A stretch of 37,767 nt of DNA, from assembly GCA_031270285.1 (NCBI GenBank), contig JAISXY010000086.1:1-37767 (forward strand). The letters run 5' to 3'. The position numbers and the translations under genes were made by a program. This DNA is from Campylobacteraceae bacterium (lineage in GTDB: Bacteria > Campylobacterota > Campylobacteria > Campylobacterales > Campylobacteraceae). The notes beneath the pieces were generated by a model, which saw nothing but the letters and a program-made list of their open reading frames with translations, did not search any database and was not told where the DNA came from. Below are positions 1-37,767 of this stretch, one piece after another; positions within the stretch are counted from its first letter, which is position 1, and each line of letters starts with the position of its first letter.

Positions 1-1
1 T

Positions 2-2617
2 TCGTATGAGCCGAAAAAGATAGAAGATAACTATTATAAAATCTGGGAAAGCAGAGGATATTTTGAGCTTGAAGGCAATAAAAATATACAAAAAAAAGAT
101 AAAAATTTCTCTATCATGATGCCGCCTCCCAATGTAACGGGAAGCCTTCATATAGGACATGCGCTGACTTTCACGCTTCAAGATATATTGACGCGCTATA
201 AAAGAATGGACGGATATAAAACTCTCTGGCAGCCCGGCGTTGATCATGCGGGAATTGCCACTCAAAATGTAGTTGAAAAACAGCTTTTGAAAGATGGGAT
301 TAAAAAAGAGGAGCTTGGGAGAGAAAAGTTTTTGCAAAAAGTGTGGGAGTGGAAAAATTACAGCGGCGGCGAAATAACAAAGCAATTGCGTAAACTCGGA
401 GCAAGTCCCGCATGGAGCAGAGAACGATTTACGATGGACGACGGGCTGAAAAGCGCTGTAAGAAAAGCTTTTGTAACTCTTTATGATGAGGGGTTGATAG
501 TACGCGGAAACTACATGGTAAACTGGTGCACGCATGACGGCGCTCTTAGCGATATAGAGGTTGAATACGAAGAGCATAAGGGAAAACTCTACTACTTAAA
601 ATACTTTTTCAAAAATTCCGACAAATATTTGACAGTCGCTACGACAAGACCCGAAACATTTTTCGGCGATAGTGCGGTCATGGTAAATCCAGACGATGAG
701 AGATACAAACATTATATCGGCAAAAGCGTTGTTTTGCCGATCATAGGGCGCGAGATAAAAGTTATAGCGGACTCTCATGTAGATAAAGAGTTTGGCTCGG
801 GCTGCGTTAAAGTAACTCCAGCACACGATATAAACGACTATGAAGTGGGTAAACGGCATAATCTTGAATTTATAACTATATTTGACGAAAATGGTATTTT
901 AAACAGTGAGTGCGGAAGATTTGAAGGAAAAGAGAGGCTAAAAGCAAGAGATGAGATAGTAAGCGTCTTGCAAAAAAGCGGAAATATAGAAAAAATAGAA
1001 GATTATATCAATCAAGTCGGACACTGCTACAGATGCAAAAATGTAGTTGAACCTTATATCTCAAAACAGTGGTTTGTCAAAAAAGAGATAGCCAAAGGCG
1101 CGATAGAAAAAGTAAATAACTCTCTTGTCAAATTCCACCCTTCCCATTGGGTAAACTCATACAATGCATGGATGAAAGAGTTAAAAGACTGGTGCATCTC
1201 AAGACAGCTTTGGTGGGGACACAGAATACCCGTATTTTACTGCAATGAGTGCGGCAATGAGTGGGCGGACACAGAAGAGAGTCCAAGCGAATGCCCACAA
1301 TGCAAATCCAAAAATTTCTATCAAGATCCCGATGTTCTTGATACATGGTTTAGCTCCGGACTTTGGTCTTTTTCAACGCTTGGATGGGAAAACGGCGCTC
1401 ATGAAAATGAGAAATTCAACAAGAGCGATTTAAAGGATTTTTATCCTAACTCTATTTTGATTACGGGGTTTGATATTCTGTTTTTCTGGGTTGCCAGAAT
1501 GATGTTTTCGGGCGAACATTTTATGAAAGAGCTGCCGTTTCGCGATATATATCTGCATGCGTTAGTACGCGATGAATTTGGTCAAAAGATGAGTAAATCA
1601 AAAGGTAACGTCATAGACCCGCTTGATATGATAAATGAGTTCAGCGCCGATACTTTGCGCTTTACGCTGGCGGTTTTGGCGGTTCAAGGAAGAGATATAA
1701 AACTTAGCCGCGACAGACTTGAACAGATGAGAAACTTCACAAATAAACTCTTCAACGCTTCAAGATTTTTACTCTTAAACGAAAAAAGCTTTAAAGATTT
1801 AAACGATACAAAGGTAGAGACAAAACTTGGGCTCTACATGAAAAGCCGTTTAAGCGCAGCGACAAAAGAGGTGAGAGATTATATAGAAAATTACAGATTT
1901 AACGATGCCGCCACAACTCTTTACCGCTTTTTGTGGGGAGAATTTTGCGATTGGGGTATAGAGCTTGCCAAAGCGCAAAAAGAGGCTGTAAGCGAACTTG
2001 GAGCGGTTTTCAAAGAGGCTATGAAACTTTTGCACCCTTTTATGCCTTTCATTTCAGAGCATCTTTATCAAGAACTCGGCAATTCGTCGCTTGAGACAAG
2101 CGAATCCATCATGGTCAAGGAATATCCTGCCATATCGGCGCAAAACAAAGAGATAGAAGAGACTTTTTCGCTTGTTATAGAGGCTATCGTCGGGATACGC
2201 CGCGCTAAAGCCACGCTTGATATTGCGGGAGTCATACCGAAAGCCGCCGTAAAACTTGAAAACCGAACGTTTGACGAAACATTTTCGCCTTTTATCAAAC
2301 TGCTTGCAAAAGTAGAAAATATAACTTTCACAAAAACAAATGTAGAAAACGCCGTACGCGATGTGGGCGACAATCTGGAAGTTTTCATACCTCTTGAAAA
2401 TGTGGATTTGACCCCGCTCATACAAAGACTAAATGCTCAAAAATTAAAGCTTGAAAAAGAGATATTTAAACTTGAAAACATGCTAAATAACGAAAAATTT
2501 ACGGCAAATGCTCCAAAAGAGGTAGTTTTACAAAATAAAACCGCATTAAACGACGCAAAATCCAAACTTTCAAAAGTTGACGATGAGTTAAATACGCTCT
2601 CAAAGGCTGCAAATTGA
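2..2617 (+). CDS. valS: Valine--tRNA ligase (5' end outside window)
   Basis: Class I aminoacyl-tRNA synthetase that charges tRNA-Val in the cytoplasm. The reading frame is open from base 2, so only the first few codons lie outside the window; the ATG at 116 is internal because the upstream frame already reads a normal ValRS N-terminus ([16 protein letters not shown]). The HIGH signature is seen as SLHIGHA and the KMSKS loop as [10 protein letters not shown] CxxC-type zinc insertion (CNECG...CPQCK) and the C-terminal charged coiled-coil arm (about the last 70 residues) are present, so the gene looks intact and of family-typical length. Its stop codon TGA overlaps the TTG start of the next gene, so metN may be translationally coupled to it. 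Confidence 0.97.
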
Positions 2618-3573
2618 TAGAAATATCAAATCTCGGCAAATATTTCGGAAGCAGTAAAATACTCCATGATATCACTTTAAAAATAGAGCAAAATGAGATA
2701 TTTGCGATAGTAGGACACAGCGGGGCCGGCAAATCAACACTGCTTCGCTGCATAAACGGACTTGAAAAATACAACGAGGGAGAGTTAAAGGTATTTGGCA
2801 AAGAGATAAGCAAAATGAGCGAAGATGAACTTCGGTATCTGCGCAAAGATATAGGAATGATTTTTCAGCACTTCTCTTTGTTGGAACAAAAAAATGTATA
2901 TCAAAATGTAGCTCTTCCCATGCAGCTTTGGGGATATAAAAAAAGTGAAATAGACGAAAAAACCGAAGAGCTTTTGACGCTTGTGGGACTTATTCATAAA
3001 AAAAATTCTTATCCGAAAGCCTTAAGCGGCGGTGAAAAACAGAGAGTCGCAATTGCCAGAGCTTTAACATTAAATCCCAAAATCCTTTTAAGCGATGAGG
3101 CTACAAGTGCGCTTGACCCAAAAACCACGCTGTCCATACTGGAACTTTTAAAAACTATCAATAAAACGCTTGGTATCACTGTAGTTTTGGTAACTCATGA
3201 GATGAGCGTTGTTAAAAATGCGGCAAAAAGGGCTCTTCTTTTGGAACATGGGGAGATTATAGGATTTGGCGATATAGAGTCCTTGTTTTTAAAGCCTGAT
3301 GAGAAGATGAGAAAATTTTTAGGCGAAGAGGATATACTGCCAAATTATGGAGTAAATATAAGACTTTACTTTCCGAGCACAATATCGGATAAAGCGATAG
3401 TTACGGCTATGGCAAGAGAGCTTGATACGGACTTTAATATAGTCTGGGGAAGACTTGAGAAGTTGGGAGAAAAAGTGGTTGGCTCGCTTGTTATTAATAT
3501 AAGTGAAACGCAGATTGAACTTGTCAAAGAGTATCTAAAAACAAAACCTGAAGTTATATGGGAGGAACTTTAA
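2614..3573 (+). CDS. metN: Methionine ABC transporter ATP-binding protein MetN
   Basis: Cytoplasmic ATPase of a MetNIQ-type importer for methionine. Walker A is GHSGAGKST (about residue 34), the signature is LSGGEKQR, and Walker B with D-loop reads [13 protein letters not shown]. The roughly 80 C-terminal residues after the ATPase core match the NIL/ACT-like regulatory domain that binds methionine in MetN and gives substrate feedback inhibition. The TTG start overlaps the valS stop by 4 nt and the stop overlaps the next ATG, so the order metN-metI-metQ is one operon. Assignment to methionine rather than another substrate rests on the NIL-like domain and the adjacent MetI/MetQ homologues. Confidence 0.92.
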
Positions 3574-4211
3574 TGATAAAACTTTTATCTACCGCTCTTT
3601 TTGAAACTATATACATGAGTTTGGCTTCAACTTTCTTTGCGGTTATTTTGGGCTTCATGCTGGCGATAATATTAATACTGACGGACAAAAACGGACTGTC
3701 GCCAAACAGATATATCTACAATACGCTTGATATCATAGTAAATACATTCCGTTCATTTCCTTTTATCATACTTATCATTATACTTTTTCCGTTTACAAAA
3801 ATTATTATAGGAAAAATCACAGGCACTACCGCATCAATCGTGCCTTTAACGATAGGAGCGGCGCCATTTGTAGCAAGAATTATAGAAAACGCTTTTAAAG
3901 AGGTGCATTATGGTATAATTGAAGCTGCCAAATCGTTCGGCGCAAGCAAGCTCCAGATAATTTTTAAAGTTATGCTGCCCGAAGCGATGCCAAGTATAAT
4001 TTCGGCAGTTACTTTGACATCAATAGTAATCATCGGATTTTCGGCAATGGCGGGTGCAGTCGGTGGTGGAGGTTTGGGACAGGTAGCCATACAGTACGGA
4101 TATAATGGTTTTCAGGCGGATGTGCTTTTTATTACCGTTGTAATGCTTATTGTAGTCGTTCAACTTTTCCAAGCATTCGGTAATTTAGTCTATAAGGCTA
4201 TTAAACATTAA
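3573..4211 (+). CDS. metI: Methionine ABC transporter permease MetI
   Basis: Inner-membrane permease with about five hydrophobic segments and the binding-protein-dependent transport motif EAAKSFGASKLQIIFKVMLPEA, the EAA loop that docks on the ATPase. The ATG at 3573 is chosen over an in-frame ATG at 3558 because GGAGG (3561-3565) lies at correct spacing before 3573 and the start then overlaps the metN stop (TAATG), as is typical for coupled genes. The product is about 212 residues, normal for MetI. It should pair with the MetN dimer and receive substrate from the lipoprotein encoded next. Confidence 0.92.
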   Translation: MIKLLSTALFETIYMSLASTFFAVILGFMLAIILILTDKNGLSPNRYIYNTLDIIVNTFRSFPFIILIIILFPFTKIIIGKITGTTASIVPLTIGAAPFVARIIENAFKEVHYGIIEAAKSFGASKLQIIFKVMLPEAMPSIISAVTLTSIVIIGFSAMAGAVGGGGLGQVAIQYGYNGFQADVLFITVVMLIVVVQLFQAFGNLVYKAIKH

Positions 4212-4231
4212 ATAATGAAAGGTGGTTTCTC

Positions 4232-5020
4232 ATGAAAAAGCTTTATGCTTTATTGGTGGGTATTGCGCTTACATTCAGCGCTTGCTCTGACAACAAAGGT
4301 TCTTCAAAAACAATAACGGTAGGCGCTACGCCTATTCCGCATGCAGAGATTTTGGAATTTGCAAAACCGCTTCTTGAAAAAGAGGGTTATGCAATCAACA
4401 TTCAAGTTTTCAACGACTATGTTATACCCAATATAGCGGTATTTAACGGCGAAATTGACGCTAACTTTTTTCAGCATTCGCCATATCTTGAACAATTCAA
4501 TAAAGATAAAAATACCGATTTGGTAAAAACTGTTTCGGTTCATTTGGAGCCTATAGGTATCTATTCCGTTAAATTAACCTCTGTAGATGAGCTATCTGAC
4601 GGGGACAGTATAGCTATTCCAAACGATCCTACAAACAGCAATAGAGCGCTTGACGTATTGCAAGCTGCGGGTATCATAAAACTAAATAATGAAAAAGAGA
4701 TAAAAACAAAACTTGATATAGTAGAAAATCCGAAAAATATTGAGATAGTAGAATTAGAAGCTCCTCAGCTTCCAAGAACAATCAACGATTTCGCTTTGTC
4801 TGTTATCAATACAAATTTTGCTATTGCGGCTGATTTAAATCCGCTTAAAGACGCTCTTTTTCTTGAAAGTAAAGATTCTCCTTATGCAAATATCGTAGTT
4901 GTTAAAAAAGGCAACGAAAATAAGGACAGCATTAAAGCTCTTAACAAGGTTTTAAACTCCGAAGAGGTTAGAAACTTTATACGCGAAAAATATCAGGGTG
5001 CAATTTTAGAGGCGTTTTAG
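4232..5020 (+). CDS. metQ: Methionine-binding lipoprotein MetQ
   Basis: Membrane-anchored substrate-binding protein of the MetNIQ importer. The N-terminus is a lipoprotein signal: positive MKK, hydrophobic core, and a lipobox ending TFSAC at Cys18. The mature part carries the NLPA/MetQ family pattern (VGATPIPHAEIL near residue 30; DANFFQHSPYLEQFN near residue 75; IAIPNDPTNSNRAL in the middle). A good ribosome site AAAGGTGG lies just upstream (4219-4226). It follows metI after a 20-nt gap. Specificity for L- or D-methionine cannot be told from sequence. Confidence 0.93.
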   Translation: MKKLYALLVGIALTFSACSDNKGSSKTITVGATPIPHAEILEFAKPLLEKEGYAINIQVFNDYVIPNIAVFNGEIDANFFQHSPYLEQFNKDKNTDLVKTVSVHLEPIGIYSVKLTSVDELSDGDSIAIPNDPTNSNRALDVLQAAGIIKLNNEKEIKTKLDIVENPKNIEIVELEAPQLPRTINDFALSVINTNFAIAADLNPLKDALFLESKDSPYANIVVVKKGNENKDSIKALNKVLNSEEVRNFIREKYQGAILEAF

Positions 5021-5022
5021 TT

Positions 5023-5622
5023 TTGATAGCATCTGTCTCTTCATGGCTTGTTGAAACTATTGGCAGTTTAGGATATATCGGGATTTTTATCCTTATGGCT
5101 ATTGAAAGTTCCGTATTTCCGCTGCCAAGCGAAGTGGTTATCATACCTGCCGGCTATCTTGCATACAAAGGCGAGATGAACTATTTTTTAATAGTTATAA
5201 CCGGCACTTTAGGCTCTTTGGCGGGAGCTTGTTTTAACTACTATCTGGCTTTGAAACTTGGACGGGCACTGCTTTTAAAATACGGCAAATATTTTTTTAT
5301 TAAACCGCACCATTTGGAAAAAGTGGAACTTTTTTTCAAGCGTCATGGAGAAATCTCAACGTTCAGCGGAAGACTGCTTCTTGGCGTAAGACACTTTATC
5401 TCGCTTCCAGCCGGACTTGCCCGCATGAATATGGCAAGATTTTCGCTATATACGATATTTGGCTCATTCATTTGGGTAAATATTTTAGCTCTGCTTGGTT
5501 TTTTTATCGGAGAAAATGAGGAACTGATAAATAAATATTTGTCAATAATAGTCGTCATTTTAGTTTTATTTATCGCCCTGCTCGTTACTGTTTACAAGCT
5601 ATGCAAAAGATCCGATTATTAG
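5023..5622 (+). CDS. DedA family membrane protein
   Basis: Small polytopic inner-membrane protein of the DedA/SNARE-associated (VTT domain) family, whose members include flippases for undecaprenyl phosphate or phospholipids. Visible family features are the N-terminal re-entrant segment with [12 protein letters not shown], the [20 protein letters not shown] segment, and [22 protein letters not shown], which has the conserved Arg and Gly residues. The start used is TTG, two bases after the metQ stop, so it is probably read through from the met operon; GAGG about 10 nt upstream could serve as ribosome site. The 3' end overlaps the convergent tgt stop by 4 nt. The transported lipid cannot be deduced. 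Confidence 0.88.
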
Positions 5623-6737
5623 TACTTCTCTCTTTTGCCGTAAAATTCCGCTTTAAACCTTTTAAACTCGCCTTTCATAATCGCTTCGCGCATTTCATGC
5701 ATAAGATTTAGATAATAATGCAGATTATGCAAACTTGCCAATCTAAAGAATGTAAGCTCTTTTGCGCGGTACAGATGATTTAGATATGCCCTTGAGTAGT
5801 TGCGGCAGGTGTAACAATTGCATGTCGTATCTATCGGATTTTCATCGTTTATAAATTTTGCTCCTTTTATATTTATTTTTCCAAAAGAGGTAAACAATGT
5901 GGCATTTCTGGCATTTCTTGTCGGCATAACGCAGTCAAACATGTCAATGCCTCTTTGGACATTTTCTACCAAATCTTCGGGAGTGCCGACACCCATAAGA
6001 TATCTTGGCTTATCTTTTGGCATGAAAGGCGTTGTAAACTCTACGGTGTCATACATCTTGCTGCTCTCTTCGCCTACGCTAAGTCCTCCTATCGCAAAAC
6101 CGTCAAATCTCATTTGACAAAGCTCCGAAGCGCATTTTTTTCTAAATTCTTTGTCTGTGCCGCCCTGAATAATGGCAAAAATATTTTGTCCTGCGCCGTT
6201 ATCTTTTTTGCTTAAATGATAATCTATGGACTCTTTTGCCCATTTTATCGTTCTATTTACGGATAGATTTATCCGCTCTTTTGAAGATGGAAGTTCTACA
6301 AGATCATCAAGTACCATCATAATATCGGAATTTAAATTGTACTCTATGTCAAGCACTTTTTGCGGCGTAAAATAGTGAGTTGAACCGTCTATGTGGCTTT
6401 TAAATTTTACGCCCTCTTCATCTGCTTTTGAGATATCGCTAAGACTAAATGCCTGAAAACCGCCGCTGTCCGTTAAAAAACTGCCGTTATATTTTGTAAA
6501 GCCATGAAGTCCGCCGAAATTTTTTATTATCTCATCTCCGGGACGCAAATAGAGATGGTAAGTGTTGCCAAGAATTATATCGGCTCCTAAAATATTTTGC
6601 ATATCGTACGCATCAAGACTTTTCACACTTCCTGCTGTGCCAACAGGCATAAATACGGGAGTTTGTATCGTACTGTGCGCTGTTTTTATGGTGCCGACTC
6701 TTGCATTTTCGTCTGTTTTATCTATCTGAAATTCCAT
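5619..6737 (-). CDS. tgt: tRNA-guanine(34) transglycosylase
   Basis: Exchanges G34 in GUN-anticodon tRNAs for preQ1, a step of queuosine synthesis. The protein has the bacterial TGT length (372 aa). Visible motifs are [12 protein letters not shown] with the general-acid Asp, DVL-type core segments, [32 protein letters not shown] with the catalytic Asp, and a zinc site C-x-C-x2-C (TCNCYTC) followed downstream by a His (LHNLH region). It is transcribed divergently from the TrkA-like gene with only 36 bp between starts. A GluQ-RS-like gene at 24518-25396 may modify queuosine made by this enzyme. Confidence 0.97.
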
Positions 6738-6742
6738 TTTGG

Positions 6743-6748
6743 TATAAT
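6743..6748 (+). promoter_or_regulatory. Probable -10 box for the TrkA-like gene
   Basis: Perfect TATAAT in the 36-bp divergent gap, 25 bp before the ATG at 6774, with GGAG (6765-6768) as ribosome site. No convincing -35 is seen, which is usual for sigma-70 promoters in Campylobacterota. Confidence 0.55.
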
Positions 6749-6773
6749 ATCCTCTTAATTTTATGGAGAATGC

Positions 6774-8177
6774 ATGAAAAAAGTTTTAATCATAGCAGAC
6801 GGTATTTTAGCAAAACATTTTTTAGAAAGAGTTGTTAGTGTTGCAAGCGACAACAATGAATATACTATTGTTTACTATAAAAAGAAAACATTAAGCGGCA
6901 TGGCATTTCCCGAAAACTTCAAAATCTACTCTTTTGATCCCACAAGTTTAGAAAAAATGACAGCTATCATGAATAGAGATTATTATCAGGTTATGATAGC
7001 GGTCGGCAAAAAAATAGACGCTTTAGGCTCATACAAAATAGTAAGACAGTTTGACAAAAAAGTATTGATTTATCTTGTAGATAAATGGGGACTTGATATT
7101 GAGGATAAATATACAAGAGTTATAAACTCACGCAAAATAGTAGCTTTCAGACTTACGGATTTTGTACCGAATACGCCTATATTTGCGCAAAATATAGGAC
7201 TTGCTACAGGCGAAGTAATGGACATACAAGTACCTGTGGGAAGCTCTTATGTTTATAGACATATAGGCAATATTGAACAAAAAAAATGGCACATAGCGGC
7301 GCTTTATAGAAACAATACGCTTCTTCTGCCAAAACCCAGCCTCATGATACAGCCAAACGATAACCTCCTTATAGTGGGCGCTCCCGATGTACTGCAAGAT
7401 GTATATAAAAGTATAAAAAAAGAGCTTGGACAGTTTCCTCACCCGTTTGGCAGCAATATCTACTGTCTGATAGATATGAAAAATATGAACGATGAAAGAA
7501 TAGAGGCGCTGCTTGCAAATGCGCGTTTACTGCATGAAAAATTAAATTCCAAAAAGCTTTATATAAAAGTTATAAATCCGACTTACTCACCCATGTTTAA
7601 TAATATCAAAAATCTTGCTTCTAATGAGATAGATATTACGGCGGATTATTATAATTTTTCGCCTGAAAATATATATATAGATGATGTGAGCCGCTTAAAT
7701 ATCGGTCTTTGCGTCGTGGATAAATCTTTTTTTAAAACTAATATAAAAACGCTTTTTAAATCCCAAACGCCGATATTCAAAACAGGCAGCATCAAGCCGG
7801 AAAAGATAAAAAGAGGGGTCGTATTCAGCGGCAATACGGACGACATAGAGAAGCACTCATCGGTTATATTTGACATCTCGTCGCAGCTTGAGTTAAATGT
7901 GCAGTTTTATGATTTTGATCCTGAAAATGAAAGACAAGAGCTTGCGGAACATTTTGAAAATATCGCTAAAATATATGGAGAGCAGATAGAGATTATAAAA
8001 AACGGCGACAAAAATCCCATATTTGAACTTAAAAACGATGATGATATACTGCAGTTTATACCATTTTACGAATCTTTTACAAAATCAAAAATAGCCTCTA
8101 TATTTTCCGAAGATTTAAATCATATCTATTTTATTTTAAACGATAAATATCAGCTTTTTTTACCGATTTTGGAGTAA
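6774..8177 (+). CDS. TrkA-like (COG3400-type) putative potassium channel/NAD-binding protein
   Basis: Cytoplasmic protein of 467 aa. The N-terminal part starts with a Rossmann-like beta strand ([19 protein letters not shown]) resembling TrkA-N/RCK domains, though without a clean GxGxxG. Residues around 150-225 ([17 protein letters not shown] ... [21 protein letters not shown]) match the TrkA-C (RCK_C) pattern, a ligand-binding module of potassium transport regulators. The C-terminal half is not recognised by eye. No transmembrane segments are visible, so it would work with a separate membrane partner. In Campylobacterota a gene of this type often sits between tgt and aroB, as here. Substrate and partner are not known. 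Confidence 0.7.
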
Positions 8178-8194
8178 AAATTTTTAAATTTTAG

Positions 8195-8200
8195 TATAAT
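8195..8200 (+). promoter_or_regulatory. Probable -10 box for aroB operon
   Basis: TATAAT preceded by an AT-rich stretch, 30 bp upstream of the aroB ATG (8230); AGGA at 8221-8224 gives the ribosome site. It probably drives aroB and the overlapping mscS, mtaB and ftsH-like genes. Confidence 0.55.
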
Positions 8201-8229
8201 CTTTTAAATGGATAGCGATTAGGAATAAC

Positions 8230-9276
8230 ATGAGAATTGATATACGATTTTCACCCTCTGGGAGCGAAAATTATACTGTTTTTATAGATGAGTTTCAAGA
8301 GTTAAATTTCAAAGGAAAAGCCGCTGTTATTACAAATAATAGAGTAGCGCCGCTGCATCTTGAAGCATTTAAAAAAAAGGTGAGAGCAAAAGAGCTGCAT
8401 GAAATTATCGTGGAAGACGGTGAAAAATACAAAAATTTAGCAACAATAGAGTATATATTAAATGAACTTTTTAAGCACAGACTTGATAGAAAATCAACGC
8501 TAATCGCTCTTGGCGGCGGCGTTATCGGCGATATGACAGGTTTTGCAGCGTCTATTTATCAAAGAGGGATAGACTTTGTGCAGATTCCGACAACGCTTTT
8601 GGCTCAAGTAGATGCGAGTGTGGGCGGAAAAACGGGCGTAAATAACTATTTTGGCAAAAATCAAATAGGCACATTTTATCAGCCAAAAGCCGTCTATTGT
8701 GAAAGCGCATTTTTAAAAACTCTTCCATGCAGAGAATTTAATGCCGGAGTCGCCGAGATAATAAAAATGGCTGTTATGTTTGACAAAGAGTTTTATGATT
8801 GGCTTTCAACAACGGATTTAAATACGCAAACAGACATTCAAAAAGCGGTTAAAAAAAGCGTTGAGATAAAAGCCAAAATTGTTGCGCAAGATGAGAAAGA
8901 GAACGGCATAAGAGCCGTTTTAAATTACGGGCATACATTTGCTCATGTGATTGAAAATCAAAGCGGCTATGGGACATATCTGCATGGAGAAGCCGTAGCA
9001 ATAGGCATAGTTTTAGCAAATGAACTCTCGGTTAGACTTGGATTGCTTTCAAGCGAAGAAGCCGACAATATCAAAAAAACGCTTGCCAAATTCTCACTGC
9101 CTGTAGATTATCATATACAAAATATAGACAGTTTTTATGATGCGTTTTTTCTTGATAAAAAAAGCGGAGATTCTAAAATAAAATTTATCCTTGCCGATAA
9201 AATAGGCTGCTTCACTATAAAAAATGATATAAGCGAACAGATGGTAAAAGATACTTTGAAGGCGTTTGGCAGATGA
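8230..9276 (+). CDS. aroB: 3-dehydroquinate synthase
   Basis: Second enzyme of the shikimate pathway; converts DAHP to 3-dehydroquinate using NAD and a divalent metal. The glycine-rich NAD segment LGGGVIGDMTGFAASIYQRG and the following IPTTLLAQVDASVGGKTGVN are diagnostic. Metal ligands are seen in AGVAEIIKMAV (Glu) and in NYGHTFAHVIE and LHGEAVAIG (His). The length of 348 aa is normal. The stop overlaps the ATG of the MscS gene (ATGA), so translation is coupled, although no functional link between the products is obvious. Confidence 0.97.
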   Translation: MRIDIRFSPSGSENYTVFIDEFQELNFKGKAAVITNNRVAPLHLEAFKKKVRAKELHEIIVEDGEKYKNLATIEYILNELFKHRLDRKSTLIALGGGVIGDMTGFAASIYQRGIDFVQIPTTLLAQVDASVGGKTGVNNYFGKNQIGTFYQPKAVYCESAFLKTLPCREFNAGVAEIIKMAVMFDKEFYDWLSTTDLNTQTDIQKAVKKSVEIKAKIVAQDEKENGIRAVLNYGHTFAHVIENQSGYGTYLHGEAVAIGIVLANELSVRLGLLSSEEADNIKKTLAKFSLPVDYHIQNIDSFYDAFFLDKKSGDSKIKFILADKIGCFTIKNDISEQMVKDTLKAFGR

Positions 9277-10853
9277 AAAAACTCTATTTTTTGCTTTTAA
9301 TCGGCATTTTACTGTTCGGCGCAAATGATACTGCACAAGAGTATAATGATAAATTATACAGCGGCTATTTGACAAGGCTTGAAGCTATAGACAAAGCGGA
9401 TAAAAGTAATATTTGGCTCACGCGTCATGAAAATTATAATACATATAAAAAAAGAAAAGCCGAGCTGGAGATTATATTAGAAGATATAAAAAAGATAAAA
9501 CTTAAAAAAGAGAGCGAATCGCGGGTGCGGTTAGAGGAAATGGAGAGAAAAAGAGATGTGCTGGAGAGCCATATAGAGCAGTTGAGCGAATTTCAAAATG
9601 CTCCTTTTTCAGGGCTTTTAAAATCCCCCGATGTGCCGACTGTTCCGCTTATAAGTAATCCTTTTGCGATATTTTCCGGTTTTTCATATATCAAAAAGAT
9701 TAAACAGGATTTGGAAAGTTATCAGAGAAATGTGCATGAGCTTGAAATACTTCTTGAAAACTTAAAAGAGAAAGAGGAGATACAAGAGCATATTGCGCAA
9801 ATTGATATTAACGGCTCCATTTTGGAAGATATAGAGCAGACAAAATCTTTAATACAAGAATTTAACTCTGCTTACGATGTAGTTTTAACCTCTTCTTTGG
9901 TATATGAGAGAAAAATAGACGAATCCGTAAGGCAGGCATCGGAATCAATAAAAGACGAAACAAAACATACTCTTTATATTTTAATTATTATAGTCTCTAT
10001 CGTGCTTATATCGTTTTTGTTAAAATTTTTGACAAAGCGTCTCATGAGCGCAAATGAAAAAAGTTATATCATCAATAAAATAATAAATATCGTCAATATA
10101 ACGCTTATTATTCTGATTTTGCTTTTCGCATATATAGAAAATATGACTTATCTCGTGGCGGTTTTAGGTTTTGCGTCCGCAGGTATTGCGATTGCCATGA
10201 AAGATATGTTCATGAATGTACTCGGATGGATGGTAATAACTTTTGGAGGCAGTTTCAGCGTTGGAGATAGAATAAAAGTAAATAAGGACGGGCTTTCATA
10301 TGTGGGCGATATTGTGGATATATCTTTGATGAGAATGACTATTTTGGAAGATGTAACTTTAACTACTTATCTTGAAAACAAGCGTGCGGGGCGCGTTGTT
10401 TTTGTTCCGAATAATTTTATCTTTACCACACTTATCTCAAATTACACTCATGAAACGATAAAAACCGTATGGGACGGCATATATATAACTATTTCGTTTG
10501 ATTCAAATCATAAAAAAGCGATGTATATTATCAAAGAGATTGTCAAAAAATATTCCAAAGGCTACACGGAGATAGCAAGAACGCAGCTGAATATTTTGCG
10601 ACAAAAATACAGTTTGAAAAATACGAATGTTGAGCCTAAAATTTTTTCATTTATTGAACCGCACGGACTTACCATACATGTATGGTATATGACAAACTCT
10701 TATGCTGCGCTTGCTTTAAGAAGCACTTTGAGCGGTGAAATAATAGACGCTATAAACAGAGAAGATGATATCATGATAGCTTTCCCGACACAAACGCTAA
10801 ATTTAAAATCTGCCCAAAAACTCCCCTCAAAAGACGAGGATATAGATAAATGA
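9273..10853 (+). CDS. MscS-family mechanosensitive ion channel
   Basis: Inner-membrane channel that releases solutes on hypo-osmotic shock. A signal-peptide-like N-terminus (MKKLYFLLLIGILLFGA) is followed by a long periplasmic, highly charged, coiled-coil-prone region (residues about 20-220). Three transmembrane stretches follow (TLYILIIIVSIVLISFLLKF; INIVNITLIILILLFAYI; the pore helix LVAVLGFASAGIAIAMKDM), then the conserved segment FSVGDRIKV and a cytoplasmic beta domain. At 526 aa it is larger than E. coli MscS and resembles the extended MscK/YnaI-like variants. It overlaps aroB upstream and mtaB downstream by 4 nt each. Confidence 0.92.
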   Translation: MKKLYFLLLIGILLFGANDTAQEYNDKLYSGYLTRLEAIDKADKSNIWLTRHENYNTYKKRKAELEIILEDIKKIKLKKESESRVRLEEMERKRDVLESHIEQLSEFQNAPFSGLLKSPDVPTVPLISNPFAIFSGFSYIKKIKQDLESYQRNVHELEILLENLKEKEEIQEHIAQIDINGSILEDIEQTKSLIQEFNSAYDVVLTSSLVYERKIDESVRQASESIKDETKHTLYILIIIVSIVLISFLLKFLTKRLMSANEKSYIINKIINIVNITLIILILLFAYIENMTYLVAVLGFASAGIAIAMKDMFMNVLGWMVITFGGSFSVGDRIKVNKDGLSYVGDIVDISLMRMTILEDVTLTTYLENKRAGRVVFVPNNFIFTTLISNYTHETIKTVWDGIYITISFDSNHKKAMYIIKEIVKKYSKGYTEIARTQLNILRQKYSLKNTNVEPKIFSFIEPHGLTIHVWYMTNSYAALALRSTLSGEIIDAINREDDIMIAFPTQTLNLKSAQKLPSKDEDIDK

Positions 10854-12103
10854 CGCTAAAGCCCAAATCAAAAGTCTTTTTTAAAACATTCGGATGCAGA
10901 ACAAATATATACGATACCGAATTTATGATGGGACAGTTAAAAGAACATGAGATTGCAGACAGCGAGCAGGAGGCTGATATTGTAGTTGTAAACTCATGTA
11001 CGGTAACAAACGGCGCAGACAGCGGCGTAAGAAATTACATCTCAAAGCAAAACAGAAACGGCAAAAAAATAATTTTTGCGGGCTGCGGCGCTGAAACAAA
11101 AGGAGTTGAACTTTTTTCGCAAAACAGAGTCTTCGGTGTCATAGGACATAAAGAGAAAGAGAATATTAACGAACTGCTTTTATATTCGTTCCCGTTTCAA
11201 AAATTAGGAACTCTCGCTCATATGTCTGAAACTGTTATCAAAACTTATCATAATAAGTGCAAAGCTTTTATTAAAATACAGGAGGGGTGTAATTTTACAT
11301 GCGCTTATTGCATTATCCCGCAAGTTAGAGGACGCTCAAAAAGCCAGAATGAAAGCAGTATTATAAAAGAGATTACAAATCTAACCGAGCAGGGTTATGA
11401 TGAATTTATTTTAACAGGTACAAATACCGGCAGTTACGGCAGAGAAAAAGGCACAAATTTAGGCGAATTGCTCAAAAAAATCAGTAAAATAGACGGCGTC
11501 AAAAGGATAAGACTCGGCAGTATTGAGCCTGTGCAGATAGATGAAAGTTTTCGCGAGATATTGAAAGAGAGCTGGTTTGAACGGCATTTGCATATAGCTA
11601 TTCAGCATACAAATGAAAATATGCTTAAACTTATGCGCCGCCGCAATAATTTTAAACGCGATTTGGCGCTTTTCCAAGAACTTTCATCTCTTGGTTTTGC
11701 TTTGGGAACGGATTTTATTGTAGGACATCCCGGGGAAAGCGAGGAGATTTGGCAAGATGCGCTGACTAATTTCAAAAAACTTTCTCTTACGCATCTGCAT
11801 GTATTTTGTTATTCAAAAAGAGACGGTACTATTTCGGCTTCCATGAAGCAGAACATTGACGGCAATATCGCAAAAAGCAGACTGAAAGAGCTTCAAAATA
11901 TAGTAAAAGAGAATAACTTTATATTCAGGCAAAAAAAGAGCTCTTTAGAGGTATTGATAGAGGAAAAAAAAGGTAATTTTTATACCGGATTTGACCAATT
12001 TTACAATAGAATTTTTATTAACTCCGGAGATAATTTAATCAAAAAATGGATTATTATAAATGACTATGAAGTCAAAAAAGAGGGGAATTATGCAGCTTTT
12101 TAA
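10850..12103 (+). CDS. mtaB: tRNA (N6-threonylcarbamoyladenosine37-C2)-methylthiotransferase MtaB
   Basis: Radical-SAM methylthiotransferase that converts t6A37 to ms2t6A in tRNA. The N-terminal UPF0004 domain carries cluster Cys in FFKTFGCRTNIYDTEFM, VVNSCTVTN and AGCGAE. The radical-SAM CxxxCxxC motif is seen as CNFTCAYCIIPQVRGRSKS. A short TRAM-like tail follows. The GCRTN/AGC pattern fits the MtaB (YqeV) branch better than MiaB or RimO, but the branch cannot be settled by eye. It overlaps the MscS gene upstream by 4 nt and the ftsH-like gene downstream by 14 nt. Confidence 0.88.
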   Translation: MTLKPKSKVFFKTFGCRTNIYDTEFMMGQLKEHEIADSEQEADIVVVNSCTVTNGADSGVRNYISKQNRNGKKIIFAGCGAETKGVELFSQNRVFGVIGHKEKENINELLLYSFPFQKLGTLAHMSETVIKTYHNKCKAFIKIQEGCNFTCAYCIIPQVRGRSKSQNESSIIKEITNLTEQGYDEFILTGTNTGSYGREKGTNLGELLKKISKIDGVKRIRLGSIEPVQIDESFREILKESWFERHLHIAIQHTNENMLKLMRRRNNFKRDLALFQELSSLGFALGTDFIVGHPGESEEIWQDALTNFKKLSLTHLHVFCYSKRDGTISASMKQNIDGNIAKSRLKELQNIVKENNFIFRQKKSSLEVLIEEKKGNFYTGFDQFYNRIFINSGDNLIKKWIIINDYEVKKEGNYAAF

Positions 12104-13754
12104 ACCAAATAAATTGCAGATTTTAATCATGTTGTTTTCTATTTTAGTGCTGCTCGCAGGCTATATATTTATCAAAAACTCACCGAAAGCAATAGATATG
12201 AATTTTTATAACAAACTTATTGTTGAAAGCCGTATAAAAGAGGCAAAAATATATGGCGATGAAATTATTTTATATACCAATTTTGGAATTTACAGCATAG
12301 TAAAAGATGGGGTAGATATAAAACAGCTTCTTTCTATAACACCCGTAAAGATGAAAAAAGAGAATAATTTTACGGAGTTGATTTTAACTTTTGCACTCTT
12401 TGCTTTTGTGCTTTTTTGCTTATATTACTATCAAAAAACGGAAAAGAAAAAAAGACAGAACGAACAAAACTTTTTAAATTTAAAAGATGCGGTTATAGAA
12501 GGAGACGGCGTACATGCGGTCAAATTTTTACCCTCTTCTTCAAAAGTAAAATTTTCTGACATAGCCGGGATAAAAAGCGTTAAAGAGGAGCTTTTTGAGA
12601 TTGTTGATTTTTTAAAAAATCCTTCTGTTTACCAAAATATGGGCGTAAAACTGCCGCGCGGAGTTTTATTGGTAGGTCCTCCGGGCGTTGGAAAAACAAT
12701 GATAGCCAAAGCGATCGCCAGCGAAGCAAATGTGCCGTTTTTTTATCAAAGCGGAGCGGAATTTGTACAAATATATGTTGGCATGGGAGCAAAAAGAGTA
12801 AGAGAACTTTTTTCCGCAGCCAAAGCAAACGCTCCGTCAATCGTTTTTATAGATGAGATTGACGCTGTGGGAAAAGCCCGCGGCGGTATCAGAAATGACG
12901 AAAGGGAAGTTACGCTAAATCAACTTTTGACGGAAATGGACGGCTTTGAGGATAATTCCGGCATTATAGTCATAGCCGCCACAAATCGTCTTGAAATGAT
13001 AGATGAAGCGCTATTGAGGTCAGGCAGATTTGACAGGCGCATTTTTGTTTCGCTGCCGGATTTACATGACAGAGAAAAGATAATAGAAACTTATCTATCG
13101 GATAAAACGCATAATGTAATAATATCCGATATCGCTAAAATGAGCGTTGGTTTCAGTGGAGCGGCATTATCTACTCTGGTAAATGAAGCTGCGATAAATA
13201 CATTAAGGAGAGGCGGCAAAACAGTAGAAACCGAAGATTTTATAGCTGTACGGGATAAAGTATTGCTCGGCAAAAAAAGACTTGTGCGATATTCGGAAAA
13301 AGAGAAAAATATACAGGCTGTTTATCAGGCTGCAAAAGCTCTTTGCGCTTACTGGTTTGAGATAAATTTTGACAAAATAAGCTTGGTTGGAGACTTTACA
13401 AAAGAGATAGACAAAGAGATAGAATCCCGCACGGAGCTTATATCAAAGATAAAAGTTGCGCTTTCAGGTATTGCCGCTTCAAAAATATATTTTAATGAAA
13501 TTTATTCAAATTCGGGCGAAGATTTAAATAAAGCGAGACGATTTGCCGCTGAAATGGTAGAGAAATATGCAATGGGCGATAGACTTTTACCCACAACGGC
13601 AGATATAGAAACCGTTTTATCTACATCTTTGAAAGAGATTTCGGAATTTTTGGAAGGCATGAAAAAACCTCTTGATTTGCTTATATCCGCTCTATTAGAA
13701 GATGAGTCGCTGACAAAAGAGAAGATAAAAAATATTTTAAGTGAAGTTTTTTAA
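12090..13754 (+). CDS. FtsH-like membrane AAA ATPase lacking the HExxH protease motif
   Basis: Membrane AAA+ protein of 554 aa with FtsH architecture. Two transmembrane segments (LQILIMLFSILVLLAGYIFI and LILTFALFAFVLFCLYYY) flank a short periplasmic domain. The AAA module follows, with Walker A GPPGVGKT (from residue 196), Walker B IVFIDEIDAVG, and second region of homology ATNRLEMIDEALLRSGRFDRR. Where active FtsH has YHEAGHA, this protein reads YQAAKAL (Gln413 to Ala417), so both zinc His and the catalytic Glu are gone; it is probably an ATP-driven unfoldase or scaffold, not a protease. The ATG at 12090 is preferred over an in-frame ATG at 12060 because AGGGGAA precedes it. I recall a similar FtsH-related ATPase after the MiaB-like gene in Helicobacter and Campylobacter. 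Confidence 0.9.
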   Translation: MQLFKPNKLQILIMLFSILVLLAGYIFIKNSPKAIDMNFYNKLIVESRIKEAKIYGDEIILYTNFGIYSIVKDGVDIKQLLSITPVKMKKENNFTELILTFALFAFVLFCLYYYQKTEKKKRQNEQNFLNLKDAVIEGDGVHAVKFLPSSSKVKFSDIAGIKSVKEELFEIVDFLKNPSVYQNMGVKLPRGVLLVGPPGVGKTMIAKAIASEANVPFFYQSGAEFVQIYVGMGAKRVRELFSAAKANAPSIVFIDEIDAVGKARGGIRNDEREVTLNQLLTEMDGFEDNSGIIVIAATNRLEMIDEALLRSGRFDRRIFVSLPDLHDREKIIETYLSDKTHNVIISDIAKMSVGFSGAALSTLVNEAAINTLRRGGKTVETEDFIAVRDKVLLGKKRLVRYSEKEKNIQAVYQAAKALCAYWFEINFDKISLVGDFTKEIDKEIESRTELISKIKVALSGIAASKIYFNEIYSNSGEDLNKARRFAAEMVEKYAMGDRLLPTTADIETVLSTSLKEISEFLEGMKKPLDLLISALLEDESLTKEKIKNILSEVF

Positions 13755-13767
13755 AGTTAATTGATAG

Positions 13768-13773
13768 TATAAT
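13768..13773 (+). promoter_or_regulatory. Probable -10 box for the Sel1-repeat gene
   Basis: TATAAT in the 94-bp gap after the ftsH-like gene, about 75 bp before the ATG at 13849. The distance implies a leader of roughly 70 nt, so another start site nearer the gene is possible. Confidence 0.4.
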
Positions 13774-13848
13774 ATTGACTTTAAAACATTAAAAATATAT
13801 GAACATTTAAATGGCTATTATGATTTTAGAGTCAAATAAAGGGCTAAC

Positions 13849-14577
13849 ATGCAAAACTTTTTTAAAATTGGGGTTATTATTATATTTCTAACTCTTACGG
13901 CTTGGGCAGATACTATTACGGACGCCAAAGAGGCTTATGCAAAAGGCGATTTGGCTAAAACCGCAGAACTCAGCGCCGCTGCATGTGAAGAGGGTAACAG
14001 CGACGGGTGCGCAGTGCTTGGTTATTTATATAATGAGGGTGAAGGCGTAAAACAGGATTATAAAAAAGCTTTGGAACTGTTTGAAATCTCATGCAATAGC
14101 GGCAACGAAAACGGTTGCCACAATCTCGGCGTAATGTATGACCTCGGAAAAGGCACAAAACAGGATTACGCAAAAGCCGCCGTACTTTATAAAAAATCAT
14201 GCGATTATGAGTATGCCGACAGTTGCGATTCTTTAGCTTACATGCATCAACAAGGCGTTGGTGTGAAGCAAGACTATTTCAAAGCTCTTGAATTATATAC
14301 CAAAGCCTGCAATGGCGGTAATATTAACAGTTGTTATTTAATGGCTTACATGTATGCCGAAGGCGATGGAACGAAACAGGATTTGCCAAAAGCAATATCT
14401 ATTTTTGAAAAACTATGTAAGCAAAATAATGCCGATAGCTGCGCAAGTTTGGGTTTAATACATGAAATAGGAAAAGGCGTTAAAAGCGATATGGATAAAG
14501 CTCTTGAATATTACGGCAAAGCATGCAAATTAAATCTGCCGCAAGGCTGCAACGGTTATGGGAGATTGAAACAGTAA
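13849..14577 (+). CDS. Secreted Sel1-like repeat (Hcp-type, cysteine-rich) protein
   Basis: The N-terminus is a Sec signal peptide (MQNFFKIGVIIIFLTLTAWA, cleavage likely before DTITDA). The rest is about six Sel1-like repeats of 36 residues, each with the pattern YxxGxGxKQDYxKALExxxxACxxGxxxxC. Each repeat contributes a pair of Cys seven or eight residues apart, as in the Helicobacter cysteine-rich proteins (Hcp/SLR), where they form disulfides across a helix pair. It is expected in the periplasm or secreted. Family members bind peptides or proteins; some were reported as penicillin-binding or weak beta-lactamases, but no function can be assigned here. It is a single gene, followed by convergent minus-strand genes. 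Confidence 0.88.
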   Translation: MQNFFKIGVIIIFLTLTAWADTITDAKEAYAKGDLAKTAELSAAACEEGNSDGCAVLGYLYNEGEGVKQDYKKALELFEISCNSGNENGCHNLGVMYDLGKGTKQDYAKAAVLYKKSCDYEYADSCDSLAYMHQQGVGVKQDYFKALELYTKACNGGNINSCYLMAYMYAEGDGTKQDLPKAISIFEKLCKQNNADSCASLGLIHEIGKGVKSDMDKALEYYGKACKLNLPQGCNGYGRLKQ

Positions 14578-14610
14578 CCGCCGAATTAAATATAGAAAAA
14601 ATGCTTCATG

Positions 14611-15321
14611 CTATATTAAGTCATAAAAATCGCCTCTCTCTTCTAAACATATCACAGAATAAAAGCGTGGAAAATACCAGCTGAACATTTTCAAAAACTG
14701 CCTGAACTCCTCTTCTTTGCGAAACATTTTCGGAGTAAAAGGAAATACCAGCGAAAAAAAACCCTCGTCATCGCCGTTATTTTTTGATTTTCGCTTCATC
14801 AAAGCAACTTTGGCGGGAAGTTTAAGTTGTTTGCAAAAATTATGCAAAAATTCGCGCGAAAGTGCGGGCAGTATATTTTCCGAAGGATTTCCTATCAAAA
14901 TATTTTCTTCCTTTTCCAATACCTCCGTCTCTTCTCTGCCCGTATCAAAACGCTTGTCATGCGATAAAAATGCGCCGTTTACATAATAACCCATCAAATC
15001 GCCATAGCTAAATACCCAGTCAGGATTGCCTTTTTGCGGATTTATAACCGCTCCAAAGCCCTCTTTCAATAAAAACTGCGGCATCATATGTCTTAACACA
15101 TAACATGTAAAAGGCTGATTTGGTTCGGGCGTAATAAGTTTAAAATATAAAAATCCGTCAGGTCCTCTCATGATTTGCGCCTCATCGCAGCGAAAACTCG
15201 CATCTATCACATTTGCAAAAAATTCATTAACCCAGCTTCCATCTCTTTTACTATGCTCTGCATCAAACAATTTTGTCAAAATTTCTGTCTTTGCCAAATC
15301 TCCGAAATACTCTTCAGCCAT
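14611..15321 (-). CDS. Conserved hypothetical protein
   Basis: I do not recognise this 236-aa protein. It has no signal peptide or transmembrane segment, so it should be cytoplasmic. It is rich in aromatic residues, with a central segment QKGNPDWVFSYGDLMGYYVNG and a basic linker KRKSKNNGDDEG near residue 185. It starts 14 nt downstream of the nspC stop on the same strand, with AAGGAG just before its ATG, so it is the last gene of the polyamine group and probably co-transcribed. A tie to polyamine metabolism is only suggested by position. Confidence 0.75.
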   Translation of the reverse strand: MAEEYFGDLAKTEILTKLFDAEHSKRDGSWVNEFFANVIDASFRCDEAQIMRGPDGFLYFKLITPEPNQPFTCYVLRHMMPQFLLKEGFGAVINPQKGNPDWVFSYGDLMGYYVNGAFLSHDKRFDTGREETEVLEKEENILIGNPSENILPALSREFLHNFCKQLKLPAKVALMKRKSKNNGDDEGFFSLVFPFTPKMFRKEEEFRQFLKMFSWYFPRFYSVICLEERGDFYDLI

Positions 15322-15335
15322 TTTTCAACTCCTTG

Positions 15336-16490
15336 TTAATTTCTTCTTTTATACTCTTCATAACCAAAACGCTTTAAAATTTTATAATTCCCGTCTTTTG
15401 TCAAAAGTGCCAAATCCGGCAGTTTTATGCCGTTAAATGTTGTATTTTTGACTATCGTGTAGTGTATCATGTCTTCAAAGATCAATTTATCGCCGATTTT
15501 AAGCGGCTTGTCAAAACTGTAATCCCCTATAATATCCCCAGCTAAGCATGTATTGCCGCCGAGCCTGTATGTATATTGTCTCTCATGAGCTTTTGCAGCT
15601 CCTCTTATCTCTGCGCGGTAAGGCATGGCAAGAGTGTCGGGCATATGAGCTTCTGCGGAAGTATCTAAAATCGCTATTTGCATACCGTTTTCAACTATAT
15701 CCAGCACAGATGCCACAAGAGCGCCGCTCTGCCAGCCGACTGCTTCTCCGGGCTCCAAGTAAACAGTTATATCGTTATATCTTTTTTTAAAATCTCTTAT
15801 CACCTCTACCAAGCGTTTTATATCATAATCTTCACGTGTGATATGATGTCCGCCGCCAAAATTTACCCATCTCATACGCGGGATATATTTGCCGAAGTTT
15901 TTCTCAAATCCTCTCAAAACTTTCTCAAGCGCATCTACATTTTGTTCGCACAGAGCGTGAAAGTGAAGTCCTTCTATTCCATCAAGCAACTCCTCTTTGA
16001 AAGCTTTTTTTGTTACGCCAAGTCTGCTGTATGTTGAAGACGGATCATACAGCGCAACAGGTGCGGATGAGACTTCGGGATTGATACGAATGCCGCATGA
16101 GACGCGCTTTTGCGCTTTGGATTTGAACTTTTGCCACTGCGAAAAAGAGTTGAAAACTATATGGTTGCTTATGCTGATGATTTCGTCTATCTCGCTCTCC
16201 TTAAAAGCAGGCGAATAGGTATGTACCTCTTTGTCAAATGTTTCGCGCGCCAGTTTTGCCTCATGAAGTCCGCTTGCCGTGCAACCTTGCAAATACTGCC
16301 GAACAAGATAAAACGTATCTTGCAACGCAAAACCTTTCAATGCCAGCAGTATTTTTGCTCCGCTTGCCTCTTGCACATACTGCAATCTTTTGAGATTTTC
16401 CTCCAAAAGCGCCTCTTCACACACATAAGAGGGGGTTTGTATTTTTTCTATTATGCTTTCTATTTTACTGATTTTTGGGTTTTTTATCAC
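15336..16490 (-). CDS. nspC: Carboxynorspermidine/carboxyspermidine decarboxylase
   Basis: PLP-dependent fold III (alanine-racemase type) decarboxylase that makes norspermidine or spermidine from the carboxy form. The PLP lysine is in ILLALKGFALQ near residue 48. Other family landmarks are YSRLGVTK, LHFHALCEQN, RWVNFGGGHHITREDYD, YLEPGEAVGWQ and CLAGDIIGDY with the catalytic Cys near residue 300. The length of 384 aa is normal. Its pathway partner, carboxynorspermidine dehydrogenase, lies at 18630-19847 on the same strand; the two are usually neighbours but are split here by a repeat-flanked RCC1 gene. Confidence 0.95.
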   Translation of the reverse strand: MIKNPKISKIESIIEKIQTPSYVCEEALLEENLKRLQYVQEASGAKILLALKGFALQDTFYLVRQYLQGCTASGLHEAKLARETFDKEVHTYSPAFKESEIDEIISISNHIVFNSFSQWQKFKSKAQKRVSCGIRINPEVSSAPVALYDPSSTYSRLGVTKKAFKEELLDGIEGLHFHALCEQNVDALEKVLRGFEKNFGKYIPRMRWVNFGGGHHITREDYDIKRLVEVIRDFKKRYNDITVYLEPGEAVGWQSGALVASVLDIVENGMQIAILDTSAEAHMPDTLAMPYRAEIRGAAKAHERQYTYRLGGNTCLAGDIIGDYSFDKPLKIGDKLIFEDMIHYTIVKNTTFNGIKLPDLALLTKDGNYKILKRFGYEEYKRRN

Positions 16491-16569
16491 TTGCTGCCTT
16501 AAGTTTTTAATTATGCAAATTATAACGCATAAATCTTATAAAGTTATCTTTCTTTTCCTCATTCTAACT

Positions 16570-16775
16570 TCTCTTTTGTCATACCCGCGAATGCTGGTAT
16601 CCACCTCTTTTTCGTCATACCTGTCTCCTTCGTCATACCATGTCCCCACTCCGTCATACCCGTGAAGACGGGTATCCAAAAAAGAAACAACAAAAATGTT
16701 TTTACGGAAAAATTGATTTTTGATAAATAGTCGTCATGAGAAGATGGATTCCCGCCTACGCGGGAATGACATAAA
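16570..16775 (+). repeat. REP-like palindromic repeats downstream of the RCC1 gene
   Basis: Part of the gene-free stretch 16491-16910. It holds three copies of an imperfect palindrome: GTCATACCCG...TGGTATCC at 16578-16602, GTCATACCCGTGAAGACGGGTATCC-type at 16653-16677, and the opposite orientation TGGATTCCCG...CGGGAATGAC at 16745-16770. A spacer with further GTCATACC units lies between the first two. Such GTCAT(T/A)CCCGC palindromes are widespread extragenic repeats in bacteria. The part from about 16610 to 16700 is closely similar to 18300-18400 on the other side of the RCC1 gene. Short reading frames through these copies are not genes. Confidence 0.85.
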
Positions 16776-16818
16776 TAATTGTGTCTTTTTGGATTGTCTA
16801 TCATGAGGGAAGGATGGA

Positions 16819-16850
16819 GAAAAAACAAAAAGGCGGGATTTCTCCCGCCT
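16819..16850 (-). terminator. Rho-independent terminator of the RCC1 gene
   Basis: An 8-bp perfect stem (AGGCGGGA at 16831-16838 pairing with TCCCGCCT at 16843-16850) with a 4-nt loop. On the minus strand it is followed by TTTTGTTTTTTC. It lies about 60 nt beyond the RCC1 stop. Confidence 0.85.
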
Positions 16851-16910
16851 TTATACTCTCAATCCCTAATCATCAAATTTCCCAAAAAAGTTAATCTTTT
16901 TGAGGTAAAA

Positions 16911-18156
16911 TTAAAACCCTACTTCGGTAAAAATCTCGCGATCTGCCCAATCGCCCAAACCAAGCTGACCACTGGCGTTAAATCCCGTAGCGTAAACTTT
17001 ACCGTCGCTTGTTAAGACAAGTGAATGATAGTTGCCCGCGGCAATAGTTTTGCCCGTTAGCGAAGTTACTTCGGTAAAGCTACTGAGATCGGTCGTATCG
17101 CCCAAACCAAGCTGACCATAGTCGTTTCTTCCCGTAGCGTAAACTTTGTCATCGCTTGTCAACGCAAGCGAATGACCGACGCCAGCGGCAATAACGCTGA
17201 CATCGCTGATAGAGGTTACTTCGGTAAAATTGTTACGATTAGTTCCGATTCCGCTATCGCCCAAACCAAGCTGACCATCGTAGTTATATCCCGTAGCGTA
17301 AACTTTGCCATCGCTTGCAAGCGCAAGCGAATAACCGTCGCCCGCGGCAATAGCGGTAATGTCGCTAAGCGAGATTACTAGCGTAAAGACGTTTATATTG
17401 TTATTATTGCCCAAGCCAAGCTCGCCATATAAGTTCCATCCTGTCGCGTAAACTTTGCCGTCGTTTGACAAAGCAAGCGAATGATAGGCGCCCGTGGCAA
17501 TAGCGGTAATGTTTTTATCGCTAAGGAAAGTTACTTCGGTAAAACTGTTGCGATTAGTCGTATCGCCCAAACCAAGCTGACCATAGTCGTTTCTTCCCGT
17601 AGCGTAAACTTTGCCATCGCTTGACAAAGCAAATGAATGATAAGTGTCTGTGACAATGGAGGTAATATTTTTATCGCTAAGAAAAGTTACTTCGGTAAAA
17701 CTGTTGCGATTGGTATTATCGCCCAAACCAAGCTCGCCAAAGTAGTTATTTCCCGTCGCGTAAACTTTGCCGTCGTCGGTAAGCGCAAGCGAATGTTCGC
17801 TGCCCGCGGCAATAGCGATAATGTTTTTATCGCCAAGGAAGGTTACTTCGGTAAAACTCTGGCGATCGGTATTATCGCCCAAACCAAGCTGACCATTGCC
17901 GTTAAGCCCTGCGGCATAAACTTTACCGTCGTTTGTCAAAGCAAATGTATGCACGCCGCCTGCGGTAATAACGGTAATATCGGCAGATTGCGTCGAACCG
18001 CCGCCGCCTCCGCCGCTTCCGCCTGAACCGCTACCACCGCAGCCGATTAAGGTAAAACTAAGGAAGAAAGCTAATAAGAGAGAGAGAGAGAGAGAGAGAG
18101 AACGCCTTAAACTTAAACGAAGCTAAAGCACCTGAATTAGTTGATGAAACTAACAT
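16911..18156 (-). CDS. RCC1-repeat lipoprotein, phase-variable, out of frame as sequenced
   Basis: The body (GTG at 17954 down to 16911) is made of seven RCC1-type repeats of about 50 residues (GDGKVYATGxNxxGQLGLGDxTxRxxFTEV), enough for one seven-bladed propeller, a protein-interaction fold. The true start is probably the ATG at 18154-18156, preceded by AAAGGAG. From there the frame runs through a CT tract (18077-18101) and, as sequenced, stops after 32 codons at 18058. The frame of the repeats, read upstream, encodes a hydrophobic run, lipobox LIGC (Cys at 18039-18041), a Gly/Ser linker and then the propeller. One extra AG unit, or loss of two, would join them into a signal peptide plus propeller of about 415 aa. 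So the lipoprotein appears phase-variable and OFF here, unless the tract length is a sequencing error. Confidence 0.8.
18077..18101 (-). repeat. AG/CT dinucleotide microsatellite in the RCC1 lipoprotein signal region
   Basis: Uninterrupted alternating AG (CT on the coding strand) of 25 nt, 12.5 units. It lies inside the coding part for the hydrophobic core of the signal peptide. CT repeats read as Leu-Ser in every frame, so unit changes keep the hydrophobic stretch but switch the downstream frame. Confidence 0.95.
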
Positions 18157-18159
18157 GAA

Positions 18160-18168
18160 AACTCCTTT
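18160..18168 (-). promoter_or_regulatory. Ribosome binding site that fixes the RCC1 lipoprotein start
   Basis: On the minus strand AAAGGAG followed by TTTTC and the ATG at 18156. This near-perfect Shine-Dalgarno is the main reason for placing the start upstream of the CT tract. Confidence 0.8.
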
Positions 18169-18299
18169 GATTTGAATTTTATTCATAAAAATAAATTGAT
18201 AGATTATAGCAAAAAATGGTTTTGAAGTTTACTTTGCTTTGAGGGTTTTTGTTTTTAGTGTTAATTTTTTGTGAGTTTGGTGGGTTTTGAGGGTTTGGA

Positions 18300-18560
18300 T
18301 ACCTGTTTTTGTCATACTTGTCTCCTTTGTTATGCCTGTGACCCCCTTTCGTCATACCCGCGTAGGCGGGTATCCAAAAAAACATAATAAAACAGTGAAA
18401 AGTTTTTAGTTTTATGCGCTTTACCTTTTTTTGAATACATGCAAGATAATTTAATGCGCTTTCTAGGAAACATTTCAGCAAGCTGAAAGCGCTTCGCTTG
18501 TTTTGGATTCCCGTTTGCACGGGAATGACATAAAGGAAGTGTGAATGACATACTTTTTTT
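18300..18560 (+). repeat. REP-like palindromic repeats upstream of the RCC1 gene
   Basis: Part of the gene-free stretch 18157-18629. It holds GTCATACTTGTCTCC and GTCATACCCG...CGGGTATCC (18351-18375), then the inverted form TGGATTCCCG...CGGGAATGAC (18504-18529). The first part mirrors 16610-16700 in the same orientation, giving imperfect direct repeats on both sides of the RCC1 gene. No coding region is supported here. Confidence 0.85.
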
Positions 18561-18567
18561 CGTCATT

Positions 18568-18620
18568 CCCGCATGAGCGTAATCGTTTTTGTAAAAAACG
18601 ATATTTGCGAAGAATGCGGG
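18568..18620. repeat. Large nested inverted repeat after the carboxynorspermidine dehydrogenase gene
   Basis: Outer arms CCCGCAT (18568-18574) and ATGCGGG (18614-18620) enclose inner arms ATCGTTTTT (18582-18590) and AAAAACGAT (18594-18602) with a 3-nt loop. It begins 10 nt beyond the dehydrogenase stop and could act as its terminator or a processing hairpin. The outer arm belongs to the same REP family (GTCATTCCCGC) as the neighbouring repeats. Confidence 0.7.
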
Positions 18621-18629
18621 TAATTTATA

Positions 18630-19847
18630 CTACTTTACCTCAAAACTCTCGTCCGGATTCATCTCTATTATCTCCCATGGTAAGCCCTGTTTGTTAAGCT
18701 CGTCCATGAATGGTTTGGCGTCAAAATCTTCCATATTAAAAACGCCATGAGCGCTCCATTTGCCCTCCATCACAAGTTTCGTTCCTATCATCGCGGGAAC
18801 GCCCGTTGTATAGCTGACCGCTTGCGCCAAAGTCTCTTTATAACACTCTTCGTGGTCGCAAACATTGTAAATATAAACTTTTCTTCTCTTGCCCTCTTTC
18901 AATCCGCTTATGACGCAACCTATATTGGTTTTGCCTTTTGTTCTTGCCCCTAAGCTCGCAGGGTCGGGCAAAAGTGTCTTTAAAAACTGTATCGGCACTA
19001 TCTTTACGCCGTTGTGCTCAACTTCGTTGATGCCAAGCATTCCGACATTTTCCAGACATTTCATGTGCGTAAGATAGCTCTGTCCAAATGTCATAAAAAA
19101 TCGTATTCGCTTCAATCCTTTGATATTTTTTACCAAACTCTCAAGCTCTTCATGGTACAAAAGATAGCTGTCTTTTGGTCCGACTTTTGGGTAATCCCAC
19201 ACCATTTTTACCGCTACAGGTTCGGTTTCTATCCATTTGCCTTCTTCCCAGTATCGTCCCTTTGCGCTGACTTCTCTTAAATTGATTTCAGGGTTAAAGT
19301 TCGTAGCAAACGGGTATCCATGATCTCCCGCATTGCAGTCAAGTATGTCTATCTCGTGGATTTCATCAAAAAGATTTTGTGCGGCGTAAGCGCAAAAAAC
19401 ATTTGTAACCCCCGGGTCAAATCCGCTTCCCAAAAGTCCTAAAATAGCGGCTTTTTTAAACGCCTCATCTTTTTCCCACTGAAGTTTGTATTCAAATTTG
19501 GCAACATCGGGATGTTCGTAGTTTGCCGTATCAATATAGTGCGTTTTTGTTTTGATACAAGCGTCCATGATGGTCAAATCCTGATAAGGCAAAGCAAGAT
19601 TTAAAACAATGTCAGGCTTTACTTTTTCTATCAAAGCCGTAAGCTCTTCCACGCTGTCGGCATCAACTTTTGCCGTCTGGATCTCCACATGCTGCCTATT
19701 TTTTATATCGTTTGCGATTTCGTCGCATTTGGCTTTAGTGCGGCTTGCCAAAACTATTTTTTTAAAAATATCGGTATTCATCGCACATTTTGTTGTGGCT
19801 ACACGGCTGACTCCGCCCGCTCCGATTATTAAAACAGTTCCGTTCAT
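18630..19847 (-). CDS. Carboxynorspermidine dehydrogenase (saccharopine dehydrogenase family)
   Basis: NADPH-dependent condensing dehydrogenase that joins aspartate semialdehyde to a diamine (putrescine or diaminopropane) to give carboxyspermidine or carboxynorspermidine. The N-terminal Rossmann motif is VLIIGAGGVSRV. Further landmarks are LVLNLALPYQDLTIMDACI-like strands, HYIDTANYEHP, LGLLGSGFDPGVTNVFCAY and DCNAGDHGYPFATNFNPEIN. The length of 405 aa fits the bacterial CANSDH group rather than fungal Lys9. Its ATG overlaps the rdgB stop (ATGA), so the two are coupled. NspC, which takes the product, is encoded downstream beyond the RCC1 island. Confidence 0.92.
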   Translation of the reverse strand: MNGTVLIIGAGGVSRVATTKCAMNTDIFKKIVLASRTKAKCDEIANDIKNRQHVEIQTAKVDADSVEELTALIEKVKPDIVLNLALPYQDLTIMDACIKTKTHYIDTANYEHPDVAKFEYKLQWEKDEAFKKAAILGLLGSGFDPGVTNVFCAYAAQNLFDEIHEIDILDCNAGDHGYPFATNFNPEINLREVSAKGRYWEEGKWIETEPVAVKMVWDYPKVGPKDSYLLYHEELESLVKNIKGLKRIRFFMTFGQSYLTHMKCLENVGMLGINEVEHNGVKIVPIQFLKTLLPDPASLGARTKGKTNIGCVISGLKEGKRRKVYIYNVCDHEECYKETLAQAVSYTTGVPAMIGTKLVMEGKWSAHGVFNMEDFDAKPFMDELNKQGLPWEIIEMNPDESFEVK

Positions 19848-20446
19848 TTTCTATCCTTGATTAATGTTTTTAGTAAAATAAGCGCAAGTTCCAATGCGCG
19901 TGCGCGATGCGAAAATTTAGCCTTAACGCTCTCCTCAAGCTCTCCTAATGTCTTATCAAATCCTTTTGGGATAAACATCGGATCATATCCAAAACCGTTA
20001 TTGCCTTTTGGATTTGTAACCGCCTCGCCGTACATCCATCCATGTACGCTAAAATCGCCCTTATCGGTTGAAAGCGCGATAGCTGCTGTGTAAAATGCGT
20101 CTGCTCTTTCAACTCCAGCCTCTTTTAGTTTTTGTACTAAAAGTTCCAGATTTTTTTTGGCATTTGTTTCAATTCCTGCAAAGCGCGCGCTGTAAATTCC
20201 GGGTATTCCTCCCAAAAGAGGCACGCTTATGCCGCTGTCATCCGATAAAACAACCGCGTTTTTATCGCCTAACCTGCCAAAAACGGCGCGGGATTTGATG
20301 ATGGCGTTTTCTTTGAAACTTTTGCCGTACTCTTCTATCTCAAAAGGCTTCATAATTTCACCGTATGATAATACTTCATAACCTTTTAAATAGGCTTGAA
20401 ATTCGGCTATTTTGCCTCTGTTTGAACTGGCTAAAATTATCCTCAT
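19844..20446 (-). CDS. rdgB: XTP/dITP diphosphatase (RdgB/HAM1 family)
   Basis: Nucleotide-pool sanitising enzyme that hydrolyses ITP, dITP and XTP to monophosphates. The start MRIILASSNRGKIAEFQ is the family substrate loop (S/T-x-N-x-x-K). DDSGISVPLLGGIPGIYSARFAG and NNGFGYDPMFIP are the other two signature blocks. The length of 200 aa is typical. It heads the minus-strand polyamine group and overlaps the dehydrogenase start by 4 nt. It is divergent from the MFS gene across a gap of about 115 bp. Confidence 0.96.
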   Translation of the reverse strand: MRIILASSNRGKIAEFQAYLKGYEVLSYGEIMKPFEIEEYGKSFKENAIIKSRAVFGRLGDKNAVVLSDDSGISVPLLGGIPGIYSARFAGIETNAKKNLELLVQKLKEAGVERADAFYTAAIALSTDKGDFSVHGWMYGEAVTNPKGNNGFGYDPMFIPKGFDKTLGELEESVKAKFSHRARALELALILLKTLIKDRK

Positions 20447-20527
20447 GTCTGCTCCAAAAATAAGAAACTGATTTTAACAATTTTTTGCTTTAAAAAGATA
20501 ACATATCTGTTTTTTAATAAAAATGAC

Positions 20528-20533
20528 TATAAT
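20528..20533 (+). promoter_or_regulatory. Probable -10 box for the MFS transporter gene
   Basis: TATAAT in the rdgB/MFS divergent gap, 30 bp before the ATG at 20563, with AAAGG (20549-20553) as ribosome site. Confidence 0.5.
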
Positions 20534-20562
20534 TGTCCTAATTATTTCAAAGGTTTATTTTG

Positions 20563-21876
20563 ATGCTTAAAACAATTTTCCCCATAAGTGTTATTATTGC
20601 GCTGCGATTTTTGGGGCTTTTTATCGTTTTGCCCGTACTTTCGCTCTATGCGCTCCGATTGGACGGCGCAAATGAGATATTAGTAGGCGCAACGATAGGC
20701 GTATATGCGATTTCTCAAATGATCATGCAGATACCTTTTGGCGCACTTTCGGATAAGATAGGCAGAAAAGAGGCGCTATATGCAGGGACTGTTATCTTCA
20801 TGGCGGGCTCTTTAATATGCGCTTATGCAAATTCAATTTATCTGCTTTTTATCGGAAGGTTTATACAGGGAATGGGCGCTGTGGGCGCGGTCGGAACAGC
20901 TCTTATAAGCGATTTGGTCAAAGAAGAGATGAGGGCTCGTGCGATGGCTTTCATGGGAGCGGTTATAGCTTTAAGTTTTGCTTTTTCTATGACTTTGGGA
21001 CCTCTTGTGGGAGGATATTTTGGCGTTGATAAACTTTTTTTATTTACCGCTTTTTTGGCGTTTTTATCACTGTTTTTACTTTTTGCCATAAAAAATCCTC
21101 CGCATATAAAAAGTTTTGCAAAAGAAAAAAAGGTGGGTTATATAAAACTTTTGACAGATGAAAATCTATACCGCATGAATATAACCAACTTTTTGCAAAA
21201 AACGCTCATGACGATGGCGTTTGTGAGTATTCCCATCATTATGACGCAACAGTTTTTTTGGGATGAAAAAGAGCTTTGGCATATCTATCTGCCCGCTATG
21301 ATTTTTGGGCTGCTTGCGATGATACCGTCTGTCATTATCGGTGAAAAGATGAAAAAAAGCAAAGAGATGCTTTTGGCTGGGATACTCTTTTTTGTAGCCT
21401 CTTACTCTCTCATGGGATACGCAAAAAACGAATGGTTTTTTATAGCAGGCGTAATTTTGTTTTTCACCGGTTTTAATATTCATGAACCTTTAATGCAGTC
21501 GTTGGCAAGCAAATATGCCAAAGTCAAAAATCGCGGAGCAACGCTTGGCGTTTTTAATTTTTTCGGATACTTGGGGACATTTTGCGGCGGTATTGTAGGC
21601 GGTATTTTTTTAAAATATTATGAGATGGAGCAGATATTTTGGATACTGTTTTTTATCTGTACCGTTTGGTTTATTTTGATATTGACGCTAAAAAATCCCG
21701 CATTTTTTCAAAATGTATATATTCCGCTTTTGGAGGTAAGGCAAAATTATATTCAATATCTGGAAAATATTGAGGGGATAAAAGAGTGGTATATCAGCGG
21801 TGATATGCTGATCGTTAAGTTTGATGCAAAAATGGTAAACAGGGAGGGTATTTTGCAGTGTTTGAAAAATTTGTAA
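20563..21876 (+). CDS. MFS transporter, YajR-like
   Basis: Inner-membrane drug/proton antiporter-type protein with twelve hydrophobic segments. Motif A after TM2 is seen as FGALSDKIGRKEALYAG, and TM5 holds ALSFAFSMTLGPLVGGYFG (motif C-like). After TM12 there is a soluble tail of about 60 residues (YIQYLENIEGIKEWYISGDMLIVKFD...) resembling the ferredoxin-like YAM domain of E. coli YajR. ATG at 20563 is used; a TTG three bases upstream is the alternative. The substrate is unknown. Confidence 0.85.
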   Translation: MLKTIFPISVIIALRFLGLFIVLPVLSLYALRLDGANEILVGATIGVYAISQMIMQIPFGALSDKIGRKEALYAGTVIFMAGSLICAYANSIYLLFIGRFIQGMGAVGAVGTALISDLVKEEMRARAMAFMGAVIALSFAFSMTLGPLVGGYFGVDKLFLFTAFLAFLSLFLLFAIKNPPHIKSFAKEKKVGYIKLLTDENLYRMNITNFLQKTLMTMAFVSIPIIMTQQFFWDEKELWHIYLPAMIFGLLAMIPSVIIGEKMKKSKEMLLAGILFFVASYSLMGYAKNEWFFIAGVILFFTGFNIHEPLMQSLASKYAKVKNRGATLGVFNFFGYLGTFCGGIVGGIFLKYYEMEQIFWILFFICTVWFILILTLKNPAFFQNVYIPLLEVRQNYIQYLENIEGIKEWYISGDMLIVKFDAKMVNREGILQCLKNL

Positions 21877-21929
21877 GAGGCGCCTTAAGAGTTATTTTGG
21901 TAAAATAGCGGCAAATTAAAATTGGACAC

Positions 21930-23696
21930 ATGATGATCAAAAAGATAAAAAACAAAATCAGCACTGCTTACATGGTACAAAACTACAAAAAGATTTTACC
22001 GTTCATAAAACCATACTGGGTGCGCGCTGTACTGGCTATGGTTATCACTATCCCTGTGGGTTCGATGGACGCTTTGATAGCCCTGCTTTTAAAGCCGTAT
22101 ATGGATGTCGTTCTTGTCGAAAAATCAGTCGGCGCTACGGCATACATACCCATATTGATCATTGTATTCAGCCTTGTTCAAAGCTCTTTAAATTATGCAT
22201 CTACATATCTTAATACATGGGTCGGCAGGAAAATAGCAAATGACCTTAAAATTAAACTTTTTGACAGGCTCATGAGCTATGAGGCTTCATTTTTTGATAA
22301 AACAAGCTCGGGAGAGGTGCAGTTTCGCTTCAACAACGATGTGGACACTGCATGCAACGGACTTATATCAAATATAAAACTTTTTGTAACAAGAGTCATC
22401 TCTTCCATCGCTCTTATCGGCGTGCTTTTTTATAATTCATGGCAGTTGGCTCTTATAGCTTTGTTTATTATGATATGCGCTCTTTATCCATTGACAACCA
22501 TAAGACGCCGCGTAAAAGATATCATGAAAAAGACCGTATTTTCAGGCTCAAAAGTAGTAACGCACTTCAATGAAGCGTACAACGGTAACAGAGTCATCAC
22601 ATCTTATAATCTAAAAGAGTATTTACAGATAAAATTTAAAGGGACGCTTCAGTCGGTTTTTACTCTCGGCATCAAGATGATACAAAGAACAGGCATCATG
22701 TCGCCCATCATGCATTTTATCGTTTCTATCGGTATTGCGCTTGTTATATGGTACGGCAGTTATCTTATCACATCGGGAGATATAACTCCGGGCAGTTTTG
22801 TCTCTTTTATAGCCGCACTTTTGATGCTTTATACGCCATTAAAAGCTATGGGAAGCAATTTTAATCATATTATAAATTCGCTCATGGCAGTTGAAAGAGT
22901 ATTTGATCTGGTGGATGCTAAGCCAAACATTATAGACAAACCTGAAACCATAAAACCCGGCAAAATTAAAATTATAGAATATGAAAATGTCTCATTCGGA
23001 TATACGCAGGAAAAATTGGTCTTGAAAAATGTTAATTTTAAAATAAATGCGGGCGAAACTGTAGCTCTTGTCGGCAACAGCGGCGGAGGCAAGACCACTA
23101 TCGGAAGTCTGCTGCCGCGCTTTTATGACGTAACGGGCGGCTCTATAAAAATAAACGGCATTGACATAAAAGATATAGCCTTAAGCTCTTTAAGGGAGCA
23201 TATAGCGGTTGTTTTTCAGGATAATTTTCTATTTTCGGGAACTATAAGGGAAAATATTATCCTTGATAAGAAAGATGTGAGCGAAGAACGGTTAAATCTC
23301 ATCATCAAAAGCGCATGTTTGGACGAATTCATATCGACTCTTAAAGACGGGCTTGACTCGCATATAGGAGAGCGCGGCGTATTGATTTCGGGCGGGCAAA
23401 AACAGCGTATCGCAATAGCAAGAGCGTTTTTGAAAAATGCCCCGATAGTCATACTTGACGAAGCAACTTCAGCGCTTGACAATAAATCCGAAGCCGTCGT
23501 GCAAAAAGCAATAGACAATCTCATGCAAAACAGAACCGTCATAGTGATAGCCCACCGCTTATCTACCGTGAGAAATGCCGATAAGATAATAGTAATAAAC
23601 CACGGCGAAATAGCAGAAACAGGGACACATGATGAGTTGATAGACAAAAAGGACGGTTTTTATAAAGCGCTTTATAGCAGCTCGCAGTTAAAATAA
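21930..23696 (+). CDS. msbA: MsbA-like lipid/multidrug ABC exporter (fused permease and ATPase)
   Basis: Half-transporter of 588 aa with six transmembrane segments (residues about 20-330) and a C-terminal ATPase. Walker A is GNSGGGKT, the Q-loop VVFQDNFLFSGT, the signature LISGGQKQR, and Walker B with D-loop [13 protein letters not shown], followed by the switch His in VIVIAHRL. The domain order, TM1-2 spacing and GxVxxRFNNDV segment fit the MsbA branch, which flips lipid A-core across the inner membrane, but drug exporters look alike, so the symbol is tentative. It sits alone; its stop is adjacent to the convergent patatin gene stop. Confidence 0.8.
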   Translation: MMIKKIKNKISTAYMVQNYKKILPFIKPYWVRAVLAMVITIPVGSMDALIALLLKPYMDVVLVEKSVGATAYIPILIIVFSLVQSSLNYASTYLNTWVGRKIANDLKIKLFDRLMSYEASFFDKTSSGEVQFRFNNDVDTACNGLISNIKLFVTRVISSIALIGVLFYNSWQLALIALFIMICALYPLTTIRRRVKDIMKKTVFSGSKVVTHFNEAYNGNRVITSYNLKEYLQIKFKGTLQSVFTLGIKMIQRTGIMSPIMHFIVSIGIALVIWYGSYLITSGDITPGSFVSFIAALLMLYTPLKAMGSNFNHIINSLMAVERVFDLVDAKPNIIDKPETIKPGKIKIIEYENVSFGYTQEKLVLKNVNFKINAGETVALVGNSGGGKTTIGSLLPRFYDVTGGSIKINGIDIKDIALSSLREHIAVVFQDNFLFSGTIRENIILDKKDVSEERLNLIIKSACLDEFISTLKDGLDSHIGERGVLISGGQKQRIAIARAFLKNAPIVILDEATSALDNKSEAVVQKAIDNLMQNRTVIVIAHRLSTVRNADKIIVINHGEIAETGTHDELIDKKDGFYKALYSSSQLK

Positions 23697-23697
23697 T

Positions 23698-24540
23698 TTA
23701 TGCCTCCAAATAACGCATCAACTCTTTATAAGTATTTTGGATATCCATGTAACCCTGCTCATATGTAGATTTTAGTTTTTCTCTATTTCGCTCAATCCTT
23801 CTGGCAGGCAGCGGCGATGATGGGCGGATAATGAAAATTTCTCCTTTGGCTTCTAACGCATCTATTTCTTCCACCGTTTTATTATAGTTTATATGGCGGT
23901 TTTTTAGAGTTTCTACAAGTGCGGAAGGATAAAAAAGCTTCAATAAAGAGGTAAATTTCATTGCGCTTTTTTTATACTCTTTTGGCTGTGTTAAGATAAA
24001 TACGATTTTCTGCGCTCCTTTTTTTTGAGCAAAATGAAGCGGTATAGGGTCACTTATACCGCCGTCAAGAAGCGTTTTTCCACCGTATCGTACAGGCTTT
24101 GCAGCGAACGGCAGCGAGCATGAAGATTTTAAAATCTGCGTAAAATCCTCTCTTGAATTAAATTTATCAAAATATACCGCTTTGCCGCTTTCGCATTCCG
24201 TAGCAACGATAAAAAAACGGCTTTTTCTCTTGCAAAAAGCGTCATAATCAAATATATCAAGCGTTGTCGGGATAATCTCAAAAATAAACTTCATGCCAAA
24301 CAGATCCCCGCCCGTAAGCCATCTTTTGTATGATAAATAACGGCTGTCATCTATAAAGCGAAATGGCAGAGAAAAATTTCTTTCAGGTTGATTTGAAGCT
24401 AAATTTGCCAAATTACAAGCCCCCATAGATACGCCTATAAGCATGTCAAAAGAGATATTTTTTTCCGCCAAAAAATCTATAACTCCGGCGCCGTACAGAC
24501 CCCTTAATCCTCCGCCTTCAACCACCAATGCACTGTTCAA
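23698..24540 (-). CDS. Patatin-like phospholipase family protein
   Basis: Lipid acyl hydrolase of the RssA/YjjU kind. The oxyanion loop is EGGGLRGLYGAGV near residue 10, the nucleophile elbow GVSMGACN (GxSxG, Ser near 40), and the catalytic Asp lies in LLDGGISDPIPL. No signal peptide is visible, so it is probably cytoplasmic or peripheral to the membrane. The start is TTG, with GGAG upstream inside the end of the preceding synthetase gene, which it overlaps by 23 nt. The substrate is unknown. Confidence 0.88.
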   Translation of the reverse strand: MNSALVVEGGGLRGLYGAGVIDFLAEKNISFDMLIGVSMGACNLANLASNQPERNFSLPFRFIDDSRYLSYKRWLTGGDLFGMKFIFEIIPTTLDIFDYDAFCKRKSRFFIVATECESGKAVYFDKFNSREDFTQILKSSCSLPFAAKPVRYGGKTLLDGGISDPIPLHFAQKKGAQKIVFILTQPKEYKKSAMKFTSLLKLFYPSALVETLKNRHINYNKTVEEIDALEAKGEIFIIRPSSPLPARRIERNREKLKSTYEQGYMDIQNTYKELMRYLEA

Positions 24541-25396
24541 ATTTCACTCCATGTTTATTGAGATACTCGCTTATCTCATCATTGCAAGATAAAAGTTTAA
24601 ATTTATCATCTATTGCTCTAAACTCTTTAACACCTACAATTTCAGCGCTCTTTTGAAAAATTTCATTAACAAAAACCGCATGCAAAGAACCTTTTGATTT
24701 TGAGAGTTTACCGCCTTTTTCATCTAAAATCAACCGATGATGCACAAAAGTCGCTTTTAAAAAATTCTCAAAACCAAAAATTTTTGCCATGTAAAGCTGC
24801 AGTGCGCTTGAATTAAACAGATCAAACCCTCTAATAATGAGGTTTACTCTGCGCTCTTCATCGCTGAAAAGCGAAGCAAACTGATAAGATGCAAACCTCT
24901 CTTTTTGCCACAATGTAACATCTCCCATTGTTTCGGTCAAATCCACGCTAATACCGCCAAGTGCGATAATCGTCCCTCTTTTTATATGCATTTTAAGAGC
25001 GGTTTTATTTTTCTCCAATTTTAACTTAAGAGCGGCACATCCGCCGTTACATGATTTATCGCGCGGACATTTACATGTATAAAAAAGATTTGGATTTGCT
25101 TTGCGAATAGAATTTAATTTAGAAAAAAATCTCTCCTGCTTTTTTGAAAAAGAGTAGTTTTGCAAGAAGTCATCGGTATCTTTTGCGCCAAAATCCCACT
25201 CAATTTCAAGTTTTTGCAAAGCAGCGAATATATCGTCTATATACTCTTTTTTTGTGCGGTTTTGATCCATGTCGTCAATTCTAAGCTCTATTTTTGCGCC
25301 GATATGTTTTGCCAATGCATATGTGAGCATAAAATTTACGGCATTTCCTGCATGAATATATCCGCTGGGAGTTGGGGCGATTCGCGTGAAAAACAT
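24518..25396 (-). CDS. Glutamyl-Q tRNA(Asp) synthetase-like protein
   Basis: A shortened glutamyl-tRNA synthetase catalytic domain without the anticodon-binding part. It shows FTRIAPTPSGYIHAGNAVNF (HIGH-type motif as YIHAGNA), ELRIDDMDQNR and a KMSKS-type loop GGKLSKSKGS. A Cys-rich zinc segment follows YTCKCPRDKSC near residue 108. At 292 aa it matches GluQ-RS (YadB), which attaches Glu to the queuosine base of tRNA-Asp. The Cys spacing departs from the E. coli enzyme, so a divergent GltX-like role is an alternative. It shares transcription direction and overlaps with the patatin gene. Confidence 0.8.
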   Translation of the reverse strand: MFFTRIAPTPSGYIHAGNAVNFMLTYALAKHIGAKIELRIDDMDQNRTKKEYIDDIFAALQKLEIEWDFGAKDTDDFLQNYSFSKKQERFFSKLNSIRKANPNLFYTCKCPRDKSCNGGCAALKLKLEKNKTALKMHIKRGTIIALGGISVDLTETMGDVTLWQKERFASYQFASLFSDEERRVNLIIRGFDLFNSSALQLYMAKIFGFENFLKATFVHHRLILDEKGGKLSKSKGSLHAVFVNEIFQKSAEIVGVKEFRAIDDKFKLLSCNDEISEYLNKHGVKFEQCIGG

Positions 25397-25401
25397 TTTA
25401 A

Positions 25402-25442
25402 GTCATAAAAAAAGCCCTTCACACAAAAAGTGCAAAGGGCTT
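25402..25442 (-). terminator. Rho-independent terminator of the RRM protein gene
   Basis: On the minus strand AAGCCCTTTGCAC, a T-rich loop, then GTGTGAAGGGCTT and a run of seven T. It lies just after the RRM gene stop and before the synthetase start, separating the two minus-strand units. Confidence 0.88.
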
Positions 25443-25462
25443 GGGAGATTACTCATTATATA

Positions 25463-25735
25463 TTAATAGCGAGATGATCTTTTTGGTTTATCTTCACGGG
25501 GACGAGCCTCGTTTACACGAAGATTTCTTCCGCCTAATTCTTTGTTGTTGAGTTCGGAAATAGCTTGATTTGCTGCAGCATCATCTTCCATCTCTACAAA
25601 CGCAAACCCTTTTGAACGGTTTGTCTCTCTATCCACTACTATTTTTGCACTTAGTACTGTACCATATTGTCCGAAAACTGCCTCAAGCTCTTCCTCTGTC
25701 ATCTTATATGACAAATTTCCAACGTAAATATTCAC
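25463..25735 (-). CDS. RRM-domain RNA-binding protein
   Basis: Single RNA recognition motif of 90 aa, probably binding single-stranded RNA in the cytoplasm. RNP2 is IYVGNL (residues 3-8) and RNP1 is KGFAFVEM (residues 42-49), with the aromatic residues that stack on bases. The C-terminal tail is basic (RPREDKPKRSSRY). Small bacterial RRM proteins of this kind are related to cyanobacterial Rbp; their role is poorly known. The start is GTG at 25735, preceded by AAGGAAGAG. A TATAAC -10 candidate lies at 25779-25784. Confidence 0.93.
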   Translation of the reverse strand: MNIYVGNLSYKMTEEELEAVFGQYGTVLSAKIVVDRETNRSKGFAFVEMEDDAAANQAISELNNKELGGRNLRVNEARPREDKPKRSSRY

Positions 25736-25778
25736 GTCATCTCTTCCTTAAAAAAATGTCTTGGAATAAATCCAATTT

Positions 25779-25784
25779 GTTATA
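25779..25784 (-). promoter_or_regulatory. Possible -10 box for the RRM gene
   Basis: TATAAC on the minus strand about 45 bp before the GTG start, in an AT-rich context. The rest of the gap up to the array (25785-25967) is AT-rich with no supported gene. Confidence 0.4.
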
Positions 25785-25967
25785 GTATCAATTTAAATAT
25801 TAAAATTTGTTTTATTTTTATTTTTTTGCTGTAAAATTTGCTATTTTTACACATATTATCCCACAATTTTAGCATTTTTCGCACTTACTGTTTTAAATTT
25901 CAATTTTCTAAAACATATAGTAGCTTTCATAACTACTAATAACGACCAAAATGATATGTCGGGCAAA

Positions 25968-25982
25968 TCTCTGTCTCAGAGA
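25968..25982. repeat. Short perfect hairpin at the distal array end
   Basis: TCTCTG (25968-25973), loop TCT, CAGAGA (25977-25982). It lies at the 3' end of the minus-strand array transcript and overlaps the start of the degenerate terminal repeat. Confidence 0.6.
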
Positions 25983-28406
25983 ATGGATAGTAGAAATTGA
26001 GATAAGAGTCTAGACATTATAAGTGGATTAATCAAGACCCTCTCAATCTACAAGAGTAGAAATTAAAAAGAGTCTAGACTTCAGGGGAATAGAGTTGGTT
26101 CGCCAATCAATATCTACAAAAGAGTAGAAATTAAAAAGAGTCTAGACTCGTAGCGGCTTAATCCTCCTCTTCAAAATCTACAAAAGAGTAGAAATTAAAA
26201 AGAGTCTAGACGATCTAGGTGATTGCCAAACCTTTCTATTATCTACAAAAGAGTAGAAATTAAAAAGAGTCTAGACTAGAGGAGAGCGGCGATGAATGAG
26301 AAAATCTACAAAAGAGTAGAAATTAAAAAGAGTCTAGACAATAAAGCGTACTATAAGCACGCACCGCCATCTACAAAAGAGTAGAAATTAAAAAGAGTCT
26401 AGACTAAAATTTGTAATTACTTCAGGCTGCAGATGTATCTACAAAAGAGTAGAAATTAAAAAGAGTCTAGACCAGTCATGTATTCATTAGGTATATACTT
26501 ATCTACAAAAGAGTAGAAATTAAAAAGAGTCTAGACAAAGGGCATTAAAGGAGTTATTTTTACTCTTATCTACAAAAGTAGAAATTGGAATAAGAGTCTA
26601 GACCCTCTTTTTTAAGGTAATTTAAGAGCTTATCTACAAAAGTAGAAATTGGAATAAGAGTCTAGACAAAATAATTTTTGTTTCGGAGGTCAATTATCTA
26701 CAAAAGTAGAAATTGGAATAAGAGTCTAGACCACGCCACACGATAATCAAGAAGATTGTTATCTACAAAAGTAGAAATTGGAATAAGAGTCTAGACCTGC
26801 GACATCTACCGCGGCTGAATACTTATCTACAAAAGTAGAAATTGGAATAAGAGTCTAGACTGATACAAAAGATGCCGACGTAGGACAAATCTACAAAAGT
26901 AGAAATTGGAATAAGAGTCTAGACATAATGAGGGATTGGAGACTGTACTCAAATCTACAAAAGTAGAAATTGGAATAAGAGTCTAGACCATGAAAGAATA
27001 TATTAATGCTGAAAAATCTACAAAAGTAGAAATTGGAATAAGAGTCTAGACCGGAGATAAAGAAACAACGCAGGAGATAATCTACAAAAGTAGAAATTGG
27101 AATAAGAGTCTAGACCGCGGCAACGGCTATCTATATGCTCTTAATCTACAAAAGTAGAAATTGGAATAAGAGTCTAGACTTATTTTGTAAAACGACATTT
27201 TATTTGATCTACAAAAGTAGAAATTGGAATAAGAGTCTAGACTTTAGGAATAAACTTACAAATATACCTGATCTACAAAAGTAGAAATTGGAATAAGAGT
27301 CTAGACATGTAGAATACCAAAAGGCATGGAAAACACATCTACAAAAGTAGAAATTGGAATAAGAGTCTAGACTTGCGTTACTTCCTATTGCGGACGGCAT
27401 ATATCTACAAAAGTAGAAATTGGAATAAGAGTCTAGACAAAGCCGTTATGGAAATGAAACCGTTTATCTACAAAAGTAGAAATTGGAATAAGAGTCTAGA
27501 CTTACCCGCATACTTTGTGTGTTGTTCTAATCTACAAAAGTAGAAATTGGAATAAGAGTCTAGACATGACAATATTTTCATTTATACAAATAGCATCTAC
27601 AAAAGTAGAAATTGGAATAAGAGTCTAGACCTTTTTCTTTCCGTTTTCTCCCTCCCCATCTACAAAAGTAGAAATTGGAATAAGAGTCTAGACCTCTATA
27701 TTGCGGCGTTCCCGCCAACTCTAATCTACAAAAGTAGAAATTGGAATAAGAGTCTAGACATCAGAATTAAACTTTAAGGAGATAAAATCTACAAAAGTAG
27801 AAATTGGAATAAGAGTCTAGACACAATGTAAAAGAAGACCAAAGGCATCTTATCTACAAAAGTAGAAATTGGAATAAGAGTCTAGACTTCTGCTGGATCA
27901 TAATTTATACCCTTATATCTACAAAAGTAGAAATTGGAATAAGAGTCTAGACATGGAAAAGTGATGAGGTTGTTTTAGAGACATCTACAAAAGTAGAAAT
28001 TGGAATAAGAGTCTAGACAATTAGCAAAGCAGACAAGAGATATAAATCTACAAAAGTAGAAATTGGAATAAGAGTCTAGACTTTCCCGCCACGCCGTTAC
28101 TCCAAGCTCATCTACAAAAGTAGAAATTGGAATAAGAGTCTAGACCCCCAGGGTCAGTTATCTGTTTTGATTTTGATCTACAAAAGTAGAAATTGGAATA
28201 AGAGTCTAGACTCCTGAATTTGTTAAAAAACTTGAGGATAATCTACAAAAGTAGAAATTGGAATAAGAGTCTAGACTGCAACGTATATCTCGTCGCATAG
28301 CTCAAGATCTACAAAAGTAGAAATTGGAATAAGAGTCTAGACTCTATCTCAAAGATAGCCAATCTTTCACATCTACAAAAGTAGAAATTGGAATAAGAGT
28401 CTAGAC
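25980..28406 (-). CRISPR. Type V-A CRISPR array, about 38 repeats of two classes
   Basis: Repeats of 36 nt alternate with spacers of 27-32 nt. Read on the minus strand each repeat ends in a Cas12a handle (AATTTCTAC, loop, GTAGAT), so crRNAs are made from the minus strand and the leader is at the high-coordinate end. Counting from the leader there are 29 repeats (28406 down to 26568) with loop TTTT and ATTCC before AATTTC. Then follow 8 repeats (26536 down to 26046) with loop TCTTTT and TTT before AATTTC; the last of these is 34 nt. The final repeat, at 25980-26015, is degenerate: it keeps the 5' half but has lost GTAGAT, so it marks the old end. This gives 37 spacers. No spacer target was recognised by eye. 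Confidence 0.98.
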
Positions 28407-28586
28407 TCTACTTGGTAATTATAGCATTCAAAATGCCTATTTTTCAATATGTTTTTAGTTTTTTTTAAAAACATATTTATTCCCCCTATATATTAAGAGT
28501 TTGACATTGGTATGCTAAAGAACCGATTTTATCATCATATAATACAGTTTGTTAAAAAAATATAAAAAAATTAAGACTCACCTTTG
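28407..28586 (-). promoter_or_regulatory. CRISPR leader with array promoter
   Basis: AT-rich 180-bp gap between the cas2 stop and the first repeat. A perfect TATAAT (minus strand, 28423 to 28418) with an upstream TGC extension lies 11 bp before the first repeat, so transcription should begin just ahead of it. A GCATT/AATGC inverted repeat (28424-28436) abuts the -10 box. A 10-bp perfect inverted repeat ATATGTTTTT/AAAAACATAT spans 28447-28476. These are candidate binding or structural elements for transcription or for leader-end spacer integration. Confidence 0.75.
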
Positions 28587-28862
28587 CTATGTAAAAAACA
28601 GTAACTCTTTGTCTCTGTGTATAGCATTTCCATATTTGACAGCCTTTTTTTCATCAGTCTCAAATATAAAAACGCTGTCTTCTCCGCCAAATTGCTTGGC
28701 AAATACAGTCTCTATCTTAATTTTTAAGATATCCATAACTCTCTTTGAATTATTGATTTCAAAAACAGAATACTGCAGTCTTATGCCGCCATATTTTTCG
28801 AGTGTTTTTGAAAATTTATTTCTTAACTTATCATTTGAGATGTCATAACTTACAACAAGCAC
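28587..28862 (-). CDS. cas2: CRISPR-associated endoribonuclease-like protein Cas2
   Basis: Small ferredoxin-fold subunit of the Cas1-Cas2 spacer integrase. It opens with the typical first strand LVVSYDISNDKLRNKFSKTLEKYGGIRLQYSVFE, containing the conserved Asp near residue 7. The length of 91 aa is normal. The start is GTG at 28862, after an in-frame stop four codons upstream, and AGG precedes it. It follows cas1 after 9 nt and is the last gene before the leader, so it belongs to the cas12a operon. Confidence 0.95.
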   Translation of the reverse strand: MLVVSYDISNDKLRNKFSKTLEKYGGIRLQYSVFEINNSKRVMDILKIKIETVFAKQFGGEDSVFIFETDEKKAVKYGNAIHRDKELLFFT

Positions 28863-28871
28863 AATATCAAC

Positions 28872-29849
28872 CTATTCAACTAAAAATTGAGGATATTTTA
28901 ACAAGTCATTTTGTTGCATAAAACAGCGATAAAACTTGCGCATATAATTAAATATTTCTATTTTTTGCTCGATCAATACATCATAGAACATTTTAGTATA
29001 ATCACTATTTTTTTCACGTTTTAAAATATATTCATTTTTAAAAAGATTAAAATCTTCTATTTTGCACTGTTTGGTATTGAAAGCTTTGCGAACCTGCTTG
29101 TCTATAATGCATCGAAAAGGCTCTACCAAGTCACATATTAGCGATTTACGCTTAAACCAAAGTTGATGATAAACGCCTTTATACGGGTCAAATCCAAATA
29201 AACGGACAAATACTTCAATAAAGTTAAATAAAATAGTATAGCCGATGTCAAGAGTTGCATTTATCGGGTCTATCTTTGTTCTGGGTGAGCGGTTTTTCCA
29301 ATTAAACGGTTCAAAATAAATAGAGAAAAACAGTGTCGCAGCTTTTCCTTCCAGCCCCATGACGGTATCATAATTTGGTGCGCTTGGAATTAAAGACAAT
29401 ATAGCGCTGCATTGCTCTTTTGTCTTTTTCATATCGCTTGTTTTTAAGCGCGTTTTTTCTAACAAAATCAGTTGATTTTTTATCTTGTTTATTACCAGTA
29501 TTTTAGGGATTTGTAAATTTTCTTTATTGTATTCATACTGTTTTTTGCGCAATAAAAAATTAGCTTCAGCCGTAATAGAAAAGAAAAAAACAGGTCTTAA
29601 GTTTTGCTTCATGACGACAAGCGATATTCCGTATCTGGTGCATTTATCAATTAATGGAGTCGTAACAGTTACAGGTCCTATGATAAACAGCGCTAGTATT
29701 TTCTGAAATGGCAGTTTTGTCAGTGTCTTTTTTTCTTCAATATTTTCAAGCAACAATTCACCGTTTGCAACTCGTAATGATTTGTCTTTGATGCAGTTTA
29801 TGACAAAGATAGAACGGTATTTTATATCTTTATGTGTAAACATTTTCAA
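28872..29849 (-). CDS. cas1: CRISPR-associated integrase Cas1
   Basis: Metal-dependent integrase that inserts spacers at the leader end. The N-terminal beta domain is followed by the all-helical catalytic domain. Catalytic residues are visible as the Glu in VMGLEGKAATLFF, the His in KGVYHQLWFKRKSL, and Asp/Glu in CDLVEPFRCIID. The length of 325 aa is normal for type V-A Cas1. Its start lies inside the end of cas4 (20-nt overlap), so adaptation genes are translationally linked. Together with cas4 and cas2 it forms a full adaptation module. Confidence 0.97.
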   Translation of the reverse strand: MKMFTHKDIKYRSIFVINCIKDKSLRVANGELLLENIEEKKTLTKLPFQKILALFIIGPVTVTTPLIDKCTRYGISLVVMKQNLRPVFFFSITAEANFLLRKKQYEYNKENLQIPKILVINKIKNQLILLEKTRLKTSDMKKTKEQCSAILSLIPSAPNYDTVMGLEGKAATLFFSIYFEPFNWKNRSPRTKIDPINATLDIGYTILFNFIEVFVRLFGFDPYKGVYHQLWFKRKSLICDLVEPFRCIIDKQVRKAFNTKQCKIEDFNLFKNEYILKREKNSDYTKMFYDVLIEQKIEIFNYMRKFYRCFMQQNDLLKYPQFLVE

Positions 29850-30396
29850 TATCCACTTTGTCGCATAAAGCGCAATAGATACAGTGAGTGCATTTATTTG
29901 TATTTATATCTACGGGCTGTTCGGGATTGAATTGTTTAAATCTTAAAATAAAATCCTGCAACTCTTTTTTATCTGCTTTATTTGGAATTGTTACGGGGAA
30001 AGTTTTATTGGTCGCAATGGCATAAAAAGCTAACTTTCCAACCTCATATCCCATCTCAATCATACAAAAATACTCTGCCCAAAGTTGATAGATTTGACCT
30101 TGATAAATTGCGTTTAGCTGATATTTGCGCTCTATGAGCAGTTTTTCGTTACATTTATAAATGTCAATTTTCCCCACAATGCCAAGCTCATTTGAATATA
30201 CCGACATTCCCATTATTTCATCTTTTCTGGTACTGTATTTTTTCTCATCAATGCTTTCATGAGCAACCCTGCCGCGTGTTTGAGGAACGGCATGTACGAG
30301 CTCCTCATCTCCACCCATATATACATTGTGCAGATATATAGAATACGGACAAAAAATGAAATCATTCAGAGTTGAGATGGTTATCAGGTTGTGCAT
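29830..30396 (-). CDS. cas4: CRISPR-associated exonuclease Cas4
   Basis: RecB-family iron-sulfur nuclease that trims prespacers and selects those with a PAM. An N-terminal Cys is in FIFCPYSIYLHN. The nuclease core shows GRVAHESID, GIVGKIDIYKC with the metal Asp, and LLIERKYQ with Glu and Lys, then QLWAEYFCM (QhxxY-like). The C-terminal cluster is KCTHCIYCALC. At 188 aa it is of usual size. Its ATG begins immediately after the stop of the second effector. Its presence implies that new spacers are chosen for the 5' T-rich PAM used by Cas12a. Confidence 0.95.
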   Translation of the reverse strand: MHNLITISTLNDFIFCPYSIYLHNVYMGGDEELVHAVPQTRGRVAHESIDEKKYSTRKDEIMGMSVYSNELGIVGKIDIYKCNEKLLIERKYQLNAIYQGQIYQLWAEYFCMIEMGYEVGKLAFYAIATNKTFPVTIPNKADKKELQDFILRFKQFNPEQPVDINTNKCTHCIYCALCDKVDIENVYT

Positions 30397-33300
30397 TCAG
30401 TTTCTTTCATTCATAAAATTTTGAAATCCTCTTTTAGCAATATTAAATGCGGCAATTCCATCATTCGAGTGCATAATGCTAATGCTACTGAAAGTACAAT
30501 TTTGATTTTCGCATATAAAAATTTTTTTCTTTTTGTTTTCTAAAATTTTGTTTTTATCTTTATTCTTTTCTCCACAAATAGGACATTCTTGACTTGTACC
30601 AGCTTGGCTGACAAATCCAATATTTCCCAATCTCATAATTTTGTTTTTGTCATTATCGTCAATACCTTCACCTCTAACAGAAAGTAAGTTTTTAATTGGC
30701 GGCACTAATCCATAATTTTGAAACTTTTGATACAATCCCCATTCAAGCATTCTATAAATATTTCCCTGAAAAAGCTTCAAGTCATTTTCTGTTTTTTGCG
30801 TATCAAACCCTTCTTTTATAATTAGTCCATCACCACCCAGTATTGATTTATAGTGTTTATAAAGAAAGTCGATAACGCCTATTGCATTGGAAACAATAGC
30901 TTTTCTTAAATGATTAATTTTAAGAGACAATTTTTCATTTGTAATCTCTCTCTTGACATTATATCGTTCCAATCTTTCTTTTATCTGCTCCTGCTCTATT
31001 AGATACTTAAAATATATTCTATTTCTCAATACTTCTTTGATTTCACTCAAGTGATCAGCTATGAAAACAAGGGCAAAAAAATTAAATCCTTCTTTTTCAT
31101 TATTATATTTTTTATCTTCTTTTCTGTTTTTATTTATTTCATCTATTTCGTCTTCTGTAAGTTCTAATCCACTTTTGATTATAATTTTTTGAGCGGTTTC
31201 TTCTTTAATATGATCATTTAACTCATAAATAATTTTTTGAGCATCCATAAGTTTTAAAGATAGAAAGCTGCTTATATCACCATTGGTTACAATATTACCG
31301 TTAATAATTTTTGCCATTGTTAAATCAATAGTCAGCAAAGAGCCTTCTTTAAAATATTTGTTTTTCACTTCGTCATATTCTAATGTTGTAGTTTTAAATG
31401 TTTTTACAAAAAATTCTTTATTGAGAAAATAGGAAGGATTTTTAATAATTTTATACTCCTTATCATTCCTATATTTTGAAAATCCTAATCCTCCTTCTGT
31501 AATAGTTAATACAGGAAATTTATGTTTTGTGGTTTCCAAGTTAGATATTTTATCTTGGTTTGAGATACTTTCATGTGTTTTAAATTCAGGTATATATACG
31601 CACAGAGAAGATAATTCTACGATTCCATTGTCGATACCAATAATAAATTTAATATCATCCTTTTTTATATTTTCATTGAAACTATCAATTTGTTTTTTAA
31701 ATTCATCCTGCTCTATAAATGAGATATTTTTTGTTGGCAAATTACTATTTTCAGAAATTGTAGTAATTAATGTATATTGCGGATCACGATATCTATTCTT
31801 CTTTTTTGCATCATACAACTCACTTTCTTTACCATATTTTTTTACTCTGCTTTCTTTTGCATCACGCCAAGAGATTGTAATCTCTGGATTTAATCGCACA
31901 TTAAAGCCATTTTGCTCATTTTCATTTTCCCAAAATGATTTCCATAATTTCGTATGAGTTTTTAAGTTAATTTTTTCTTTATTTTTCAAATCTAAACTTG
32001 CTATTTCAAAAATTTGTGCATCGTATGTTGATTGCATTTTTTGTATAATATCATTTTCATAAATTACTTTTCTGCGGTAACATATTTTTTCAAGGGCAAT
32101 CGCAAAATCTTCTAAACTATTAAAATCATGATTTAGTACTTCATTTTGCAATTGTTCAAAAGGTAGATTTAAAACTTTTTTAGCATAATTACTATCTAAA
32201 ACATCTTTATAGAATTTGATTTTTTTCTCCTCCGTTTTTAATTCATATTCACCTTGAAGGAATTTGTTGTTGCTAAAATACTGATATTTTGTTCCTTTAA
32301 ATTCCTCTTCTATTTTAAGATAAAATTCATTTGTCTTAATCTTGTTTTCTACATATCCAAAACAAAGTTTACGCAAACTACGCAATGTAAGTGATTCAAA
32401 CCAATATGCTTTTTTATTACCTTCGTCATTTTGTTTGTTGATAATAAAGTCTCTACATTCTTTAGCTTTATTGTTTTCTTTTGGAATAAGTATGAGCAGA
32501 TGTTTATTTTCCTCTTCGGCAATGACAGCCCAATATTTTAACTGTTGGGATTCTACGCTCTCTTTTTCTATTCCTTTTATAAGAGTTAAGATTATGCCAT
32601 GCTTATGAGCGACATTTCCATAAAAATTACAAAATGATTTATATCCAATAAACTGCTGTTTTGTACTTTTATCGGCACCATTGATCGCCTTTCCTCTTTT
32701 TTGTTTTAACTCTTCCATTTCACTTTTTAATTGCCTTTTATACTCCTCGCTATTAGACAAATCTCTCTTGGTTGCTTTTTCTGTTATTTCTTGAGTTATA
32801 TTTTTATATGTTTCAAACTCATTTTTTGAAATATTTTCAAAGAGATACAACTTATGATTATTTTTCAAATTATCATAACTGAAATTTTCCTTCTGCATCA
32901 ATTCATTAAAAGTTTTTTTCTGTACTGACTTAATATTTTTTAAAATTTGCCTCAAAGATACAGTATTATCATTACTAAAATTGGGTGTATCTCCTAATAA
33001 TAATGTTTTGTCCTGCACAATATATTTAATATCGTCTATTACACATTCAATTATTTTTTGATTATTTGTTGTTATATTAAAATAAGAAGTTAATTTTTGA
33101 ATGTTGATTATTAAATTTCCCTTTTGTTTCTTTATTTCTTTTCCAAAATCAACAGCATTTTTAAAAATCGTGTAATAGTTAAAACTTGCTTTTACTAAAG
33201 GAAAGCCATTTGATTGAGATGGAAGATACCTTTTTAATCCTGTTTCCAGCATGGATTCAATTTTTTCTTTAATATTTTTAAGTTGCAAACTCAATACCTC

Positions 33301-33840
33301 AATTTCGCTTTTATCGTTGCTATTATCAACAAAAGACGAAATAAATGGAAAATTATTTCTTGCAAACATTTTTTTAATTAGCAATCCAATAGCAGAATGT
33401 TTTGATAAATTGTGTTCATTTTCATTCGCTTTTTCAGTTAGCAATTGAACTAATTCTTCAAATCTTTCAAACCATTTTTTTATTAACTCGTTCATCTCTT
33501 TAATTGTTCCAATGCTAAATTCTCTAATTTTGTTATCTATTTGCATACTCTTATAGTAAGTATCTTGAGCATATAACCTTATCCATGATTTTTTTATATA
33601 GATAGTTTTCTTTAGTTTATTCGTGATTTTGTCATTTTTATCCTTGCAATACAAATATTCCTTTAATCGTGGAATGAACTTATGGCATTCTGTTACAAAA
33701 ATATAAAGATCAAAATCTTGTTCCTTTTTTAGATTTTCTACTTGTTTTTCTAATTTTTTAATGGACTCTTCTTTATCATAATCCAACTTGAACCGAATAG
33801 TTTTTGTTATCTTATACTTTTCCAACCTTTTTCTCCTCAT
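30397..33840 (-). CDS. cas12a2: Second Cas12 effector, Cas12a2 (Cms1)-like nuclease
   Basis: Large crRNA-guided nuclease of 1147 aa, next to cas12a. The N-terminus YKITKTIRFKL matches the Cas12a start, and a wedge-like segment (KTHTKLWKSFW ... FNVRLNPEITISWRDAKES) aligns with HTLYWKSLFS ... LNGQAEIFFREKS in the neighbouring Cas12a. RuvC residues are D737 (IIGIDNG), E1010 (LIIKEGFD) and D1127 (HSNDGIAAFNIAKRG). Before RuvC-III is a zinc ribbon C1086-x2-C1089-x20-C1110-x4-C1115, with no Cas12a Nuc domain. This matches Cas12a2, which is activated by RNA targets and then cuts RNA and DNA indiscriminately, causing abortive infection. The ATG overlaps the cas12a stop (ATGA). A TTG at codon 6 preceded by AGGAG is an alternative start. 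RNA triggering here is inferred from the family. Confidence 0.87.
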   Translation of the reverse strand: MRRKRLEKYKITKTIRFKLDYDKEESIKKLEKQVENLKKEQDFDLYIFVTECHKFIPRLKEYLYCKDKNDKITNKLKKTIYIKKSWIRLYAQDTYYKSMQIDNKIREFSIGTIKEMNELIKKWFERFEELVQLLTEKANENEHNLSKHSAIGLLIKKMFARNNFPFISSFVDNSNDKSEIEVLSLQLKNIKEKIESMLETGLKRYLPSQSNGFPLVKASFNYYTIFKNAVDFGKEIKKQKGNLIINIQKLTSYFNITTNNQKIIECVIDDIKYIVQDKTLLLGDTPNFSNDNTVSLRQILKNIKSVQKKTFNELMQKENFSYDNLKNNHKLYLFENISKNEFETYKNITQEITEKATKRDLSNSEEYKRQLKSEMEELKQKRGKAINGADKSTKQQFIGYKSFCNFYGNVAHKHGIILTLIKGIEKESVESQQLKYWAVIAEEENKHLLILIPKENNKAKECRDFIINKQNDEGNKKAYWFESLTLRSLRKLCFGYVENKIKTNEFYLKIEEEFKGTKYQYFSNNKFLQGEYELKTEEKKIKFYKDVLDSNYAKKVLNLPFEQLQNEVLNHDFNSLEDFAIALEKICYRRKVIYENDIIQKMQSTYDAQIFEIASLDLKNKEKINLKTHTKLWKSFWENENEQNGFNVRLNPEITISWRDAKESRVKKYGKESELYDAKKKNRYRDPQYTLITTISENSNLPTKNISFIEQDEFKKQIDSFNENIKKDDIKFIIGIDNGIVELSSLCVYIPEFKTHESISNQDKISNLETTKHKFPVLTITEGGLGFSKYRNDKEYKIIKNPSYFLNKEFFVKTFKTTTLEYDEVKNKYFKEGSLLTIDLTMAKIINGNIVTNGDISSFLSLKLMDAQKIIYELNDHIKEETAQKIIIKSGLELTEDEIDEINKNRKEDKKYNNEKEGFNFFALVFIADHLSEIKEVLRNRIYFKYLIEQEQIKERLERYNVKREITNEKLSLKINHLRKAIVSNAIGVIDFLYKHYKSILGGDGLIIKEGFDTQKTENDLKLFQGNIYRMLEWGLYQKFQNYGLVPPIKNLLSVRGEGIDDNDKNKIMRLGNIGFVSQAGTSQECPICGEKNKDKNKILENKKKKIFICENQNCTFSSISIMHSNDGIAAFNIAKRGFQNFMNERN

Positions 33841-36800
33841 TTTTTTATTGCTGTTTTATTTTGAGCATATTGTAGCCATTCTTTATTAGTAACAGCTAAA
33901 TTAACTCTTCTTAAATCATCTGCCTGCTTAATCTGTTCTACTACCAAAAGTCCTTTGCGGGCAATATTGTATGCTCCGTTGGCATCGGCATTATTTGGCA
34001 AACCTGCTTTTTGCTTGCGGCTGTCAAAAAATTCACCGTTAGCATCGGCAACTGGAGAGATAAGGTAATCAATATCTGAATTTTTAATGCTATTGCGTAT
34101 TTGAACCGTGAGTTTAAACAAATATAAAAGCTCTTCAAAAAACTTTTTTTCTGTCCGCTGTAAAATCTTATCTTTTAAATTGTTTTTGTAGTCAATTTTT
34201 CCGTCAAACAGTTTAATAAATTCGTCGCTTAAAATTATCTCCTCATTGTCCCATTTATTATTTTTTTGAGGATTTATAAATGTTTTTATGCGGGAGCTAT
34301 TTGTGCAGATTGTCCAATCAAGGCGCGTCTCTTCCGCCTTTGAGTTAAATTTACGATAATCGTCCACAACAAATTCAAAATAGTTTTTTGTGCCGTTATG
34401 GCGTATATCCGCAAATTTTTCAAAAAACTTTTTTGCACTTTCGACATTTATATAATCAGTATCAAACAAATTTACAAAACCTGTTACAGGGTCAATTTTA
34501 CTCGTATTCCATGCAGGAATATAAAATAAAAATCCGTTTTGCTTTCCAATTGCTTGGAAGCTTTCAAACTTATTGGTTAATTGATAAGCATTCAACAAAC
34601 CGCCTTCCTCTGTCGGAACTTTTTTCTTATCAACCAAATAATTTAATTTATCTATAAGCATTTTTTCAAACTTCTGATAAACTTGTTTTTCAACTTTTTG
34701 TCTGCCGCGCATAAATCCGAAATTTAAATCTTCCAAAACAACAACAGCATCATACTTTATCATCAGCTTAGTGATTTCATATATTGCCTGACTCAGATAA
34801 CCCTCTTTCAGCTCTTTAATATTTTCAATAATTTGCCAGCTTTTTCTTGATTCATCTCTATCATCCTCTTTTTTTTGTAGCAAATCATGATAATTGGTTT
34901 TGCCAATCTCATTTAATGAAGACTGCTCTATAATATTGCCATCCAAATCAATTACGCTCAAATATAACAAGTGTCGTTCGCCGCGGTCAATACCAATAAT
35001 ATGTTTGATATTGCCGTTTTTTATATATTGATTAACTTTTTCATTGATATCTTCATTGCCGATCGCTTTAAAATTCAAAGTAATGGGCACATGAAATTGG
35101 AATTTATCCAAAGCATATCTTTTTTTGGAAATAATCGGGTATTTAAATTTATCTTTTAATTCATCATAATGATGACCTTTTTCCCAAACCTCATCGCTAT
35201 AATTTAATGATTTTTCTCTAAAAAATATCTCTGCCTGCCCGTTTAATTTATACACTACATTTTTTAAATTCTCCTCGCTAAATAAGCTCTTCCAATAAAG
35301 AGTGTGTATATTTGGAGTCCCTTTGCTGTAAGGAGAGAAATCCTTGCTGTAGATTTGGAAGAGATAAATTTTGCCCTCATCAACTAATTGGTTTATGTAA
35401 TTTTCAGAAATATTTTGAAATGTGATTTTATATCCTTGATGCTCTACTTCACGGTAAAATCCACTCAAATCGTTATAACTTGAAGTGTCCGAAAAATGAA
35501 AATCAAATTTTTTCCAATCCTCATGTTTTTCTATGGATGATTTAAAAAAATCTATCAAGGTTCTACAATCGTCAATATCAAAATTATCACCTTTTTTATG
35601 TGTCGCGTTTTTATAATTTTCAATCAACTGCTCGCTTGGTTTAAATTCATCAATTCTGCTTTGCGAAAAAAATACTTTTGGCAGCATCTTATTGGCTCCG
35701 GGCAAAAGTTTATAATCCATCTTTTTATATCCATCGCCGTTTGGAGCATTTTCAAAAACTTTATTATGTTTTTTATCCATGATGGCAAGATAGTATAATC
35801 CGTCTTTGCATAACAAAATACCAGTATTATCTCGTTCTTTGTTTGCATCCCAACCGGCAAGCAGCGTTGAATTTTCAAAGTTTAATTTTATCTTCTTTGT
35901 TAAGTAAGGTTTTTGCGTTACATAATTTCGCACTTTATTGTATAGTGGCGTTATTTTGTCAAGTTCACTCCATAACGCTTCAAATTCAGAATAAAAACGC
36001 ATATCTTTATCGCTCTCGCTGCCTTTACCTAAAAGCGGCTTTACAAACCGCTGCAATTTTTTTAAACTATCCAAAAACTGTTTTATCAAAATGATATTTT
36101 CTTTATCCTGTATAAGGGATTTTTCTTTGGGATAATCCGCATCCAACAGCGTTTGAATTTTTAAATAGTTATCGCCTATCGCATCAAACAGATCCTTGCC
36201 ATTTTCATTTTTATCCAATAATTTAAAATAGTCATGAATCGTCCTGTTTTCCAAGCATTCATTAATAAACGCTATAGAAAAAGAGTCAGCAGATTTTAGT
36301 TTTTTATTGATGCGATCATCATATTTTTCCTGTTTTTCTCTTTGCTTTTTCGGTTTATCATTTATGAGTCTTTTTTTGACAACATCCAATATAATAGAAT
36401 AGTTTCCTAAAAATCTCTGCGAAATGTCAGTCAACCCACCATCGTTGCGTAGATAAATTTTTGACAAATCAAACTCATCTATGTGTAAAAGCAAATCTTT
36501 TAAGGAGTATTCATTTTCAGCGCTTTTATTTAATACATTTGCGGCTATTTCGCGATATGTATTTTTTATACTCTCCAAAACTTCACTGTCATTTGAAAAT
36601 TTTTCGGGCAGCCATGAGATTGTTTTATCTCTATCACTTAATATTTGCTTAAAAAGTTCGGTAAATTTTGGCAGATGGGCAGTTTTGGTGCTTTGGTGTT
36701 GATTGTAAAGATTGATATACTCATTTAAGCCTTGGATTTTTGTGCCGTCACTCAATGTTTTGCCGCCAATAGCAACAGCATTGTAAATTTCTATCTGTCT

Positions 36801-37496
36801 TTGCGTTACAACTTCGCTATAACTCTCAATCTTGAAAAAATCATCAATCTCTTTTAGATGCAAATCCTCTTTAAGATTTTCATAAACTGTTTTTATCTCA
36901 TGTGCTAAAATATCTTTGATTTTTTCAAACACAGCTATATTGCTTATAAATTTCGGCAGATTTTCATGTATCAGCCTATAAGATATAGCGGTTGATTTTT
37001 CCTCTTCGGAGTACATATTTTTTCTATTTTCATTAAATCCAACAAAATAAGTAGTAAAATTTTTAAACTCTTCTACTGTTTTTTTGTCATTTTCATTATC
37101 AACAAATTTAAGCAAATCTTCCTTTATCAACTCTTTACCGAATAATCTGCTTGTATCAAAAGCTTTTGCTATCTGCTTTCGAAGCAATCCTTGTATTTTC
37201 TCAAAAGCTTTTTTCTCTACATCATTTTTGTCTTTAATATAAAAATAGAAACAATACTCTTTCAGATAATCTTCATGAAACCTGAAATTTTGCAGAGATT
37301 TTTCTATAAAATCTTTATGGTATTTGTCAATATTTTTTTTAACCTCCTCATATGCATCGGCTCTGTACTTATCTTGAGCTAGTAGTTTGTTTTGTAAAAT
37401 ATTTTCCAATGTTTTACCTACTGGCTTCAATTCAAACCGAAGCGTCTTTGACAGGGAGTATAGATTTGTAAAATCTTTGAGAGTTTTGCTGTACAT
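33837..37496 (-). CDS. cas12a: CRISPR-associated endonuclease Cas12a (Cpf1)
   Basis: Crispr effector of 1219 aa that processes its own crRNA and cuts dsDNA next to a 5' T-rich PAM. It opens with LYSLSKTLRFELKPVGKTLEN. The PAM-interacting block is YKLLPGANKMLPKVFF (Lys603 is the likely PAM-contacting residue). The wedge contains YKLNGQAEIFFREKSLN and YALDKFQFHVPITLNF, which carries the pre-crRNA processing site. RuvC residues are D837 (IIGIDRGERHLLYLS), E922 (VVVLEDLNFGF) and D1171 (NNADANGAYNIARKG). The Nuc arginine is R1069 (CTNSSRIKTF). All catalytic residues are present, so it should be active. AAAGGA 6 nt upstream fixes the ATG at 37496. It is first in the operon and appears to be under control of a solitary upstream guide. 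Confidence 0.98.
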   Translation of the reverse strand: MYSKTLKDFTNLYSLSKTLRFELKPVGKTLENILQNKLLAQDKYRADAYEEVKKNIDKYHKDFIEKSLQNFRFHEDYLKEYCFYFYIKDKNDVEKKAFEKIQGLLRKQIAKAFDTSRLFGKELIKEDLLKFVDNENDKKTVEEFKNFTTYFVGFNENRKNMYSEEEKSTAISYRLIHENLPKFISNIAVFEKIKDILAHEIKTVYENLKEDLHLKEIDDFFKIESYSEVVTQRQIEIYNAVAIGGKTLSDGTKIQGLNEYINLYNQHQSTKTAHLPKFTELFKQILSDRDKTISWLPEKFSNDSEVLESIKNTYREIAANVLNKSAENEYSLKDLLLHIDEFDLSKIYLRNDGGLTDISQRFLGNYSIILDVVKKRLINDKPKKQREKQEKYDDRINKKLKSADSFSIAFINECLENRTIHDYFKLLDKNENGKDLFDAIGDNYLKIQTLLDADYPKEKSLIQDKENIILIKQFLDSLKKLQRFVKPLLGKGSESDKDMRFYSEFEALWSELDKITPLYNKVRNYVTQKPYLTKKIKLNFENSTLLAGWDANKERDNTGILLCKDGLYYLAIMDKKHNKVFENAPNGDGYKKMDYKLLPGANKMLPKVFFSQSRIDEFKPSEQLIENYKNATHKKGDNFDIDDCRTLIDFFKSSIEKHEDWKKFDFHFSDTSSYNDLSGFYREVEHQGYKITFQNISENYINQLVDEGKIYLFQIYSKDFSPYSKGTPNIHTLYWKSLFSEENLKNVVYKLNGQAEIFFREKSLNYSDEVWEKGHHYDELKDKFKYPIISKKRYALDKFQFHVPITLNFKAIGNEDINEKVNQYIKNGNIKHIIGIDRGERHLLYLSVIDLDGNIIEQSSLNEIGKTNYHDLLQKKEDDRDESRKSWQIIENIKELKEGYLSQAIYEITKLMIKYDAVVVLEDLNFGFMRGRQKVEKQVYQKFEKMLIDKLNYLVDKKKVPTEEGGLLNAYQLTNKFESFQAIGKQNGFLFYIPAWNTSKIDPVTGFVNLFDTDYINVESAKKFFEKFADIRHNGTKNYFEFVVDDYRKFNSKAEETRLDWTICTNSSRIKTFINPQKNNKWDNEEIILSDEFIKLFDGKIDYKNNLKDKILQRTEKKFFEELLYLFKLTVQIRNSIKNSDIDYLISPVADANGEFFDSRKQKAGLPNNADANGAYNIARKGLLVVEQIKQADDLRRVNLAVTNKEWLQYAQNKTAIKK

Positions 37497-37502
37497 GTTA
37501 AA

Positions 37503-37508
37503 TCCTTT
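37503..37508 (-). promoter_or_regulatory. cas12a ribosome binding site
   Basis: AAAGGA on the minus strand, 6 nt before the ATG. It lies 5 nt downstream of the 9-nt seed-matched site 37514-37522. Confidence 0.7.
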
Positions 37509-37513
37509 ATTGT

Positions 37514-37533
37514 TAACTCACATAAAAATTATT
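37514..37533 (-). promoter_or_regulatory. cas12a promoter/leader with PAM-flanked target of the solitary guide
   Basis: Reading the minus strand: AATAAT (37533-37528, 5 of 6 to a -10 box), then TTTA (37526-37523), then TGTGAGTTA (37522-37514). The last nine bases are identical to the first nine after the solitary handle upstream, and TTTA is a good Cas12a PAM. Cas12a bound here would cover the predicted transcription start. Confidence 0.6.
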
Positions 37534-37546
37534 TATGCATGAAAGA

Positions 37547-37578
37547 ATGGTAACTTATTTAAACTTAAAGATTACCAT
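37547..37578. promoter_or_regulatory. Inverted repeat upstream of the cas12a promoter
   Basis: ATGGTAA (37547-37553) and TTACCAT (37572-37578) form 7-bp perfect arms around an 18-bp AT-rich centre. It overlaps the expected -35 region of cas12a and lies in the path of the solitary guide transcript. It could be an operator or an RNA hairpin. Confidence 0.45.
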
Positions 37579-37599
37579 AATTCTTGTTGTTTAGTGAAT

Positions 37600-37644
37600 A
37601 TTTTTTAAATTGCATAACTCACAATCTACAAAAAAGTAGAAATT
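37600..37644 (-). ncRNA. Putative CreR-like solitary guide RNA controlling cas12a
   Basis: A lone crRNA handle on the minus strand, AATTTCTAC (37644-37636), loop TTTTTT, GTAGAT (37629-37624), followed by a spacer-like sequence starting TGTGAGTTATGCAATTT (37623 downward). There is no second repeat. The first nine spacer bases match the cas12a 5' region beside a TTTA PAM (37514-37526); later positions do not match. That pattern of seed-only complementarity is what is known for CreR RNAs, which let Cas effectors repress their own promoter without cutting. The handle differs by one base from the old 6-nt-loop repeats of the array. The 3' end is not defined by the sequence; I stop at about 24 nt of spacer. 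Confidence 0.7.
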
Positions 37645-37650
37645 CCAGTA

Positions 37651-37656
37651 ATTATA
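37651..37656 (-). promoter_or_regulatory. -10 box of the solitary guide RNA
   Basis: TATAAT on the minus strand, with six bases between it and the first base of the handle (37644), so the RNA would start at or just before the handle. The run TATAATTAC is identical to that at the array promoter in the leader (28423 to 28415). Confidence 0.7.
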
Positions 37657-37685
37657 CAAAAACTACTTTTAAGAAAAATTAATTT

Positions 37686-37767
37686 CTACATATATTTTTG
37701 TAACACTTCCGGTATTTTTACTTTTCCGTCTTTTGTCTGGTAGTTTTCCATGATAGCTATAAGCGTT
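37686..37767 (-). CDS. serS: Serine--tRNA ligase, C-terminal end (rest outside window)
   Basis: The last 26 codons of a minus-strand gene, TLIAIMENYQTKDGKVKIPE and on to VLQKYM then TAG. This is the conserved SerRS C-terminus (ENYQ...G.I.IPEVL..YM) of the class II catalytic domain. It is a housekeeping gene bordering the CRISPR locus on its cas12a side. The stop lies 30 bp before the TATAAT of the solitary guide, so read-through from serS could also reach the cas operon. Confidence 0.85.
   Translation of the reverse strand, partial: TLIAIMENYQTKDGKVKIPEVLQKYM

Follow-up and report, generated by a model that had tools for sequence, protein, structure and literature searches.

In Helicobacter pylori, expression of sabA is switched by CT repeats (PMC2715451) and that of oipA by CT repeats placed in the signal peptide (PMC10564699). 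The gene described here lies on a stretch of 37,767 nucleotides (hereafter the window), which is contig 32 of a 106-contig, 1.5-Mb draft genome (91% complete) of the Campylobacteraceae. It resembles both H. pylori genes in that a CT tract occupies the 5′ coding region, that one of the three frames is ON, and that the organisms belong to the same bacterial order (PMC10564699, PMC2715451). The H. pylori proteins are Hop outer-membrane proteins, and the signal peptide of OipA is Ala-cleaved, whereas the window family consists of lipobox lipoproteins with a different leader, one leader serving unrelated protein families; in place of the β-barrel body and Ala-cleaved signal peptide of the Hop family, the window gene has a lipobox Cys and an RCC1 body. 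Contingency genes of Campylobacter share with it slipped-strand translational phase variation within the Campylobacteraceae, and two poly-G loci are present in the window genome as well. Those genes, however, are mostly of the poly-G/C type (91% of the repeats in Campylobacter, with dinucleotide tracts numbering only 44 in all the genomes studied with PhasomeIt; PMC6321876), while the window family carries CT tracts in a shared leader. The variable lipoproteins of Mycoplasma (Vlp, Vpma), as far as they are outlined in the review that cites them (PMC11868660), likewise form, within a single genome, groups of surface lipoproteins with combinatorial variation; by the same outline the M. agalactiae system acts by site-specific DNA inversion, whereas the switch proposed here is translational. 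The mechanism is known from sabA and oipA; new are a leader common to lipoproteins that are otherwise unrelated, an RCC1 protein as the target of switching, and the insect-gut genus in which they occur.

The elements of the locus, all on the minus strand, are the following:

18203 to 18208, minus strand: −10-like box TATAAT, from the sequence and the family alignment (TATAAT or TACAAT is kept there in most leader copies)
18174 to 18198, minus strand: short inverted-repeat region between the −10 box and the ribosome binding site, from compensating arm changes across the family
18162 to 18168, minus strand: ribosome binding site AAAGGAG, from the sequence
18058 to 18156, minus strand: OFF-state reading frame of 32 aa, ATG to TAG, checked base by base
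18103 to 18141, minus strand: conserved leader N-region coding TNSGALASFKFKA, from the family alignment and census
18077 to 18101, minus strand: CT tract of 12.5 units in the hydrophobic core of the signal peptide, the proposed switch, from a repeat check
18039 to 18050, minus strand: lipobox LIGC, with proposed lipidation and cleavage at the Cys, found in nearly all family copies too
16911 to 18074, minus strand: lipoprotein body including the stop codon, a Gly/Ser linker followed by a seven-bladed RCC1 propeller, open and without a start of its own, from Pfam RCC1, AlphaFold2 and a Foldseek match to UVR8
16820 to 16851, minus strand: intrinsic-terminator-like hairpin GGCGGGA...TCCCGCC followed by a T-run, from the sequence

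A base-by-base check bore out the arrangement that the original prediction had described, a ribosome binding site and an ATG leading into 12.5 AG/CT units within a signal peptide. The start codon occupies positions 18156-18154 of the minus strand with AAAGGAG upstream, and the tract is pure (25 nt, 100% match over 12.5 units). As had been claimed, the frame opened by this ATG ends after 32 codons, its product being MLVSSTNSGALASFKFKAFSLSLSLSLISFLP and its stop lying at 18060-18058. The lipobox and the seven RCC1 repeats, predicted to lie in a startless frame behind a TAG, do so: the nearest upstream stop of the RCC1 frame is the TAG at 18125-18123, no ATG, GTG or TTG occurs in that frame between it and the end of the tract, and the last coding base of the body is 16914, with the stop codon at 16913-16911. 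When the tract was changed in silico by −4 to +4 units, a long protein resulted at −2, +1 and +4 (413, 415 and 417 aa) and all other lengths gave a product of 25-34 aa, in agreement with the claim that a gain of one unit or a loss of two restores a lipoprotein of about 415 aa. A change in tract length thus shifts an otherwise intact gene between frames. The ON-frame signal peptide, FKFKAF(SL)nLLAFFLSFTLIGC, has the attributes of a signal peptidase II substrate: a positively charged N-region, a hydrophobic core and a lipobox with its Cys. Since (CT)n is read as alternating Leu-Ser in every frame, the hydrophobic core would be usable at any in-frame tract length. PhasomeIt takes dinucleotide repeats from six units upwards (PMC6321876), and the 12.5 CT units lie well above that cut-off. 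A tract of such length appeared in none of 100 dinucleotide-preserving shuffles of the window, and tracts of (CT)8 or longer are present in the 1.5-Mb genome only at the window locus and at two other loci with the same leader.

Pfam recognizes in the body seven RCC1_2 stretches and six full RCC1 repeats (E-values of 3e-72 for the RCC1 repeats and 2e-95 for the RCC1-like domain). A seventh, partial repeat came from the genome search; six full repeats and the split end pieces make up seven blades. AlphaFold2, run on five aligned RCC1 bodies from the family, gave a propeller of moderate confidence (pLDDT 67, pTM 0.77) that Foldseek matches to UVR8 and other RCC1 domains with TM scores of 0.81-0.82, phmmer being concordant. 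Repeats above the Pfam cut-off and the seven blades of this moderate-confidence model place the protein among the RCC1 and RCC1-like propellers. The fold is thus common to UVR8 (TM 0.81-0.82), the HERC RLDs and RCC1, but the window protein is predicted to be a secreted bacterial lipoprotein with a Gly/Ser linker, and nothing in it points to photoreception or nucleotide exchange. For two OFF copies that belong to different genomes, comparison of the RCC1 bodies gave dN 0.37 and dS 1.13. By NG86, dN/dS is about 0.26-0.33 between genomes and about 0.37-0.58 among the paralogues of the window genome; the latter values are moderate, so the paralogues are not strongly constrained, and the values may be blurred by gene conversion. 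Two further RCC1 genes were noticed in the window genome: one at C15:11689-12639 (L043) encodes a 443-aa lipoprotein with another leader and no CT tract, and the other (C45:1-351, L044) is cut at the contig start. In the papers searched, neither RCC1, phase variation and lipoprotein nor GLUG, phase variation and signal peptide were found together.

The promoter, the 5′ UTR and the signal-peptide leader, usually with a CT tract, recur at 67 scored loci in 13 of the 14 genomes of one Campylobacteraceae genus. The leader model was built from sequence only, from 16 rows in four of which the tract had been shortened by hand for easier alignment; with it 13 of the 14 genomes gave matches at E≤0.01, up to 15 per genome. 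Within the window genome the same leader precedes a 230-aa lipoprotein unrelated to RCC1 (C46:14715, 20-nt CT tract, ON), a second RCC1 body (C46:23232, OFF), a GLUG-like repeat protein (C106:14118, OFF), an RCC1 body with an interrupted tract (C71:1046, ON) and an RCC1 remnant (C96:12140). Among 53 bodies 25 are of the GLUG type, five are RCC1 and one is TPR, many having no match at all; Gly11 and Cys12 of the lipobox are near-invariant across them and little else is common. The original prediction had tied the switch to the RCC1 gene. That gene is indeed switchable, but the switch is not private to it, as the leader is common to unrelated lipoproteins and RCC1 accounts for five of the 53 bodies. 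In a search of 153 genomes of the family, leader matches outside the genus were weak and single and came from four genomes of another genus; with E-values of 8e-5 to 5e-6 they were taken as chance. Further matches to the leader pattern outside the genus (L051-L057) were discarded as not leader-gene-like. Two other arrangements were observed. In G008, a leader with a 27-nt tract (L082, C67) reads in frame into a body of about 377 aa, and no lipobox was found in that body; it begins with other sequence before a TPR-like protein, and the leader may therefore have come to lie ahead of a different gene. In G005, a tandem cluster (C24:74000-79000, L169) comprises four weak leader matches before small Asn/Ser-rich lipoproteins, with no long CT tracts.

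At least 80% of the leader is common to 63 pairs of loci, and in 34 of these pairs the bodies have no detectable similarity. Near-identical leaders before unrelated proteins suggest modular spread of the switch itself. Leader likeness is higher within genomes (0.417) than between them (0.342), a difference reached by none of 2000 label shuffles. The inverted repeat of the 5′ UTR is a further part of the leader: in 32 copies, chosen by eye for a recognisable −10 box, 85.5% of cells are paired, against 31-42% when the arms are slid, and 15 cells are changed on both sides, a number reached by none of 500 shuffles. The pairing involves a G-T pair in the window copy. RNAalifold predicts no consensus structure for the repeat; instead of an RNA hairpin it may therefore be a palindrome at the DNA level. 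In G005 the ends of contigs C30, C10 and C13 have an identical leader, followed by a different body in each, and the upstream flank of this leader was found on one of the three only; in G008 two leaders, on C14 and C5, lead into one body start. These patterns fit recombination between leaders and bodies; duplicated stretches that break short-read assembly possibly explain them too. We put forward only tentatively that this insect-gut genus possesses a mobile leader cassette, phase-variable and composed of promoter, 5′ inverted repeat and CT-tract signal peptide, that recombines onto unrelated lipoprotein bodies and so would combine ON/OFF switching with body swapping in surface variation, in hosts without antibodies.

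Across the family, tract length was counted with one preceding T where present, and ON or OFF was called from a start codon picked by rule. With tracts of at least 13 nt, nine of 34 copies are ON and 25 OFF, the frames being distributed 9/10/15 (p=0.47 against one third); with tracts below 13 nt, 28 of 33 are ON and five OFF (long versus short, Fisher p=1.7e-6). These tests treat partly inherited states as independent, because the loci are related, and the nine ON and 25 OFF long-tract loci, which show homologous loci in both frames, are paralogues and relatives rather than alleles of one locus. The 25 OFF long-tract bodies, five of which end at a contig end, add up to 8,422 open codons, while the same DNA read in its two remaining frames has 1,308 stops. 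Among the five OFF copies with a short tract, the body is short in four (55-142 aa), which is what real decay would be expected to produce. A lost frame thus tends toward decay when the tract is short and does not when it is long, which is the main argument for reversible switching.

MutS_I, the N-terminal domain that marks MutS1, was detected in none of the 14 genomes of the genus and in 11 of 14 control genomes; a lack of mismatch repair would be expected to favour dinucleotide slippage. Two poly-G tracts of the window genome, both out of frame as assembled, were also noted. One, of 18 nt (C106:21232-21249; L207:1433-1450), sits in the 5′ end of the gene for an N6_N4_Mtase DNA methylase, possibly itself phase-variable, and the other, of 12 nt (C6:9920-9931, L208), near the signal-peptide end of an OmpA-family outer-membrane protein; the two loci count in favour of phase variation. 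Elsewhere in the window a type V-A CRISPR-Cas system (28872-37496) comprises Cas12a (33837-37496), Cas4 and Cas1, with an array of Cas12a-type repeats at about 25989-28410. A second large protein of 1147 aa (30397-33840), between Cas12a and Cas4, has a weak Cas12f1-like TNB match only.

The window gene very probably encodes a surface lipoprotein whose phase variation results from slipped-strand mispairing in the signal-peptide CT tract, and it was captured in the OFF state. The out-of-frame body could also reflect a gene that is always ON and whose tract length the short-read draft assembly got wrong. The consensus tract length could be wrong, given the 106 contigs of the draft and the MEGAHIT-style contig names of related MAGs; stutter is possible in long dinucleotide tracts, the assembler had trouble with shared leaders, as G005 and G008 show by leader copies lying at contig ends, and random error in long tracts would likewise leave about one third of them ON, a point against switching. 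However, the window copy is internal to a contig of 37.8 kb, with a 25-nt tract far below typical short-read length, and the two poly-G loci are out of frame too. Besides, dozens of genes carry a long pure CT tract at this same place, and such tracts would be hypermutable in any case, all the more so in the absence of MutS1. We therefore regard a miscount as improbable. Permanent frameshift in a gene whose body is being lost is less probable still. The full product is impossible as assembled, and short-tract OFF copies with short bodies do exist in the family, but the body runs for 387 codons free of stops while its two remaining frames contain 39, the RCC1 copies have dN/dS below 1, the break falls exactly in a reversible tract, and recent death would have to be assumed for each of the 25 long-tract OFF copies, many of which have unrelated bodies. 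Finally, a repetitive tract within a coding region could permit ribosomal or RNA-polymerase slippage, yielding a constant low level of full-length protein at any tract length with no switch at all. Against this, the sabA tracts of H. pylori have the same lengths in cDNA as in genomic DNA (PMC2715451), and the overwhelmingly in-frame short-tract relatives (28 of 33) imply that the frame matters; we give this explanation hardly any credence.

Slipped-strand ON/OFF switching is well supported by the leader family, the near-random frames of long tracts, the mostly ON short tracts, the open OFF bodies and the undetectable MutS1, which make a phase-variable lipoprotein in its OFF state, as originally proposed, the best reading; that it takes place in living populations we infer. 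In the model, translation would begin at the ATG at 18156 and the length of the tract would decide the downstream frame. In one frame of three the ribosome would reach the lipobox and the RCC1 propeller (about 413 or 415 aa), and in the other two translation would end after about 30 codons. The tract would act as one element of a leader module (comprising the promoter, the 5′ inverted repeat, the ribosome binding site and the signal peptide) placed before many unrelated lipoproteins, so that any one cell would show a random selection of these proteins. The lipobox is the ground for assuming surface exposure, and a function in adhesion or in the avoidance of phage or protists is conjecture.

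Exact leader matches among GTDB contigs all belong to MAGs named Campylobacteraceae bacterium (Gx485, Gx481, Ncb351, Gsp477, Im510, Iy174). MAGs bearing the sample codes Gsp477, Gx485 and Ncb351 were obtained from the termites Glyptotermes and Neotermes cubanus (PMC11707648); the termite origin refers to these named relatives. Arora et al. (PMC9137090) was considered as their source and set aside, as SPAdes was used there and the sample codes are found instead in PMC11707648. The switched protein had been called an antigen, a label that the analysis does not support; antibody escape cannot drive switching in the termite guts where the named relatives live; in an insect, other drivers such as phage or gut protists are indicated. 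Multi-locus phase variation has been described mostly in pathogens, perhaps in part through database bias, and wider surveys are called for (PMC11868660). In a genus with named members from termite guts, a shared leader, often with a CT tract, stands before several lipoproteins per genome.

Follow-up and report, generated by a model that had tools for sequence, protein, structure and literature searches.

Two repeat forms of equal length in a type V-A CRISPR array of a Campylobacteraceae bacterium

The window analysed here, a stretch of 37,767 nt from a Campylobacteraceae bacterium (contig JAISXY010000086.1 of assembly GCA_031270285.1), carries a CRISPR array in which the repeats occur in two forms, grouped in separate blocks and differing in the hairpin loop of the crRNA handle as well as in the segment upstream of it. 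The locus thus raises the question of how two forms came to stand in one array and whether they are meant for two different effectors, the genes of which lie nearby. The likely answer is that this is a single leader-polarised V-A array with successive repeat forms of one lineage and not a pair of functional sub-arrays. The process would be ordinary (inheritance of the first repeat under a length ruler), its product unusual (a V-A repeat with a 6-nt loop compensated to 36 nt), and the dual-effector locus that harbors it uncommon.

Organization of the array and its repeats

The array is located on the minus strand and runs from 28406 down to ~25980. The leader (28407–28586, minus strand) ends with ...AAGTAGA at the first repeat. 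This end is common to most sibling arrays of the genus, and the adjoining of the conserved ...GTAGA to the first repeat in most of them places the leader side at 28407 onward. Counted from the leader, the array consists of 29 copies of form A, seven copies of form B, a single copy designated B34 and an A-like remnant, with 37 intact repeats listed (29 A, seven B and the 34-nt B34). The form A block (26568–28406, minus strand) is leader-proximal and younger and is formed by 29 identical 36-nt repeats GTCTAGACTCTTATTCCAATTTCTACTTTTGTAGAT with the composition GTCTAGACTCTT-ATTCC-AATTTCTAC-TTTT-GTAGAT. The form B block (26112–26536, minus strand) is leader-distal and older; its seven identical 36-nt repeats GTCTAGACTCTTTTTAATTTCTACTCTTTTGTAGAT are composed of GTCTAGACTCTT-TTT-AATTTCTAC-TCTTTT-GTAGAT, the 5' part being 2 nt shorter than in A. 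B34 (26046–26079, minus strand), the oldest intact copy, is 34 nt long with the loop TCTT, so that the short 5' part of form B is present and the long loop is absent. The terminal remnant GTCTAGACTCTTATCTCAATTTCTACTATCCATTCT (25980–26015, minus strand) contains the A-like 5-nt element ATCTC and misses the 3' half of the hairpin (GTAGAT). Form B is thereby sandwiched between two A-like forms, block A and the remnant.

The two runs are pure (29 and 8 among 37), for which the probability under random order is 5e-8, and a chance order of the forms is ruled out by this value. Forms A and B are separated by five single-base edits, B and B34 by two, and no A/B hybrid was found among the repeats of the array. 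In the fixed 36-nt frame the shared AATTTCTAC sits 2 nt closer to the leader in B than in A. The earlier note had described two repeat classes in separate blocks, eight old and 29 younger, with compensating 2-nt indels and no intermediates. The observation of two classes is real and partly confirmed, with corrections. The blocks stand for the 29 A and the seven B repeats, each of 36 nt, while the eighth "old" copy is the 34-nt one. The compensation stands insofar as the length of 36 nt is kept; the change from ATTCC to TTT, however, combines the loss of 2 nt with a substitution. The claim that intermediates are lacking has to be withdrawn: the 34-nt copy, within the old block, shows the upstream loss without the gain in the loop.

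The seven identical copies of form B rule out that B is a decayed form A. The first 12 nt, which are lineage-specific, are common to forms A and B and are the same in the repeats of two relatives (G232 and G401), so neither form comes from a foreign array. It is also conceivable that the assembly falsely joined two arrays near 26540, since the draft genome is split into 106 contigs and arrays are difficult to assemble. The A and B blocks have, however, no common string longer than 17 nt, which is far shorter than the repeats shared inside one block, and an erroneous join would thus be expected within either block rather than at the A/B boundary; moreover, block switches recur in independent genomes (see below). 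We therefore regard an assembly artefact as extremely improbable. A join of two arrays in the cell, by recombination between sibling arrays, is possible.

In general appearance the locus resembles the V-A arrays described by Goltsman et al. 2020 (PMC7757703), with which it shares 36-nt repeats, the AAUUUCUAC...GUAGAU handle, V-A cas1, cas2 and cas4 genes and a conserved leader end. The motif given there, UCUAC[N3-5]GUAGAU, has loops of 3–5 nt, mostly of 4 nt (69,117 arrays searched). In the window such a hairpin with a 3–5-nt loop is found in the 29 A copies and in B34. The seven consecutive B copies form the hairpin with a 6-nt loop, outside this range, with the 5' part shorter by the same 2 nt.

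Effector genes and the solitary handle upstream of cas12a

The cas genes are located on the minus strand directly beyond the leader: cas2 (28587–28862), V-A/PREFRAN cas1 (28872–29849; 87–88% identical in G401 and G405), V-A/PREFRAN cas4 (29830–30396), the gene of a second effector (30397–33840), the ORF of which overlaps the cas12a end by 4 nt, and cas12a (33837–37496). Cas12a is matched by TIGR04330 with 1497.6 bits and by PDB Cas12a chains; together with TIGR04328, TIGR04329 and TIGR01573 (V-A PREFRAN cas4 and cas1, cas2), all above cut-off, this identifies the locus as type V-A. No NCBIfam model matched the second effector. Its only matches in PDB are two Cas12a3 entries, 9hlx (E 1.4e-259) and 21we (E 1.7e-258); no Cas12a2 chain appeared up to E 10, and the C-terminal part also aligns with Cas12a3. 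Judging from these alignments, the second effector is Cas12a3, a relative of Ba1Cas12a3, rather than Cas12a2. Cas12a3 is reported as an RNA-triggered effector that cuts the 3' CCA tails of tRNA; the word "repeat" has no occurrence in the main text of that report (PMC12851939). The presence of Cas12a together with an RNA-triggered relative beside one array is reminiscent of the tandem loci in which Cas12a and Cas12a2 share an array (PMC9811890) and of Cas12a3 (PMC12851939). The difference from the tandem loci is the partner, which by sequence is Cas12a3 here.

Cas12a3 is present in one of the 14 genomes of the genus. No relative of it was found in the 13 other genus genomes, in 297 other genomes of the phylum, in genome contigs, in viral contigs or in plasmids, by searches that miss distant relatives, since a relative with 31% identity turned up in contig C82 of G366. 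This relative (380–3439) directly follows a V-A array with 4-nt loops, and elsewhere in this genome, on contig C47, cas12a follows the same repeat, so that the family contains, with G366, a further dual-effector genome. In the nearest relative (G401, contig C20, 1368–5736) cas12a has an internal TAA and the cas4 matches come in two pieces; that locus looks decayed or affected by sequencing errors.

Upstream of cas12a, outside the array, lies a solitary handle AATTTCTACTTTTTTGTAGAT with a 6-nt loop (37624–37644, minus strand), the end of which is 127 nt from the cas12a ATG. The guide starts at 37623 and runs down. The 9 nt at its start, TGTGAGTTA, are found again behind TTTA at 37514–37526 (minus strand; PAM at 37523–37526, seed match at 37514–37522), just upstream of the cas12a ATG. 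The sequence TATAAT (37651–37656) is situated 6 nt upstream of the handle; a simple scan gave no sigma-70-like promoter pair on the strand of the handle and no terminator, and Rfam gave no match in the window. Handles upstream of cas12a were also found in G401, G355, G405 and G403 and not in G397, the cas12a of which is more distant, i.e. in five of the six genomes with a cas12a start. The guide matches the site after TTTA in 9 of 9 positions in four of these five genomes and in 8 of 9 in G401. In G355, G405 and G403 the seed differs and the guide and the site are still identical in all nine positions. Non-cognate pairs of guide and region across genomes reach at most 7, and the observed match was reached by 0, 4, 0, 1 and 0 of 5000 shuffled regions (own genome, G401, G355, G405 and G403, respectively). 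Guide and target thus change together in five of six genomes, although these cases, with seeds that in part share their descent, do not amount to five independent events.

The solitary handle looks like a CreR-like RNA. CreR is described in a review (PMC12737573) as a crRNA-like autorepressor of cas operons of type I and V-A. The likeness consists in a solitary handle upstream of cas12a and in a short seed match with PAM at the cas12a promoter region; the differences are that the operon here also contains the predicted cas12a3 and that the 6-nt handle loop is unlike the current array form. Solitary V-A handles outside annotated genes were also seen in two microviruses, MG945527.1 (~305–318) and MK496734.1 (~306–330), in the latter followed by a hairpin and a T-run. 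With BLAST E of 0.7–3, within chance range, they are candidate RNA anti-CRISPRs, comparable to the V-A Racrs (PMC10651486).

One array common to two different effectors would be compatible with a functional partition, in which the 6-nt-loop B handles and the 4-nt-loop A handles are read differently by Cas12a and Cas12a3. Nothing found ties either loop to Cas12a3, however, and the searches gave no further Cas12a3 locus of which the handle class is known. Relatives without detected Cas12a3 carry handles of the A type genus-wide, and the 6-nt loop of the CreR-like RNA suggests that Cas12a accepts 6-nt loops. The A and B handles fold into the same 5-bp hairpin (-4.8 and -5.0 kcal/mol; no fold was obtained for the terminal remnant at 25980–26015), and spacer lengths are not clearly different between the blocks (p = 0.19). 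The spacer targets do not help here: there was no match above chance among the loci compared and nothing convincing in phages or plasmids. Cas12a2 is reported to tolerate Cas12a repeats, which were swapped between the nucleases, and the loop is called variable there (PMC9811890). Such a partition is very improbable in our opinion, and probably both A and B yield crRNAs usable by Cas12a and Cas12a3.

We also considered that loop length acts as a dial. With form B at the head of the array, crRNAs and the 6-nt-loop CreR-like RNA would have competed for effectors with similar handles. The switch to the 4-nt form A would then have altered this competition, and perhaps the shares of crRNA going to Cas12a and Cas12a3, resetting the expression of the dual-effector operon. 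We consider this course of events quite improbable. With one array carrying two handle forms, a third handle on the CreR-like RNA and two effectors that are very unlike each other, the locus lends itself to a joint test of loop length and guide loading.

Repeat length in Campylobacterota

The length of 36 nt is found in 206 of 208 repeats from 12 Campylobacterota genomes, the window counted in; the two exceptions are B34 and one degenerate 39-nt match in G320. Since repeats were detected with handle arms tolerant of substitutions and not of indels, some decayed copies would be missed in this count. Outside the window, 170 of 171 repeats have a 5' part of 17 nt followed by a handle of 19 nt, the loop of which is 4 nt long. 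A loop of 5–8 nt followed by another repeat occurs only in the own genome, one of the 153 genomes of the family. Form B was absent from every other genome searched. In IMG/VR no array was found in which two neighboring repeats had loops of 6 nt or of 5 nt, a result that says little, with only two contigs having the 4-nt kind; a looser scan for single handles returned apparent chance hits only.

The solitary handles upstream of cas12a have loops of 6 nt (own genome), 4 nt (G401, G355 and G405) and 7 nt (G403). Loop length is thus variable in these handles, which are neither copied nor measured by the integrase, while the only departure from the 4-nt loop in an array, form B, is offset by a shorter 5' part. 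The solitary handles may serve as an internal control for the length ruler, few as they are (n = 5). In F. novicida a change of 1–3 nt in either direction in the middle of the repeat was reported to cut full-site integration by V-A Cas1-Cas2 drastically in vitro; the terminal TCTA motifs matter, and the mid-repeat sequence is rather negligible (PMC13034035). The proposal that length is held by the integrase while the inside of the repeat is free to vary is supported by these integration data, by the constancy of 36 nt in the arrays and by the loops of 4–7 nt in handles outside them. Part of the constancy may be owed to common descent and not to an active constraint.

Succession of repeat forms in the array and in its relatives

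At each acquisition the Cas1-Cas2 integrase copies the first repeat. A change in the first repeat would thereby be inherited by all later copies and be seen as a block. The integrase is expected to read the ends of the repeat and to measure its total length, so that only 36-nt forms are copied well; this ruler is in print for F. novicida (PMC13034035), and we infer it here. The middle of the repeat, including the hairpin loop, would be free to vary as long as the Cas12a-type handle folds.

In our preferred reading of a single array with successive forms, an A-like form would first have lost 2 nt upstream, a stage of which the 34-nt copy may be a fossil. Two nucleotides would then have been regained in the T-rich loop, giving form B, of which seven copies were laid down. 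Finally the first repeat would have been replaced by form A, most likely by recombination with a sibling array that had the same leader and the same first 12 nt. Several points speak against this reading. B34 is off-length and may equally be the later decay of a B copy, form B was met in none of the other genomes searched, and the passage from B to A requires five edits at once, with neither a hybrid repeat nor a donor array at hand: no second array was found in the own genome (91% complete, 106 contigs). If the reading is right, nature has recorded in this array an experiment that is otherwise made in vitro, in which the integrase keeps the 36 nt and the segment that the effector reads moves within them.

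The arrays of the genus with at least five repeats (n = 10: the window, L028, L065, L072, L059, L060, L061, L062, L063 and L066) were compared in this respect. As counted by eye from the repeat table, contiguous blocks with at least two copies per side are present in five of the ten (the window, L059, L061, L062 and L066), and block switching is therefore not unusual but common in this genus. Steps with at least two simultaneous changes, also counted by eye, occur in three of the ten (the window; L062, with four substitutions; L066, with two). Several genomes have 2–3 arrays with near-identical leaders (G401, G405), which provide material for inter-array recombination, although none was caught in the act among these genomes.

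Alternatively, without any recombination between arrays, the first repeat could have mutated step by step, and the repeat-spacer units that carried the intermediates could later have been deleted. A path of loss and subsequent gain is in keeping with the 34-nt copy, and the array on contig C28 of G405 (L059) exhibits single-step block changes with visible intermediates. Against this stands the return from B to an A-like form: five edits would be needed, and they would have to bring back the 5-nt element together with the 4-nt loop, as these are seen in all the relatives. We find purely stepwise mutation rather unlikely.

Two repeat consensus sequences within one V-A array are also given, in a figure legend, for Lachnospiraceae bacterium ND2006 (PMC6610086); the likeness is by this legend and not by the sequences. 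Another kind of change is seen in an array beside cas genes on contig C55 of G405 (L061, 9358 onward), where AATTTCTACTTTTATAGAT stands in the eight repeats nearest the leader and disrupts the closing base pair of their handle, and the eight older ones are intact; here a stem-weakening change was copied forward. In a single V-A array on contig C3 of G287 (L037) one spacer occurs twice, at 7570 and 7696, a sign of intra-array duplication or rearrangement. At the leader-distal end, most terminal repeats (L028, L060, L062, L071, L072 and others) stop after AATTTCTAC, without the GTAGAT half. Such truncation would be expected if the making of an extra crRNA is selected against (PMC6610086). Terminal repeats of V-A arrays were reported there to be mutated in 11 of 14 cases, and the terminal remnant of the window is mutated likewise.
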